This document shows positions 1 to 64,000 of a stretch of 64,000 nt of DNA, piece after piece (position 1 is the stretch's first letter; the number at the start of each line of letters is the position of its first letter). Under the pieces are notes generated by a model. That model searched no databases. It was not told the DNA's origin and was given only the letters and a program-made list of their open reading frames with translations. The translations under genes and the position numbers were made by a program. Source of the stretch: Sulfuricystis multivorans (GTDB lineage: Bacteria > Pseudomonadota > Gammaproteobacteria > Burkholderiales > Rhodocyclaceae); NCBI RefSeq assembly GCF_003966565.1, contig NZ_AP018718.1:1054001-1118000 (forward strand). The letters are read 5' to 3'.

Positions 1-1
1 C

Positions 2-1369
2 GTCGGCACTCCCGGACGGGTGATGGATCACCTGGAAAGGAAGAGCCTGAATCTCGACCATCTCAAAACGCTGGTGCTCGACGAGGCCGATGAGATGCTG
101 CGCATGGGGTTCATCGACGATGTCGAATGGATCCTCGAACACACGCCGGCGACGAGACAGACGGCGCTCTTCTCGGCGACGATGCCCGAGCCGATCCGCC
201 GCATCGCCAGCCGTTATCTGCGCGATCCAGAACAGGTGAAGATCCGTGCCGCCACCACGACTGTCGCGGCGATCAAGCAGAAGTACTGGAAGGTTTCCGG
301 CGCGGACAAGCTCGAAGCGCTGACCCGCATGCTGGAAGTCGAGGAGGATTTCGAGGCGGCGATCGTTTTCGTGCGCACCAAGACCGCGACGGTCGAGCTC
401 GCCGACAAGCTGGAGGCACGCGGCTACGAGGCGGCGGCCCTGAACGGCGACATGACGCAGGGCTTGCGCGAGCAGGTGATCGAACGTTTGAAGAATGGCA
501 GCCTCGACATCGTCGTCGCCACCGACGTCGCTGCGCGCGGCCTGGACGTGCCGCGCATCAGCCATGTCATCAACTACGACATTCCTTACGACACCGAAGC
601 CTATGTGCACCGCATCGGCCGCACCGGTCGGGCCGGTCGCACGGGGGTTGCGATCCTGTTCGTCAGCCCGCGCGAGATGCGCATGCTCAAAACCATCGAG
701 CGCGCCACGCGCCAGCCGATCGAGCCGGTGGCGCTGCCCACACGCGGCGAAGTGGCCGAGCGGCGCGTGCAACAGTTCCGCCAGCAGGTGCTCGACACAC
801 TCGCCGAGGAGAATCTCGACTTCTTCTACGACGTGGTGCGGCGCATGGAAAACGAAGACGGTCTGGCGACGCGGCAGATCGCCGCCGCGCTCGCGTTTCT
901 TGCTCAGCGCGAGCGGCCTTTGCAGCCAGAGGGGTTGGATGAGCCGGCGCCCAGCGTGCCGCGCGCCGCCCCAGCGCGCAGCAAACGTGCCGTTGTGCCA
1001 GCGCCGAGTCTGGCCCCAGCGGAGCGCAAACCGCGTTCAATGCCGGCGGCCGGGCGCGATTTCGATGCGGCACCGCGGCTACGCTACCGGATCGAGGTTG
1101 GCCGCAACCAAGGCGCGTTGCCGAAAGAGATCGTCGGCGCGATCGCCAACGAAGGCGGCATCGACGGCAGGCTGATCGGCCAGATCGATCTGTTCGATGA
1201 CTACAGCACGGTGGAGCTGCCCGAGTTGCCGCCGCAGGTGCTCGAAACGCTCAAGCGCACGCGGGTGCGTCATCTGCCGCTCAAGATCCGTCCGGCCAAG
1301 CCGGGCGAGGGCGAACGGACATTCAAACGGAAAACCGCCAGTTCGCCGCCGCGCAGAAAAGCGCGCTGA
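2..1369 (+). CDS. deaD: DEAD-box RNA helicase DeaD/CsdA, 5' end outside window
   Basis: ATP-dependent RNA helicase acting in ribosome assembly and mRNA decay. The reading frame is open from base 2 and begins inside helicase domain 1 with the TPGR motif, followed by the DEAD box (VLDEADEML), the SAT motif (LFSATMP) and domain 2 motifs (VATDVAARGLDVP, HRIGRTGRAGR). A C-terminal DbpA-type RNA-binding domain follows (YRIEVGRNQGALPKEIVGAI), then a short basic tail ([14 protein letters not shown]). This order is that of the DeaD/CsdA subfamily. The first part of domain 1, including Walker A, is missing because the window starts inside the gene. The last 47 bases overlap the tail of the convergent lpxH. 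Confidence 0.95.
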   Translation, partial: VGTPGRVMDHLERKSLNLDHLKTLVLDEADEMLRMGFIDDVEWILEHTPATRQTALFSATMPEPIRRIASRYLRDPEQVKIRAATTTVAAIKQKYWKVSGADKLEALTRMLEVEEDFEAAIVFVRTKTATVELADKLEARGYEAAALNGDMTQGLREQVIERLKNGSLDIVVATDVAARGLDVPRISHVINYDIPYDTEAYVHRIGRTGRAGRTGVAILFVSPREMRMLKTIERATRQPIEPVALPTRGEVAERRVQQFRQQVLDTLAEENLDFFYDVVRRMENEDGLATRQIAAALAFLAQRERPLQPEGLDEPAPSVPRAAPARSKRAVVPAPSLAPAERKPRSMPAAGRDFDAAPRLRYRIEVGRNQGALPKEIVGAIANEGGIDGRLIGQIDLFDDYSTVELPELPPQVLETLKRTRVRHLPLKIRPAKPGEGERTFKRKTASSPPRRKAR

Positions 1370-2042
1370 GCCGGCCAGGGTTCCAGTCGCCGAGCACCCA
1401 GCGCAGGCAGGGTTTGCCGGCGACGAGATGCTCGTGACGTCCCTGCCGATGGGTGTGGCCGTGGATCAGCGCCTGGGCGCGATGCGCAGCGCACATGGCA
1501 GCGACCGCGTCGGCATTCACGTCCATGATCTGAGCCGGCTTGTGTTGCTTTTCCTTTTCGCTTAAGGCGCGCAGGGCTTCGATCTCGCGTTTGCGATCCG
1601 CCAGCGGCCGGGCAAGAAAAGCCTCCCGCCAGGCCGGCTTGCGGACCTCTTCGCGGAAGCGCTGGTAGTCGATGTCGTCGGTGCACAGCTGATCGCCGTG
1701 CGTGAGCACGGTGCGGATGCCGTCGATTTCCCGCACGCAAGGATCGGAAAGCAAGGTGAGGCCGGCCGCGCCGGCAAAGGCTGCGCCGATCAAAAAATCG
1801 CGGTTGCCGGCCATGAATTCGAGCCGCACCCCGCTGTCGGATAGCGTGCGCAAGGCGGCGACGATGCGGGCGTTGAAGGGATCGGCCAGATCGTCGTCGC
1901 CGGCCCAATATTCGAACAGGTCGCCGAGGATGGTCAGTCGGCTCGCCTCGCGCGCCGGGCCGGCGAGGAAATCGAGGAAGGTCTGCACCGTCCCCGGCTC
2001 GGTCGGGGAGAGATGCAGGTCGGAGATGAATAGCTCGCTCAG
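1323..2042 (-). CDS. lpxH: UDP-2,3-diacylglucosamine diphosphatase LpxH, probable CTG start
   Basis: Peripheral inner-membrane Mn-dependent hydrolase that cleaves UDP-2,3-diacylglucosamine to lipid X and UMP in lipid A synthesis. Metallophosphoesterase signatures are all present: FISDLHL near the N-terminus, GDLFEYW, GNRDFL, THGD and GHTH near the C-terminus. Length is 239 aa against about 240 for E. coli LpxH. The product aligns with E. coli LpxH (MATLFIADLHL) only if translation begins at [11 protein letters not shown], whose first codon is CTG. There is no in-frame ATG, GTG or TTG nearby. That CTG overlaps the ppiB stop as CTGA, the same geometry as the ATGA overlaps elsewhere in this window. 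Probably co-transcribed with ppiA and ppiB. Confidence 0.92.
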
Positions 2043-2530
2043 ACGACTTCCGCCTTCTCGATCACGACGTCCTCGACCGGCACGTCCTGGTGGAAGCCCC
2101 TGTTGCCGGTCTTCACGCGCCTGATCGCGTCGACGACGTCCATGCCCTCGACGACGCGCCCGAACACGCAGTAGCCCCAGCCATTGCCCGAGGGCGCGCG
2201 AAAATCGAGAAAGTCGTTGTCGGCGACGTTGATGAAGAACTGCGCGGTGGCCGAGTGCGGGTCCGAGGTGCGCGCCATCGCGATCGTGCCACGCTGGTTT
2301 TTCAGACCGTTGGCTGCCTCGTTCTCGATCGCTGCGTTGGTCGGTTTCTGTTTCATGCCGGGCAGGAAGCCGCCCCCCTGGATCATGAAGCCGTCGATCA
2401 CGCGGTGGAAGATCGTGCCGTCGTAATGGCCGGCCTTGACGTAATCGATGAAGTTGGCGACGGTCTTCGGCGCCTTCTCGGCGTCGAGTTCGAGCGTGAT
2501 GGTGCCGAGGTTGGTGGTGAGCTTGATCAT
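2039..2530 (-). CDS. ppiB: Cytoplasmic peptidyl-prolyl cis-trans isomerase (cyclophilin B)
   Basis: Cyclophilin-type proline isomerase of 163 aa with no signal peptide, so cytoplasmic. Family motifs are clear: [15 protein letters not shown], the catalytic Arg in that stretch, and [19 protein letters not shown]. It sits 11 bp downstream of a paralogous cyclophilin that does carry a signal peptide. The pair therefore supplies cytoplasmic and periplasmic forms. Its stop codon overlaps the proposed lpxH start by 3 bases, which implies translational coupling. Confidence 0.96.
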
Positions 2531-2541
2531 TCTGGGGTTCC

Positions 2542-3102
2542 TTATTTCTTGTCGAGGATGCGGGCGGTTTCGATGACGACGGGAGTGAGCGGGACGTTCT
2601 GGTGGAAGCCGGCATTGCCGGTGGGAACCTTGGCGATTTTCTGCACGACATCGAGGCCCCGCACGACCTGGCCGAATACGGCATAGCCCCAGCCGTCCTG
2701 GCCCGGATAGTCGAGGAAGGCATTGTCCTTGACGTTGATGAAGAACTGCGCCGCGGCCGAGTGCGGATCGCGCGTCCTGGCCATCGCGATGCTGCCGGTG
2801 ACGTTCTTGAGGCCGTTCTTGGCCTCGTTGGGGATTGGCGCACGGGTCGGCTTTTCCTTCATGTCGGGGGTCATGCCGCCGCCCTGGATCATGAAGCCGT
2901 CGATCACGCGATGGAAGATCGTGCCGTCGTAGAAGCCGTCCTTGACGTATTGCAGGAAGTTTTCGGTGGTCTTCGGCGCTCTGGCGGCATCGAGTTCGAG
3001 AACGATCACGCCGAGGCTGGTCTTCAGCTCGACCTGGGGATTGGCGGCGGCCGCGGCCAACGGGAAAAACAGCGCGGACAACAGCGCGAACAAATGTTTC
3101 AT
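2542..3102 (-). CDS. ppiA: Periplasmic peptidyl-prolyl cis-trans isomerase (cyclophilin A)
   Basis: Exported cyclophilin of 186 aa. The N-terminus [20 protein letters not shown] is a typical Sec signal peptide with cleavage predicted after the Ala run. The mature part has [15 protein letters not shown] and [19 protein letters not shown]. An upstream extension of the frame is open but has no family similarity, so the ATG at 3102 is chosen because the signal peptide starts there. One base separates the start codon from the terminal inverted repeat of a MITE-like element, so the ribosome binding site (a weak GGGA) and any promoter must lie in inserted DNA. Confidence 0.93.
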
Positions 3103-3103
3103 G

Positions 3104-3313
3104 ATCCCAGATTGTCCATTGGAACGCGAGCGGGTATCAAAAGCGAGGGCGAGCAGGTTTGCGTTACCGCGACGAGCCAATAGCGGAGCCTATTGGCGAG
3201 GAGCGGGGGCGCAAAGATGCCGCCCGCAGCTCGAAAACCGCCGCGTAGGGCGTTGAAATGATCGTATCGAATGCTCATGGCGAATCAGCCCGGTCTAATG
3301 GTCAATTTGGGAT
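3104..3313. mobile_element. MITE-like repeat element, copy 1
   Basis: A roughly 210-bp non-coding element with imperfect terminal inverted repeats. The left end reads ATCCCAGATTGTCCATTGG; the right end, read on the other strand, is ATCCCAAATTGACCATTAG. The centre holds a small hairpin, GCCAATA...TATTGGC, inside GCGACGAGCCAAT...ATTGGCGAGGAGCG. A second copy in the same orientation lies at 30611-30815 and shares both ends and this core. It codes for nothing credible. Size and structure fit a miniature inverted-repeat transposable element. A target-site duplication is not obvious. Confidence 0.75.
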
Positions 3314-3372
3314 GATATCTCCGTCCGGAACAAACGACGTATGATTCTAGCCTTTTGTGCGACGCTTCTCCC

Positions 3373-4752
3373 ATGCTGAAAATCTTCAATTCGCTGACCC
3401 GCTCCGTGCAAGAGTTCGTGCCCATCGAGCCTGGCAAGGTGCGTCTCTACGTGTGCGGCATGACCGTCTATGACTACTGCCATCTCGGCCACGCCCGCGT
3501 GCTGGTGGTCTTCGACATGGTGGTGCGCTGGCTCGAGGCCAGCGGCTATCGGGTCACCTATGTGCGCAACATCACCGACATCGACGACAAGATCATCAAG
3601 CGCGCCGTGGACAATGGCGAGTCGATCCGCAGCCTCACCGACCGTTTCATCGCCGCGATGCACGAGGACGCCGACGCTCTGGGTGTTGCGCGCCCGGATT
3701 TCGAGCCACGCGCCACCGAATACGTGCCGGCGATGCTGGCGCTGATCGACAAGCTGGAAAAGAATGGCTACGCCTATGTCGCCGCCAACGGCGACGTCTG
3801 CTTCGCGGTGCGCAAGTTTCCCGCCTATGGCAAGCTTTCCGGCAAATCACTCGAAGACCTGCGCGCCGGCGAGCGGGTCGATGTCATGGAAGGCAAGCAA
3901 GATCCGCTCGATTTCGTGCTCTGGAAGCACGCCAAAGCGGATGAACCGGACGAGGTGAAATGGGCTTCGCCGTGGGGGCCGGGCCGCCCGGGTTGGCACA
4001 TCGAATGCTCGGCGATGAGCTCCAAGCTGCTCGGCGAACATTTCGACATCCACGGCGGCGGCCAGGATTTGCAGTTCCCGCACCACGAGAACGAGATCGC
4101 CCAATCCGAAGGGGCGCATGGTCATGTCTTCGTCAATTACTGGATGCACAATGGCTTCGTGCGCGTCGATGACGAGAAGATGTCGAAATCACTCGGCAAC
4201 TTCTTCACCATCCGCGACGTCCTGAAGAAATATCACCCCGAAGTCGTGCGTTTCTTCATCCTGCGCGCGCACTACCGCAGCCCGCTCAATTATTCCGCTG
4301 CCCACCTCGAAGACGCGCGCGCCGCTCTGACCCGTCTCTATACCGCGCTGAAAGGCTTCATTGTTGCGCCGAGCGTCGACTGGAACGAGCCGCATGCGAT
4401 GCGTTTCAAGGCGGCGATGGACGATGACTTCGCCACGCCGGAAGCGATCGCCGTGCTGTTCGATCTCGCCAATGAGGTCAATCGCAGCAAGGATGCCGCG
4501 CTGGCGGCGCAGCTCAAAGGGCTGGGCGGGATTCTGGGCCTCTTGCAACGCGATCCAATCGAATTCCTGCAAGCCGGGCCGGCGGCGGGCGAGGGCATGA
4601 GCGCTGCGGAAATCGAAGCCAGAGTCGCCGCGCGCGCCGCCGCGAAGAAGGCGAGAAACTTCGCCGAAGCCGACCGCATCCGCGACGAATTGAAGGCCGT
4701 CGGCATCATCCTCGAAGACGGCCCGCAAGGCACCACCTGGCGCCGGGCGTGA
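3373..4752 (+). CDS. cysS: Cysteinyl-tRNA synthetase
   Basis: Class I aminoacyl-tRNA synthetase charging tRNA-Cys, 459 aa. The N-terminal signature [19 protein letters not shown] contains the HIGH-type motif (HLGH) and the zinc-binding Cys. The second zinc region is [11 protein letters not shown] with [10 protein letters not shown], and the KMSKS loop is EKMSKSLGN. The C-terminal DALR/anticodon part ends with a basic helical region ([21 protein letters not shown]). The ATG at 3373 is preferred to an upstream in-frame ATG because it gives the conserved beginning [15 protein letters not shown] element at 3340-3345 could be its -10 box. Confidence 0.97.
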
Positions 4753-4777
4753 GCGTCGACGGTGGCGGAAACGAGAG

Positions 4778-4826
4778 CGTCCCGCCGGGTGCCGAGTCAT
4801 CTCGAACACTCGGCGCTGGCGGGACG
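4778..4826. repeat. Long hairpin from two inverted copies of a dispersed 20-bp motif
   Basis: The arms CGTCCCGCC..GCCGAGT (4778-4797) and ACTCGGC..GGCGGGACG (4808-4826) pair over about 19 bp with one bulge and a 10-nt loop. The right arm contains, on the minus strand (4810-4829), the motif TGCCGTCCCGCCAGCGCCGA that recurs at 38153, 49521, 53298 and 59277. The left arm is a diverged inverted copy. There is no T-run, so it is at best a weak terminator for cysS. A paired-inverted arrangement is typical of REP/BIME-type elements. Confidence 0.65.
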
Positions 4827-4856
4827 GCACCTTACAGACTGGCCGCGAAGCGGCAC

Positions 4857-4891
4857 GTTTCATGCGGGGGCCGCGAGCTCCCGCATGAAAC
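4857..4891. repeat. Perfect 12-bp inverted repeat abutting the first CRISPR repeat
   Basis: GTTTCATGCGGG at 4857-4868 and CCCGCATGAAAC at 4880-4891 are exact inverted repeats with an 11-nt loop. The right arm ends on the base before the first CRISPR repeat. A small hairpin, GCCGC-GAA-GCGGC (4842-4854), precedes it. This is the upstream end of the array with respect to repeat transcription. Possible roles are an array-boundary structure or insulation from cysS read-through. No function is demonstrated. Confidence 0.6.
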
Positions 4892-5866
4892 GTTGTAGCT
4901 CCCTCTCTCACCCCGGATAGCTACAATTTAGGCGAAACAATCATATAACATCTTCCGAGTTGTAGCTCCCTCTCTCACCCCGGATAGCTACAATTTCGAT
5001 TTCGTTCGGCCAGACATTGGCCGGTGTTGTAGCTCCCTCTCTCACCCCGGATAGCTACAATTAATCTGCGCTGGCGTTGGATACGACCCCCCGTTGTAGC
5101 TCCCTCTCTCACCCCGGATAGCTACAATTCAGAAATCATTTCCAAAGTGGCGAAATCACGTTGTAGCTCCCTCTCTCACCCCGGATAGCTACAATTGGAG
5201 GAAGATCATGACCATACCAGACAAACGTTGTAGCTCCCTCTCTCACCCCGGATAGCTACAATTTGCTTCGTGCTGTTCGCTCGTTCGATGCTGGTTGTAG
5301 CTCCCTCTCTCACCCCGGATAGCTACAATTGAGCATCTGCGGAGTTACGCGCCATGTTTCGTTGTAGCTCCCTCTCTCACCCCGGATAGCTACAATTATG
5401 ACGCAAGTGCTCGGCCAGTGCCTGCGTGTTGTAGCTCCCTCTCTCACCCCGGATAGCTACAATTAAGAATATATATAACGCGCATGGCGCTGTAGTTGTA
5501 GCTCCCTCTCTCACCCCGGATAGCTACAATTCGGTGGTCAAGCGGGATGTTGAGCGTCTGTGTTGTAGCTCCCTCTCTCACCCCGGATAGCTACAATTTG
5601 AAGTCGATGCGCGCCAAGGTCTTCGACCGTTGTAGCTCCCTCTCTCACCCCGGATAGCTACAATTCATCAAAAAAGCAAGAGATCAGGCAGCATCGTTGT
5701 AGCTCCCTCTCTCACCCCGGATAGCTACAATTTTTGATCGTGCCAAGGTTGTAGAAGTTTGCGTTGTAGCTCCCTCTCTCACCCCGGATAGCTACAATTA
5801 TGCAATCATGATGCAATTTTGCTGCAATCGTTGTAGCTCCCTCTCTCACCCCGGATAGCTACAATT
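4892..5866 (+). CRISPR. Type II-C CRISPR array, 15 repeats, 14 spacers
   Basis: Fifteen identical repeats begin at 4892 and recur every 67 bases to 5830. The repeat starts GTTGTAGCTCCCTCTCTCAC and ends CGGATAGCTACAAT. A T always follows, so it can be read as a 36-nt repeat plus an invariant T (37) with 30-nt spacers. It closely resembles the Neisseria meningitidis type II-C repeat, which also starts GTTGTAGCTCCC and ends CTACAAT. In that system each repeat carries its own crRNA promoter, and TACAAT here is a good -10 hexamer. Orientation is deduced from tracrRNA pairing and from the terminator after the last repeat. No repeat is degenerate at either end. The last spacer (5800-5829) contains three GCAAT words at 11-nt intervals. 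Confidence 0.99.
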
Positions 5867-5879
5867 TGGCTGTATCTTG

Positions 5880-5915
5880 ATCCCCGTCCGGCCAAGGCTT
5901 GGCGGGGATTTTTCT
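5880..5915 (+). terminator. Rho-independent terminator of the CRISPR array
   Basis: ATCCCCG at 5880-5886 pairs with CGGGGAT at 5903-5909. An inner CCAAG/CTTGG arm extends the structure, and TTTTTCTTC follows. The T-run lies on the plus strand only, so it ends transcripts leaving the array rather than the convergent cas2 message. It starts 14 bases after the last repeat. Confidence 0.8.
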
Positions 5916-5929
5916 TCTCCAATCCCGGA

Positions 5930-6238
5930 TCAGAACAGCACCAGTTGCGCCGCTGAGACCTTTTTTTCCTGAAAAAGCGGCATGCCGACCAACAGGCGCA
6001 TGCCGGCATACTGCTTTTCGGTCACGGTCATCGCGCGCACCGAGCCTTCCGGAGGCAGGTTCTCGGCGAGCCGCGCCAGATGCTTTTTCTCGGCGTCGCT
6101 GCCATTGAGGATGCGGCCATAGACCGACCACTGGATCATGTCGTAGCCGTCGTTGAGCAAGAATTTGCGGAACTGCACATAGGCGCGCTTTTCGGCCTTG
6201 GTGACCATCGGCAGGTCGAAAAATACCAGCAGCCTCAT
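5930..6238 (-). CDS. cas2: CRISPR-associated endoribonuclease/integrase subunit Cas2
   Basis: Structural subunit of the Cas1-Cas2 spacer integrase, 102 aa. It starts MRLLVFFDLPMVTKAEKRAY with the ferredoxin-fold beta-strand and conserved Asp (D8), followed by YDMIQWSVYGRIL. The ATG at 6238 is chosen because it gives this canonical N-terminus; the open frame upstream is not conserved. It lies 25 bases after the cas1 stop and is the last gene of the cas9-cas1-cas2 unit, converging on the array terminator. Confidence 0.96.
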   Translation of the reverse strand: MRLLVFFDLPMVTKAEKRAYVQFRKFLLNDGYDMIQWSVYGRILNGSDAEKKHLARLAENLPPEGSVRAMTVTEKQYAGMRLLVGMPLFQEKKVSAAQLVLF

Positions 6239-6263
6239 GTATCGCCTCGTCTCTATGCCCACG

Positions 6264-7166
6264 TCAATACTCCAGCCGGTGCGCCGTAAGACCGATGAGC
6301 GCGGGCAGGTGGAGCTGGCGGCTTTCGTCTTCATAGACCCGCACCAGGCTTTCGACCGCGTATTCGATCGCCGAGAGCACCGACATCCTTCCTTGTGGCA
6401 TGCCGACATCGACATTGAGCAGCGCCACCAGCGCCTGCTTGTCCGTCGGAATCAAATCGCCCTCAGTCGAGGCCGGATGCTTGGCGACGTGTAGATCGAC
6501 GATCGGCCGGAAGGGTTCGATCAGATCGTCGGCCAGGTTGAAGGCATTCTGCTCGCTGTCATGGAACAGGCCGACGGTCGGATGCAGCCCATGCGCCACC
6601 AGTCCGCGCGCGATCGCGCCGCGTAATACCGCATAGCCGTAATCGAGCGCGGCGTTCGTCCAGCGCGCCTCGGCGCGGTTGAAATCGCTCCCGAAGAGCT
6701 GCGCGAAATAGAACGCCGCGGCTTGCGCTTCCAGATTGTCCGGGTCGCCGGAGCGCACGCGCCGCGCATAGGAGGCGAGCCGATCCATGCCTTCTTTGCC
6801 GCACAACTTGAGACAGGCGGCCTGGTTCTCGATCTTGCGGCGCACGAGAGCAGCCCAGGCCTGCTTGGCCGCGGGCTTGCCTAGCCCAAGCTGCTTTCTC
6901 ATCATGCGCGTGGTGCGCGAATGCGGCAGGAACGGCAGGAACACGCCGGCCGGCTGGTGGTTGGCGCCGGTGGCAAAAAGCCCGATGCCGTATTCGGCGC
7001 AGGCCGAGAGTACTGGATGGGTGAGCGTGATCTCGCGATGGTTCAAGACGATCACCGCGATGTCCTCGAAGGGCACGAAGGCGGTTTCCTCCTGGTCGAT
7101 GGCCAGCGAATAATGCTCCCGCCGTAGCCGCGCGGGACGCGAGATCATCACGCTACGCCAGACCAC
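6264..7166 (-). CDS. cas1: Type II CRISPR-associated integrase Cas1
   Basis: Metal-dependent integrase that inserts new spacers, 300 aa. It begins [20 protein letters not shown], like Neisseria Cas1 (MTWRSLLI...). Predicted metal ligands are E146 (NLEAQAAAFYF), H202 (GLFHDSEQN) and E217 (FNLADDLIEPFRP), the usual Glu-His-Glu/Asp trio, so it looks active. The start overlaps the end of cas9 by 14 bases, indicating translational coupling. There is no csn2 or cas4 gene nearby, which places the locus in subtype II-C. Confidence 0.97.
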   Translation of the reverse strand: MVWRSVMISRPARLRREHYSLAIDQEETAFVPFEDIAVIVLNHREITLTHPVLSACAEYGIGLFATGANHQPAGVFLPFLPHSRTTRMMRKQLGLGKPAAKQAWAALVRRKIENQAACLKLCGKEGMDRLASYARRVRSGDPDNLEAQAAAFYFAQLFGSDFNRAEARWTNAALDYGYAVLRGAIARGLVAHGLHPTVGLFHDSEQNAFNLADDLIEPFRPIVDLHVAKHPASTEGDLIPTDKQALVALLNVDVGMPQGRMSVLSAIEYAVESLVRVYEDESRQLHLPALIGLTAHRLEY

Positions 7167-10100
7167 GGCGCGCTTCCTTCGGCGCAGGGTAGACGTTGCC
7201 GAGGACGTCGACGTGGAATTTTTCGAACCCGCTGGCAGTTTTCACCCCAGTGCGGATGAATCCGTCTTTGCCGACACTGGCGTTCCGGTCGTGCGCCCAG
7301 AGACCAATATTGCCGGTTGACCGATCACAACCGGCAAAATAACCCGTCAGCACTTCTCCTTTCAGCTTGACGCGCAACAAATCACTGGGATGTGCGGAGA
7401 ATAGAAAGTCGAAATCCGCTTCGTCGATCAGCGTCCATTCCTCCTCGTCCTTGAAAGCCACGATCGCCCGGTTCGGCAATTCCCCGGTGCGCTTGAAGAT
7501 CGCGACGTGATGCACATACACAGGCACCAAATGGAACTTGCCGTCCTTTTTGCTGCGGAAGACGTCGACGCGCAGCATGGTGTCGTTCTTGGCGATGCCG
7601 CCGCGCACGGGAATGCCTGAGAGCTTGTCGATCACCATCGTCACGCTGCGCACGATCGGGCCGGTCGGCTTGCCGTCGCGGTCGGGTTTCCTCAGCGGAT
7701 TGTCGGATGGGAAGGCTTTGTCGCCCTTGCCGCCGTGGGCTTCCAGCCGTGCGCGGATCGCGGCGTAGAGTTTCTCGTTACGGTGCGGGTCGATCAGTTT
7801 GTCGAGGTCGGCCAGTTTCAGGCTGGAAAGCGGCACTCGCTGCGTGACGCTTCCTTTCGCCTTGAGTCGTTCCGGCTGACCGTAGATGGTGTCCTTGTGC
7901 GCCGCGCCGCTACCTCTGCGCTGTGGCGCGCGCGAGACGAACAGCGGGCGAACGTTGGCGAGCGCCTCGGCCGGATAGGTGCCGAAAGCCTGCAATCGCT
8001 CGCGCAAGGCTTGCTCGTCGTCGATGAACAGCCGCGCTTCGAGCTCCTGCCTGAAGTGCGGCCACGGCTCGGGGAAATGCGCAGTCAGGCGCGCGAACAT
8101 CGCCGGATCGAGAATCTCGCCGGTTTCCGGGTCGGGAAAGCCCAAGCGCAGGTTTTCGAGTTCGTGGCTGCGCGCATAGTCGGCTAGGCGTTTGACCATG
8201 CCATGACTACAGGCGGCGACTACGGCGGCGTCGAGCGCGTGGTGGCGGTCGCTGTCGCTGCGCACCTTCAGCAAGCCCCAGCGGGCGCGCAGGAAAGCGG
8301 TGAGCTGGCCATTGACGACGACGCAGCGCTTCGCTTCGGTAAGTGCCGTCCCATCAGCGCCGACTTTCGGCGTGAGTTTGAGATGCCGCTCGACGTAGTT
8401 CTTGAAGAAGCGGCAGATGTAGCGGGTGTCGTTGAGGTGGCGCTCGCGAAACTCCTCGGCGGCCGTGCTGGAAAAATCCTTGCGCAACAGGCGCTGGCGC
8501 TTGGCGAGCCGAAAGTTCTTGTTCGCTTCGACGTAAGCGACGAAGTTGCGCCAGCGTTCGCCTTGCTCGCCGCCCGTGAAGCTGGTCAGGTACTCATACG
8601 GGGTGCGGTTACCCTTGTTGCGGTTTTCTTCGCCCAGCACCAGCACCTTGTTGTTCTTGCTGTCATCGAAGCTGCGCGAGTAGGGCAGCGCATGATCCAC
8701 CTCGGCATACCCCGGATCGAAAATCACGCGCTGAAGATCCAGCGCTTGCAGAGAGTAGGCGCACTTGCCCTGCTGCTCGCGGTAGAGCTGGAATTTCTCG
8801 AACTCGCGGCTTTTGGCCGGGATGCCGAATTCGTCGGCGAAAACCGCCTTGTCCTTTTCGTTGCGCTCGCGGTATTCCTCCTGTGCCTTCTTGATTTTGT
8901 TGCGTTCATCGGAGGGGCGGGACAGATCGCGCGCCATTTCGATATGCACCTCGTGCGGCGAGCAATAGGCGCGGATCAGCGCATTCATCACCTTGCGCGC
9001 CTGGTTGAGCGCGCGCAGCACGACGGGATTCCTGGGAATATCCAGTTCCTCGTTGAGTGTGAGCCGTCCATTCTTTTCGCGCCCAAGGTAGAAAGGCGGC
9101 AGATAGATGTCTTTCCTCGTCTCGGCGGCCTGCGGCTGGCTGTGGTGATAGCCGACGACCTGGCAAGCTTCGTCGTAGCGCAGGCCCTTCTCCATCTGTG
9201 GCACGATCTTGCGCAAGGCTTTCAGCGAGAGGTTGTGGAACTTGTCGAAGCTGATTTCGGACAGCGCCTCGATCATCTTTTCGCCGCCGGGTAGATCGAG
9301 CTTGCGCAATTCCGTCTCGACTTCGGCGCCGTCCTTGAAGACCGAGAGCACGAGGGAGATTTCGTCGAGCAGCGTCGGATCGCCGGCCATCGCCTGTCCG
9401 GCCATGCTCTCCCATTCCGTTTGCAAGCCTTTGTCCTTGAGCGTCTTGCGTAGGGTTTGCCATGCCGGCAGCTTGACGAGCACCTCCTTTTCCTTCTCCT
9501 CGGCGATGCCGGCAAAGCTGAAATTCGCCAGTCCGGCCTTGGTGAGCGCCGCGCGCAGGTGTTCGTACTTGAAGTCGCCGGCGCGCTGATAGGGCAAAGG
9601 CAGAACGAGCTGCCGCTCGGTCTCGTTCAGCGCTCGCGTGCGGCCATCGACGACGATGCGCAGGTTGTTGAGGCGGGTGAGCCAGACATGGCGCTCGGCG
9701 GTGAAGCTCGCTTTCGGCGCGCGGTATTCGCCCTTGCCGTCAGGCCCTCCCGTTCTCTCGAAGGTGCATCTGCCCAGCATTTTGAGCAAATCGGCACCGG
9801 AAAGTGGCGGCTTTTGCTCCCAGAACAGGCCGCTCTTGCGGTCACCGCGGCCGAGGATCTTCTCTTCCAGTGGGGCGCCGGCATGCGGATTGCCCAGTTC
9901 GCGCTGACGGCGGAACAAAAGCGCCAGCTCGTCGGCGAGCAGTGTCCGAGAGAGGGCTTTGCTGTATTCCCCGGCCTTGTTGCGCTGGGCATCCGGAAAT
10001 TCGGCCAGCACCATCTCGGCGGCGCTGCGATAGCCTTTTTCGGCCATGCGCCGCTGGGTGTCGGAAAGTCCTTGCTTGACCCTGCCGCCTTCCTTCTTGT

Positions 10101-10524
10101 CGCCTTCGGCTTTCTTTTCCTCGGCGCGGCTGATCCAGTGAAAGCCGCGATGTTTGACGAGGTGATAGATGACGCGCGCCCACTCGATCGGTTCCAGGCG
10201 ACGGTCGAGGCCTTCGACGCGCAGCTTCCAGGGAGAAATCGACGATGGGCGGCGCACGGCTTCGATGCGATCGATCAAGCCCTCGCGCCTGAGCAGGCGG
10301 GCGAGCTTGACGAGCCGCCAGGCGCGCCGGCGCAGACGGCGGCGCATCAGCCGCGCCATGCGTCGCGCGAGATTGAGCGATTCGCCCTTGTCGGCGGTTT
10401 CCGCCTTGTCGAAACAGCGCACGCCGAGGTCGATGATGCGCTCGTCGTCGAGCACGCACCAGCCGACCGAAGCGATGCCGATGTCCAGACCGAAGGCCAA
10501 ATTTTGCGAGGTCTTGTCGCCCAT
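7153..10524 (-). CDS. cas9: Type II-C CRISPR RNA-guided endonuclease Cas9
   Basis: RNA-guided DNA endonuclease of 1123 aa, somewhat longer than Neisseria meningitidis Cas9 (1082). In order: RuvC-I ([13 protein letters not shown], catalytic D14), an Arg-rich bridge helix near residues 50-80 ([19 protein letters not shown]), the REC lobe, RuvC-II ([12 protein letters not shown]529), the HNH domain ([25 protein letters not shown]611) and RuvC-III ([16 protein letters not shown]761 and D765). The C-terminal third holds the PAM-interacting region. All four nuclease residues are intact. The ATG at 10524 is preferred to one at 10542 because AAGGGAGG lies 5 bases upstream of it. It is the first gene of the minus-strand cas operon. 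The promoter region overlaps the divergent tracrRNA gene. The PAM cannot be read from the sequence. Confidence 0.98.
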
Positions 10525-10542
10525 GCCATCCTCCCTTATCAT
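10514..10542 (+). promoter_or_regulatory. Predicted sigma-70 promoter of the tracrRNA
   Basis: TTGTCG at 10514-10519 and TATCAT at 10537-10542 are separated by 17 bp, the optimal spacing. Transcription would start near 10549-10550, exactly where the anti-repeat begins. The promoter covers the cas9 start codon (10522-10524) and its ribosome binding site on the opposite strand. Confidence 0.65.
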
Positions 10543-10549
10543 TCGCTTC

Positions 10550-10654
10550 GTTGTGGCTATCCGGGGTGAGAGCCGTTGCTACAATAAGCTGGAGTCGTAA
10601 GACTCCGAGTCGTATCCGGGCCCAGCGGGGAAACCCGTTGGGCTCTTCCATTTT
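10550..10654 (+). ncRNA. tracrRNA
   Basis: Trans-activating CRISPR RNA. The anti-repeat GTTGTGGCTATCCGGGG..GTTGCTACAAT (10550-10584) complements the CRISPR repeat. About 23 bp pair at the 3' half of the repeat (two G-U wobbles), followed by an internal loop and then 8 bp at the 5' end. Next come GAGAGCCGTTGCTACAATAAG (the central part resembles Neisseria tracrRNA), a nexus hairpin GGAGTC-GTAA-GACTCC (10591-10606), and a 12-bp terminator stem GGGCCCAGCGGG-GAAA-CCCGTTGGGCTC ending in TTCCATTTT. It is transcribed away from cas9. Processing with crRNA by host RNase III would be expected from the family. Confidence 0.93.
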
Positions 10655-10660
10655 ATGTCC

Positions 10661-10678
10661 GACAAACGCGCGTTTGTC
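10661..10678. repeat. Perfect 18-bp palindrome after the tracrRNA terminator
   Basis: GACAAACGCGCGTTTGTC is fully self-complementary. It starts 7 bases past the tracrRNA T-run and about 100 bases before accA. It has no T-run of its own. It could be an operator or a backup terminator; nothing in the sequence decides between them. Confidence 0.4.
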
Positions 10679-10775
10679 ATTGTGCGCGCCGTCATGCTCG
10701 GCTTCGGCTCGGGATATCCCACGCTTCGTTTCGGCACTTGCCGTTCGGCTTGCGCCTTCCAGTAGAATCCCCGCC

Positions 10776-11744
10776 ATGAAGACGACCTTTCTGGATTTCG
10801 AACAGCCGATCGCCGAGCTCGAGGAGAAAATCGAGCAGCTGCGTTATGTGCAGGACGATTCGGCTGTGGATATCTCCGACGAGATCGGCCGGCTGGAGAG
10901 CAAGAGCGCGGCGCTCATCAAGGAGATCTACGCCAAGCTGACGCCGTGGCAGATCGCCCAAGTGGCGCGTCATCCGCAGCGCCCCTATACGCTCGACTAC
11001 ATCGGCATGATCTTCACCGATTTCGTCGAGCTGCACGGCGATCGCGCCTTTGCCGACGATCCGGCGATCGTCGGCGGCTTGGCGCGCTTCAATGGCCAGT
11101 CCTGCGTCGTGATCGGCCATCAGAAGGGTCGCGATACGAAGGAGAAGATCCACCGCAATTTCGGCATGCCCCGGCCCGAGGGCTATCGCAAGGCCTTGCG
11201 GCTGATGCGTTTGGCGGAGAAATTCGGCATGCCGGTATTCACCTTCGTCGATACGCCCGGTGCCTATCCGGGTATTGGTGCCGAAGAGCGCGGCCAGTCC
11301 GAGGCGATCGGGCGCAATCTGTTCGTGATGGCCGAGCTGAAAGTGCCGCTGGTATGCACGATCATCGGCGAGGGCGGTTCGGGCGGTGCGCTGGCGATCG
11401 CCCAAGGGGACGTGGTGATGATGCTGCAATACGCGACTTATTCGGTGATCTCGCCGGAAGGCTGCGCGTCGATCCTCTGGAAGAGCGCAGAACGCGCCCC
11501 CGATGCCGCGGAAACCCTGGGCATCACCGCAGCGCGTCTGAAGACGCTCGGGCTGATCGATCGCGTGATCAACGAACCGCTGGGCGGCGCGCATCGCGAT
11601 CCGCGTGCGGCTGCCGCCGCGTTGAAAAAGGCCTTGCAGGATGCATTGCGTGGTTTGCAGGGCCTTTCCGCCGACGAACTCGTCGAGCGTCGCTATCAGC
11701 GCTTGATGAGTCATGGCAAGTTCAAGGAACTCGCCGTCCATTGA
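10776..11744 (+). CDS. accA: Acetyl-CoA carboxylase carboxyltransferase subunit alpha
   Basis: Alpha half of the carboxyltransferase that makes malonyl-CoA for fatty acid synthesis, 322 aa (E. coli 319). It begins [22 protein letters not shown] and carries the crotonase-fold core [20 protein letters not shown] and [11 protein letters not shown] typical of AccA. Upstream frame extension is not conserved. There is no clear Shine-Dalgarno sequence. A TAGAAT box ends 7 bases before the ATG, so the message may be nearly leaderless. It overlaps the start of tilS by 32 bases. Confidence 0.97.
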
Positions 11745-12687
11745 CGCGATCGAACGCGCCCTGACGGCCTGCCTGGAAAACTACGCGCCGCCCGGTGCGC
11801 GGCTGGCCGTCGCTCTGTCGGGCGGCATCGATTCCGTCGTCCTGTTGCACAGTTTGGCTCGGCTGCGTCCTGAGGGGCTTTCTGCATTGCACGTCCATCA
11901 CGGTTTGAGCCAGCATGCCGATGCTTGGGCTGATTTCTGCGCGGCTTTCGCTCGCAGCCTGGGCGTGCCATTCCAGTGCGTGCGCGTCACGGTCGAACGT
12001 GGTTCGCCCGACGGGTTGGAGGCGGCGGCACGGCGCGCGCGTCATGCGGTGTTCGCGCGGATACCTGCCGATTGGATCGTGCTCGCGCATCAGCGCGACG
12101 ATCAGGCCGAGACCTTGCTGTTCAATCTGCTGCGCGGCGCCGGCTTGGCCGGCGCGGCGGCGATGCGTCAGGCGAGCGGCCGCCTGTTGCGCCCGCTCTT
12201 GACCGTAGGCCGCGCCGAGATCGCGGCGTATGCCAAAGCGCAAGGGCTGGAATGGATCGAGGACGAGAGCAATGCGGACATTCGTCACACAAGGAACTTC
12301 CTCCGTCACCGTGTTCTGAAGCTGCTTTTGGGGCGCTTTCCGGCCGCGACGCGCAATCTCGCCGCCGCCGCGGCGCGCTTTGCCGAGGCCGAAGCGCTGC
12401 TCGACGATCTGGCGCGCCTCGATCTGGCAGGTTGCGAAGGCTTTCCGCTTCCCGTCGAGCGCTTGCAGGCGCTGCCCGAGCCGCGCGCGCGCAATGTGCT
12501 GCGTTACCTGCTCGCACACAACCAGGTCGCGATTCCGTCGGATGCCCGGCTGCGTGAAGCGTTACGCCAGATGCTCGCCGCTGCAAGCGATCGTCATCCG
12601 CTCGTCGAGCTCGGCAACCATCGGCTGCTGCGCCGTCGCGGATGGATTCATCTGGAGCCGGGTGGGCCGAGCAGCGACAGCCGCTGA
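11713..12687 (+). CDS. tilS: tRNA(Ile)-lysidine synthase, short form
   Basis: Modifies the wobble C of tRNA-Ile(CAU) to lysidine. The N-terminal PP-loop ATPase domain is clear ([16 protein letters not shown]), followed by [26 protein letters not shown] and the [15 protein letters not shown] substrate-binding segment. At 324 aa it ends about 100 residues short of E. coli TilS and lacks the small C-terminal domain. Short TilS forms of this kind exist in other bacteria, so it need not be defective. It overlaps accA at the front and the convergent response regulator gene by 40 bases at the end. Confidence 0.93.
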
Positions 12688-13265
12688 GCCAGCTCGACGG
12701 CCGAGCGCACGCCCATCTTTTCGAAGATGTGCGCGCGGTGCACTTCGACGGTGCGCATCGCGATCGATAGCTCGTCGGCGATCACCTTGTTGAGCTTGCC
12801 GGCGAGGATGTGTTCCATCACTTGACGTTCGCGCTCGGTGAGTGTGGCCAGTCGTTCCAGCACCGCGGCTTTCATGCCGTCCTGCCGGCGCCGATTTTTT
12901 TCGTATTGCAGCGCTTCATGCACGCGGTCGGCGAGCTCGTTGTCGTTGAAGGGTTTTTCGATGAAGTCGAAGGCGCCGCGCTTCAAGGCGTTGACCGCCA
13001 GCGGCACGTCGCCGTGACCGGTGAGGAAGATCACCGGCATCGCGCAGCCGCGCTCTAGCAGGCGCTCAAAGAGCTCGCTGCCGGTCATGCCGGCCATGCG
13101 CAGATCGAGGATCAGGCAGCCGCTCATCTCGTCGCGGTAGTCGGCGAGGAATGCCTCGGCCGATGCCCAGGCGCGGCAGGCAATGCCACGCGAGCGCAGC
13201 AGCCAGGGCAACGCATCGCGGATCGCGGCGTCGTCATCGACGAGATAGGCCATCCCGGAGGTCAT
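12648..13265 (-). CDS. FixJ/NarL-type response regulator
   Basis: Two-component response regulator of 205 aa. The receiver domain (residues 1-120) has the acidic pocket (VDDD, 10-12), phospho-acceptor D54 (LILDLRMAG), T/S in FLTGHGD and the KPF lysine. A LuxR-type helix-turn-helix follows (LTERERQVMEHILAGKLNKVIADEL..RTVEVHRAHI). The start at 13265 makes an ATGA overlap with the upstream sensor kinase gene; an ATG 12 bases further upstream is also possible. It pairs with the adjacent PAS kinase, an arrangement seen in FixLJ, TtrSR and DctSR systems. The signal is unknown. Confidence 0.93.
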   Translation of the reverse strand: MTSGMAYLVDDDAAIRDALPWLLRSRGIACRAWASAEAFLADYRDEMSGCLILDLRMAGMTGSELFERLLERGCAMPVIFLTGHGDVPLAVNALKRGAFDFIEKPFNDNELADRVHEALQYEKNRRRQDGMKAAVLERLATLTERERQVMEHILAGKLNKVIADELSIAMRTVEVHRAHIFEKMGVRSAVELAQRLSLLGPPGSR

Positions 13266-15217
13266 GTCGTCGGGCATGGTAGCGCGATGTGGAAAATCGT
13301 GCCACCGGCCGGGTTCGTTTCGAACCAGAGCCGGCCATGATGCGCTTCGACCACCGAGCGGCAGATCTTCAGGCCCATGCCGAGGCCCTCTTGCTTGGTG
13401 GTGTAGAACGGTTCGAACAGCTGCGCGGCGGTTTCCGCCCCGATGCCGCAGCCGCGATCGGCGACCGAGATAAGCACCTGTCCGGCAAAGCTTGCCGCGC
13501 GCACGGTGAGGACGCGTGCGGCTTCTTCCGTCTGAGCCATCGCGTCGATGCCATTTTTCATCAGGTTGAGGATCGCCTGGCCGAGCAGAATACGATCGGC
13601 TTGCCAGACGGGCAGGTCTGGCGCGATCTCGCGCTGGATGCGCACGCGCTGGCGGCGGGCGTCGCCATCCAGCAGCATGATCAGGTCATTGATCAAAAGA
13701 CCGATGTCGCAAGATTCGTTTTTCGGTTCCTGACGCTGCACGAATTCGTAGATGCGGCGGATGATGCGCCCGGCGCGCTGGGCCTGTTCCTGGCACTTGG
13801 CGATCGCACCGTCGATTTCATTTTGCGGCGCGCCGGCCGCGATCAGGTTACGGCAGCCGGTCGCATAACTGGAAATCGCCGCCAGCGGTTGGTTCAGCTC
13901 GTGGGCGAGGCTCGAGGCCATCTCACCCATCGTGATCAGACGGGCGCTGGCCTGCAAGCGTTCTTCCTGCTGGCGCGCCAGCTCGGCGACGCGCTTTCTC
14001 TCCGTGATATCGACCACCGAGCCCATCCAGCCAGTATGCCGGCCTTGGCTGTCGATCAGCGGCGCTTCGATGATCAACGCATCGAAGATTTCCCCATTGC
14101 GACGCTTGAGCTTGATCTCGAAACCCTCGCTGGGTGCCTGGCCGGCGAGCACTTTCTCGTGCATCGCGCGCGTTTCGTCGAGATATTCCTCGGCCCAGTA
14201 GGGCATCGGCGGCCGGCGGCCGATCAATTCGCCGGCTGAATAACCGACCATGCGGCAGAATGCCGGATTGACGTAGGTGATCATGCCGTCGAGGTTACGC
14301 GCGCGCAGGCCGGTCTGCACCGAGTCCTCCATCGCCTTGCGGAACGCGACTTCGTTTTGCAGCGCGCTTTCCGCCGCCAGCCGGCCCTGCACGTGCCGGC
14401 GCAGCGTCCACAGGCTGAACAGCACCAGCGCGGCGAGGAAAGTCAGCCCCGCGATGATCACCCGGCCGGCCATCGGCGTGGCGCTACGGTAGGAGATCGC
14501 ATGCAGGATCAGACCGTGGCCGGGCGGGTCGAAAGGCATCTGGTAAGCGTTGTCGGTGTCGATCTCCGTGATGTTGGAGCGCTGGCCAAGCGACTGGCCC
14601 GAGGGATCGGCGATCGCGATTTGATAACGTTCGGCGATCCACCACGGAACGCCATCCGCCAGCAGACGGCTGATCGAATAAACCCCGACGACGATGCCGG
14701 CGAGTTCTCCGGCATGGAAAATCGGCACGTGCACTTCGAATCGCCAGTCGCCGCCGACGGGGTAGGGTGGGCCATAGACGGCATGGGCCACCGACCCGGC
14801 AAGCCGTTGCACGCCGGCCTGCGCGACGGCAGTCTCGGTGGATGGCGCGCTGGAAACGGGCGGGTAGGCATCCAGTCTCTCTCCGGACGGAGCCAGCCAG
14901 AGCACTTGAATGACACCGGAATTACTGGCGATGACGGGCGCCACGTGGGCCTGGAAGGTTTCGCGCTGTCCGATGCGCTGCGGATCGAAACGCCCGAACA
15001 GGTCTTCGTTGTGGTGGAGCAGGAAGCGCAGATTCTGCTCGAGCCACAGCATATCGCTGATCAGTGTCGCGTGTTTCTCTTCGCGGTCGCTGCGTTCGAG
15101 ATACCAAAACAGCGTAATGATCGCGGCAAGGAACAGCAGGATCGACAGACGCGGCAACCACCACCATAGCTGTCCGCCGTTGGTGGTTGGAGGGCGCGTG
15201 GCGATGGGCGCGGTCAT
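13262..15217 (-). CDS. Membrane PAS-domain sensor histidine kinase
   Basis: Sensor kinase of 651 aa. A first membrane segment (about residues 23-43, RLSILLFLAAIITLFWYL) and a second (about 250-270, VIIAGLTFLAALVLFSLWTL) flank a periplasmic sensor domain of roughly 200 aa. A cytoplasmic PAS domain follows (about 290-410, ITYVNPAFCRMVGYSAGELIG), then the H-box with H439 (SSLAHELNQPLAAISSY) and an ATPase domain with N, G1 and G2 boxes (NLMKNGIDAM, DRGCGIG, GLGMGLKICRSVVEAHHG). The layout resembles DctS/FixL-family kinases. The stop overlaps the regulator start as ATGA. The ligand is not evident. Confidence 0.92.
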   Translation of the reverse strand: MTAPIATRPPTTNGGQLWWWLPRLSILLFLAAIITLFWYLERSDREEKHATLISDMLWLEQNLRFLLHHNEDLFGRFDPQRIGQRETFQAHVAPVIASNSGVIQVLWLAPSGERLDAYPPVSSAPSTETAVAQAGVQRLAGSVAHAVYGPPYPVGGDWRFEVHVPIFHAGELAGIVVGVYSISRLLADGVPWWIAERYQIAIADPSGQSLGQRSNITEIDTDNAYQMPFDPPGHGLILHAISYRSATPMAGRVIIAGLTFLAALVLFSLWTLRRHVQGRLAAESALQNEVAFRKAMEDSVQTGLRARNLDGMITYVNPAFCRMVGYSAGELIGRRPPMPYWAEEYLDETRAMHEKVLAGQAPSEGFEIKLKRRNGEIFDALIIEAPLIDSQGRHTGWMGSVVDITERKRVAELARQQEERLQASARLITMGEMASSLAHELNQPLAAISSYATGCRNLIAAGAPQNEIDGAIAKCQEQAQRAGRIIRRIYEFVQRQEPKNESCDIGLLINDLIMLLDGDARRQRVRIQREIAPDLPVWQADRILLGQAILNLMKNGIDAMAQTEEAARVLTVRAASFAGQVLISVADRGCGIGAETAAQLFEPFYTTKQEGLGMGLKICRSVVEAHHGRLWFETNPAGGTIFHIALPCPTT

Positions 15218-15275
15218 TTGGGCAGCGCGGGCAGCAAAAGGCCACGACCGCGAATGCAGTTCCGCCTCGGCGGCT

Positions 15276-15665
15276 TTATGCGGGGCGCGGCTTGTTCGGG
15301 TGATTCTGCGCTTTTCCGCCGCCCGGCGGCCGGTTTCCGCTCTGGCCGGGCTTGCCCTTGGCCTTGCCTTTCATACGGTGCTTGGCATGGAAGGCAGGCT
15401 TGCCGGAATAACTGGCCGGCGGCTGGTTGCCGATGCGGTTGCCCGGTGCGGTCTGGATTTCGAGCTCGTTCAGTTCGTCCCATTCGGCATCGGTGCGGTC
15501 GCGTTCCGGAATCGCCAGCAATTCACGGATGCGGCGGCGCGGATCGAATGCCGGGGGCGGGGGTGACGCGCTGACCACATTGGGTGCAGTGGGCGCCGCG
15601 ACGGCTGCGTCGGACGCGGCGACCGGAGAGGAAAGGTCTTCGTTCTCCAAGGGCTTCTCGATCAA
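15276..15665 (-). CDS. Hypothetical protein with basic Gly/Pro/Lys-rich tail
   Basis: Small 129-aa protein of unknown function. The first 40 residues are Ala/Pro/Ser-rich. The middle holds a compact acidic segment (RRRIRELLAIPERDRTDAEWDELNELEI), which looks like a conserved folded core. The tail is low-complexity and basic (HRMKGKAKGKPGQSGNRPPGGG). No membrane segment or signal peptide is seen. It lies 58 bases upstream of the kinase gene in the same direction and could share its transcript. The start could be shifted within the N-terminal low-complexity part. Confidence 0.55.
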   Translation of the reverse strand: MIEKPLENEDLSSPVAASDAAVAAPTAPNVVSASPPPPAFDPRRRIRELLAIPERDRTDAEWDELNELEIQTAPGNRIGNQPPASYSGKPAFHAKHRMKGKAKGKPGQSGNRPPGGGKAQNHPNKPRPA

Positions 15666-15851
15666 TCAAAAAATTGGAAATGCGACATGCCAGGCATGCC
15701 ATTCGCCGTCGCTGCGTTCATGACGGCTGGGTGCTCACGACGCAACCCAAAAATCCCCACGGTTGGATGCCATTGCTTTGAGAGTGTCGCGGGGACATCA
15801 AATCTACCAGAATTTCCGGCCCAGGTGTGAGCCCGGGCCAGGTCCGGATGT

Positions 15852-18761
15852 CTAGCCGCAAGTGCCGACTGCGCCGCAGGCAGTGCAGAAGTCGCAGCCA
15901 TCCTTGCGGATCACGGTCATGTTGCCGCATTCAGAGCACAACGATCCCTGAGTGATCTTGAGTTCGCCCTTCTTGTCGCTCGGCCGCTCGAGGATGCCCA
16001 TTTCGCGGGTCGGGAAGCCCTGCTCGTCGAGGATACCGAGCATCGCGTAACGGTGGATGATCAGTCGCGCGATGTAGGCCACCGTCGAGGGCCAGTTCTG
16101 CTGCTTGTTCGAGCCAGGCACGCGTGCCATGAAGTCGCCCAGCGGCTCGGGGTAATTCAGGAGCTTGCGCAGCTTCATGCCGATCCACGCCGGATCCATC
16201 ACGCGCATGTCGAGCGAGAGCAGCTTGGTCAGGCCATCGAGGGCACGCGGGTAATTGCCGGAGAGCCAGCAGGAATAGGGACGGGTGACGCCGTCGGGCA
16301 GCGTGATTTCCTTGAGACCGAGCACGAAATCCTCGCGCGAGGCCGGATTGACGATGTCGACGGTCCAGGACAGCGTGCCGTCGGTACCGGTCTTCGGCTC
16401 GTCGCGCGAGAACATGCAATCGAGCACGGGGGTGGAGCCATCGCTGACCAGCGCGCCGAGCTGTTCGCAGCGGTAGCGGATCACCTGCGCCAGCGCCGAC
16501 ACCGTGCCGGGCATCAGCTTCAGCTCGCCATGCGGCGGGAAGGGCATCTCGAAGGGTTCGTCGCCGACCGTGCTGGCCAGTACGTCGAGCTTGAGATTCA
16601 GCCAGGCGGGGTCGTTGGCGCGCATGTCCATCGACAGGGTCTTGGCCACCGCACCGAGGCCGCGTGGCTGCTCGGTACCGTTGACCCAGACCTCGAAAGG
16701 CACCTGCTGGTGTTTCTCGTTCTCGATCTGGCCTACGAAGAGCGCGAACTCGCCGTGCGGCGTCTCGATCATGTAGGTCCATGCGCTATTGCCGTCAGGC
16801 AGACGCGGACGTCCCGGCCAGCGCAGCGAGGCAAGCACTGGTGCGGGCAATGAGCCGATCGACAGGCGCCGGTTGGCGCCGTCGATCACGACGTCCTGCG
16901 GCTGTTTCTGGGCTTTCTGCCCCTGGGCCGGTTGCTGCGGTTCGACCGACAGCACGCTGCCGAGCACCGCATTCGGCCGGTAGGTGGCCAGTCCCTTGAG
17001 GCCGGATTTCCAGGCGACCAGATAAAGATCCTCGAATTCGGCGTACGGGTAGTCGGCCGGCACGTTGACGGTCTTGGAGATCGAGGTGTCGATGTAGGGG
17101 GCGACCGCGGCGACCATCTCCTCATGCGCCTTGGCCGAGATTTCCAGGGCGGTGACGAAGTAGTCGGGCAGGGCGTTGGTGTCGCCACCGAGATGCTTAT
17201 AGAGGCGCCAGGCGTAATCCTCGACGGCGTATTCCTTGTGGGTGCCGTCCGGCATGCGCTTTTTGCGCGTGTAGGTCCAGGAGAACGGCGGCTCGATGCC
17301 ATTCGAGGCGTTGTCGGCGAAAGCCAGCGAAATGGTGCCGGTCGGCGCGATCGACAACAGATGCGAATTGCGGATGCCATGTTTTCTGATCACGTCCTTG
17401 ATGTGCTGCGGCAGGCGCGAGGCGAAATTGCCGCCGGTCAGGTACAAATCGGCGTTGAACAGAGGGAAAGGGCCGCGCTCCTTGGCGAGCTCGACCGAGG
17501 TCAGGTAGGCGCGGTCGCGCATGAACTCGGCGATCCTGGCAGCAGTCTTGCGCGCTTCGTCGGAATCGTAGCGCAGGCCGAGCATGATCAGCGCATCGCC
17601 CAGGCCGGTGAAGCCCAGGCCAATGCGGCGCTTGGCCGCGGCTTCGGCCTGCTGTTGCGGCAGCGGCCAGTGGGTGACGTCGAGCACGTTGTCGAGCATG
17701 CGCACCGCCACCTCGATCACCTTGCCGAAGCCGGCGTAATCGAAGTCGGCAGTCTCCGAGAATGGCTGACGCACGAACAGCGTCAGGTTGATCGAGCCGA
17801 GACAGCAGCAGCCATAGGGCGGCAGCGGCTGTTCGGCGCAGGGGTTGGTGGCCTCGATCGTCTCGCAGTAGTTGAGGTTGTTGTCCTTGTTCATCCGGTC
17901 GATGAACAGGATGCCCGGTTCGGCGTGGTCGTAGGTCGAACGCATGATCTGGTCCCACAGCTCGCGCGCCGGCACCTTGCGATAGACCCACAGCCCGTCG
18001 TCGCGTTGGTAGGCGCCGGCCTGCTTCAGCTCGTCGGTCGGTTCGGCGCGATGCACGAGTTCGACCTCGCTGCCGGCCTCGACGGCTTGCATGAAGGCAT
18101 CGGTGACGCCGACCGAGATGTTGAAATTCGTCAGATCACCATGATCCTTCGCGTGGATGAAGGCTTCGATGTCGGGGTGGTCGCAGCGCAAGACACCCAT
18201 CTGCGCGCCGCGGCGTGCGCCGGCGGATTCGACGGTTTCGCAGGAACGGTCGAAGACGCGCATGTAGGACACTGGGCCGGAAGCGCGCGAATGGGTGCCG
18301 CGCACGAAGGCGCCGACCGGGCGGATGCTGGAAAAGTCGTATCCGACGCCGCCGCCGCGCCGCATCGTTTCGGCCGCTTGCGCCAGCGCGGTGTAGATGC
18401 CGGGGCGGCCATCCACGACTTCCGAGATCGAGTCACCGACGGGTTGCACGAAGCAGTTGATCAGCGTCGCGCACAGGTCGGTGCCCGCCGCCGAGTTGAT
18501 GCGGCCGGCGGGAATGAAGCCGTTTTCCTGGGCATCGAGGAAGCGCTCCTGCCAATAGGCGCGGCGTTCTTCCGCTTCGACGCTGGCCAGCGCGTGGGCA
18601 ACCCGGGCGCGCACGTCATGGACGTTGCGCTCAAAGCCCTTGGCGTACTTTTCGAGCAAAACCTCGCCGGAAATCTCTTGCGGCAGGAGAAGACCGAGCT
18701 GGCCGGTGTGTTCCTGGGCTTCTCCAATGCTGTCTAGGTCGGTGGTCTGTTCGATCGTCAT
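15852..18761 (-). CDS. nrdJ: Adenosylcobalamin-dependent (class II) ribonucleotide reductase
   Basis: Reduces ribonucleotides to deoxyribonucleotides with a B12-generated radical, independent of oxygen; 969 aa. Core motifs are [20 protein letters not shown], the NxCxE radical motif ([14 protein letters not shown]) and [22 protein letters not shown]. Two TSCPD-type repeats follow (about residues 650-880), and the protein ends in a zinc ribbon ([22 protein letters not shown]). The ATG at 18761 is chosen over a TTG 14 codons upstream. No cobalamin riboswitch is recognisable in the 330 bases upstream, but a candidate paired operator is (see 18872-18923). Confidence 0.95.
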
Positions 18762-19094
18762 GGTCGGTCCGTGGATGGGTTGGGTTGATCGGAAATCGGG
18801 CAAGGCCGAAGCTTAACGAGAACCCGGGAAACATCAAAGAAAAAAATTTTTGCTCACAGGAAAATCAGATAGTTATATTCTTTCCTAGTAGGCGAAGAAT
18901 TTTTTACCACTAGATCTAGTAGGTCGGGTGCGAAAAAAGAGCGCCAAAAATCAGTCTGTTGTGCGGACTCGTGGGCGTTCGCGGAAAGCGCTGTTTTGTT
19001 GCGCTGCGGAATCCGTGTCCGGCTGGGGGGGATTGACGAGAACCCGAAATGCCCTCTTTCCGCCTGCCGTCTGGACGGAAAAAATCCTGCCATA
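18762..19094. other. AT-rich intergenic region between nrdJ and uup
   Basis: 333 bases with no credible gene. The part nearer nrdJ is much more AT-rich than the surroundings and holds the nrdJ promoter candidates. The sequence GAGAACCCG occurs twice (around 18819 and 19040). The remainder is upstream of nrdJ and downstream of uup, both read on the minus strand. No RNA gene or transposon end was recognised. Confidence 0.6.
18872..18923 (-). promoter_or_regulatory. Candidate nrdJ promoter with NrdR-like boxes 31 bp apart
   Basis: Read toward nrdJ: the perfect palindrome ACTAGATCTAGT (18909-18920); then, 31 bp further on, CCTAGTAGG (18884-18892), sharing the word CTAGTAGG; then TATAAC (18872-18877) as a possible -10 box. 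NrdR repressors of ribonucleotide reductase genes bind two imperfect palindromes spaced about 31 bp apart over the promoter. Only one half-site matches well in the second box, so the call is tentative. Confidence 0.35.
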
Positions 19095-21002
<1,908 letters not shown>

Positions 21003-21091
21003 GGGGTGCTATTAGACCGTAAAGCACGCCCTCGTGAAGTCTTCTGCGATTGTATTCGCTTCCCGTCAGTCTGGATCTGTGGTCGCGGGAA

Positions 21092-21892
21092 TCAGCTGCG
21101 GCGGCGCATGCTTCTCAGGCCGAGCAGAGTGATGCCCAGCAGTGCGAGGGAGCTGGGTTCGGGAACATGGAAAGGTGGATCGACGACGATGCTGTCGTTG
21201 GCGCAATTTTCGGTCCAGTTGATGTTGAATGGATTTCCGTCCCAACCTGCTGACCAAAGTAGACTTAGATCGAGGCTCATCTCGTAGAAGTAGTGCAGAT
21301 CGCTCGATTTGCTGCCGTAGCCGGTGGCGCTGCCAGTCGCGATGGTTGCGTTGCCGATATGGGTGCCGCTTTGCATGTGGGTCGGATGTGCGCGATCGGG
21401 ATGGCCTGGATCATAGGCACCACTCGAATTCCAGAGACCATAATTCCAGACTGGATTCTTATAGACGCCGCCACTCATTTGGAGTGGATCGGCATTGGCG
21501 TTGGTGCCGTTATGGACGATGTTGATGCCCAGATCGAAAATGCCGTTTTTCCCAAAGTCGATTGCAAAGTCGCCTGCGCCAAAGCTGTTGTTCGCGGGGT
21601 TTTGCACTGTGTTGGGGTTGTGGCCGGTGGCGAGCGCGATGTACAGCGTACTCCCAATGATCGTCGTGTAGATCGCTTCGGCATCATAGGCCTGCCCGCC
21701 CCAGCCAGGATCGAGGTAATACCCACCACTGCCGGTTTGATCTTCGATTACGTAATGGATGCCGCTGGCGGGTGCCCAGGTGGAAGGATTGACGCCCCAG
21801 TCCGAAAGGTTGCCGTCGATGGTCAGAGCAGAGACAGTGCTGGATAAAGTGAAACTGACGAGCGCAGTGGCGATGAAGAATCGAGTTTTCAT
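21092..21892 (-). CDS. PEP-CTERM sorting-domain exported protein
   Basis: Exported protein of 266 aa. The signal peptide MKTRFFIATALVSFTLSSTVSA is followed by a long mature region rich in Gly, Asn and aromatic residues (LTIDGNLSDWGVNPSTW..). The C-terminus has a PEP-CTERM tail: VPEPSSLALLGITLLGLRSMRRRS, that is VPEP, a short hydrophobic helix and a basic end. Family knowledge: such proteins are cleaved by exosortase EpsH and associated with exopolysaccharide. No exosortase gene is in the window. A sigma-54-type promoter lies 40 bases upstream. The function of the mature part is unknown. Confidence 0.9.
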   Translation of the reverse strand: MKTRFFIATALVSFTLSSTVSALTIDGNLSDWGVNPSTWAPASGIHYVIEDQTGSGGYYLDPGWGGQAYDAEAIYTTIIGSTLYIALATGHNPNTVQNPANNSFGAGDFAIDFGKNGIFDLGINIVHNGTNANADPLQMSGGVYKNPVWNYGLWNSSGAYDPGHPDRAHPTHMQSGTHIGNATIATGSATGYGSKSSDLHYFYEMSLDLSLLWSAGWDGNPFNINWTENCANDSIVVDPPFHVPEPSSLALLGITLLGLRSMRRRS

Positions 21893-21931
21893 GGCAGATG
21901 CCGTCGGAAAAGTTGCTACCCAGCACACTAA

Positions 21932-21945
21932 GCATAAATCGTGCC
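21932..21945 (-). promoter_or_regulatory. rpoN-dependent: Sigma-54 (-24/-12) promoter of the PEP-CTERM gene
   Basis: Read toward the gene: GGCACGATTTATGC, with the invariant GG and GC separated by exactly 10 bases and CACG matching the consensus after GG. The predicted start, about 12 bases past the GC, leaves a leader of roughly 30 bases. PEP-CTERM genes in related bacteria are commonly controlled by the sigma-54 activator PrsR. Confidence 0.65.
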
Positions 21946-21957
21946 TGATTCATCAGG
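21944..21957. repeat. Palindrome CCTGATTCATCAGG touching the -24 box
   Basis: Six-base inverted arms CCTGAT and ATCAGG around TC. It overlaps the upstream edge of the sigma-54 promoter by two bases. This is unusually close for an enhancer, so a repressor or accessory site is more likely, if it is functional at all. Confidence 0.35.
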
Positions 21958-22104
21958 TATATGTTTTATAAACAAAAATTCAAAAATGTAATTTTTGGCG
22001 ACACAATTTATCGCCCAAGACACGCCCCTGGAGAGGTATCTCTGCGCAATTTTCGTCAGCCGCTGCGCAAAAACCGACAGCGGTGCGCCTCAAAGCCGTT
22101 CCTG

Positions 22105-22689
22105 CTAGAGGATTTTGCACACCTCGTCGAAGTCTGGGCGCGGGCTGCGCGGGAACAGTCCTGCCGGGTCGCCGTAGCCGAGATTGCAGATGAAGTTGCT
22201 CTTGACCGTCGTGCCGGCGAAGAATTCGGCGTCCACCGCGGCGGCGTCGAAACCGGACATCGGGCCACAGTCGAGACCGAGGGCACGGGCGGCGAGCATG
22301 AAATAGGCGCCTTGCAGACTGCTGTTGCGGAACGCGGTGGCTTCGATCAGCGCGTCGTTGCCGACGAACCAGGATCTCGCATCGGTGTGCGGGAACAGTC
22401 TCGGCAATTGCTCGTAGAACGCCATATCCATGCCGAGGATCGCGGTGACCGGCGCCGCTTGCGTCTTGGCGCGGTTACCTTCCATCATCAGCGGCACCAG
22501 ACGCGCCTTCGCCTGTGCTGACTTGACATAGACCACGCGCAGCGGCCAGCAGTTGGCGCTGGTCGGCCCCCATTTCATCAGCTCGTGGAGCTCGACGAGC
22601 AGACTGTCGGGAACGGGCTTGTCGAGCCAGGCATTGTGGGTGCGTGCATTGCGGAAGAGTTGGTCGAGGGCGGCATCATCGAGTTTCAT
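22105..22689 (-). CDS. Nitroreductase-family oxidoreductase, RutE-like
   Basis: FMN-dependent flavoprotein of 194 aa, closest in pattern to RutE/HadB malonic semialdehyde reductases ([68 protein letters not shown]). It begins at ATG 22689 with AAAGGA upstream. There are no pyrimidine-catabolism (rut) genes around it, so the substrate is uncertain; a general nitro/quinone or enal reductase is also possible. It is divergent from nikR with only 34 bases between the start codons. Confidence 0.85.
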
Positions 22690-22723
22690 GGCGTATCCTT
22701 TCATGAGTGGGGGATCAGAGTAT

Positions 22724-23197
22724 ATGGAACGTATCACCATTTCGTTGGACGAGACCCTGGCGCGCGAGTTCGATGCGCTGATCGCGCGGCGCGGCTACCG
22801 CAACCGCTCCGAGGCGATTCGCGACCTGTTGCGCGAGCAGCTGGAAGCGGCACGCCAAGGCGTCGAGACGGGTCATTGTGTCGCCAATCTTTCCTATGTC
22901 TATAACCACCACGCGCGCGATCTGGCCGAACGGCTGACGGGGCTGCAACACGCCCATCACGACCTGACGGTGGCGACGATGCACGCGCATCTCGATCACG
23001 ACAACTGCCTGGAGAGCGTGATCCTGCGCGGACCGACCGCCAGCGTGCGCGCTTTCGCCGATCGGCTCATCGCCGAGCGCGGCGTGCGTCACGGTCAGGT
23101 CAATCTCGTCTCGGTGGAGGTCGAGAACAGCGCCCACGCCCACGGCTACCGGCCGCACGGCACGGCGTTGCACCAGCATCTGCGGCCGAAGACCTAG
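22724..23197 (+). CDS. nikR: Nickel-responsive ribbon-helix-helix regulator NikR
   Basis: Ni(II)-dependent repressor of 157 aa. The N-terminal ribbon-helix-helix DNA-binding domain ([33 protein letters not shown]) is followed by the ACT-like nickel domain. All four high-affinity ligands sit at the E. coli positions: H76, H87, H89 and C95 ([18 protein letters not shown]). GGGGG precedes the ATG. No nickel transporter or hydrogenase gene is adjacent, so its targets lie elsewhere or include the divergent nitroreductase. No classic GTATGA-N16-TCATAC operator is visible in the short intergenic gap. Confidence 0.96.
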
Positions 23198-23202
23198 GGC
23201 AA

Positions 23203-23412
23203 TCAAGCGATCAGGTCGGGGCCGAGCAGCCGCTCCACGGCGGCGATGCGGTCCTTGAGCAGCAGTTTGCGCTTCTTCATTCGCCGCAACAGCAGCTCGT
23301 CGTGCGGGGGATTTTCTTCCAGACGGGTGATGCTCGCATCGAGATCGCGATGTTCGCTCTTGAGTTCTTCGAGTAGCGCCTCCAGGGCTTGCGGATCGTC
23401 GGGCAGGGTCAT
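23203..23412 (-). CDS. DUF465 (YdcH-like) small protein
   Basis: Helical 69-aa protein (MTLPDDPQALEALLEELKSEHRDL..LRRMKKRKLLLKDRIAAVERLL) with the heptad-like, charged pattern of DUF465. The family's function is unknown. Three in-frame ATGs are possible; the one at 23412 has AGGA 9 bases upstream, while the others have poorer spacing. It is convergent with nikR and divergent from greB. Confidence 0.85.
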   Translation of the reverse strand: MTLPDDPQALEALLEELKSEHRDLDASITRLEENPPHDELLLRRMKKRKLLLKDRIAAVERLLGPDLIA

Positions 23413-23498
23413 ATGGGCCATCCTAATCTTGAGCCCGGGATTTGGCAATCGGGCCGATAAAATACGCAGAATCTGCTTTGGCGATACGGCACGCGAAC

Positions 23499-24059
23499 AT
23501 GAACAAGGCTTTCGTCAAGGAAACCAACCACGAAGACGACGAGGACGATCTTCCCGGTCAGCCATCCCTGCCGCCCGGCACCAAGAACTACATGACTCCG
23601 GCGGGCCATCGCGCGCTGCGCGAGGAATTCGAGCGTCTCGTCAAGGTCGAACGTCCCCATCTGGTCGAGGTCGTCGCCTGGGCGGCTTCCAATGGCGACC
23701 GCTCGGAAAACGGCGATTACATCTACGGCAAGAAGAAGCTCAGGGAAATGGACCGGCGCATCCGTTACCTGCAGAAGCGGCTCGATAATGCCGTGGTGGT
23801 CGATCCGGCGTTGCAGAGCAATTTGGAGCAGGTGTTCTTCGGCGCGACGGTGACCATCGGCTATCTCGACGCCGATGAGGGCACGCCGCTTTGCTACCAG
23901 ATCGTCGGCGTCGATGAGGCCGATCCGGCCAACGGCAAGATCAGTTGGATCTCGCCCTTGGCACGCGCCTTGATGAAGGCGCGCGAGGGCGACATCGTCA
24001 AGTTCCAAAGCCCCACGGGACTGCGCGAGATCGAGATCCTCGAGATCCGCTACGCTTGA
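23499..24059 (+). CDS. greB: Transcription elongation factor GreB
   Basis: Rescues backtracked RNA polymerase by stimulating transcript cleavage; 186 aa. The coiled-coil N-terminal domain contains the acidic tip ([31 protein letters not shown]), with the two acidic residues needed for cleavage. The C-terminal globular domain ends with [17 protein letters not shown] roughly 25-residue acidic extension ([15 protein letters not shown]) precedes the conserved [13 protein letters not shown] and is longer than in E. coli GreB. It lies 52 bases upstream of htpG. Confidence 0.95.
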
Positions 24060-24111
24060 AAAAGGGCTCTGCGGCCCTCATATCGCTGGGGTCTTTTACG
24101 GAGGAATCCCA

Positions 24112-26019
24112 ATGAGTATCGCAACCGCAGACAAGGAAACCCTGGGCTTCCAGGCCGAGGTGAAGCAGCTGCTTCACCTGATGATCCACAGCCTCTACAG
24201 CAACCGCGAAATCTTCCTGCGCGAGCTGATCTCGAACGCATCCGATGCCTGCGACAAGCTGCGCTTCGAATCGCTGCACAACGCCGCCTTGCTCGAAGGG
24301 GGTGGCGACTTCGAGATTCGCGTCGATTACGACCGGCAAGCGCGCACCATCACCGTCGCCGATAACGGCATCGGCATGAATCGCGACGAGGTGATCGCGA
24401 ATCTGGGCACCATCGCCAAATCCGGCACGCGCGAATTCTTCGCCAGTCTCACCGGCGATCAGCAGAAGGATGCACACCTCATTGGCCAGTTCGGCGTCGG
24501 TTTCTATTCTTCGTTCATCGTCGCCGACAAGGTGACGGTGAGGACGCGCCGTGCTGGCGAGAAGCCCGACCAGGGCGTCGAATGGGTTTCCGACGGCGGT
24601 GGCGAATTCACCGTCACGATGATCGAGAAGCCCGAGCGCGGCACCGAGATCACGCTGCACTTACGCGAAGGGCAGGACGATCTGCTCTCGGCCTGGAAGC
24701 TCAAGTCAATCATCCACAAGTATTCCGACCACATCGTCCAGCCGATCAAGATGCGGAAGGAGGAGTGGAAGGACGGCAATGAGGTCAAGCTCGACGCGTG
24801 GGAAACGGTGAATCAAGCCTCTGCGCTGTGGGCCAGGCCGAAGAACGAGATTTCCGAGGACGATTACAAGGCCTTCTACAAGCACGTCGCGCACGATTAC
24901 GACGATCCGCTCGCCTGGGTGCATGCCAAGGTCGAGGGTAAGACCGAATACACGCAGCTGCTCTACATCCCCGCGCATGCGCCGTTCGATCTGTGGGATC
25001 GCCATGCGCGCCATGGCGTCAAGCTCTATGTGCGGCGCGTGTTCATCATGGACGATGCCGAGCAGCTGATGCCGCTCTACTTGCGCTTCGTGCGCGGCGT
25101 GGTCGATTCGGCCGATCTGCCTTTGAACGTCTCGCGCGAGATCCTGCAAGAAAGCAAGGACATCGAGACGATCCGCAAAGGCTGTACGGCGAAGGTGCTC
25201 GGCCTGCTGGCGGACTTGGCCGAGAGCGACAAGGAGAAATACGCCAAGTTCTGGGGCGAGTTCGGGCGCGTGCTGAAAGAAGGCGTCGGCGAGGATTTCG
25301 CCAACAAGGAGAAGATCGCGAAGCTGTTGCGCTTCGCCTCGACGCACAACGACACGAGTGAGGAGACGGTGTCGCTCGCCGATTATGTGGCGCGGATGAA
25401 GGACGGCCAGGAGAAAATCTACTATGTCACGGCCGAGAGCTTCAATGCGGCGAAGAACAGCCCGCATCTCGAAATCTTCCGCAAGAAGGGCATCGAGGTC
25501 CTGCTGCTCTCCGACCGCGTCGATGAGTGGGTGGTTTCGCACTTGACCGAATTCGAGGGCAAGCCTCTCGTCTCGGTCGCCAAAGGTGGTCTCGACCTCG
25601 GCAAGCTCGAGGACGAGGCCGAGAAGAAGGAGCAGGAGAAGGAGGCTTCCGAGTTCAAGGACCTGACGGAGAAGATCGCCAAGTCCTTGGGCGAGCGCGT
25701 CAAGGAAGTGCGCGTGACGCATCGTCTTACCGACAGCCCGGCCTGTTTGGTCGCCGATGAGCACGATTTGTCCGGCAATCTGGCACGCATCCTCAAGGCC
25801 GCAGGGCAGAAGGCGCCGATCTCCAAACCAATCCTCGAGATCAACCCGAAGCATCCGGTGGTGTTGCGCCTCAGAACCGAGCAGCAAAAGTTCGACGACT
25901 GGGCCGCGGTGCTGTTCGATCAAGCACTCCTCGCCGAAGGCGGCCAGCTCGACGATCCGGCGACTTTCGTCAAACGCATCAACGATCTGATGCTGTCGAT
26001 GAGTCTTTCCAGCCAGTGA
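24112..26019 (+). CDS. htpG: Chaperone HtpG (Hsp90)
   Basis: ATP-dependent Hsp90 chaperone of 635 aa. The N-terminal GHKL ATPase domain shows [45 protein letters not shown] and [11 protein letters not shown]. The middle domain has [11 protein letters not shown] and [14 protein letters not shown], and the C-terminal dimerisation domain completes the usual length. A strong GGAGG precedes the ATG. A DNA glycosylase gene overlaps its stop codon (GTGA). Confidence 0.97.
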
Positions 26020-26582
26020 CGGTTCTCCACGGGCTGCCCCCGATCTGTGATCAACGAGCCGAGGTGCTGATCCTCGGCTCGTTTCCTTCCGAAGCCTCGC
26101 TGGCTGCGCGCCAGTATTACGCCCACCGGCAGAACCAGTTCTGGAAAATCCTCGGCGCAGTGCTTGATCTGCCGCTCTTCACGATGGACTATGCTGCGAA
26201 GCAGGCGGCGGTGAAGGAGGCCGGCATCGCCATCTGGGACGTCTATGCCTCATGCGAGCGTGTCGGTAGTCTCGATGCCGCGATCAAAAACGGTGTTGCC
26301 AACGATTTCGGCCATCTCGTCGCGACGGCGCCGCGGCTGCAGCGCGTCCTTTTCAATGGCCGCACCGCGGGCCGTTTCGCGCCGCAACTTACGGCGCTGG
26401 GCTTTACGACGCTGATTCTTCCTTCCACCAGTGGGGCCAACGCAAGCTGGAGTTATGCCGAAAAGCTCGAAGCCTGGCGTCGCGCCATCGAGGACGGTAT
26501 AGTCGCGTTTCATGAACAGCGCCGCCGCGAACGGGGAACATCGCCTCACCCTGCAGGAAGTCATCGACGCCTTGATCCTTGA
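26016..26582 (+). CDS. DNA-deoxyinosine glycosylase (UDG superfamily)
   Basis: Base-excision repair glycosylase of 188 aa, resembling the hypoxanthine-DNA glycosylase branch of the uracil-DNA glycosylase superfamily. Motif 1 is [30 protein letters not shown]; the later motif is [21 protein letters not shown]. The start is GTG at 26016, overlapping the htpG stop. The C-terminal 25 residues are basic and overlap the next gene by 71 bases. Confidence 0.85.
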
Positions 26583-28314
26583 TGGCAAGGTGCCGCGCGA
26601 GGAGGCCGAGCGTTTCCGCCGCGAGCGCCGCTTTTACCGCGGTATGACCCATCCGCTCACGGTGATCGCCGAACAGCGTTGGAAGTCGCCTACGCCGCCC
26701 TATCGCTTGCTCGATCTCGAGACGCTGACCGAATGGCTCGCCGGCTGGGTTGGCCTGCCGTATTACCACATCGATCCGCTGAAGGTGAATCTCGCCGCCG
26801 TCACCGAGGTGATGAGTTCCGCCTACGCGAGCCGTTTCCGTATCCTGCCGGTCGAGGTGCGCGCGACCGAGGTGGTGATCGCCACCGCCGAACCGTTCAT
26901 TCGCAGCTGGGAGGCGGAACTCGAACCGATCCTGAAGAAAGACATCCGGCTGGTGGTCGCCAACCCGCAAGACATCGAGCGCTACCAGGTCGAGTTCTAC
27001 AACCTCGCCAAATCGGTGAAGAGCGCGCTGGCGCGCGGCGACGTGGCCCGCACCGGCGTTTCCAATTTCGAGCAGCTCGTCGAGCTCGGTCGCGGCAAGA
27101 CCACGCTCGATGCCAACGACCAGCACATCGTGCTGATCGTCGACTGGCTCTGGCAATATGCGTTCGAGCAGCGCGCTTCCGACATCCACATCGAGCCGCG
27201 GCGGGAAATGGGCATCGTGCGTTTCCGGATCGACGGCGTGCTGCACCAGGTCTATCAGATCCCGATGCCGGTCCTCAATGCGATGACCAGCCGCATCAAG
27301 ATCCTCGGCCGCATGGACGTGGTCGAAAAACGCCGCCCGCAGGATGGCCGCATCAAGACGCGCTCGCCCGATGGCGAAGAGATCGAGCTCAGGCTCTCCA
27401 CGCTGCCGACTGCTTTCGGCGAGAAGCTGGTGATGCGCATCTTCGATCCCGAGGTGCTGGTACGTGATCTGGCCGATCTCGGTTTTTCCAGCGAGGATGC
27501 CGCGCGCTGGCAGGAGATGACCGCCAAGCCCAACGGCATCATCCTCGTCACCGGCCCGACCGGCTCGGGCAAGACGACGACGCTGTATTCGACGCTCAAG
27601 CAGTTGGCCACGCCGGAAGTCAACGTCTGCACACTCGAAGACCCGATCGAGATGATCGAACCAGCCTTCAATCAGGTGCAGGTGCAGCCGGAGCTCGGCG
27701 TCACCTTCGCTGCCGGTATCCGCGCGCTGATGCGCCAGGATCCGGACATCATCATGGTTGGTGAAATCCGCGACCTCGAGACCGCCGACATGGCGGTACA
27801 GGCCGCACTGACCGGCCATTTGGTGTTGTCGACGCTGCATACCAACGACGCGCCGACGGCGGTCACGCGACTCCTCGATCTGGGTGTGCCGCCCTATCTG
27901 CTGCAAGCGACGGTGATCGGCGTGATGGCGCAGCGCTTGGTGCGCACGCTCTGTCCGCACTGCAAGCAAGCCGCGCCGCTCGACAAGGATGACGAAGTCC
28001 TCTGGCAGGGACTGGTCTCCCCGTGGAAAGCGAAGCAACCGACCCGGCTCCATCGACCGGTCGGCTGCCTCGAATGCCGCATGACCGGCTATCTCGGGCG
28101 CATCGGCCTCTACGAGATCATGCCGATGAGTCAGGAGATCAAGGGCTTGATCGGCCCACATACCGACATCGCGGCGTTGCGCGAACGCGCGATCAAGGCC
28201 GGTATGCAGCCGCTCAGGATCGCCGGGGCGCGCAAGGTGGCGGCCGGATTGACGACGATCGCCGAGGTGTTGAAAGTGGCACCGCCGCTGCAGGATCAGC
28301 TACCGGCGCAATGA
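26512..28314 (+). CDS. GspE/PilB-family secretion or pilus-assembly ATPase
   Basis: Cytoplasmic hexameric ATPase of 600 aa for a type II secretion or type IV pilus system. The N-terminal GspE_N domain is followed by N2 (SDIHIEPRREMGIVRFRIDGVLHQV), Walker A near residue 350 (GPTGSGKTTTLYSTL), the Asp box (TLEDPIEMIEPAFNQVQVQ), Walker B (RQDPDIIMVGEIRD) and the His box (LSTLHTNDAPTAVTRL). The zinc tetracysteine is CPHC..CLEC. No inner-membrane or pilin partner is adjacent, so the choice between GspE and PilB is open; it is an orphan ATPase here. Confidence 0.9.
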   Translation: MNSAAANGEHRLTLQEVIDALILDGKVPREEAERFRRERRFYRGMTHPLTVIAEQRWKSPTPPYRLLDLETLTEWLAGWVGLPYYHIDPLKVNLAAVTEVMSSAYASRFRILPVEVRATEVVIATAEPFIRSWEAELEPILKKDIRLVVANPQDIERYQVEFYNLAKSVKSALARGDVARTGVSNFEQLVELGRGKTTLDANDQHIVLIVDWLWQYAFEQRASDIHIEPRREMGIVRFRIDGVLHQVYQIPMPVLNAMTSRIKILGRMDVVEKRRPQDGRIKTRSPDGEEIELRLSTLPTAFGEKLVMRIFDPEVLVRDLADLGFSSEDAARWQEMTAKPNGIILVTGPTGSGKTTTLYSTLKQLATPEVNVCTLEDPIEMIEPAFNQVQVQPELGVTFAAGIRALMRQDPDIIMVGEIRDLETADMAVQAALTGHLVLSTLHTNDAPTAVTRLLDLGVPPYLLQATVIGVMAQRLVRTLCPHCKQAAPLDKDDEVLWQGLVSPWKAKQPTRLHRPVGCLECRMTGYLGRIGLYEIMPMSQEIKGLIGPHTDIAALRERAIKAGMQPLRIAGARKVAAGLTTIAEVLKVAPPLQDQLPAQ

Positions 28315-28315
28315 T

Positions 28316-28744
28316 TCACCCTGCCTTGCGGCGGATGCAGTCGAGATAGGCCGCGCCGTCGGGCGGCTGACGCTCGCGCTGGGCGCGCCAGATCGTCTCG
28401 CCGAGGCAGTCGAGGATGTCGTGCAATGCATCGTGGACGTTGCCGTGGTGCGAGCGCCGAGTTTCGAACAGCGCGCGAATGCCTGGCGGCTGATCGATCG
28501 ACAATTGCTCGGCGATCGCCAGATGCAGGGAAAGATGCAGGAAGGGGTTCATCGCGCCGTCCTCGGGCGTCCATTCGCGGGTCAGCGCATCGGCAGCGAC
28601 GAGCAGCGCGTGATATTCCGGATGCATCGCGATGACGTCGGCGGCGATGGTTTCCAATGCTGACGCGGGAACGCCGCCGCAGCGCTTGCGCCAGGCCTCG
28701 ATGAAGAATTGCCGTGCCTGGTCACGCGTGGGGTTGAAGAGCAT
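28316..28744 (-). CDS. DUF1841 family protein
   Basis: Conserved 142-aa protein of unknown function (MLFNPTRDQARQFFIEAWRKR, MNPFLHLSLHLAIAEQLSIDQPPGIR, HDILDCLGETIWRAQRERQPPDG). Soluble and helical with no signal peptide. Its start overlaps the end of nth by 23 bases, so the two are probably translated together. The convergent ATPase gene ends one base away. Confidence 0.88.
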   Translation of the reverse strand: MLFNPTRDQARQFFIEAWRKRCGGVPASALETIAADVIAMHPEYHALLVAADALTREWTPEDGAMNPFLHLSLHLAIAEQLSIDQPPGIRALFETRRSHHGNVHDALHDILDCLGETIWRAQRERQPPDGAAYLDCIRRKAG

Positions 28745-29369
28745 TCTTGTCCTCGTAGGCGCACAGGTCACGGATCACGCAGCGCCAGCATTCGGGTTTG
28801 CGCGCCTTGCAGACATAGCGGCCGTGCAGGATCAGCCAATGGTGCGCATGTTGGCGGAATTCGCGGGGGACGACTTCGAGCAGCTTCTTTTCCACCGCGC
28901 GGACATCCTTGCCCGGCGCGAGTCCGGTGCGGTTGGCAACACGGAAGATGTGGGTATCGACGGCGATCGTCGGTTCCTGGAAGACGACGTTGAGCACGAC
29001 ATTGGCCGTCTTGCGACCGACACCGGGCAGGGCTTCGAGGGCAGCCCGGTCATGCGGTACTTCGCCGCCATGCCGCTCGAGAATCTGCCGAGCGGTGGCG
29101 ATGAGGTTTTTTGCCTTGGTTTTGTAAAGGCCGATGGTTTTGATGGAGTCGGCGAGCTTCTCTTCACCGAGTGCGAGCAGCGCCTGTGGCGTCGGGGCGA
29201 CGCAAAACAGCGCGCGGGTGACGAGATTGACACTCTTGTCGGTCGCCTGGGCCGAGAGGATCACTGCGACCAAGAGCTGGAACGGCGTGGCGTATTCGAG
29301 CTCGGTTTTGGGTTCTGGATCGAGCGCCGCGAGGCGGCGGAACAATTCGACGCGTTGCGCTGGCTTCAT
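28722..29369 (-). CDS. nth: Endonuclease III
   Basis: Base-excision repair glycosylase/AP lyase for oxidised pyrimidines, 215 aa. The helix-hairpin-helix LPGVGRKTANVVLNV contains the catalytic Lys. The catalytic Asp is in VDTHIFRV. The [4Fe-4S] loop CKARKPECWRCVIRDLC has the correct C-X6-C-X2-C-X5-C spacing. In many proteobacteria nth directly follows the rnf/rsx operon; here a FimV-like gene and a MITE-like element lie between rnfE and nth. Confidence 0.97.
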   Translation of the reverse strand: MKPAQRVELFRRLAALDPEPKTELEYATPFQLLVAVILSAQATDKSVNLVTRALFCVAPTPQALLALGEEKLADSIKTIGLYKTKAKNLIATARQILERHGGEVPHDRAALEALPGVGRKTANVVLNVVFQEPTIAVDTHIFRVANRTGLAPGKDVRAVEKKLLEVVPREFRQHAHHWLILHGRYVCKARKPECWRCVIRDLCAYEDKNALQPHA

Positions 29370-29377
29370 GCGCCGGG

Positions 29378-30568
29378 TCAGAAGCCGATACGGGGAGGAT
29401 CCGAGTTCGCCGCCCTGCGCCTTAGCCAGAGCGACATCAACAGGGCACCCAACGCTCCTCCTGCAATGACTGCAATGACCAGTTCGACGAGTGCGGATTG
29501 TGACAAGGCTTCCTGTGCCTGCCGCAGGCGTTCCTTTTCCATCTCGAGCCCGCGCATGCGATCTTCCATGAGCTGCAGCCGTTCCTGCAGGCTCTTGTAG
29601 GCCATCTCGGCTTGAGCCAGGCGGGCGATCAATTCCTCTTGAGCCGCGAAAGAGCTCTCGGCCTTACCGGCCAGGGCGGCTTCCTGCGCTGTCGTCGGCT
29701 GTGGTTTCTCGCCCGCCCCGGAGGCGATCACCAGCCGATCGGATTGCGCTGGAGAAGGCTCGGGAGCGGCGACGGGGGTGGCGGTCTTGACCTCTTTCGC
29801 TTTGGCAGCGGATTTCGATGATGGTTGGGTGACCTTCTTCTGCGCTTTGGCGGGACGATAGGGGCCGGTGCGACGCTTCGGCAGGTGGTCCGGATACTTG
29901 AGCGCCGCGGGATCGACCGGCAGGACTTCATCATCGGCAAGTGCCAGATCCGGATTCGCGTTCTTCACCATGCGCTTGAACTTTGCTCGCGCCTTGGGTT
30001 GCAGCGGGTAGCGCTGGCGGGCGAGTTGGTTGAGCGTCAGACCGTGGCTTTGGGGGATGCTTTTTACGGTATCCGTGCGCGGCGAATTTGCGATCGGTAA
30101 CGATGAGGTCACGGGCAGTGCAACCGATTCTGGCAGGAGTTCTCGTGGTGGGCTGGCCAGAAGCGTGTAATGTCGTTCGACTTGTGCGCCACAGCGCGTT
30201 CTCAGCCGGAACTCGACGACCGGTTCACGGATCGTGTCGCCCGTGACGACGAGATGAGTCTTGCCATCGGCCGATTTCCTCAGATCGAGGCGGGCTCGCC
30301 GTGGAAAGAAACTGCTATCGCCTTCCTCGCCGAGGGGTTTGATTTCGAAGCATTCCATGCTGCTGCGTTCCGGATTGGTGACCTCGATTTCGACAGACAG
30401 AGGAGTGCCGATCACCGCTTCGCCCTGAGCGGCTCCGAATCCGGTGGCCTGGCTCGTCATCGGCAGCAGTACGCCGGTTACGAGCAGAGCAAAAGTCGCG
30501 AAAGTCGTTTTGACGCGCAAAGACAGTTCATTGCGGAATAGGTAGTGCGGGAGACCGGGGGTTACCAT
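29378..30568 (-). CDS. FimV-like inner-membrane protein
   Basis: 396-aa protein. A long signal sequence (about residues 15-42) precedes a FimV N-terminal-type beta domain (AAQGEAVIGTPLSVEIEV..RTRCGAQVERHYTLLASP). A degenerate LysM-like segment follows (LTLNQLARQRYPLQPKARAKF). A Lys/Ala/Pro linker leads to a coiled coil (AQEELIARLAQAEMAYKSLQERLQLMEDRMRGL), and a C-terminal membrane helix (LVELVIAVIAGGALGALLMSL) ends in a basic tail. FimV/TspA proteins bind peptidoglycan and help type IV pili, so it may relate to the nearby PilB-like ATPase. The ATG at 30568 has GAGGA 7 bases upstream; another ATG lies 15 bases earlier. Confidence 0.75.
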   Translation of the reverse strand: MVTPGLPHYLFRNELSLRVKTTFATFALLVTGVLLPMTSQATGFGAAQGEAVIGTPLSVEIEVTNPERSSMECFEIKPLGEEGDSSFFPRRARLDLRKSADGKTHLVVTGDTIREPVVEFRLRTRCGAQVERHYTLLASPPRELLPESVALPVTSSLPIANSPRTDTVKSIPQSHGLTLNQLARQRYPLQPKARAKFKRMVKNANPDLALADDEVLPVDPAALKYPDHLPKRRTGPYRPAKAQKKVTQPSSKSAAKAKEVKTATPVAAPEPSPAQSDRLVIASGAGEKPQPTTAQEAALAGKAESSFAAQEELIARLAQAEMAYKSLQERLQLMEDRMRGLEMEKERLRQAQEALSQSALVELVIAVIAGGALGALLMSLWLRRRAANSDPPRIGF

Positions 30569-30610
30569 GTTCGTCCTCGGCATTGGAATATCGGATCAAT
30601 CTAGCATAAA

Positions 30611-30815
30611 CCCGGATTGTCCATTAGGGCGCGAGGCGATATCAAGGCGAAGGCGAGGCCATTTGTGTCCGCGCGACGAGCCAATCCCTCGTCTATTGGC
30701 GAGGAGCGCGGGCGGATAGGGCCCGCCTGCAGATGATGCGCGCCCGCGCAGTCCAAGATCACAAGGCTTGCTCTCGCCCATTCGGTGACAGGACGGTCTA
30801 ATGGACAATCCGGGA
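30611..30815. mobile_element. MITE-like repeat element, copy 2
   Basis: About 205 bp with near-perfect terminal inverted repeats: CCCGGATTGTCCATTAG at the left, and the same 17 bases on the opposite strand at the right end. It shares ends and the core GCGACGAGCCAAT..TATTGGCGAGGAGCG with the copy at 3104-3313, in the same orientation. The better-preserved termini suggest it is the younger copy. It has no coding capacity. It lies 38 bases after the rnfE stop, between rnfE and the FimV-like gene, where it splits an otherwise conserved rnf-nth neighbourhood. Confidence 0.78.
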
Positions 30816-30852
30816 TAAATGCGCTGCTCCGCTGCCATCCGATCGTGCCGAA

Positions 30853-31533
30853 TCATGGCGCTATTTGCAGGATTTGCTGTGCGCGCAACCGTGCCTTGGC
30901 GCGTTCGTTGGCGCGATGGTCGAGCCAGTTGCGCGCAGCGATCATCAGGCCCAGCACGAAGAAGGCGCCGGGCGGCAGAATCGCGATCAGGAAGCCGGGA
31001 TAGTCCTCTGGAAGTATCTGCAAGGCATGGGCGCTCGGAATGATCATCTCGATGCCGGAGAACAGCGTGCCTTGGCCAATGAATTCCCGGATCGCGCCCA
31101 ACAGACCGATCACCCAGACGAAACCCACCCCCATCGCTGCGCCGTCGAAGGCGGCCAGCCAGGTGGAATTTTTGGCGGCGAAGGCTTCGACACGTGCCAG
31201 CACGATGCAGTTGGTGACGATCAGTGGGATGAAGATGCCGAGGACCAGATAGAGATCATGCAGATAGGCGTTGAACAGCAGATCCACCACCGTCACCAGC
31301 GAGGCGATGATGAGGATGAACACCGGGATGCGGATCTCGTAGGGAATGAAACCACGCAGCAGAGAGACGGCGAAGCTCGACAGACTCATCACCAGGATGG
31401 TCGCCAGGCCGAGGCTGACGGCATTGACCATCGAGCTGCTGACGGCGAGCAGCGGGCACAGCCCCAACAGCTGCGCCAGGATGGCGTTCTGCTTCCATAG
31501 GCCGTTGTGGGTGATCTCGCGATAGACGCTCAT
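30853..31533 (-). CDS. rnfE: Rnf complex subunit RnfE
   Basis: Integral membrane subunit of the Rnf ferredoxin:NAD+ oxidoreductase, 226 aa with about six membrane helices (e.g. VFILIIASLVTVVDLLF, LYLVLGIFIPLIVTNCIV). It starts MSVYREITHNGLWKQNAILAQLLGLCPLLAV, the RnfE signature. Cys residues in GLCPLL and TNCIV probably ligate the membrane iron-sulfur centre shared with RnfA. The start overlaps the rnfG stop as ATGA. Confidence 0.97.
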   Translation of the reverse strand: MSVYREITHNGLWKQNAILAQLLGLCPLLAVSSSMVNAVSLGLATILVMSLSSFAVSLLRGFIPYEIRIPVFILIIASLVTVVDLLFNAYLHDLYLVLGIFIPLIVTNCIVLARVEAFAAKNSTWLAAFDGAAMGVGFVWVIGLLGAIREFIGQGTLFSGIEMIIPSAHALQILPEDYPGFLIAILPPGAFFVLGLMIAARNWLDHRANERAKARLRAQQILQIAP

Positions 31534-32243
31534 GGGCCTTTCTCCTGGTAAGTCGAGCCGGCAGGCAGGGTGTAGAGCCGCTCGGCATTGGCGGTCGCCC
31601 AGGCGAGTGCCCGCGCAGTGGCGTGAATGACGGCGCGTGCCGAGATCGTCGCGCCGGCGCGCTGCTCGAACACGCCACCATCCTTCTTGACACGCCATCG
31701 AGCGGCCGGCGGATCGATGAGACTGCGTCCGTCGAACTGGGTGATCCAGGGTCGAGCCTTGTTTTTGTCTTTCTTCGGATCGATGTAATCGCCCAACCCT
31801 GGCGTTTCCTTGTGTTGTGTCACGCGCACCGCGGCGAGTCGGCCATCCGTGCGCACGGCGAGGATCAGTCCGACGCGTCCGGAATAGCCGTCCGGTGCGA
31901 CGGCTTCGAACACCAGCGCGGCGGGCTCGCCATGTTTGCGCGCGCGGTAGAGTCGGGTGACTTCGGTCGTGCCCAGCTCGACGATCGGGGGTAACTCCAG
32001 AGCATCGGCGAGGAGATTGTTGTCGTAGTCTTCTGGCGGCAGGACTTCATTGATCAGCCGGCGTTTGGCGTCGGCCGCGCTGGCCAGGAGGATCGGCTGG
32101 GTGAACTGGTAGACCCCGGCCATCAGGCTGGTAAACACCAGTGTGAATGCCAGCATGATCGCTGCCGTGCGCAATGCGATACGCGGCGCGGCGGCGGGCG
32201 GCGGCCCTGAGGGTGTGGCGGCGGGTGCAGCGGTTTCGCTCAT
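31530..32243 (-). CDS. rnfG: Rnf complex subunit RnfG (covalent FMN)
   Basis: Membrane-anchored periplasmic flavoprotein of 237 aa. One N-terminal helix (IALRTAAIMLAFTLVFTSLMAGVYQF) is preceded by a Pro/Ala-rich leader. The FMN-binding domain contains KETPGLGDYIDPKKDK and the flavinylation motif AGATISARAV, whose Thr carries FMN through a phosphoester. Start ATG 32243 overlaps the rnfD stop. Confidence 0.96.
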   Translation of the reverse strand: MSETAAPAATPSGPPPAAAPRIALRTAAIMLAFTLVFTSLMAGVYQFTQPILLASAADAKRRLINEVLPPEDYDNNLLADALELPPIVELGTTEVTRLYRARKHGEPAALVFEAVAPDGYSGRVGLILAVRTDGRLAAVRVTQHKETPGLGDYIDPKKDKNKARPWITQFDGRSLIDPPAARWRVKKDGGVFEQRAGATISARAVIHATARALAWATANAERLYTLPAGSTYQEKGP

Positions 32244-33256
32244 CTCTCGGACTTCCTGCGGTGGCCGAAGACTTTCGGCTGGGTGAGCATGTCGATCAGC
32301 GGTACGAACAGGTTCATGAGGAGAATGGCAAAGGCCATCCCGTCGGGGTAGGCGCCGAAGCTGCGGATGATCCAGGTCAGCAGTGCGGCGCCGGCGGCGA
32401 AGATGATCTTGCCGAGCGGTGTGGTGCTGCCCGAGACCGGGTCGGTGGCGATGAAGAAGGCGCCGAGCATCGCGCCGCCGGTGAATAGATGGAAATTGGC
32501 GCCGACGAAACGGTCCGGGTTGGCGATGTTGAAAGTCGTAGCGACCAGAGCGAGTGTGACGGCGAAGGCGACCGGCACGTGCCAGGTGATGATGCGCTGT
32601 TTGAGCAGCCATAGACCGCCGACCAGGTAGCCGGCAGCCACCCATTCCCAACCGCGCCCGCCGATGTTGCCGAAAGTGGCGTGAGAACCCAGGATGCCGG
32701 CGATGGTGGCACGTTGCTCTGGGTCGCGCAGGATGGTGCGCAGTGCATCGAGCGGTGTGGCCATCACGATTGCGTCGAGTTGACGGTCGCTGGCGAAGAT
32801 TGCCCGCAGCATCGGCTCGAAGGTGTTCATTTCCGCCCGTGGCCATTGCGACATCAGTTGCGGATAGGCGACGATCATCGCGCAGAAGGCGACCATCGCC
32901 GGATTGAACGGATTTTGGCCGAGGCCCCCATAGAGATGTTTGACGACGAGGATGGCGATCAGCACACCGGTGACCGTCAGCCACCACGGCACGATCGGCG
33001 GAAAGGTCAGCGCCACGAGCCAGGCGGTGACCAGTGCACTACCATCGGTGACGAACAGCAGCACCGGCTTGCCGCGCAATTTGAGCATCAGCGCCTCGGC
33101 GCTCAGCGCGGTCACCGAGGCCAGCAGAATCTGCACCAGGATCGCCGGGCCGAAGAACCAGACATAGGCAAAGATGCCGGGCAAGAGCGCGATCAGCACC
33201 TTGAGCATCACGACGCGCACACTGACGTCCTGGGAGATGTGGGGGGCGTAGGCCAT
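32240..33256 (-). CDS. rnfD: Rnf complex subunit RnfD (covalent FMN)
   Basis: Polytopic membrane subunit of 338 aa, homologous to NqrB. It starts [20 protein letters not shown] and has multiple helices (VLIALLPGIFAYVWFFGPAILV, LVTAWLVALTFPPIVPWWLTV). The flavinylation motif near SGSTTPLGKI supplies the FMN-linked Thr. Its start codon shares one base with the rnfC stop (TGATG). Confidence 0.96.
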   Translation of the reverse strand: MAYAPHISQDVSVRVVMLKVLIALLPGIFAYVWFFGPAILVQILLASVTALSAEALMLKLRGKPVLLFVTDGSALVTAWLVALTFPPIVPWWLTVTGVLIAILVVKHLYGGLGQNPFNPAMVAFCAMIVAYPQLMSQWPRAEMNTFEPMLRAIFASDRQLDAIVMATPLDALRTILRDPEQRATIAGILGSHATFGNIGGRGWEWVAAGYLVGGLWLLKQRIITWHVPVAFAVTLALVATTFNIANPDRFVGANFHLFTGGAMLGAFFIATDPVSGSTTPLGKIIFAAGAALLTWIIRSFGAYPDGMAFAILLMNLFVPLIDMLTQPKVFGHRRKSER

Positions 33257-34761
33257 CAGGCTTCGTCCTTTCCTTCGGGATGCGCACGGCTTTGCGCGGC
33301 GGCGATCACCGCTGCGGCGCCTTCCTGGGCGAGCTTGGCCTTGGTCTCGGCGGCCTTGGCGGCGAGCCGCGCGGCCTTCTCGGCCTTTTCGCGTTCCTCG
33401 CGGAACTTGCGGAATTCGTAGCGTTCGCGGGCCCGGTCGGCGGCGGCCTTTTCCCGTTCGCGGGCACGGATTTCCGATTTCGCGAAACGGTAGTAATCGA
33501 CCAGCGGGATGTGTGAGGGACAGACATAGGCGCAACAGCCGCATTCGATGCAATCGAACAGATGGTATTCCTGCGCCTTGCCGAAATTCTTCGACCGGGC
33601 ATACCAGTAGAGCTCGTGCGGCTGAAGGATCATCGGGCAGGCACGCGTGCAGGCGCCGCAACGGATACAGGGCATTTCCGGCGGCGGAGGCGGGAACAGG
33701 GCCGGGCTCATCGCCAATAGGCAGTTGGTCGCCTTGACTACCGGCAATGAAGACTCCGGCAGCACGAAGCCCATCATCGGCCCGCCCATCACGATGCGAT
33801 CGGTGTCCGGTTTGGGTTCGCCAAGCGCGAGTAAGGCATCGATCGGCGTGCCGATGCGCGCCTCGACATTGCCTGGCCGGGCGTAATTGCCGGCGAGGGT
33901 CACGATGCGACAGATCAGCGGTTCGTCGTGCAGTACCGCACGCGCCACGGCATGAGCGGTGCCAACATTGAAACATTGCACGCCGAAATCCGGGCCCAGT
34001 TTGCCATAGGGGATTTCGATGCCGGTCAGCACGCGGATCATCTGTTTCTCGCCGCCGGCCGGATAACGCGTCGGCACGGGGATCACCTGCATATCTTTTC
34101 CGCCCGCAGCCTCGACGGCAGCGCGCATCGCCGCCGCGGCATCGGGCTTGTTGTCCTCGATGCCGAACAGGATGCGTTTCGCGCCCATCAGGTGGCGGAT
34201 GATCGCCGCGCCGGCGACGATCGTCGGCGCGCGTTCGCGCATCAGGCGGTCATCGCAGGTGATCCAGGGTTCGCATTCGGCGCCATTGATCACCAGCGTC
34301 TCGATGTGCGCGTTCATTTTGACGTGACTGGGAAACACCGCGCCGCCCAGACCGACGATGCCGGCTTCGCGGATGCGCGTGCGCAGCTTGGCGGGATCGG
34401 TAGAGAACGGCTCGAGCGGCACGCGCTCACGCCACGCATCTTCACCATCCGCTTCGATGATCGCGCAGGGTGCCGCCAGTGCCGAAGGGTGCGGCAGCGT
34501 GCGCGATTCGATGCCGATCACGGTGCCGGAGGTCGGTGCATGCACGCAGGTGCCAAAAGGTCCTTCCGCGCTGCCGATGCATTGGCCTTTGAGCACGCGT
34601 TCGCCAACCTTGACACGGATATCGACGCCACCGGTCGCGCTCTGTCGAAACGGCACGACCAAGAGCGGCGGCAACGGAGCCGGCGCGATCGGCGTGCGCG
34701 CCGATTCTTCCTTGTGGGCGTCTGGTTTGATGCCGCCGGGAAAGCGAAACAGCTCAAGCAT
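33256..34761 (-). CDS. rnfC: Rnf complex subunit RnfC (NADH-binding, two 4Fe-4S)
   Basis: Peripheral subunit of 501 aa that exchanges electrons with NAD(H). The N-terminal RnfC barrel sandwich domain is followed by the NADH/FMN domain ([50 protein letters not shown]). Two [4Fe-4S] motifs follow: [12 protein letters not shown] and [12 protein letters not shown]. The tail is a short charged Ala/Glu/Lys helix ([30 protein letters not shown]), far shorter than the repeat tail in E. coli RsxC. It overlaps rnfB by 8 bases. Confidence 0.97.
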
Positions 34762-35323
34762 GGTGAATCATCGTCCTGACAGGCTGAAGCTGATACACCG
34801 GATATTTCCACTTCCAGGTGTCGAGCGTTTCCGGCAGCGGTTGCATGTGGATGCAATTGACCGGGCAGGGCGGCACGCACAGCTCGCAGCCGGTGCATTG
34901 CGCGGCAATCACCGTGTGCATCTGCTTCGCGGCGCCGACGATCGCATCGACCGGACAGGCCTGGATGCACAGCGTGCAGCCGATGCACAAGTTTTCGTCG
35001 ATGACCGCGACGCTCTTCGGTTTCTCGATGCCATGCTCGGCCGAGAGCGGCTTGAATTCGCGGCCGAGCAGATCGGCAAGCTTGCGGATGCCTTCCTCGC
35101 CGCCGGGTGGGCACTGATTGATGTCGGCCTCGCCCTTGGCGATGGCTTCGGCGTAGGGCTTGCAGCCGGGATAACCGCATTGGCCGCATTGCGTCTGCGG
35201 CAGGATCGCATCGATCTTCTCGACCAGCGGATCGCCCTCGACCTTGAAGCGCACCGCGGCGAAACCGAGTGCTGCACCGAGCACGATGGCGCCCAAAGCC
35301 ATGACCAGGATCGCTGCAAACAT
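34754..35323 (-). CDS. rnfB: Rnf complex subunit RnfB (ferredoxin-like)
   Basis: Iron-sulfur electron-input subunit of 189 aa. One N-terminal membrane helix ([23 protein letters not shown]) is followed by the Fe4S4 domain [16 protein letters not shown] and two ferredoxin motifs, [16 protein letters not shown] and [16 protein letters not shown]. It lies 4 bases after rnfA, within the rnfABCDGE operon. Confidence 0.97.
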
Positions 35324-35327
35324 TTAT

Positions 35328-35912
35328 TTACTTGTATTTGTCCAGTCCAGCGAAACCCATGAAGGCCAGGCTCATGATGCCGGCGGTGATCATCGCGATC
35401 GCAGTGCCACGGAAATACACCGGCACGTCCGCACCCTCGAGACGTTCGCGCAGGCCGGCGAAGATCACCAGCGCCAGCGAAAAACCGAGCGCGGAGCCGA
35501 AACCGAACAGCAGCGATTCGACGAGGTTGTGCTTCAAACCGATGTTGAGCAGCGGGATGCCCAAGACCGCGCAGTTGGTGGTGATCAGCGGTAGGTAGAT
35601 GCCGAGCACCTGGTGCAGCAAGGGACTCGTTTTCTGGATCACCAGTTCGGTCAGCTGCACGATCGCCGCGATGGTGACGATGAACGAGAGGGTGCGCAGA
35701 TAGAACAGGTCATAGGGCGCGAGCAACCAGCGGTCGATCACATAGCTGGTGCCGCAGGCGAGCGTCAGCACGAAGGTGGTGGCGGCGCCCATGCCAAGCG
35801 CGGTTTCCAGCTTCCTCGACACGCCCATGAAGGGGCACAGGCCGAGGATGCGCACGAAGACGACGTTGTTGACGAGAACCGCGCCGAGGATGATGAAGAG
35901 ATAGCTGGTCAT
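35328..35912 (-). CDS. rnfA: Rnf complex subunit RnfA
   Basis: First gene of the rnfABCDGE operon; a 194-aa membrane protein with about six helices, starting [32 protein letters not shown] and containing [20 protein letters not shown]. It pairs with RnfE in a pseudo-symmetric arrangement, with Cys residues that hold a membrane iron-sulfur cluster. An open frame upstream of the ATG at 35912 is not conserved. GGGA precedes the start. Confidence 0.97.
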
Positions 35913-35961
35913 GATGTCCCGACTGTGCCGCGCGCGCACCGTGGCACGACGGCAGCTACGG

Positions 35962-35990
35962 ATTATCGCGCGTCGGTGGGCGGACAACAA
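35962..35990 (-). promoter_or_regulatory. Predicted rnf operon promoter
   Basis: Read toward rnfA: TTGTTG (35985-35990), a 17-bp spacer, then GATAAT (35962-35967). The predicted start lies about 40 bases before the rnfA ATG. No other good promoter is seen in the 100-base gap between ppk and rnfA, and all six rnf genes overlap or nearly touch, so this may drive the whole operon. Confidence 0.5.
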
Positions 35991-36012
35991 CCCTGCGGCC
36001 GGAACGGGAATC

Positions 36013-38094
36013 TCATCTTTCGGCCAGCTCGCCGAGCAACAGCTCCTGAGCGCAGGTGCGCACGCGCCGCGAAGGACGGACGCGGTAGTCGCCGTCACTG
36101 TCCATGTCCCAGGCCTGGCAGTTGTCGGCCAGATAGGCGCGCAAGCCTTCACGGATTACGCGCCGCTTGAGTTTCGGATCGAGCACCGGGAAGCAGACTT
36201 CGATGCGCCGAAAGAAGTTGCGCTCCATCCAGTCGGCACTGCCCAGATAGAGCCGCTCGGCGCCGTCGGCATGGAAATAGAAGATGCGGTGGTGTTCGAG
36301 GAAGCGGCCGATCACCGAGCGCACGCGGATGTTCTCCGAAAGTCCCGGCACGCCCGGCCGCAGGCAACAGACGCCGCGCACGATCAGATCGATCTTCACG
36401 CCGGCCTGGCTCGCGGCATAGAGCGCCTCGATGACCTGCGGTTCGAGCAGGGCGTTCATCTTGGCGATGATTTGCGCCTTGCCTCCCGCCTTGGCGATCT
36501 TCGTCTCTTCCCGGATCGCAGCCAGCATGTTGTCGTGCAGCGTGAAAGGCGCCTGCCAGAGGTGCTTGAGCTCGACCGCCTTGCCCAGTCCGGTGAGCTG
36601 CTTGAAAATTTCGTTGACGTCGGCGGTGATTTCGTCGTGACAGCTCAGCAGGCCGAAGTCGGTATAGAAGCGAGTCGTGCGCGGATGGTAGTTGCCGGTG
36701 CCCAGATGCACGTAGCGGCGGTAACCCTGGTCTTCGCGCCGCAGCACCAACATCATCTTGGCATGCGTCTTGTAGCCGAACACGCCATAGACGACATGGG
36801 CGCCGACTTCTTCGAGCCGCGCGGCGATCGATAGATTCGCCTCCTCGTCGAATCGTGCCATCAGCTCGACGACGACGGTGACTTCCTTGCCCTTCTGGGC
36901 GGCGCGCAGCAGGTGCTCCATCAGCACCGAATCGGTGCCGGTGCGATAGACGGTCATCTTGATCGCCACCACCTGTGGGTCGTCCGCCGCCTGCTGCAAA
37001 AAGTCGATCACCGGCGTGAATGACTGATAAGGGTGATGTAGCAGGATGTCACCCTTGCGGATCGCGGCGAACATGTCCTGGTGGCCGGAAAGCGGTTTCG
37101 GCAGACCGGGTTGGAAGGGTTTGAACTTGAGGTCGGGACGGTCGACGCGATCCGGCACCGAGATCAGCCGCACCAGATTGACGATGCCGTGCACCTGGTA
37201 GAGATCGTCGCGTCCGAGGCCGAATTGCTGGAGCAGGAAGTCGACCATCATGGGGGAGCAGTTGTCCGGCACTTCGAGCCGCACCGCATCACCGAAATGG
37301 CGCTGCGGCAGCTCACCCTGCAGTGCGGTGCGCAGGTTCTTGACCTCTTCCTCATCGACGAACAGGTCGGAATTGCGGGTGACGCGGAACTGGTAACAGC
37401 CGAGCACGTTCATGCCGGCGAACAGTTCACCGACATAGCGGTGCATCACCGAGGAAAGGAAGATGAAGCCGTAATCGATGCCGGTGAGCTCGCGCGGCAG
37501 TTGGATCACGCGCGGCAGCGCCCTGGGTGCCTGGACGATCGCGGCGCCGCCGGCGCGCCCGAAGGCGTCCGTGCCTTCGAGCTCGACCGCGAAGTTGAGG
37601 CTCTTGTTGAGCACGCGCGGGAAGGGGTGCGCCGGATCCAGCCCGATCGGGGTGAGTACCGGCATCACTTCGCGGCGGAAGTAGTCGTGGATCCAGGCTT
37701 CCTGCGCTTCGGTCCATTCCGAACGCCGAAAGAAGCAGATGCCTTCTTTTCGCAACGCTGGCAGGATCACCTGGTTGAGTAGCGCGTATTGCTCCTCGAT
37801 GAGCCGATGCGCTTCGCGCGTGACGAGCCGAAACACCTCCTGTGGCGTGCGCCCATCGGCGCCGACGATGTTGCTCTTCAGTTTGATCTGTTCCTTGATG
37901 CCGGCGACGCGGATCTCGAAAAATTCATCGAGATTGGACGAGACGATGCACAGGAAACGCAGGCGTTCGAGCAGGGGGACGCGCGTGTCGGCCGCCTGGG
38001 CCAACACGCGACGATTGAAGGCGAGCAGGGACAGCTCGCGGTTGAGGAAGTGGTCCGCCGGGAAGGCCGGCGTTGCAGCAGAATGCGTGGTCAT
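36013..38094 (-). CDS. ppk: Polyphosphate kinase 1
   Basis: Makes long-chain polyphosphate from ATP, 693 aa. It starts with [23 protein letters not shown], the PPK1 N-domain signature. The catalytic C-domains contain [19 protein letters not shown], the autophosphorylated His region [19 protein letters not shown], and [21 protein letters not shown]. The ATG at 38094 is preferred over an unconserved upstream extension. It is divergent from ppx, the opposing exopolyphosphatase, so synthesis and breakdown genes share one intergenic region. Confidence 0.97.
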
Positions 38095-38152
38095 GGCAAA
38101 GTGTGGGGCTGTGGGGCGATGGTCGATGTGCCGCAAGTATGACACGGCGCTG

Positions 38153-38172
38153 TGCCGTTGCGCCAGCGCCGA
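38153..38172 (+). repeat. Dispersed 20-bp motif, copy near ppk/ppx
   Basis: TGCCGTTGCGCCAGCGCCGA, followed by TTTTCGGCTG. It matches the consensus TGCCGTYNCRCCAGCGCCGA shared with 4810-4829 (minus), 49521, 53298 and 59277. Here it sits in the ppk-ppx intergenic region, just upstream of the ppx -10 box. Confidence 0.6.
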
Positions 38173-38180
38173 TTTTCGGC

Positions 38181-38189
38181 TGCTAGAAT
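38181..38189 (+). promoter_or_regulatory. Predicted extended -10 promoter of ppx
   Basis: TGCTAGAAT is an extended -10 element (TG-n-TAGAAT) lying 36 bases before the ppx start codon. No convincing -35 box at 16-18 bp is visible, which is usual for extended -10 promoters. Confidence 0.45.
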
Positions 38190-38225
38190 TGCCGCACTGC
38201 ACATGGAGAGACGGGAACCTCTGCC

Positions 38226-39719
38226 GTGATACATGAACACGTCGCCGCCGTCGACTTGGGCTCCAATAGTTTTCGCCTGCAGGTGGGGCGTGTGGTCGGC
38301 AACCAGATCTACCCGCTCGACAGCCTCAAAGAGCCAGTGCGTCTCGCCGCCGGCCTGACTGCAGACAAATGGCTCGATGCCGCCGCGCAACGCCGCGGGC
38401 TGGCGGCCCTGGCCCGTTTCGGCGAGCGCCTGCGCGGCTTCGCGCCCGATGCGGTGCGTGCCGTCGCTACCAACACGCTGCGCGTCGCCCGCAATGCTGC
38501 TGCTTTCCTCGCCCAGGCCGAGGCGGTGCTCGGTTTTCCCATCGAGGTGATCGCCGGTCGCGAGGAGGCACGCCTGATCTATCTCGGCGTCGCGCATGCC
38601 TTGCCCAATCAGCGCATCCGCCATCTGGTCGTCGACATCGGCGGCGGCTCCACCGAATTCATCATCGGCCGCAACATCAAACCGCTGCTGCTCGAGTCGC
38701 TCTACATGGGCTGCGTCGGCTACAGCCAGCGGTTCTTCCCCGACGGCCGCATCACCAAGCGCAACCTGAAGGAAGCCGAGCTGGCCGCGCGTCGCGAGTT
38801 GCAGACCATCGTGCATGCTTATCGCGAGACCGGCTGGGATCTCGCCGTCGGCTCGTCCGGAACGGCCAAGGCGATCTGCGACCTGCTCGAATTCAATGGC
38901 TTTGCCGCGGGCACCATCACGTGGGAGGGGCTCGAACGCCTGCGTCACCGTCTCATCAGTGCCGGTCACGCCGCCAAGACGGGGCTTGCCGGTATGCGCC
39001 CCGATCGTGTACCGGTGCTTCCCGGCGGCGTGGCGATCATGTCGGCGGTGTTCAAGGAGCTGGGGCTCGAGGAAATGGTCTATTCCGAAGGCGCGCTGCG
39101 TCTTGGCGTGCTCTACGACCTTTTGGGCCGCTATCACCACGAAGACATGCGCGAGGCGACCGTCAAACGCTTCATCCAGCGCTACGAGGTGGATCGGGCT
39201 CAGGCGGCGCGGGTCGCCACCACCGCTCTGGAGCTCTATCAGCAATTGCGGCCGCAGGAGGATATCGAGACTTCGCCGGCGGCACAGTTCCTCGCCTGGG
39301 CGGCCAGGCTCCATGAAGTGGGTGTCTCGGTGGCGCACACGAGCTATCACAAGCACAGCGCCTACATTCTCGCCAATGCCGACATGCCGGGTTTTTCCCG
39401 GCGCGACCAGGCGTTGCTGGCGCGCCTGGTGCTCGCCCACCGCGGCAAGCTCGAACGCGCGCAGCCGCTACCGCGGGAAGCGCCGGAATGGTCGTTGATC
39501 TTCTGTCTGCGCATCGCCGCGCTGTTGCATCGTGCCCGCGACGCTGCCCCCTTGCCCGAGCTCCAGGTGCGCTTCGGCAGTAAGGGCTTCGAACTGGCCA
39601 TCGACCGGGAATGGCTCGTCGAGTCGCCCTTGACGGCAGCGGCGCTGGAGGAGGAAGTCGCGCAATGGGCGAGCGTCGGCATCGGCTTCAAGTTGCGCGC
39701 GTTACGCCCTCACGCCTGA
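38226..39719 (+). CDS. ppx: Exopolyphosphatase (Ppx/GppA family)
   Basis: Hydrolyses terminal phosphates of polyphosphate and possibly pppGpp; 497 aa. ASKHA phosphatase motifs are AAVDLGSNSFRLQVGRV, EVIAGREEARLIYLGV, DIGGGSTEFIIG and GSSGTAKAI. The C-terminal helical HD-like domain follows (LHEVGVSVAHTSYHKHSAYILANADMPGFSR). The start is GTG with GGGAA upstream. Being divergent from ppk supports the Ppx assignment over GppA. Confidence 0.95.
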   Translation: MIHEHVAAVDLGSNSFRLQVGRVVGNQIYPLDSLKEPVRLAAGLTADKWLDAAAQRRGLAALARFGERLRGFAPDAVRAVATNTLRVARNAAAFLAQAEAVLGFPIEVIAGREEARLIYLGVAHALPNQRIRHLVVDIGGGSTEFIIGRNIKPLLLESLYMGCVGYSQRFFPDGRITKRNLKEAELAARRELQTIVHAYRETGWDLAVGSSGTAKAICDLLEFNGFAAGTITWEGLERLRHRLISAGHAAKTGLAGMRPDRVPVLPGGVAIMSAVFKELGLEEMVYSEGALRLGVLYDLLGRYHHEDMREATVKRFIQRYEVDRAQAARVATTALELYQQLRPQEDIETSPAAQFLAWAARLHEVGVSVAHTSYHKHSAYILANADMPGFSRRDQALLARLVLAHRGKLERAQPLPREAPEWSLIFCLRIAALLHRARDAAPLPELQVRFGSKGFELAIDREWLVESPLTAAALEEEVAQWASVGIGFKLRALRPHA

Positions 39720-39727
39720 TTTTCGCG

Positions 39728-40846
39728 ATGGAGACTCCCGGCTATGTGCTGCGCCGTGGTGAGGACGGAAAGGACGAGATCGTGCTCGAAGGCGCGTGGC
39801 GTCTTGCCGCCATCGTCGCTGCCGGTCGCGCTTGGTTCACACGGCTGCGTGCGATGCCGATGCACAAAGACCTGCGCTGGAACTGCCTTGGGCTAGAGGC
39901 GCTCGACTCGGCAGGGGCGGCGCTGCTCTGGCAGCTGTGGGGCCGACGTCTGCCCGCCTCGCTTTTGATCGCGCCGGAACACCGGGAGATCTTTGCGCGT
40001 CTTGCGCGCCTGCCGGTGCCAGCGGCAAAGTCGAGACCCAGCCCTTTCGATGGTCTGGTCATGCTCGGCCTGACGAGCTTTGCGCTGCTGTGGCATCTGC
40101 GCGACTTCGTCATGCTGCTCGGGCAACTGGTGCTCGATCTTTGCCATCTACTGCGCCATCCCGGCGATTGGCCGCTGCGCGAAATCTCCGCCAACATCTA
40201 CAAAAGCGGCGTGCGGGCGATGCCGGTCACCGCGCTGGTCGGCTTCCTGATCGGCGTGGTGCTTTCCTATCTTTCGGCGCTGCAGCTCAGGCAGCTCGGC
40301 GCCGACATGTTCATCGTCAATATCCTTGGTTTCGGCATCATCCGCGAACTTGGGCCGCTCCTGGTCGCGGTACTGGTCGCTGGGCGTTCCGGTTCGGCGA
40401 TGACCGCGCAACTCGGTGTGATGCGCGTCACCGAGGAGATCGACGCGCTCGTCGCGATGGGGGTTGCGCGCAATCTGCGGCTGGTGTTTCCGAAGGTGGT
40501 CGCGCTGGCCGTGACCGTGCCGCTTTTGGTGCTATGGACCTCAGGCATGGCGCTTCTCGGCGGCATGGTCGCGGCGAACTTGCAGCTGGACATCGGTTAC
40601 GGCTTCTTCTTCGAGGCGCTGCCGAAGGCCGTGCCAGTGGCGAACCTGTGGATCGGGCTGGTGAAGGGCATCGCCTTCGGCGTGGCGATCGCGCTGGTGG
40701 CCTGCCACTTTGGCCTGCGCGTGCTACCCAACACCGAAAGCCTTGCCATCAACACGACCGCCTCGGTGGTCAGCGCGATCACGCTGGTGATCTTGATCGA
40801 TGCGGTGTTTGCGATCGTGACCCGCAGCATTGGGATGCCCTTGTGA
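39728..40846 (+). CDS. MlaE-family ABC permease with N-terminal STAS-like domain
   Basis: Permease of a Mce/Mla-type lipid transporter, 372 aa. Residues 1-110 look like a STAS/MlaB-type domain (IVLEGAWRLAAIVAAGRAWF.., LRWNCLGLEALDSAGAALLWQLWGR). The rest is the MlaE membrane domain (GVRAMPVTALVGFLIGVVLSYLSALQLRQLGADMFIVNILGFGIIRELGPLL, AGRSGSAMTAQLGVMRVTEEIDAL). In E. coli MlaB and MlaE are separate; here they are fused. First gene of a four-gene unit: permease, ATPase, MCE protein, lipoprotein. Confidence 0.93.
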   Translation: METPGYVLRRGEDGKDEIVLEGAWRLAAIVAAGRAWFTRLRAMPMHKDLRWNCLGLEALDSAGAALLWQLWGRRLPASLLIAPEHREIFARLARLPVPAAKSRPSPFDGLVMLGLTSFALLWHLRDFVMLLGQLVLDLCHLLRHPGDWPLREISANIYKSGVRAMPVTALVGFLIGVVLSYLSALQLRQLGADMFIVNILGFGIIRELGPLLVAVLVAGRSGSAMTAQLGVMRVTEEIDALVAMGVARNLRLVFPKVVALAVTVPLLVLWTSGMALLGGMVAANLQLDIGYGFFFEALPKAVPVANLWIGLVKGIAFGVAIALVACHFGLRVLPNTESLAINTTASVVSAITLVILIDAVFAIVTRSIGMPL

Positions 40847-41622
40847 CCCAGCCCTCCGATTCGCCGGTGATTGCCATTCACGATCTGTCGACCCGGCTGG
40901 GCGGACGCTGGATCCATCGCCATCTGGATCTGGAAATCCGGCATGGCGAGCGGGTGGCGCTGGTGGGGGATTCGGGCAGCGGCAAGACGACGCTATTGCG
41001 GCAGGTGATCGGCCTTTTGACACCGACGACCGGCGCAGTGCGACTGTTCGGCGAACCGCTGTTCGGCGGCGGCGTGATGCGCGAGCGCAAGCTACGGCAG
41101 CGCTTCGGTGTGCTGTTCCAGCAAGGCGCGCTGTTTTCCGCGCTCGACGTCTTCGCCAACATCGCCTTTCCGTTGCGTGAGCTCAAGACGCTCGACGAAG
41201 CAGTGATCCGCGATTTGGTGATGCTCAAGCTGGAAATGGTCGAGCTGCCCGCGGATGTCGCGCAGCTGATGCCGGCCCAGCTCTCCGGCGGGATGATCAA
41301 GCGCGTCGCGCTGGCGCGCGCGCTGGCGCTCGAACCGGAACTGCTGTTGCTCGACGAGCCGACCGCCGGACTCGATCCGGAGCTGTCCGAAGGTTTCGAA
41401 CGGCTGATCCAGACGCTTTGCGATCGGCTCGATCTGACCGTCGTCTTCGTCACCCACGATCTCGACACCATCGCCGCGCTCGCGACCCGCGTAGCCGTGT
41501 TGGCAGAGCAGAAAATCATCGCCTATGGGCCGATCGACGAAATCATGCGCCTCGACCATCCCTTTGTGCATAATTTCTTCCATTCCGCCCGCGGGCGACA
41601 TGCTTTTGCCGAATTTCGCTGA
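40843..41622 (+). CDS. MlaF-family ABC ATPase
   Basis: ATP-binding subunit of the same transporter, 259 aa. Walker A GDSGSGKTTLL, Q-loop FQQGALFSALDVFANIAFPLRE (typical of MlaF), signature LSGGMIKRVALARAL, Walker B LLLLDEPTAGLDP and H-loop VTHDLDT. Start GTG at 40843 overlaps the permease stop as GTGA. Confidence 0.95.
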   Translation: MTQPSDSPVIAIHDLSTRLGGRWIHRHLDLEIRHGERVALVGDSGSGKTTLLRQVIGLLTPTTGAVRLFGEPLFGGGVMRERKLRQRFGVLFQQGALFSALDVFANIAFPLRELKTLDEAVIRDLVMLKLEMVELPADVAQLMPAQLSGGMIKRVALARALALEPELLLLDEPTAGLDPELSEGFERLIQTLCDRLDLTVVFVTHDLDTIAALATRVAVLAEQKIIAYGPIDEIMRLDHPFVHNFFHSARGRHAFAEFR

Positions 41623-41627
41623 TCGAG

Positions 41628-42575
41628 ATGGAGAACCGCGCCCACGCCCTGCTGGCAGGTCTGTTTACGCTGATCTTCCTGGTCGCGGCGGCGCTGGCCG
41701 TCTGGTGGCTGTCGGACAGCAGCGAGAAGACGCATACCTATTTGCTCGAAACGCGCGGCAGTGTCAGCGGCTTGAATCTCGAGGCGCAGGTGCGTTACCG
41801 CGGCATCCGCGCCGGCAAGGTCAAGGAGATCTACACCGATCCCGAGGATCCGGCCAAACTGCTGGTCAAGATCGTCCTCGGCCGCCAGTACCGGCTGACC
41901 GACAAGACGCTGGCCCGCCTCGATTACCAGGGGGTGACGGGCATCGCCTACGTGATGCTCGAAGAGGGTGGAGCGCAGGGCAGGCCGCTCGAACCGAACG
42001 AGGCTTCGCCGCCGCGCCTGCCGCTTCAGCCGGGGCTGCTCGATAGACTGGGACAACGCGCGGGAGACATCACCGGCCAGCTGGCGGAACTCGTCACGCG
42101 CCTCAACCAGGTGTTCGACGAACGCAATCTGGGCAATCTGCAACGCACGCTCGACAATCTGGCAGTGTCTTCCGAAAGCCTGAAGGCCCTGCCGGAGGTC
42201 ATGGCGCGACTCAAGACCGCGCTGTCGCCGGAAAATCTCGCGCACTTGAATGCGCTGCTGGCGCAGCTCGACAAGAGCTCAGCGCAGGCTGCGCCGCTCG
42301 CCGTCGAAGCGCGGCAACTGGTGGCGACATTGCACGGCCTGGCGCAGCGCCTCGACGCCTTGGCGGCGACGGCCGGGGCGCTCGGCGAGCGTCTGGACAC
42401 TACGACCCTGCCAGGCGCGGAAAAACTGATCCATGAGGCCGCCGCCGCGACACGCCGCCTCGATCGGCTGATCGAGATGCTCAACGACACGCCGCAGGCG
42501 CTGCTGTTCGGCCCTCCGGCGCCACAACCGGGGCCAGGAGAGCAGGGTTTTACAGCGCCTGCCGGAAAGGAGTGA
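41628..42575 (+). CDS. MCE-domain lipid-binding protein (MlaD-like)
   Basis: Membrane-anchored periplasmic lipid shuttle protein, 315 aa. One N-terminal helix (ALLAGLFTLIFLVAAALAVWWL), then an MCE domain (TRGSVSGLNLEAQVRYRGIRAGKVKEIYTDPEDP..LLVKIVL; LDYQGVTGIAYVMLEEGG). A long helical coiled-coil tail (about 150-300) is of the PqiB/Mce type rather than the short MlaD type. It ends with a Pro/Gly-rich tail. Confidence 0.93.
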   Translation: MENRAHALLAGLFTLIFLVAAALAVWWLSDSSEKTHTYLLETRGSVSGLNLEAQVRYRGIRAGKVKEIYTDPEDPAKLLVKIVLGRQYRLTDKTLARLDYQGVTGIAYVMLEEGGAQGRPLEPNEASPPRLPLQPGLLDRLGQRAGDITGQLAELVTRLNQVFDERNLGNLQRTLDNLAVSSESLKALPEVMARLKTALSPENLAHLNALLAQLDKSSAQAAPLAVEARQLVATLHGLAQRLDALAATAGALGERLDTTTLPGAEKLIHEAAAATRRLDRLIEMLNDTPQALLFGPPAPQPGPGEQGFTAPAGKE

Positions 42576-42579
42576 GAAG

Positions 42580-43164
42580 TTGAGAAGGTGGCTGCTCGTG
42601 CTGGTTCTTTCGCTCTCCGGCTGCGTCGGCCAGCTGCGACACGAGGCGCCAATCGTGCGTCATGATTTCGGCGATCCCGCCGGACGGTGGCCGGCGGGGG
42701 GCATTGCGATCCGGCAAGTGAAGGTCGAGGCGGCGCCGTGGCTCGATTCGCCGGCACAGCTCTACCGGCTGCAGTATGCAACGCCGCTGCGTCGCGAAAG
42801 TTTTGCCGAAAGCCGCTGGGTCGCGCCGCCGGGCGAATTGCTCGAGCGCTGGCTCGATCGGGTCATTCTGCCTGCGCAGCCGGGCGGCGCAGGTGGCTGC
42901 CGACTCGTGATCATGCTCGACGAGCTCGAACAGCGCTTTACCTCGCCCACGGCCAGTGAAGTGGTGCTGGCGGTGCGCGCGAATCTCTTGCAAGGCAAGC
43001 GCCTTGTCACCAACAAGGCGTTCGAAATCGCGCGCCCCGCGTCTACGCCAGACAGTGCCGGCGGCGTGCGGGCGACACGCGCTGCGGTTCAAGCGCTGGG
43101 TGAGGCGTTGGCTGTCTGGGTCGAGGAAAGTCGGCAGCTCGCCTCTGCCTGTGCGGGCAGTTGA
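42580..43164 (+). CDS. ABC-transport auxiliary lipoprotein (PqiC-like)
   Basis: Predicted outer-membrane lipoprotein of 194 aa. The signal LRRWLLVLVLSLSGC ends in lipobox LSGC. The mature part has the ABC_trans_aux pattern (IAIRQVKVEAAPWLDSPAQLYRLQYATPLRRESFAESRWVAPPGELLERWL; VIMLDELEQRFTSPTASEVVLAVRANLL). The start is TTG with AAGGAG overlapping the end of the MCE gene. In PqiABC-type systems this lipoprotein forms the outer-membrane end of the lipid bridge. Confidence 0.88.
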   Translation: MRRWLLVLVLSLSGCVGQLRHEAPIVRHDFGDPAGRWPAGGIAIRQVKVEAAPWLDSPAQLYRLQYATPLRRESFAESRWVAPPGELLERWLDRVILPAQPGGAGGCRLVIMLDELEQRFTSPTASEVVLAVRANLLQGKRLVTNKAFEIARPASTPDSAGGVRATRAAVQALGEALAVWVEESRQLASACAGS

Positions 43165-43178
43165 AGGCGAGTGCTTCT

Positions 43179-43544
43179 TCAGCGGCGCTGTTTTTCGAGC
43201 GCTGCGGCAGCCTGCTTCTTGGTTTTCGGCGCAGTCGGCTTGTGTCGGCGTGGTTTCTGAACGGCTTCCTCGGCTGGCTTCGGACGCCAGAGGACGAGGA
43301 TGTTGCCGATGTGCTGCACCGGTGCGCAGTCGAGTGTCACGCAGATTTCCTCGAGCAAGGCGGCGCGGTCGTCGCGTTCGATGCCGTGGAGCTTGACCTT
43401 GATCAGCGCGTGGGCCTTGAGCGAGACATCGATCTCTTTGACGACATTGGGTGTGAGCCCATTGCCGGCGATGGCGACCGTCGGTTGCAGGTGATGCGCG
43501 GCGGCGCGCAAGGCGCGGCGTTCCGTGGGGGATAATTCGATCAT
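43179..43544 (-). CDS. yhbY: CRM-domain RNA-binding protein YhbY
   Basis: Ribosome-assembly protein of 121 aa. The CRM domain covers residues 1-95 (LSPTERRALRAAAHHLQPTVAIAGNGLTPNVVKEIDVSLKAHALIKVKL; GNILVLWRP). A basic Lys/Ala-rich tail (KPRRHKPTAPKTKKQAAAALEKQRR) extends beyond the usual 97 aa. It is divergent from rlmE with only 13 bases between start codons, a conserved neighbourhood in proteobacteria. Confidence 0.95.
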   Translation of the reverse strand: MIELSPTERRALRAAAHHLQPTVAIAGNGLTPNVVKEIDVSLKAHALIKVKLHGIERDDRAALLEEICVTLDCAPVQHIGNILVLWRPKPAEEAVQKPRRHKPTAPKTKKQAAAALEKQRR

Positions 43545-43557
43545 GGACGGATTCTAG

Positions 43558-44193
43558 ATGAGCTGGACGACGAAGCAGAAAAAAAAGAGCAAGGCGTGGA
43601 TGCAGCAGCACGTGAATGACCCCTATGTGCAGCAGGCGCAAAAGGAGGGTTGGCGCTCGCGCGCGGTGTTCAAGCTGAAAGAGATCGACGAGAAGGACGG
43701 GCTGCTCAAGCCCGGCATGACGGTCGTCGATCTTGGCGCCACGCCCGGCAGTTGGTGCCAGTATGCCGTCAAACGCATCCAGCCCGGTGGCCGGCTGATC
43801 GCGCTCGATCTGCTCGATTTCGAGCCGATACCGGGAGTCGAATTCATCCAGGGCGATTTCCGCGACGCGGCGGTGCTGGCGCGGCTGGAATCGGCGCTGG
43901 CTGGGCGGCAGGTCGATCTTGTATTGTCGGACATGGCGCCCAATATGACGGGTATCGCGGCAACGGACAGCGCCCAGGTGATGGTTTTGGCCGAGCTGAC
44001 GCTCGATTTCGCAAAGCAGCATCTGAAACCCGGTGGCGATCTGCTGGTCAAAGTGTTCCAAGGCGCCGGCTTCATGGAGCTGCGGCGACAGATGCAGGCG
44101 ATCTTCGAGACGCTGGCGACGCGCAAACCGGCCGCATCGCGGGATCGCAGCGCGGAGCTGTACTTGCTGGCGAGAAAGAAGCGGTTGACATAG
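43558..44193 (+). CDS. rlmE: 23S rRNA 2'-O-ribose methyltransferase RlmE (FtsJ)
   Basis: SAM-dependent enzyme that methylates U2552 of 23S rRNA, 211 aa. It has the SAM-binding motif [16 protein letters not shown], the acidic loop [15 protein letters not shown], and catalytic residues in [11 protein letters not shown] and [14 protein letters not shown]. The basic N-terminus ([23 protein letters not shown]) is typical. It leads into ftsH 35 bases downstream. Confidence 0.97.
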
Positions 44194-44228
44194 AATCGGC
44201 CGCAAATGTGTGAAAGAGAGGCAATCGC

Positions 44229-46115
<1,887 letters not shown>

Positions 46116-46120
46116 ATGCG

Positions 46121-46146
46121 AACGGGAGCGTATGCTCCCGTTTTTG
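46121..46146 (+). terminator. Rho-independent terminator after ftsH
   Basis: ACGGGAGC pairs with GCTCCCGT (46122-46129 and 46134-46141) around a GTAT loop, followed by TTTTG. It starts 6 bases after the ftsH stop. Confidence 0.88.
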
Positions 46147-46191
46147 TTGCACCGATGAACATCGAACCGATCCTGCAATCGACCTTTCCCC

Positions 46192-46353
46192 ATGGAAACC
46201 ATGCCCGCCGCTGCCCGCCAGTGGTGCTACGAATGCGAGGGCTGTCACGTGCTGCTGAAACCCAAACCCGGCGACTGCTGCGTGTTCCGCTCTGATGGTG
46301 ATGTGCCCTGTCCGCCGGTGCAGCTTGCCGGCAAGGGCGGCTGCCGTTCATGA
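46192..46353 (+). CDS. Small GDCCVxC-family cysteine-rich protein, variant
   Basis: A 53-aa protein, METMPAAARQWCYECEGCHV.., with CxxC and GC motifs, then PGDCCVFRSDGDVPCPPVQLAG. This matches the small GDCCVxCSYG family, whose role is unknown and which resembles thiol/metal-binding proteins. Here the usual CSYG is RSDG, so one expected Cys is missing. A second in-frame ATG 9 bases downstream is possible. It overlaps the next gene as ATGA, suggesting co-expression with the ModE-like regulator. Confidence 0.65.
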   Translation: METMPAAARQWCYECEGCHVLLKPKPGDCCVFRSDGDVPCPPVQLAGKGGCRS

Positions 46354-46721
46354 GCGCGGCAAAAACGCTGCGTCCGCTGGTGCGGCCGCGGCTGTATCTG
46401 GGCAAAGAGCTTTCGCTCGGCCCCGGCAAGATCGACCTGTTGCGCAAGGTCGGCGAGACGGGTTCGATCAGCGCGGCGGCGCGGGCGCTGGGCATGCCCT
46501 ACAAACGCGCGTGGCTGCTGATCGACACGCTCAACCGCGGCTTTCCTACCCCGGTGCTCGATACCGCGATCGGCGGTAGAAGTGGCGGCGGTGCGCGGCT
46601 CACCGCTTTGGGCGAGACGCTGGTCAAGGCTTACGATGCGCTGGAGACGAAGCTCAACGCCGCGGCGCAGGACGAGCTCGCTGCGCTCCAAAAGCTGGTT
46701 GCTTTGCGACGCCGGCGCTGA
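46350..46721 (+). CDS. ModE-type winged-helix regulator without molybdate domain
   Basis: DNA-binding protein of 123 aa matching the N-terminal domain of ModE (KELSLGPGKIDLLRKVGETGSISAAARALGMPYKRAWLLIDTLN, then GRSGGGARLTALGETLVKAYDAL). Full-length ModE has a C-terminal pair of molybdate-binding Mop domains; these are absent, so it may be constitutive, respond indirectly, or work with another sensor. It converges on modC. A ModE-like operator lies over the modA promoter 2.8 kb away. Confidence 0.85.
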   Translation: MSAAKTLRPLVRPRLYLGKELSLGPGKIDLLRKVGETGSISAAARALGMPYKRAWLLIDTLNRGFPTPVLDTAIGGRSGGGARLTALGETLVKAYDALETKLNAAAQDELAALQKLVALRRRR

Positions 46722-46724
46722 GTC

Positions 46725-47783
46725 TCACTTCGCAATGACGAACAAATCGCGGGCGGGCAGGCCGACGAAGCCGGCATCTCCCGGCTGCAAGTCGAACTTG
46801 CGCAGCACGCGGCTGCCGCAGCGCACTTCGAGCAGCGTGCCGGCCTCGGTGCGGAATTGCAGCAGTGCCGCCTCGCCGAGATCCACCACCGCCTCGAAAC
46901 GGCCGGCCAGTCGTGCTTCATCGGGGCGCGGCGGCGCTTCCGGTTCGCGCAGCGCGACATGTTCGGCGCGGATCGCCAACCACGCTTCTCCGCTCGCCTT
47001 TGCTCCGGCAACCTCCAGCACCCCGCCGAGCGACGGACATTCGGCCTTGCCTGGAGCAATGAGGCGTGCCGGAAAGAGGTTCTTGAGACCCAGGAAATGC
47101 GCCGCCGCGAGGCTTTGCGGGCGGCGATAGACGGTGGCCTTCTCGCCGCTTTGAGCAGGCATCCCGTCGATCAGCACGGTGATCTGGTCGGCGAGGAAAT
47201 AGGCCTCGGCGAGATCGTGGGTGACGAGCAGCACGGTCAAGGCGCGCTCGCGCTGCAGGTCCTTGACCAGCCACCACAGCTCGCGGCGCAGGCTCTCGTT
47301 CAATGCCGTGAAGGGCTCGTCCAGCAGCACCAGGCGTGGGTTGGCCACCAGCGCGCGCACCAGCGCGACGCGCTGGCGCTCACCGCCAGAGAGCGTCGCG
47401 ATGCGGCGGGAAAGCAGGTGGCCGATGCCGGTGATTTCGATGAGGCGCTCACACAGCGGCTGAAACTCGGCGCGGCGAAGACGGCACGCGCGGGCGCCGT
47501 AGAGCAGATTGTCGCGGACGGACAGATGCGGAAAAAGCCCCAGCTGCTGCGGCACATAACCCAGTCGACGGCGCTCGATCGGCCAATGCGTGATGTCCGC
47601 GCCGGCGAGTTCGATGCGACCAGCGGTCGGTGGCAGCGTGCCGAGGATCGCGGCGAGCAATGTGCTCTTGCCGGAGCCGGACGGCCCGAGCACTGCATGG
47701 CATTGGCCTTTTTCGATGGTGAGTGAGACGTCCTGGAGCCGGAACGTGCCGGCGGCGGCGCTCAAGTTCTCGATCTCAAGCAC
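46725..47783 (-). CDS. modC: Molybdate-type ABC transporter ATPase
   Basis: ATP-binding subunit of 352 aa. Walker A GPSGSGKSTLLAAIL, signature LSGGERQRVALVRAL, Walker B LVLLDEPFTALNE and H-loop VTHDLAEAYFLADQ. Residues about 240-352 form a TOBE/Mop-like regulatory domain (GRFEAVVDLGEAALLQFRTEAGTLLEVRC). The start is GTG, overlapping modB by 8 bases. Specificity for molybdate rather than tungstate or sulfate is inferred from the neighbouring binding protein and ModE-like gene. Confidence 0.88.
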   Translation of the reverse strand: MLEIENLSAAAGTFRLQDVSLTIEKGQCHAVLGPSGSGKSTLLAAILGTLPPTAGRIELAGADITHWPIERRRLGYVPQQLGLFPHLSVRDNLLYGARACRLRRAEFQPLCERLIEITGIGHLLSRRIATLSGGERQRVALVRALVANPRLVLLDEPFTALNESLRRELWWLVKDLQRERALTVLLVTHDLAEAYFLADQITVLIDGMPAQSGEKATVYRRPQSLAAAHFLGLKNLFPARLIAPGKAECPSLGGVLEVAGAKASGEAWLAIRAEHVALREPEAPPRPDEARLAGRFEAVVDLGEAALLQFRTEAGTLLEVRCGSRVLRKFDLQPGDAGFVGLPARDLFVIAK

Positions 47784-48558
47784 GAGCGCCTCCTGCCAGC
47801 AGCCGTCGGGCGACGAACAGGGCGGTCAGGCCGATCGTGACGAGGATCAGGATCAAGGCCACGGTACCTTCGATATCGGCGTTGGACAGGCGCATGAAGA
47901 TGGCGATCGGCAAGGTTTCGGTGCGCATCGCCATCGAGCCGGCGACCATCAGCGTCGCGCCGAATTCGCCCAGCGCCTTCGCCCAGGTGAGGATGAACGC
48001 GGCGATCAGGCCGTTCTTCGCCAATGGCAGTGTGACGGTGAAGAAGGCATGCCGGGTGGATGCGCCCAGCGTGCGGGCGACGGTCTCCAGTTCCACTGGC
48101 ACCTCGTCGAAGGCAGACTTGAGCATGCGCACCGCGAGTCCAAGGATCGTGACGAATTGCGCCAGCACGATGCCGGCGAAACCAAAGACGAAATAGACGG
48201 CGTGTTCCTGAATCCACTCGCCGACGGGATTGTTGAAGAAGATCAGGATGATCGCGCCCAAGGCGGCGGGGGAGACGATGATCGGGAATTCGAGCACCGT
48301 CTCGGCGGCCTCCCGACCGGGAAAACGGTAGCGCGACAGCGCATAGGCGGCAGGGATCGCCAGCAGCAGCGCGAGCGCCGTGGCGAGCGTGGCCGCCAAT
48401 AGCGACAACTGCACCGAAAACAGGGTGCGATCGGCAAGGAGCGTGGCGGCGAAGCGGCGGCCATCGAAAAACCAGGCGAGTGATGCGATCAACCCGGCAT
48501 AAAGCGCCAGCACCACGAGCGCGGCAATGATGCTGGCGCGCAAGCCGGATGGGCTCAC
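47776..48558 (-). CDS. modB: Molybdate-type ABC transporter permease
   Basis: Integral membrane permease of 260 aa with about five to six helices (ASIIAALVVLALYAGLIASLAWF; LLAATLATALALLLAIPAAYAL). The EAA loop is TLGASTRHAFFTVTLPLAKNGLIAAFILTWAKALGEFGATLMVAG, characteristic of ModB. Start GTG at 48558 overlaps the modA stop as GTGA. Confidence 0.9.
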   Translation of the reverse strand: MSPSGLRASIIAALVVLALYAGLIASLAWFFDGRRFAATLLADRTLFSVQLSLLAATLATALALLLAIPAAYALSRYRFPGREAAETVLEFPIIVSPAALGAIILIFFNNPVGEWIQEHAVYFVFGFAGIVLAQFVTILGLAVRMLKSAFDEVPVELETVARTLGASTRHAFFTVTLPLAKNGLIAAFILTWAKALGEFGATLMVAGSMAMRTETLPIAIFMRLSNADIEGTVALILILVTIGLTALFVARRLLAGGARA

Positions 48559-49436
48559 GGCTTGACGACCTTCTTCGGATCGACCGTGGTGCGCAGGTTG
48601 AGCCATTCCTGCGGCACCACGTATTCGCCGCCCACCGGCTTGACGGCGCCCAGCCACTTGAAGGCGGATTCCGGATCGGCAAAGTAGCTGTATTTGGCGT
48701 AGATCGCCTGCCCCTCGGGGCCGGTGACGAAGTCGATGAAGCGCTGGGCGAGCTCACGATTCTTGCTGAACTTGCTGATCGCGATCGGGATGTAGCCGAT
48801 GCGCTGGATTTGCGCCGCCGGTAGCTTGACGGTTTCGATGCGCTCCGGGTCCCAATATTGGAACACACGCCAGCCGATCACCGCGTCGGCGAGTTTGAGC
48901 GAAATCGCCGTGGCGGTCTGCTCGCAGGAGCCGGTGTAGTTCTTGATGTTCGCTTTGAGCTGCTCACGCTCGGCGTTAGTGAGTTCCTTCTCGAAGATTT
49001 CGACCGCGTAGGCGCCGATACATACCCCTTCCGGATTGGCGATGGCCACGCGCAAGCCCGGTTTGAGCAAGTCCTTGAGGCCCTGGATATGGTGGGGATT
49101 GCCTTTCTGCACGGTGATGGCCGGCACCGCATAGACGATGATCTTCTCCGTTTCCGGCAGCACGTAGCCCTCGCGCTTGGCGAGCTCCATGTAATCGGAA
49201 GAACCGGGGAAATAAAGATCGCCCTGCTTGGCAAGCTTCATCTGCGAGAGCACATAACCCGAGCCGCCGAACACCACGTCCACCTTGACACCGGTCTTCT
49301 TCTCGAAGGCTTTGGCGGCATCGGTGGTGGGCGGCACGGTGGCGGCGCCGGCGAAGATCAATAGGGATTCGGCGGCGAAAGCGCTCGCGGCAAAGGCCAT
49401 CAGCAGCGCCAAGAGCAGGGCGGACAAACGATTCAT
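48555..49436 (-). CDS. modA: Molybdate-type ABC transporter substrate-binding protein
   Basis: Periplasmic binding protein of 293 aa. Signal peptide MNRLSALLLALLMAFAASAFA. The mature start SLLIFAGAATVPPTTDAAKAFEKKTGVKVDVVFGGSGYVLSQMKLAKQGDLYFPGSSDYM carries the ModA pattern, with Ser residues positioned to bind an oxyanion. Family knowledge suggests molybdate or tungstate; the sequence alone cannot separate them. It is the first gene of modABC, behind a promoter carrying a ModE-like site. Confidence 0.9.
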   Translation of the reverse strand: MNRLSALLLALLMAFAASAFAAESLLIFAGAATVPPTTDAAKAFEKKTGVKVDVVFGGSGYVLSQMKLAKQGDLYFPGSSDYMELAKREGYVLPETEKIIVYAVPAITVQKGNPHHIQGLKDLLKPGLRVAIANPEGVCIGAYAVEIFEKELTNAEREQLKANIKNYTGSCEQTATAISLKLADAVIGWRVFQYWDPERIETVKLPAAQIQRIGYIPIAISKFSKNRELAQRFIDFVTGPEGQAIYAKYSYFADPESAFKWLGAVKPVGGEYVVPQEWLNLRTTVDPKKVVKP

Positions 49437-49471
49437 GACGATCTCCGAGAGGCTGATCAAAGACACGTCGA

Positions 49472-49513
49472 ATGCTACTGGTCGGCTCACGCTATGTCAA
49501 TGTTGAAATAACG
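49472..49513 (-). promoter_or_regulatory. modA promoter with overlapping ModE-like operator
   Basis: Read toward modA: CGTTAT-N12-ATAGCG (49490-49513), near-palindromic half-sites resembling ModE operators. Inside it, TTGACA (49495-49500) is a perfect -35 box, followed by a 17-bp spacer and TAGCAT (49472-49477). Binding at the operator would block the -35 box, so repression by a ModE-type protein is predicted. Confidence 0.65.
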
Positions 49514-49520
49514 TAAGGGA

Positions 49521-49540
49521 TGCCGTTCCGCCAGCGCCGA
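49521..49540 (+). repeat. Dispersed 20-bp motif, copy upstream of modA
   Basis: TGCCGTTCCGCCAGCGCCGA, followed by ATTTCG. It lies between the modA promoter and the end of the neighbouring gene of unknown function. Confidence 0.6.
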
Positions 49541-49554
49541 ATTTCGTTTGGCTG

Positions 49555-50718
49555 TCAGTCAGCTGGCCACTGCGTGGTGGCTATCCCCTCACCGAGGTCG
49601 GCCTCGATCAGCCGCCGGCGCACCTCGAAGAGTTGTTCGAGCAGTGCCGGCTCGGCTTGGGCATAGGCTTTTGCATCAGGCACCCGCTTGACGACCACGC
49701 CGAGCAGCTCGGTGATGGCATTGCCGATCGAGTTCTGGCTGATCGTGACGATCAAATCGCCACGGTCGTTGCGGTAGATGAGCTGCTTGAAGGCCGGCTG
49801 CCAGCGGATCGCATTGGCATAGCGGGCATCCTTGATGCAGCGCTCGCGCACCATCTTCGCGGTCTTCAGGAAGTCGTTGTCGAACAGCAGCTTGTCCTCG
49901 ACTAGCTCAGGGAAGTAGAGATCGCGCGGCGGCGGCGAATTGCGCGTGCTGACCTGACCGAAGAAGCTGCGATAGAAATCGAGGAAGCCTTTCAGCAGCG
50001 TGTCATAGTCGCGCCAGAACGCCACTTGCTTCAACGCCGCGGCGCCGCCCGGCACACCCCAGCTCGGCAGGCCCTGCGGATAGCCGGTCAGCTGAAGGCG
50101 GCATTCGCCTTTGTTGCAGGGTTTCAATACCTTGAAATCGAGCGCGTCGAAGAAGGCGCGATAGACCTCGCGCATGTGGGCCTGGAACAGCGAATGCTGG
50201 CCGCCGTCGGTCAGGTTCGGATTGTTCGGGTCTGCCAGAGGCGCCACTGCCAGCTGTTGCTTGTCGAAGACGATGAAATGGTTGTGCAGCATGCGGATCG
50301 ACGGCACGCCGGGCGAGGTGAGCGGCCAGGTGGCATCCAGGCTCGCCTCGCCGGCCAGGATGAGATGGCGCTCTGGGTCGGGATAGCGTTCCAGCATGAA
50401 GTCGATGATGATCTGGTTCATCCGGTTCCAGACGTTCTTGACCGCGTTGGGCACCTGGGTGCGGCGCACCGGCCGGCCGAGCGGATCGAGGATCTTCTGC
50501 GAGGTGTTGTAGATGATCGAGGTGTCGAACAGGTTGCTGTGGCCGAGCGCCTTGCGATACAGGAGCAGCTCTTCCGGGTTTTGCAGCAGGCCGTTGTTGT
50601 GCACCAGGTCGCCCAGGTTCTCGGCGCTGTTGAAGAATTCATTCGGCGCCATGCCTTCCGGCACTTCGAGGGGAATGGGACGGAAGGGGGTGACGATTTC
50701 GCGCGGACCGGTCTGCAT
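49555..50718 (-). CDS. Protein of unknown function
   Basis: 387-aa soluble protein that I do not recognise. No signal peptide or membrane helix is seen. Visible features: an N-terminal Pro-rich stretch (PFRPIPLEVPEGMAPNEFF), a central segment with MLHNHFIVFDKQQLAVAPL, a pair of Cys (KPCNKGECRLQLTGYPQG), and a well-structured C-terminal half (YANAIRWQPAFKQLIYRNDRGDLIVTISQNSIGNAITELLG). Codon use is like that of its neighbours. The ATG at 50718 has GGAGGAG 8 bases upstream; a further ATG at 50757 has none. It is divergent from the P-type ATPase gene. No function is proposed. Confidence 0.8.
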   Translation of the reverse strand: MQTGPREIVTPFRPIPLEVPEGMAPNEFFNSAENLGDLVHNNGLLQNPEELLLYRKALGHSNLFDTSIIYNTSQKILDPLGRPVRRTQVPNAVKNVWNRMNQIIIDFMLERYPDPERHLILAGEASLDATWPLTSPGVPSIRMLHNHFIVFDKQQLAVAPLADPNNPNLTDGGQHSLFQAHMREVYRAFFDALDFKVLKPCNKGECRLQLTGYPQGLPSWGVPGGAAALKQVAFWRDYDTLLKGFLDFYRSFFGQVSTRNSPPPRDLYFPELVEDKLLFDNDFLKTAKMVRERCIKDARYANAIRWQPAFKQLIYRNDRGDLIVTISQNSIGNAITELLGVVVKRVPDAKAYAQAEPALLEQLFEVRRRLIEADLGEGIATTQWPAD

Positions 50719-50793
50719 CGGCGATGCTCCTCCGAAGGCTTGGAAAGGAAGAATCATAGCCGCAAGCGGGTGCGGGGCCTATACTCGCCAGGC

Positions 50794-53268
50794 ATGGATG
50801 AATACTCGCGTCAACCCGGGCTTTCCAGTCGTGAGGCCAATGAGCGCCTGGCGCGCTTCGGCCCCAACCAGATCCGCCCGCATCGCGAGCGCGCGCTCTT
50901 CATCCGGTTCCTGATGCGCTTTCGCAATCCGCTCGTCCTCGTCCTGTTCGCGGCGAGCGTGGTTACCGCGCTGACGGGCGATGCGACGGGCGCCACCATC
51001 ATCGGCGCCATCGTGCTCTTGAGCGTCACGCTCGATTTCGTCCAGGAATACCGCGCCGGGCAGGCGGCCGAGCGCTTGTCGCAGCAGGTCGCGGTGACGG
51101 CGACGGTGCTGCGCGACGGCGCGCCGCGCGAAGTGCCGGTCGCCGAGATCGTTCCCGGCGACGTGGTGCGCCTTTCCGCCGGCGATCTGGTGCCAGCCGA
51201 CGGCCGCGTACTCGAGGCGCGCGACTTCTTCGTCAACCAGGCGCAGCTCACCGGCGAGCCTTACCCGGTGGAAAAGCGCGCCGTCGCGGGCGCGGAAGGC
51301 GGGACCGACGACGAAGGCGCGGTGTTCATGGGCAGCTCGGTGGTGAGCGGCGCGGCGACGGTCTTGATCGAGCGCACCGGTGCGGCGACGGAGCTCGGCA
51401 AGATCGCCGCAAGCCTCGCTCGGCAGCCGCCGCCCACCGCTTTCGAGCGCGGCACGCGCCACTTCGGCATGCTGATCATGCGGCTGACGATGCTTCTGGT
51501 GTTGTTCACGCTCTTGGTGAACCTCGCCTTCGCGCGGCCGCTTTTGGAATCCTTCCTGTTCGCGGTGGCGCTGGCGGTGGGGCTCACACCCGAGTTGTTG
51601 CCGATGGTCGTCTCGGTGACGCTCGCGCGTGGCGCGCAACGCATGGCGGCGCGGCAGGTGATCGTCAAGCGGCTGTCGGCGATCCAGGACATGGGCTCGA
51701 TGGACGTGTTGTGCACCGACAAGACCGGCACGCTCACCGAAGCGAAGATTCGTCTGGAACGTCACATCGATGCGGCGGGCCGGCCGAGCGGGCGGGTGCT
51801 GGAACTCGCCTATCTGAACAGCTTTTTCGAAAGCGGTCTGAAAAGCCCGCTCGACGAGGCGATTCTCGCGCATGGCGAGATCGACCTTGGCGGCTGGCGC
51901 AAGATCGACGAGGTGCCCTTCGATTTCGAGCGCCGCCGCGTCTCGGTGCTGGCGGAGAAAGACGGCCGCCGCATCCTCGCGGTGAAAGGCGCACCGGAAG
52001 ACATCCTCGCGCTCTCCACCGCCTATGAAACGGCCGACGGCGCGGCGCTGCCGCTCGATGAGGCCGCGCGCGAGCGCAGCGCGGCGCTCTTCGCATCGCT
52101 CGGCGACGAAGGCTTTCGCGCGCTCGGCATCGCCTGGCGCGAGGTGCCCCCGGATCATCCGCATGCCATCGTCACCGACGAGACGGAACTGACCTTCTCC
52201 GGCTTCGCGGCCTTTCTCGATCCGCCCAAGGCGAGCGCCGCAGCGGCGATCGCGCACCTGGCGGAAAGCGGTGTGGCGGTGAAGATCCTCACCGGCGACA
52301 ATGAGCGTGTCACGCGTCACGTCTGCACGACGCTCGCCATCCCCATCGCCGGCGTGCTCACCGGCCAGGAGATCGCGCAGCTCGACGATACGGCGCTCGC
52401 CGCGCGCGTCGACGAGGTCAATCTGTTCTGCCGGGTCACCCCGGCGCAGAAAAATCGCATCCTGCTCGCGCTCAAGCGCCGTGGCCACGCAGTCGGCTAT
52501 CTCGGCGACGGCATCAACGATGCGCCGTCGTTGCACACCGCCGATGTCGGCATCTCGGTCGATGGCGCGGTGGACGTGGCGCGCGAGGCCGCCGATCTCG
52601 TTTTGCTCGAACACGACCTCGACGTGCTCCATGACGGCATCCGCGAAGGGCGGCGCACTTTCGGCAACGTCATGAAATACATCATGATGGCCACCAGCTC
52701 CAACTTCGGCAACATGTTCAGCATGGCCGCGGCGACGCTGTTCCTGCCTTTCCTGCCGATGCTGCCGATGCAGATCCTGCTCAACAACCTGCTCTACGAC
52801 GTCTCGGAAATTCCGTTGCCGCTGGACAACGTCGACGCCGAGGACATGGCCCGTCCGCGGCGCTGGGACATGCGCTTCATCCGCGACTTCATGGTCACCA
52901 TCGGCCCCATCAGTTCGCTGTTCGACTTTCTCACCTTCTATCTGCTGCTGGCGCTGCTCGAAGCCAACGAGACGCTCTTCCGCACCGGCTGGTTCGTCGA
53001 ATCGATCGCCACCCAGGTGCTGGTGATCTTCGTCATCCGCACCCGGCGCAACCCGCTCAAGAGCCGCCCGCACCCCTGGCTTGCCGCCACCTCGCTTGCC
53101 GTGGTGGGCCTGGCGCTGCTGCTACCCTTAACGCCGCTGGCCGGCCTGCTGGGCTTCACTCCGCTGCCGCCGCTGTTCTTCCTGCTCTTGTTGGGCCTGC
53201 TGGTCACTTATCTCGGTTTGGTCGAAATGGTCAAGCGTGGTTTTTTTCGCCGTTACGATAGCGTCTGA
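50794..53268 (+). CDS. mgtA: MgtA-type magnesium-translocating P-type ATPase
   Basis: Inner-membrane P3B-type ATPase of 824 aa importing Mg2+. Order: N-terminal cation-ATPase domain (SREANERLARFGPNQI), actuator with TGEP (AQLTGEPYPVEK), M4 with LAVGLTPELLPMVVSV (PEL motif of MgtA), phosphorylation site DKTGTLT (D309), nucleotide-binding KGAPEDIL, hinge GDGINDAPSL, and C-terminal helices. It ends in VEMVKRGFFRRYDSV. No MgtA leader riboswitch or PhoPQ gene is seen. Substrate assignment is by family similarity. Confidence 0.92.
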   Translation: MDEYSRQPGLSSREANERLARFGPNQIRPHRERALFIRFLMRFRNPLVLVLFAASVVTALTGDATGATIIGAIVLLSVTLDFVQEYRAGQAAERLSQQVAVTATVLRDGAPREVPVAEIVPGDVVRLSAGDLVPADGRVLEARDFFVNQAQLTGEPYPVEKRAVAGAEGGTDDEGAVFMGSSVVSGAATVLIERTGAATELGKIAASLARQPPPTAFERGTRHFGMLIMRLTMLLVLFTLLVNLAFARPLLESFLFAVALAVGLTPELLPMVVSVTLARGAQRMAARQVIVKRLSAIQDMGSMDVLCTDKTGTLTEAKIRLERHIDAAGRPSGRVLELAYLNSFFESGLKSPLDEAILAHGEIDLGGWRKIDEVPFDFERRRVSVLAEKDGRRILAVKGAPEDILALSTAYETADGAALPLDEAARERSAALFASLGDEGFRALGIAWREVPPDHPHAIVTDETELTFSGFAAFLDPPKASAAAAIAHLAESGVAVKILTGDNERVTRHVCTTLAIPIAGVLTGQEIAQLDDTALAARVDEVNLFCRVTPAQKNRILLALKRRGHAVGYLGDGINDAPSLHTADVGISVDGAVDVAREAADLVLLEHDLDVLHDGIREGRRTFGNVMKYIMMATSSNFGNMFSMAAATLFLPFLPMLPMQILLNNLLYDVSEIPLPLDNVDAEDMARPRRWDMRFIRDFMVTIGPISSLFDFLTFYLLLALLEANETLFRTGWFVESIATQVLVIFVIRTRRNPLKSRPHPWLAATSLAVVGLALLLPLTPLAGLLGFTPLPPLFFLLLLGLLVTYLGLVEMVKRGFFRRYDSV

Positions 53269-53297
53269 ACACGCTTCGAGTGCGAAAATGTCGCCGG

Positions 53298-53317
53298 TGC
53301 CGTCCCACCAGCGCCGA
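53298..53317 (+). repeat. Dispersed 20-bp motif, copy between mgtA and araC-type gene
   Basis: TGCCGTCCCACCAGCGCCGA, followed by CTCATTTCG. It sits between the convergent ends of the two genes and ends one base before the regulator's stop codon. Confidence 0.6.
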
Positions 53318-53318
53318 C

Positions 53319-54149
53319 TCATTTCGTGATTTGCTGCCTGAGCCAATCGGAAGGCGCTATCCCGGTTTCCCGGATGAAGGCGCGCGACAGCGCCGGCTGA
53401 CTGCCGTAGCCAACCGTTTGCGCCACCGTCGCGAGCGGTTTGCCCTGGCGCAGCAGTCGTTGGGCAAGACCGATGCGGACTTGTGCCAGCAAGGCCGCCG
53501 GTGTAGCGCCGACGGTTTCCCGGAAATGACGTGCGAAGCTGCTGCGTGAAAGATTCGCCCGCGCCGCCATCGTTTCGAGCGTCCACGCTTCGCCCGGCGC
53601 ATCGAGCATCGCTGTCAGCGTTTTGCCCAGACGCGGGTGAGCCAGCCCGGTGAGCAGTCCGCGCGCAATCCAGCCTCGTTCGATGGCATGACGGACGATC
53701 TGGATCAGCACGACGTCGCAGAGCCGATCGAGCATCGCTTGGCGGCCGATGCCTTCCATGCGCGCTTGCGTGAAAAGCAGTTCCAGCGTCGGCGCAAGCC
53801 CCGGCGCACCATCGAGCGGGACGACGACGAGAGCAGGCAGTGCGCGAACGAGCGCGTTGTCCATGCCGGCGTCGTAACTGACACTGGCGCAGAGCACCTC
53901 GGCCGTCACCCCGCTGGGAACGTCGAGCCGGTGATCCAGCGGTCGCGGATAAAAGAGCAGGGCCGGTCCCTCGATGACCATCCGTTGTGCACCCATGATT
54001 CGCACGGTGCCGGCACGCACGACGTGCAGGTGTCCGACGCCCTCTGCGGCGTGAAAGGCGTGCAGACCGCACAGCGCCCCGGTATAGAAAGTGCGCGCAC
54101 GCAGGCCGGTGTGGTCCAGCAAGCGGGATAGGCCGTCCGAAGCATCCAT
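53319..54149 (-). CDS. AraC-family regulator with cupin-type sensor domain
   Basis: Transcription regulator of about 276 aa. The N-terminal part looks like a Cupin_6-type ligand domain (GALCGLHAFHAAEGVGHLHVVRAGTVRI; GPALLFYPRPLDHRLDVP). The C-terminal AraC domain has two helix-turn-helices (WTLETMAARANLSRSSFARHFRETVGATPAALLAQVRIGLAQRLL; VGYGSQPALSRAFIRETGIAPSDW). The start is uncertain: ATG 54149 is chosen; GTG 54179 and TTG 54194 are alternatives. It is divergent from the AhpD-like gene, its likely target. Confidence 0.88.
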   Translation of the reverse strand: MDASDGLSRLLDHTGLRARTFYTGALCGLHAFHAAEGVGHLHVVRAGTVRIMGAQRMVIEGPALLFYPRPLDHRLDVPSGVTAEVLCASVSYDAGMDNALVRALPALVVVPLDGAPGLAPTLELLFTQARMEGIGRQAMLDRLCDVVLIQIVRHAIERGWIARGLLTGLAHPRLGKTLTAMLDAPGEAWTLETMAARANLSRSSFARHFRETVGATPAALLAQVRIGLAQRLLRQGKPLATVAQTVGYGSQPALSRAFIRETGIAPSDWLRQQITK

Positions 54150-54260
54150 CTCCGATACGAAGGGTGATGAGATCGGCACGGATGATAATCGCAATCGCCA
54201 AGAGGCAACCTATTCTCGGTTCATCGCCGGCAGGCGCCGGCATTTCGAACGGAGGACAAC

Positions 54261-54827
54261 ATGAACCCGCATTTCGTCACCCAGACACTCAAACCCGTCA
54301 CGCTCGACACCGCCACCCCCGAGCAGAAGGCGGTGCTCGAAGCCGCGCAACAGGCGGTCGGCTTCATCCCCAACATGTATGCCAACATGGCGAACGTCCC
54401 CGGCGTGTTGTCCACCTACCTGCACGGCTATGCCGAGTTTCGCCAGAAGTCGGGATTTACGCCGGCCGAGCAGGAAGTGGTGTTCCTCGCCATCAGCCAG
54501 CACAACGGCTGCCGTTATTGCACCGCGGCGCACAGCATGCTGGCCGACAAGGTCTCGCGCGTGCCCGCCCCGGTATTGGCGGCGATCCGCGCCGGCGCGC
54601 CGATTCCGGATGCCAAATTGCAGGCCCTCTACGCCTATGCTCGGGAACTGGTGAAAACCGGCGGCAAGCCCAGTCAGGCGGTGGGCGCAGCCTTTCTCGC
54701 CGCCGGTTACACCGAGAAGCAGGCACTCGCGGTGGTGCTCGCCTGTGCGGTGAAAACGCTTTCGAACTACACCAATCACCTGTGCCAGACCGTGATCGAT
54801 GAGAAATTCGCCGCCTATCGGTTGTAA
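54261..54827 (+). CDS. AhpD-like carboxymuconolactone decarboxylase-family protein
   Basis: Alkylhydroperoxidase-type protein of 188 aa. The family signature is [16 protein letters not shown] with redox Cys C84 and C87 and H91. Such proteins reduce peroxides or act in thiol redox relay. GGAGG precedes the ATG. It lies 79 bases upstream of the bufferin operon in the same direction and might be expressed with it. Confidence 0.88.
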
Positions 54828-54906
54828 GAAAACGGCCGTTGCTCCGACTAACGATCAGCAGGTGAGAAACCTGCCCCATTTCGCAACCCAACCGAAGGAG
54901 ACTCAA

Positions 54907-55209
54907 ATGAACAAGACCATGACCGCCGCATCCCTCGCCCTCGCCCTGGGCGCCGCCATGACCATCGCCGCCACGCCCGTCGCCGCGCAGGACAAGATGG
55001 CCGACATGGAGAAGTGCTACGGGGTCGCGCTGAAAGGCAAGAACGACTGCAAGGCCGGCGCCGGCACCACCTGCGCCGGCACCTCGGTGCGCGACCATCA
55101 GGGCAATGCCTGGTCGATGGTGCCGAAGGGCACCTGCGAGAAGACGCCGTCGAAGACCTCGCCGACCGGCTACGGCCAACTGCAGGCTTTCAAGGAAAAG
55201 AGCGCCTGA
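54907..55209 (+). CDS. bufA: Bufferin-type RiPP precursor (DUF2282)
   Basis: Precursor peptide of 100 aa. A Sec signal peptide ([27 protein letters not shown]) is followed by a core with exactly four Cys: C37 (EKCYGVA), C48 (KNDCKAGAG), C56 (TTCAGTS) and C77 (KGTCEK). This is the DUF2282/BufA1 pattern. In studied bufferins the central Cys residues are converted to thiooxazoles by an MNIO enzyme, and the exported peptide binds copper. GAAGGAG lies 7 bases before the ATG. Seven bases separate it from bufB. Confidence 0.92.
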
Positions 55210-55216
55210 GTCCATC

Positions 55217-56083
55217 ATGACCACGACACTGTCTGCCCTGCCGAGGGCCGGCGGTGTCGGGTTGAAACCGGAACACTTCCGGACGATTCTCGACACGCGG
55301 CCCGCCATCGGCTTCTTCGAAATCCACGCCGAGAACTACATGGTGGCCGGTGGGCCGTTCCACCATCATCTCGAGCGCATCCGCGCCGACTATCCGCTGT
55401 CGATCCACGGCGTCGGGCTTTCCATCGGTGGCGAAGCGCCGCTGGATGAAGCGCATCTGGATCGTCTGGCGGCTTTGCTCGAGCGCTACCAGCCCGAAGC
55501 CTTCTCCGAGCATCTGGCCTGGTCGAGTCACGGCGGGACATTTTTCAACGATCTGCTGCCGGCGCCGTATCACGCCGGCACCCTGGCGCGCGTGTGCGAA
55601 CACATCGACCGCGTGCAGGAACGGCTCGGCCGCCGCATGCTGCTGGAGAATCCGGCGACCTATGTCGAATTCACCGCCTCGACGATGGCCGAGCCCGACT
55701 TCATTAGCGAAGTCGTCAGGCGTACCGGCTGCGGACTGCTGCTCGATGTCAATAACCTTTACGTCTCCTGCGTCAATCATCGCCGCAATGCCTCGGCCGA
55801 GCTGCGCGCCCTGCCGCTTTATGCCGTCGGTGAAATCCATCTCGCCGGCTTTGCCGAGGATGTCGATGCGGTGGGCGATCGCCTGCTGATCGACAGCCAC
55901 GGCGCCGCCGTGGCGGGCGATGTCTGGGATCTCTATGCCGAGGCGCTGGGCTACGTCGGCCCGATGGCGACGCTGATCGAGCGCGACAACGACATTCCCC
56001 CCCTGGCCGTGCTGCATGCCGAAGCGCGTCAAGCCGAAGCGATGATGGCGGCGCTCACGGCCGATGAAAGGCTGTGCGCATGA
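55217..56083 (+). CDS. bufB: MNIO-family (DUF692) bufferin-modifying enzyme
   Basis: Multinuclear non-heme iron oxidase of 288 aa with a TIM-barrel fold. Metal-ligand motifs are visible: [64 protein letters not shown] and DSHG. Enzymes of this family convert precursor Cys residues to heterocycles. It lies directly after the precursor gene and overlaps bufC as ATGA, the standard bufABC order. Confidence 0.93.
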
Positions 56084-56856
56084 ACACTCAGGCTAGCTTT
56101 GCTGCTCGGTTTTCTGAAGCGTTGCGAGCGCCGACATTCGGCTGCCCGCCGGGGCTGAAAGCCTGGAACGGCTCCGATCCGGCCAAGCGTTTCGCCGTCT
56201 ATCGCAACAACGTCCTCGTCGGACTGATCGATGCGCTGGCCGAGACCTACCCGGTGGTGCAGGCGCTCGTGGGCGAGGAATTCTTCCGCGCCATGGCGGC
56301 CGAGTTCGTGCGCGCCTCGCCGCCGAGCTCGCCGGTGCTCGCCTGGTATGGCGCGGGTTTCGCCGATTTCATCGCGGCATTTCCGCCCGTGGCGGGCCTG
56401 CCGTATCTCGCCGACGTGGCGCGGCTCGAATGGCTGCGCGTCGAGGCCTGGCACGCCGCCGATGCCGAGCCGCTGGACAGGGACACGCTTTCCGTCTTGC
56501 TCGCCGATGCCGAGGCCTTGCCCTTGACGCGCTTCGTGCTGCAGCCGTCGCTGCGCGTGCTCCGTTCGCCGCATCCGGTCGTCTCGCTGTGGGCCGCGCA
56601 TCAAGTCGACGATCCCGCAGCCGCGCTGGCCAAGATCGACCTGGCGCGCGGCGAGGCGGCGTTTCTCGCCCGTCCCGGGCTCGAAGTCGAGATCACGCCG
56701 ATCGAGCCAGGCGCCGCCGGCTTCATCGCGCGCCTTTTGGCCGGCGAAACTCTGGGTGCGGCGGCAGCCGCTGAGGAAAGTTTCGATCTGGCGGCGAGTT
56801 TGGCGCTATTGATCCGCAGCGGCGCACTCATTGCCTGCGAAAGGAGTGGACTATGA
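56080..56856 (+). CDS. bufC: DUF2063 bufferin partner protein
   Basis: 258-aa protein with the DUF2063 N-terminal domain ([73 protein letters not shown]). In MNIO systems this protein binds the precursor and acts as the recognition partner of the enzyme. The C-terminal half is helical and less conserved. Overlaps on both sides (ATGA) fix its place in the operon. Confidence 0.9.
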
Positions 56857-57365
56857 AAAAGATCATCGCTTTTGTGCACGGCCTGATCGGCTGGCTCGAG
56901 CGCATTCCCGACGACGCGATCGCGCTGCTCGGCCGCTTCTCCATTGCGGCGATCTTCTGGAAATCGGGTCAGACCAAGGTGCAGGGCTTCGCGCTCGACA
57001 TCGTCTCCGGCGAATTCCAGATCGGCTGGCCGCATCTTTCGGATAGCGTCGTCGCTCTGTTCCGCGAGGAATACCGGCTGCCGCTCCTGCCGCCGGAACT
57101 CGCGGCGCTCTTGGGCGCAACCGCCGAGCACGTCTTTCCGGTGCTGATCCTCATCGGGCTGGCGACGCGTTTCTCGGCATTGGCGCTTTTGGGCATGACT
57201 GCGACGATCCAGTTTCTGGTCTATCCTGACGCCTATCCGACGCACGGCGTCTGGGCCACGGTGCTGCTCTATCTCATCGCGCGCGGACCGGGGCACCTGT
57301 CTTTCGATCATCTGCTGGAAAGCCTGCTGGCGAAGGGAGGCAAGAAACATGAGTCTGCTCGCTGA
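56853..57365 (+). CDS. DoxX-family membrane protein
   Basis: Four-helix membrane protein of 170 aa (ALLGRFSIAAIFWKSGQTKVQG; LGATAEHVFPVLILIGLATRFSALALLGMTATIQFLVY; GVWATVLLYLIARGPGHLSFDHLL). DoxX proteins commonly accompany bufferin and other MNIO operons; their role there is not established and may be redox- or quinone-linked. Start ATG overlaps the bufC stop. Confidence 0.9.
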   Translation: MKKIIAFVHGLIGWLERIPDDAIALLGRFSIAAIFWKSGQTKVQGFALDIVSGEFQIGWPHLSDSVVALFREEYRLPLLPPELAALLGATAEHVFPVLILIGLATRFSALALLGMTATIQFLVYPDAYPTHGVWATVLLYLIARGPGHLSFDHLLESLLAKGGKKHESAR

Positions 57366-58248
57366 ACTCAAGGACATGCTGGGCGGCACCGAGCGGCATG
57401 CCGTGCGTCATTACGAAGACTTGCTGGCAAGTCTGCTGGTGATGGCCTGGATGGTCGAGGCGCGCGATCCCTACACCGGCGGCCACCTGTGGCGCGTCTC
57501 CCGCTATGCGCATCTGCTCGCCACCGAGTCCGGCCTGGGGCCAGCCGATGCAGCGCGCATCGCGGTGGGCGGCTTTCTGCACGATCTCGGCAAGATCAGC
57601 GTGCCCGATCACATCCTGGGCAAGAAGGATCGCCTGACCGAAGACGAGTATGCCGTGATCAAGACCCATCCGGACGTCGGCTGGCGCATGCTGGCCGGTC
57701 ACCCCTTGGCGCGGCTCGTCGAGGCGGCGATCCGCGCCCATCACGAGACGCCGGACGGACGCGGCTATCCACGTGGCCTGCGCGGCAAGGACGTGCCGCT
57801 CGACGGACGCATCGTCGGCATTTGCGATGCCTTCGACGCGATGACCAGCACGCGCCCTTACCGGCGCGGCATGTCGATCGGCCAGGCGCTTCACATCATC
57901 GAGGAGAACCTCGATCGCCAGTTCGACCGGGAATTCGGCGAACGCTTCCTCGCGCTCGGCCGCGCCGGGCAACTCGGTCACATCGTCGGCCACAGCGACG
58001 AGGGCATCCCCTTGCGCGAATGCATGATGTGCGGCCCGACCCTGGTGGTGCGCCGCGACCATCATGCGGGGGATCGCATCTATTGCCATTCCTGCACCGG
58101 CGAATACGCGCTGGAGGAACGGCAAGGGCAGCTTACGGCAGTGCCGACCGGCCGCATGGGCACGGCCCAGCAGCTCGAACCGGAAGTCGATGAGGCATTG
58201 ATCGCGCAGGTGGTGCGCGCTTCGGCCAGCGCCTTGCTGGCGGGTTGA
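57349..58248 (+). CDS. HD-GYP cyclic-di-GMP phosphodiesterase-like protein with Cys-rich C-terminus
   Basis: 299-aa protein. The HD-GYP domain is complete: HLWRVSRYAHLLA, FLHDLGKISVPDHIL (HD), HPDVGWRML, HHETPDGRGYPRGLRG (HHE and GYP) and DAFDAMTSTRPYR. It is therefore expected to hydrolyse c-di-GMP. After residue 215 a small zinc-ribbon-like segment has CMMCGPTL and YCHSCTGE, an uncommon addition. There is no N-terminal sensor domain. The start overlaps the end of the DoxX gene by 17 bases, so it appears to be part of the bufferin operon. Confidence 0.9.
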   Translation: MSLLAELKDMLGGTERHAVRHYEDLLASLLVMAWMVEARDPYTGGHLWRVSRYAHLLATESGLGPADAARIAVGGFLHDLGKISVPDHILGKKDRLTEDEYAVIKTHPDVGWRMLAGHPLARLVEAAIRAHHETPDGRGYPRGLRGKDVPLDGRIVGICDAFDAMTSTRPYRRGMSIGQALHIIEENLDRQFDREFGERFLALGRAGQLGHIVGHSDEGIPLRECMMCGPTLVVRRDHHAGDRIYCHSCTGEYALEERQGQLTAVPTGRMGTAQQLEPEVDEALIAQVVRASASALLAG

Positions 58249-58367
58249 TCCGATCCACTGTAAAGGGGCCGCGCCGGACGCAGGCCTGTAAGGTTCCGCG
58301 GCTTTGTCGCGACCAAGCGACGAAGCGCCACCTCTTTCGGGGGGCGCGATCCACCAGAGAAAGCTTC

Positions 58368-60521
58368 ATGGCCCTCAAGAAACTCGCACTGCTCTTCATC
58401 GTCGTTGCCTTGATCGCCCTGTTCTTTGGGCTCGATCTCGACCGCTACTTCGATCTCATGTGGCTCAAATCGCAGCAGGCCAGCCTTGCCGCCTGGCGGG
58501 ATGCGCACCCGCTCTTCGGCGCCGCGGTTTTCTTCGCGCTCTATGTGCTGGTGACGGCCTTGTCGCTGCCCGGCGCGGTCTGGATGACCCTGGCCGGCGG
58601 AGCGATCTTCGGTTTGTGGTGGGGCGCCCTGCTGGTTTCTTTCGCCTCTTCGCTGGGGGCGACGCTGGCCTTTCTCGCCGCCCGCTTCCTGCTGCGCGAT
58701 TGGGTGGCGAGCCGCTTCGGGCAGCGCCTGGCCGCCATCGATGCCGGTATCCGGCGCGAGGGGGCCTTCTATCTCTTCACCCTGCGACTGGTGCCGGCGT
58801 TTCCCTTCTTCCTGGTCAATCTGCTGCTGGGCTTGACGGCGATGAAGACGCGCACCTTCTACTGGGTGAGCCAGCTCGGCATGCTGCCCGGCACCGTGGT
58901 TTACGTGAATGCCGGCACGCAGTTGGCGAAGATCGATTCGCTCTCCGGCCTCGTCTCGCCGGGTCTGTTGTTGTCGTTCGCCCTGCTGGGCGTGTTTCCC
59001 TTGATGGCCAAAAAGATCGTGGAGGTGGTGCGCGTGAACAAGATATTTGCGAAATGGACGAAGCCGGCGCGCTTCGACCGCAATCTCGTCGTCATCGGCG
59101 GCGGCAGCGCGGGACTGGTGACGGCCTATATCGCGGCCGCCGTGAAAGCCAAGGTGACGCTGATCGAGAAGGACAAGATGGGCGGCGATTGTCTCAACAC
59201 CGGCTGTGTGCCCTCGAAGGCCTTGATCCGCTCGGCGAAGTTTCTCGCCCAGCTGGCGCGTGCCGAGGAGTTCGGGTGCCGTCGCGCCAGCGCCGAGTTT
59301 TCGTTCGCGGAAGTGATGGAGCGGGTGCAAAGGGTCGTGCAAACCGTTGCGCCGCATGATTCGATCGAACGCTACACCGGCCTGGGAGTGGAAGTGATCG
59401 AGGGCCGCGCGAAAATCATCTCGCCGTGGGCGGTGGAAGTCACGCGCAACGACGGTAGCACCGCAACGCTGACCACCCGCAGCATCGTCATCGCCGCCGG
59501 CGCGCGACCCTTCGTGCCGCCGATTCCGGGCATCGAGGAGGTGGGCTACCTGACCTCGGACACGGTGTGGTCTTTGCGCGAGCTGCCCAAGCGTCTGGTG
59601 GTGCTGGGCGGCGGGCCCATCGGTTCGGAATTGACACAAGCCTTTGCCCGTTTTGGCGCCGAAGTGACGCAAGTCGAAATGGCGCCGCGCATCCTGATCC
59701 GTGAAGATGCCGAGGTTTCCGCGCTGGTGGAGGAGCGTTTCCGCGCCGAAGGTATCGCGGTGCTGACAAACCATAAGGCCAAGCAGTTCGTGATGGACAA
59801 TGGCGAGAAGGTTCTCATCGCCGAACACGAAGGCCGCGACGTGAAAATTCCCTTCGATGCCGTGCTGGTGGCCGTCGGCCGGGTCGCCAATCTCAAGGGC
59901 TATGGGCTGGAAGACATCGGCGTGGCCACTTCGCGCACCATCGAGGTCAATGCGTTTCTGCAAACCAATTTCCCGAACATCTATGCCGCCGGCGATGTGG
60001 CCGGGCCCTATCAATTCACGCATACCGCCGCCCATCAGGCCTGGTATGCGGCGGTGAATGCCCTGTTCGACCCCTTCAAGAAGTTTCGGGCCGACTATTC
60101 CGTGATTCCCTGGGCGACTTTCGTCGAGCCCGAAGTCGCGCGGGTCGGCCTCAACGAGCAGGAAGCGAAGGAAAAGGGCATCCCCTACGAAGTCAGCCGT
60201 TACGATATCGACGATCTCGATCGCGCCATCGCCGACGGCGAGGCGCATGGCTTCATCAAGGTGCTGACCGTGCCGGGCAAGGATCGCATTCTCGGCGTGA
60301 CCATCGTCGGCGAGCATGCCGGCGAGCTGATCGCCGAATACGTGCTGGCGATGAAGCAGGGCATCGGCCTCAACGAGATTCTCGGCACCATCCACATCTA
60401 TCCGACGCTCGCCGAAGCGAACAAATACGTCGCCGGGGTCTGGAAGAAGGCCCATGCCCCGCAACGGCTGCTGGCCTGGGTCGAACGCTTTCATGGCTGG
60501 CGGCGGGGAGCGTCGGCATGA
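58368..60521 (+). CDS. Fusion: TVP38/TMEM64 (VTT) membrane domain plus FAD disulfide oxidoreductase
   Basis: 717-aa two-part protein. Residues 1-225 form a VTT/DedA-like membrane domain with about six helices (LLFIVVALIALFFGLDL; GAVWMTLAGGAIFGLWWGALLVSFASSLGATLAFLAARF; FTLRLVPAFPFFLVNLLLGLT). From about 235 a class I flavoprotein of the mercuric reductase/lipoamide dehydrogenase family follows: VVIGGGSAGLVTA, redox pair C275/C280 (GGDCLNTGCVPSKAL), NAD site VVLGGGPIGSELTQAF, YAAGDVAGPYQFTHTAAHQA, and a dimerisation domain ending TIHIYPTLAEANKYVAGVWKK. There is no C-terminal Cys pair as in MerA, so mercury reduction is unlikely; the substrate is unknown. Confidence 0.92.
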   Translation: MALKKLALLFIVVALIALFFGLDLDRYFDLMWLKSQQASLAAWRDAHPLFGAAVFFALYVLVTALSLPGAVWMTLAGGAIFGLWWGALLVSFASSLGATLAFLAARFLLRDWVASRFGQRLAAIDAGIRREGAFYLFTLRLVPAFPFFLVNLLLGLTAMKTRTFYWVSQLGMLPGTVVYVNAGTQLAKIDSLSGLVSPGLLLSFALLGVFPLMAKKIVEVVRVNKIFAKWTKPARFDRNLVVIGGGSAGLVTAYIAAAVKAKVTLIEKDKMGGDCLNTGCVPSKALIRSAKFLAQLARAEEFGCRRASAEFSFAEVMERVQRVVQTVAPHDSIERYTGLGVEVIEGRAKIISPWAVEVTRNDGSTATLTTRSIVIAAGARPFVPPIPGIEEVGYLTSDTVWSLRELPKRLVVLGGGPIGSELTQAFARFGAEVTQVEMAPRILIREDAEVSALVEERFRAEGIAVLTNHKAKQFVMDNGEKVLIAEHEGRDVKIPFDAVLVAVGRVANLKGYGLEDIGVATSRTIEVNAFLQTNFPNIYAAGDVAGPYQFTHTAAHQAWYAAVNALFDPFKKFRADYSVIPWATFVEPEVARVGLNEQEAKEKGIPYEVSRYDIDDLDRAIADGEAHGFIKVLTVPGKDRILGVTIVGEHAGELIAEYVLAMKQGIGLNEILGTIHIYPTLAEANKYVAGVWKKAHAPQRLLAWVERFHGWRRGASA
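59277..59296 (+). repeat. Dispersed 20-bp motif inside the fusion flavoprotein gene
   Basis: TGCCGTCGCGCCAGCGCCGA, followed by GTTTTCG. It lies in frame in the coding sequence (translated as CRRASAE), in a variable loop after the redox Cys helix. Confidence 0.55.
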
Positions 60522-61276
60522 ATCCGTTGACATCGAGCCTCGGGCGCGCGCTCGGTCGCTGGCTGAGCCGGGAGCGGCACGTGCACAGCACCTCGCCACC
60601 GACGGCAAGCGATCTGCTGGCCGCGACCTTGCGCCCTGCAGACGTGCTGTTGGTCGAGGGCCGGACGCGCGTGAGCGTCGCCATCAAGTTTCTGACGCAA
60701 TCCACCTGGTCGCATGCCGCTCTCTACGTGGGCGACTGCGGTGGGTCGTGTGCGCCGCACTGTTTCGTCGAAGCCGACATCGTCGAGGGGGTCCGTCTGG
60801 TCGGGCTGGAACATTTCGCCGGCCTGCATTGCCGCATTTGTCGGCCGGTGGGGCTCAGCGATGACGATTGTCGCCGCGTCGTCGAATTCGCGTTGGCTCG
60901 TGTCGGCTACCAATATGACCTACGCAACGTGATCGACCTGGTGCGCTATCTGATCCCGACGCCGCCGGTACCGCAACGTTGGCGGCGGCGCATGCTGGCC
61001 TTGGGCAGCGGCGACCCGACGCGTGCGATCTGCTCGACACTGGTGGCCCAGAGTTTCCAGTCCGTGCGCTATCCGATCTTGCCCCACATCGAAACTCGAC
61101 CGGCGACAGGGGGTGGCTGTCCGGATTGCGTCGATGAGATCCTGCACGTGCGTCACCACAGTCTATTCGTGCCGCGCGACTTCGACGTCTCGCCCTACTT
61201 CGAGGTGATCAAGCCGACCCTGGCGCAGGGTTTCGACTACCATCGATTGAATTGGGCCGAGGAGAAGGCTGCATGA
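60518..61276 (+). CDS. YiiX-type permuted papain-like cysteine hydrolase
   Basis: 252-aa protein of the YiiX/YebB-like (permuted NlpC/P60) family. The order His then Cys is the permuted one: H66 in STWSHAALYVG, and C172 in AICSTLVAQSFQ. A segment LRPADVLLVEGRTRVSVAIKFLTQ opens the domain. Substrates in this group are often lipids or peptides; none can be named here. There is no signal peptide. The start overlaps the preceding gene as ATGA. Confidence 0.85.
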   Translation: MNPLTSSLGRALGRWLSRERHVHSTSPPTASDLLAATLRPADVLLVEGRTRVSVAIKFLTQSTWSHAALYVGDCGGSCAPHCFVEADIVEGVRLVGLEHFAGLHCRICRPVGLSDDDCRRVVEFALARVGYQYDLRNVIDLVRYLIPTPPVPQRWRRRMLALGSGDPTRAICSTLVAQSFQSVRYPILPHIETRPATGGGCPDCVDEILHVRHHSLFVPRDFDVSPYFEVIKPTLAQGFDYHRLNWAEEKAA

Positions 61277-61995
61277 AGCGGAATATGGCCTGGCTGATGT
61301 TGCCCTGTGCGCTGGCGGCGCTCGCAGAGCCTCGATGGGTCGGGCGTTTTCCCGCCAGCGGTGGGATTCCCGCGCCCTGGCGGATCGAACGGTTGAACGA
61401 GGACATCGCGCCGACCCGTTATCGATTGCGCGACTGGGAGGGTGTGCCGGCCGTCGAGGCGCATGCCGTCAGCAGCATGGCGCTGCTGGCGCGTCCGCTC
61501 GAGATCGATCTGAACGAGACGCCGATACTGTGCTGGCGTTGGCGGATCGATGCGCCCTTGAAGAATGCCGACATGACGACCAAGGCGGGCGATGACTATG
61601 CCGCCCGCGTCTATCTGAGTTTCGCGGTCCCGCCGGATACGCTGGGCCTGGGCACGCGGATGGCGCTCGGACTGGCGCGCTCGCTGCGCGGCAATGTGGT
61701 GCCCGATGCCGCCATCAACTACATTTGGGACAACCGCCAGCCGGTCGGCACCTGGCAGCCGAATGCCTATACCGACCGCGCCCGCATGCTGGTGCTACGT
61801 TCGGGTGCTGGACAAGCGAATCGATGGGTCAGCGAACGCCGTGATGTCAGCGCCGATTTTCAACGCGCATTTGGCCATGCGCCGGCAAAGCTGACCGGGC
61901 TGGCGTTGGCCTCCGATACGGACAACACCGGCGAACAGGCGCATGCCGGTTTTGCCGATTTCGCCTTCGTCGGCCGCAAGGAACCCTGCCCATGA
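61273..61995 (+). CDS. DUF3047 exported protein
   Basis: 240-aa protein with a short signal peptide (MKRNMAWLMLPCALAALA) and a DUF3047 domain (ILCWRWRIDAPLKNADMTTKAGDDYAARVYLSFAVP; AINYIWDNRQPVGTWQPNAYTDRARMLVLRSG; GLALASDTDNTGEQAHAGFADFAF). The fold is probably a beta-sandwich; its function is unknown. It overlaps both neighbours as ATGA, tying it to the hydrolase and glycosyltransferase genes. Confidence 0.87.
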   Translation: MKRNMAWLMLPCALAALAEPRWVGRFPASGGIPAPWRIERLNEDIAPTRYRLRDWEGVPAVEAHAVSSMALLARPLEIDLNETPILCWRWRIDAPLKNADMTTKAGDDYAARVYLSFAVPPDTLGLGTRMALGLARSLRGNVVPDAAINYIWDNRQPVGTWQPNAYTDRARMLVLRSGAGQANRWVSERRDVSADFQRAFGHAPAKLTGLALASDTDNTGEQAHAGFADFAFVGRKEPCP

Positions 61996-62681
61996 TCAGT
62001 ATCGTGATCCCCGTTCTCGACGAAGCAGACGGCATCGTGTCCGCATTGCAAGCGCTGCAACCGTTGCGGGCACGCGGTGGCGAGGTGATCGTCGTCGATG
62101 GCGGCAGTGTGGATGCAACGCTTGAATTGGCCAGGCCACTGGCCGACCAGGCGATCAGTGCGCCCCGCGGCCGGGCGCGCCAGATGAATGCCGGGGCCGC
62201 AGCGGCAAGCGGTGCGGTGCTGCTCTTTTTGCATGCCGATACTCGCTTGCCCGAGGAGGCCGACCGACTGATCCTCGATGCCTTGGCCGCGGGAAAGGGC
62301 CAGTGGGGACGCTTCGATGTGGAGATAGCAGGCGATTCCCCGTGGCTCGGCGTCGTCGCCCGCATGATGAATCTGCGCTCGCGGCTGACCGGTATCGCCA
62401 CCGGCGATCAGGCCATGTTCGTCTCGCGCGCAGCCTTCCTTGCGGTCGGTGGCTTTCCGGAGATCCCCTTGATGGAAGACATTGCCCTGTCGAAAGCCCT
62501 GCGCCAAAGGGGGCGCCCGCTATGCCTGACGGCGCGGGCGACGACCTCGGGGCGGCGCTGGGAGACGCACGGCGTCTGGCGCACGATCCTTTTGATGTGG
62601 TGGCTGCGGCTGCGCTATTTCTTCGGCGCCGATCCGCAACGACTCGCCTGCGAGTACGGCTATGTCCCCGATCGACCCTGA
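61992..62681 (+). CDS. Family 2 glycosyltransferase (TIGR04283-like)
   Basis: 229-aa GT-A glycosyltransferase. It opens ISIVIPVLDEADGIVSALQALQPLRARGGEVIVVDGGSVDATLELA, then LFLHADTRLPEEAD (DxD-like) and TGDQAMFVSRAAFLAVGGFPEIPLMEDIALSKALRQRG. The acceptor is unknown. It is followed, with a 20-base overlap, by the TIGR04282-type gene, a common pairing. Confidence 0.9.
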   Translation: MISIVIPVLDEADGIVSALQALQPLRARGGEVIVVDGGSVDATLELARPLADQAISAPRGRARQMNAGAAAASGAVLLFLHADTRLPEEADRLILDALAAGKGQWGRFDVEIAGDSPWLGVVARMMNLRSRLTGIATGDQAMFVSRAAFLAVGGFPEIPLMEDIALSKALRQRGRPLCLTARATTSGRRWETHGVWRTILLMWWLRLRYFFGADPQRLACEYGYVPDRP

Positions 62682-63324
62682 TGCCGGCCGCGTCGGCGTG
62701 GCGATCCTCGCCCGTGCGCCGATTCCGGGCCAATGCAAGACCCGGCTGATCCCGGCTCTGGGCGCGGCGGGAGCGGCGCGACTGCAACGCTGGTTGTTGC
62801 AACGCACCGTCGCGATGGCGCTGGTCGCGGATGTCGGGCCAGTCTCCCTGTGGTGCGCGGGCGATCCGCGCCATCCCGATTTCATCCAGTGCCGCGCTTA
62901 CGGTGCGGTGAGCGTGCGCCATCAGCCGCAGGGCGATCTGGGGCGGCGCATGCTGGCGGCCGCGCACGCATCGGCCACGTCCTCTGGGGTGCTGGTCATC
63001 GGCACCGATTGCCCGGCGCTGACGCCGGGTTCCTTGCGCGAGGCGGCGGCGCGCTTGCAGCGACACGATGCCGTGCTCACGCCGGCAGAGGATGGCGGCT
63101 ACGTGCTGATCGGTCTGCGCGCACCGATCGCATCCGTGTTCGAGGGCATCGCCTGGGGGAGCGATGAGGTGATGGCGCAGACCCGGCAACGGCTGCGGGA
63201 GTGCGGCTGCACGTGGGAAGAATCGACGACGCTCTGGGACGTCGACCGTCCGGAAGATTTGTCGCGTCTTCTCGCCGCGTTTCCCGAAGCGATGCAGGCC
63301 ATAGGCACGGCGGTAACATTATGA
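62662..63324 (+). CDS. TIGR04282-type (DUF2064) glycosyltransferase-like protein
   Basis: 220-aa nucleotidyl/glycosyltransferase-fold protein: VAILARAPIPGQCKTRLIPALG, RAYGAVSVRHQPQGDLGRRMLAAAH, VLVIGTDCPALTPGSLREAA and LTPAEDGGYVLIGLRAPIASVFEGIAWGSDEVMAQT. These are the standard family blocks. Its activity is not established. It is probably co-translated with the preceding glycosyltransferase. Confidence 0.9.
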   Translation: MSPIDPDAGRVGVAILARAPIPGQCKTRLIPALGAAGAARLQRWLLQRTVAMALVADVGPVSLWCAGDPRHPDFIQCRAYGAVSVRHQPQGDLGRRMLAAAHASATSSGVLVIGTDCPALTPGSLREAAARLQRHDAVLTPAEDGGYVLIGLRAPIASVFEGIAWGSDEVMAQTRQRLRECGCTWEESTTLWDVDRPEDLSRLLAAFPEAMQAIGTAVTL

Positions 63325-63374
63325 GTCTTGCAGTCGTGATTTCCACGACGTCATGCTTTCGAGGGGGAGGGCGA

Positions 63375-63974
63375 ATGCCGGATGAAGTCGTCGGTCACAT
63401 CGATGCGGCTTTTCTGACGGAAATACGTCGTGACATGCTGCGCTTCGCCACCCTGCAATTGCGCGACGCGCAGCTCGCCGAAGACGTGGTGCAAGAAGCG
63501 ATGCTCGCCGCGCTCGACGGAGAAAAACAGTTCGCCGGCCGTTCCGCCGTGAAAACCTGGATCTTCGCGATCCTGCGCAACAAGATCGTCGATGCGATCC
63601 GCCAGAAAGCGAAGAGCGTGAATTTCAGCGCGCTGCTGCCGGAAGAGGCCGATCTGGAAGAAGCCTTCGAGGCCCAGTTCAAGCCGAACGCGCACTGGCG
63701 TCTTGAAGCCGCACCCTCGGACTGGGGTGATCCAGAAGCCGCCTTGCATCAGGAACAGTTCTGGGCAGTGTTCGAGGCCTGCCTCGAACACCTGCCGGCC
63801 AATACCGCACGTGTGTTCATGATGCGCGAGTTCCTCGAATTCGATACCGCCGAGATCTGCCGTGAGCTCGGCATTTCCACCAGCAACTGCCATGTGATCC
63901 TGCATCGCGCGCGCAATGCGCTGCGCCGCTGCCTGCAGGACAGCTGGTTTGCTTCGGGAGTCTCGTCATGCTGA
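63375..63974 (+). CDS. ECF-type sigma-70 factor
   Basis: Alternative sigma factor of 199 aa. Region 2: FLTEIRRDMLRFATLQLRDAQLAEDVVQEAMLAAL..RSAVKTWIFAILRNKIVDAIR. Region 4: FEACLEHLPANTARVFMMREFLEFDTAEICRELGISTSNCHVILHRARNALRRCL. A roughly 50-residue spacer with acidic residues lies between. The ATG at 63375 has GGGGGAGGG just upstream and gives a normal family length. An ATGA overlap with the previous gene (63321) is in frame and would add 18 residues. The next gene overlaps its end and is probably the anti-sigma factor. Confidence 0.92.
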   Translation: MPDEVVGHIDAAFLTEIRRDMLRFATLQLRDAQLAEDVVQEAMLAALDGEKQFAGRSAVKTWIFAILRNKIVDAIRQKAKSVNFSALLPEEADLEEAFEAQFKPNAHWRLEAAPSDWGDPEAALHQEQFWAVFEACLEHLPANTARVFMMREFLEFDTAEICRELGISTSNCHVILHRARNALRRCLQDSWFASGVSSC

Positions 63975-64000
63975 GCTGCAAGGAAGTCACCCATCTGCTC
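63968..64000 (+). CDS. Probable anti-sigma factor, 5' end only
   Basis: Only the first 11 codons (MLSCKEVTHLL) are inside the window. They start 7 bases before the end of the sigma gene. The beginning MLSCKEVTHL matches the zinc-finger (zf-HC2) anti-sigma type in which an N-terminal Cys helps bind zinc. The identity rests on this short piece and on position. Confidence 0.5.
   Translation, partial: MLSCKEVTHLL

What the first reader, a model, noticed from the sequence alone, without database searches (positions are those of the whole stretch)
4778..10654. Complete, apparently functional type II-C CRISPR-Cas9 locus with a Neisseria-like repeat
The repeat, tracrRNA core, Cas1 and Cas9 all resemble the Neisseria meningitidis system. 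The host looks like a different betaproteobacterium, and the Cas9 is larger (1123 aa) with intact D14, E529, H611 and D765. Fifteen repeats are identical and the period is exactly 67 at every unit, which suggests recent or continuing activity. A diverged Cas9 with a recognisable guide scaffold probably has its own PAM.
Basis: partly seen in the sequence, partly recalled or inferred. Interest (0 to 1): 0.65.

Follow-up and report, generated by a model that had tools for sequence, protein, structure and literature searches.

The report
Intact CRISPR-Cas9 with capped array
This is a complete, ordinary bacterial immune system of the CRISPR-Cas9 kind, and the start of its memory array is capped by a folded hairpin that many relatives share in shape but not in letters, probably so that the spare first repeat cannot make a useless guide.

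Summary
Window 4834-10758 holds an intact type II-C system: 15 identical repeats, 14 spacers, cas2, cas1, a 1123-aa Cas9 with four catalytic residues in place, and a tracrRNA. The repeat is 37 nt and the spacers 30 nt. Two closest relatives have cysS and accA side by side here, so it came in as one insert of 5.9 kb.

Two things go beyond the finding. (1) Cas9 has aspartate where Nme1Cas9 has PAM-reading H1024, which predicts C at PAM position 5. In relatives this residue is scattered over the Cas9-body tree, and its H class is grouped in the PAM-domain tree, which points to domain exchange. The PAM is unproven; flanks of near matches are mixed. (2) The array's 5' end carries a two-hairpin cap flush with repeat 1. 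Its long arms differ between genomes yet stay paired (355 of 364 pairs). Arrays without the cap usually have a damaged first repeat (21 of 30, against 2 of 24; kinship not corrected). The likely role is to silence the extraneous crRNA of repeat 1, a strategy described for II-C in 2025. The conserved form without a terminator tail is the new variant. Function is inferred.

The parts
4778..4826 (+). strong host intergenic hairpin between cysS and the insert; its 3' arm is part of one copy of a 22-nt motif found 300 times in the genome
4834..4891 (+). array cap: short hairpin 4842-4854 (GCCGC GAA GCGGC), AC linker 4855-4856, 15-bp hairpin 4857-4871 / 4877-4891 flush with repeat 1; the helix runs 2 bp into the repeat (4892-4893)
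4892..5866 (+). CRISPR array: 15 identical repeats of 37 nt, 14 spacers of 30 nt; spacer 11 at 5599-5628
5880..5913 (+). terminator-like hairpin with T-run at the 3' (cas2-proximal) end of the array
5930..6244 (-). cas2 (104 aa)
   Evidence: TIGR01573, PF09827
6264..7166 (-). cas1 (300 aa), type II
   Evidence: TIGR03639, PF01867
7153..10524 (-). cas9 (1123 aa), catalytic residues intact; D1067 at the Nme1Cas9 H1024 position
   Evidence: numbering: D is residue 1067 of the 1123-aa form
10550..10655 (+). tracrRNA: anti-repeat 10550-10585, stem 10591-10606, terminal hairpin 10618-10645; promoter-like site 10514-10542
4834..10758 (.). whole insert between cysS and accA, with CCTT at 4830-4833 and 10755-10758 on the two sides (a possible duplication, not shown)
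   Evidence: sites without the insert in G017 and G003; edges read by eye

Best explanation
A working type II-C CRISPR-Cas9 system of the Neisseria kind, gained horizontally as one insert of about 5.9 kb. crRNAs are read on the + strand from the cap end towards cas2, where a terminator ends them. Each repeat pairs with the tracrRNA, and Cas9 cuts matching DNA, most likely with C at PAM position 5 (N4C...). New spacers are probably added at the cas2-proximal (3') end. Repeat 1 has no spacer before it, so transcription coming in from cysS would load Cas9 with a useless 'extraneous' crRNA whose guide is whatever lies upstream. The cap puts that guide into a perfect hairpin that runs a few pairs into repeat 1. 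Shown: anatomy, intact frames, site without the insert in two relatives, covarying cap, cap against damaged first repeat (kinship not corrected). Inferred: expression, PAM, direction of acquisition here, function of the cap.
For: Gene families and catalytic residues. tracrRNA conserved in 12 rows that I chose for alignment. Sites without the insert. Cap: 24 of 54 distinct scored array flanks have a flush stem of score 10 or more; in 24 of the 26 positive rows (two of them repeat a genome) 0 of 300 shuffles reached the observed score. In 26 caps 355 of 364 pairs are standard, with 3 to 6 kinds of standard pair at each of 14 positions. Among three same-genus caps, 10 of 15 long-stem pairs changed on both sides. 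A model from these three found six matches above 38 bits in 297 genomes, six of six flush with a II-C repeat, three of them outside the training set; ten weaker ones (31 bits or less) have no repeat-like stretch in the locus. First repeat damaged or truncated in 2 of 24 capped and 21 of 30 uncapped arrays, Fisher p 5e-6. The helix extends 2-5 pairs, wobble allowed, into the repeat in 25 of 26. Hairpins that trap the ecrRNA guide are described for II-C and tested in C. jejuni (PMC12080349, sections 18-20 read). PAM: D1067; D goes with C at position 5 in tested orthologs (PMC9433092, section 5 read).
Against: No expression data. The cap statistics treat related arrays as independent (L010 and L011 are near copies); the test on the tree has only 3 independent pairs and shows nothing. 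Nine uncapped arrays have an intact first repeat (one, L173, has an imperfect hairpin by eye), so silencing is not always needed. No sigma-70 promoter was found in 4700-6000, so the source of array transcripts is unknown. Protospacers: 0 of 8 spacers scanned in IMG/VR match; best phage and plasmid E-values for own spacers are 0.3 and 0.1. Spacer 11 has four places at 26 of 30, with C at position 5 in three and G in one; four homologs at 24 of 30 have G or T. L031, also of the D class, has a near match (26 of 30) on a Shinella plasmid with G at position 5.
Confidence: 0.75

Rival explanations
1. The cap is a transcription terminator that shields the array from cysS read-through, not a guide trap.
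For: Terminators upstream of II-C arrays are described and one was tested (PMC12080349, passages of section 17 read). A further host hairpin lies at 4778-4826.
Against: The hairpin is followed directly by GTTGTAGC, so there is no T-run on the + strand; the simple terminator scan reports nothing at the cap on either strand.
Confidence: 0.12
2. The cap is a DNA-level boundary: the end of the mobile cassette, or a barrier to spacer insertion at the old end, so the structure acts as DNA.
For: The insert begins at or within a few bases of the cap (4834). Caps persist beside a single or altered repeat in G016, G002 and G064. The short stem often has the GCGAAGC form, a very stable DNA hairpin (recalled).
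Against: No transposase or integrase was recognised in the insert, and there is little room for one; no matching structure was sought at the other end. It does not explain why damaged first repeats go with its absence or the pairing into the repeat.
Confidence: 0.13
3. The locus is an idle relic that only looks intact.
For: No full spacer match in what was searched; the TG of the extended -10 that I recall from the Neisseria repeat is missing here (AGCTACAAT).
Against: All three frames open, catalytic residues intact, 15 of 15 repeats identical, tracrRNA and terminators kept. Most environmental spacers have no known match (recalled).
Confidence: 0.1

Closest known systems
Neisseria meningitidis type II-C CRISPR-Cas9 (Nme1Cas9)
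   Same: cas9-cas1-cas2 order, repeat and tracrRNA type and 30-nt spacers (Nme anatomy recalled); among the best solved relatives
   Different: Cas9 1123 against 1082 aa; 37-nt repeat; D instead of H at position 1024; capped 5' array end, where five unnamed loci outside the host family with Neisseria-like repeats (L174, L175, L187, L188, L191) show a half repeat
II-C ecrRNA-guide hairpins (Feussner et al. 2025, PMC12080349)
   Same: helix upstream of the first repeat that covers the ecrRNA guide; listed beside repeat mutation as an answer to the ecrRNA
   Different: there enriched 8-bp helices, and the one tested may double as a terminator; here a flush stem of 14 to 23 pairs, an added short hairpin, strong covariation, no T-run. 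The paper's supplements were not readable here, so its data set may contain some of these arrays
Leader-repeat hairpin of CRISPR-Cas13 (PMC13187072, passages read) and II-A
   Same: leader RNA pairs with the first repeat to block the extraneous crRNA
   Different: here only 2-5 pairs reach the repeat in 25 of 26 caps; most of the helix lies in the guide
PAM diversity of close Nme1Cas9 orthologs (PMC9433092)
   Same: D/H/N at position 1024 separates PAM classes
   Different: here in environmental betaproteobacterial Cas9s, with body and PAM-domain trees in conflict for the H class

Membership tests
CRISPR-Cas type II-C | Cas9 with RuvC and HNH parts | tested here: met
   TIGR01865, PF13395, PF18541; D14, E529, H611, D765; PF22702 (Cas9 RuvC) is below its cut-off
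CRISPR-Cas type II-C | only cas9, cas1, cas2; no csn2 or cas4 | tested here: met
   between cysS and accA the three cas genes, the array and the tracrRNA leave no room for another gene of that size; other overlapping ORFs were not searched against families
CRISPR-Cas type II-C | tracrRNA with anti-repeat and terminator | tested here: met
CRISPR-Cas type II-C | 36-37 nt repeats, about 30-nt spacers | tested here: met
CRISPR-Cas type II-C | Cas9 inside II-C in a tree with other subtypes | not tested
   the tree holds only close relatives
CRISPR-Cas type II-C | promoter in each repeat | tested here: inconclusive
   no sigma-70 match in 4700-6000; TACAAT present, TG before it absent
CRISPR-Cas type II-C | spacer acquisition at the last repeat | tested here: inconclusive
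   damaged first repeats at the cas-distal end in relatives; no identical spacers between loci in the pool of 544 to order events
CRISPR-Cas type II-C | RNA-guided DNA interference | not testable with these tools
   needs experiment
II-C ecrRNA-guide hairpin | helix over the ~25 nt upstream of the first repeat | tested here: met
II-C ecrRNA-guide hairpin | not a Rho-independent terminator | tested here: met
   no T-run after the stem; simple scan negative at the cap; RNIE, used in the paper, was not available
II-C ecrRNA-guide hairpin | reduces ecrRNA activity | not testable with these tools
   needs cell-free or in vivo assay

The most novel reading that the evidence does not exclude
The two-hairpin cap is a new structured RNA element of betaproteobacterial II-C arrays, kept by selection for shape alone, whose job is to disarm the extraneous crRNA. 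Arrays either keep the cap or break repeat 1, two exchangeable answers to one problem. In the same Cas9 clade the PAM-reading domain is traded as a module.
Probability: 0.45. Interest if true: 0.65.

Novelty: new variant of a known kind. Interest (0 to 1): 0.47.

Why it matters
The 2025 II-C study could not separate guide trapping from transcription termination, because its tested hairpin could do both (PMC12080349, section 20 read). These caps have no terminator tail, so they make that question directly testable. Damaged first repeats where the cap is missing would, if the link survives correction for kinship, be independent evidence that the extraneous crRNA costs fitness. Mixed PAM-reading domains in otherwise close Cas9s would show how PAM choice changes quickly in environmental bacteria, and give a predicted N4C-type Cas9 to test.

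Tried and rejected
Self-targeting: own array against own genome gives the array, the tracrRNA and seven matches at E 0.68 or worse. Spacer 14 resembles a motif that occurs twice in the two IncW-type plasmid stretches read (25 of 28, E 0.1), but the two PAM-proximal bases differ; kept as a lead only. Spacer 8 matches in transposase, efflux and other genes were rejected as chance. Arrays of L040, L031, L008, L030, L009 and L028 gave no phage match at E limits of 0.1 to 0.5; L040 against 297 family genomes gave what I read as repeat and anti-repeat matches. An integron attC reading of the cap was dropped (GTTGTAG does not fit the recalled GTTRRRY core). MAFFT alignments A1, A2 and A4 did not keep the stems in register and were not used. 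A link between the cap and loss of the TG in the repeat was dropped: by eye the TG is missing in nearly all relatives, capped or not. The tree-based test of cap against first-repeat damage had too few pairs; its trait values were entered by hand, with L003 given the state of the G003 array and L035 taken as capped. L170 (score 9, 0 of 300 shuffles) stayed on the uncapped side.

Full report
Observation. Fifteen identical repeats step by exactly 67 bases from 4892 to 5866. The base after the 36-nt repeat is T in every unit, so the copied unit is 37 nt and the spacers are 30 nt. In the relatives the spacer is nearly always 30 nt, while the repeat is 37 nt in some arrays (last base constant, or nearly so, within an array: C, T or G) and 36 nt in others. 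cas2, cas1 and cas9 are open on the minus strand and belong to the expected families. Cas9 has 1123 aa with D14, E529, H611 and D765 in place. A tracrRNA on the plus strand begins at about 10550; its anti-repeat and terminal hairpin are conserved in the 12 rows aligned.

Host and origin. One search returned 38 named loci that encode relatives, mostly metagenome bins labelled betaproteobacterial or only Proteobacteria (exceptions by label: L010, L034 and L039). The host shares its family with Candidatus Desulfobacillus denitrificans. Cas9 is found in 4 of 19 genomes of the genus, own genome and one partial copy included. In G017 (one contig) and G003, the two genomes with the highest cysS and accA identity, cysS and accA are 46 and 50 bases apart, stop codon included; in the window they are 6.0 kb apart. 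By eye the edges read GGCACCTT / ACAG on the left and GCGCCTT / CCAGTAG on the right, which makes the insert 4834-10758. G003 carries its own II-C locus elsewhere. Cas9 of G003 (L003) and that of Tepidimonas aquatica (L027) form the sister group of this Cas9. This is best read as horizontal gain at a site next to a highly repeated host motif.

PAM. The residue at the Nme1Cas9 H1024 position is D1067. In tested close orthologs D goes with C, and H or N with A or G, at PAM position 5 (PMC9433092, section 5 read). In the window plus 31 relatives the residue is D in 16, H in 8, N in 6, other in 2 (of the 38 loci L026, L036, L038 were left out as partial and L022, L029, L032, L039 as disrupted or cut). 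On the tree of residues 1-860 the H class needs 8 changes, at least 6 forced by well-supported branches, and 500 of 500 label shuffles do as well; the D class needs 13, and 477 of 500 do as well. On the tree of residues 921-1123 the H class needs 2 changes (0 of 500 shuffles do as well) and the D class 7 (4 of 500). The N class is not grouped on either tree, and 14 of 29 inner branches of the second tree are unresolved; that tree also contains the residue itself. L024 and L037 have 38-40% identity to the window in residues 921-1123 against 69-71% in the body. Exchange of the domain explains this best; repeated point change is the alternative. One outside check: L005 has the H..TGN pattern of Nme1Cas9, and its spacer 12 matches a CobT gene of Rhizobium phages at 28 of 30 over exactly the spacer (4 records, E 0.06); the two flanks read are CACCGATT and CACCGACT, the first of which is N4GATT. 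For the window, spacer 11 has four places at 26 of 30: a phage-type gene in G481 and in G651 (phrog_6367 for both, PF20039 tested for one), C at position 5 in both; another gene in G656, G at position 5; and a gene of Streptomyces phage IceWarrior, C at position 5. In PF20039 genes from 17 of 297 family genomes the best sites are 24 of 30, with G or T at position 5 in four of four. L031 spacer 1 (D class) matches a Shinella plasmid at 26 of 30 with G at position 5. L037 spacer 15 matches Pseudomonas phage BL5 at 29 of 30, flank CGACC; L037 has neither D, H nor N there. These are leads with mixed outcome, not a derived PAM.

The array cap. Immediately before repeat 1 lies a short hairpin, two linker bases and a 15-bp hairpin whose right arm ends at the base before the repeat; the fold of 4838-4930 has z -6.6. 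In 24 of the 26 positive rows none of 300 dinucleotide shuffles reached the observed flush stem; in L020 one did and in L171 two did. For the pair count I used 26 caps, adding L035 (short flank) and L173 (below threshold): 355 of 364 pairs over the first 14 positions are standard, with 3 to 6 kinds of standard pair per position. By eye the short stem keeps the form C-GAA-G or C-GNNA-G. The two bases before the long stem are AC in 24 of 26, and the helix continues 2-5 pairs, wobble allowed, into the repeat in 25 of 26. In the two capped arrays with a changed first repeat (L020, L021) the count is 4 with their own or with the usual repeat, but by eye the four are all Watson-Crick only with their own letters. 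A structural scan of all sequence held (2.42 Mb over both strands, overlapping loci included) found such a cap only flush with a repeat: 56 rows, several per cap, and none elsewhere; the loci were chosen around arrays, so this speaks for a low background rather than for genome-wide absence. A covariance model from the three same-genus caps, without any repeat letters, gave 16 of 297 genomes with a match at E 0.01 or better: six above 38 bits, all flush with a II-C repeat or the start of one (three outside the training set: G016, G002, G064), and ten at 31 bits or less, none with a repeat-like stretch in the locus. Only 18 candidates per genome were scored, and the model missed capped family genomes of other arm types, G028 for one. 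In the window the cap scores 79.9 bits, its opposite strand 26.2, and three other places at most 11.8. Rfam has no hit at the cap up to E 10.

What the cap does. In type II the crRNA guide lies 5' of its repeat, so repeat 1 can only form an extraneous crRNA whose guide is the flank. PMC12080349 (abstract, sections 18-20 and passages read) lists three II-C answers: upstream terminator, hairpin over the guide, damaged first repeat. Here the hairpin covers exactly that guide and has no T-run, and the damaged-repeat answer is common where the cap is missing: first repeat damaged or truncated in 21 of 30 uncapped against 2 of 24 capped arrays (damage means at least two differences from the array consensus, or a half repeat one unit upstream). 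The p value of 5e-6 ignores kinship; the tree-based test had three pairs and no power. I commit to guide trapping (0.6-0.7 for this step). Function as a terminator or as a DNA boundary is less likely but open.

Array direction. A terminator-like hairpin with a T-run follows the last repeat in the window (5880-5913), and by eye in about 26 of the 30 loci listed (for the window). Damaged first repeats lie at the cas-distal end. Both fit transcription towards cas2 and acquisition at the last repeat, as reported for II-C (PMC12638026, passages read). No identical spacers between loci were found to prove it.

Literature limits. Searches on II-C spacer acquisition, Nme1Cas9 orthologs and PAMs, Rhodocyclaceae Cas9, extraneous crRNA, II-C hairpins before the first repeat, and PAM-domain recombination (listings seen, and passages or sections of five papers) showed no description of this cap or of domain exchange in this clade. 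Only open-licence PubMed Central papers were searched, and no supplements could be read.

Noticed in passing
window 4809-4830 and 9 other places (987, 8343, 12874, 19335, 38152, 43890, 49520, 53297, 59276): A 22-nt motif GTCGGCGCTGGCGGGACGGCAC occurs 300 times (up to 3 mismatches) in the 2.8 Mb genome against 0 for the reversed control. Ten places with up to 4 mismatches in the window, about half preceded by GAAA, one of them inside cas9. A host repeat family of unknown function; one copy lies at the CRISPR insertion site.
   Followed up: partly
arrays of L003-L040 and window 4892-5866: Repeat unit is 36 nt in some and 37 nt in other close relatives while the spacer stays about 30 nt: the copied repeat length differs by one base between relatives.
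   Followed up: partly
L022, L029, L032; L253 (G016), L254 (G002), L255 (G064): Disrupted cas9 genes in relatives, and loci where the cap stands beside an altered or seemingly single repeat.
   Followed up: no
window 5800-5829 (spacer 14): Spacer made of ATGCAA-type repeats, resembling a motif near the ardC gene on IncW-type plasmids such as R388 (25 of 28); may come from a related conjugative plasmid.
   Followed up: partly
L011 14338-16851: In Candidatus Desulfobacillus denitrificans cas2 matches only in part and the array starts about 2.5 kb further on, which suggests an insertion between cas2 and the array.
   Followed up: no
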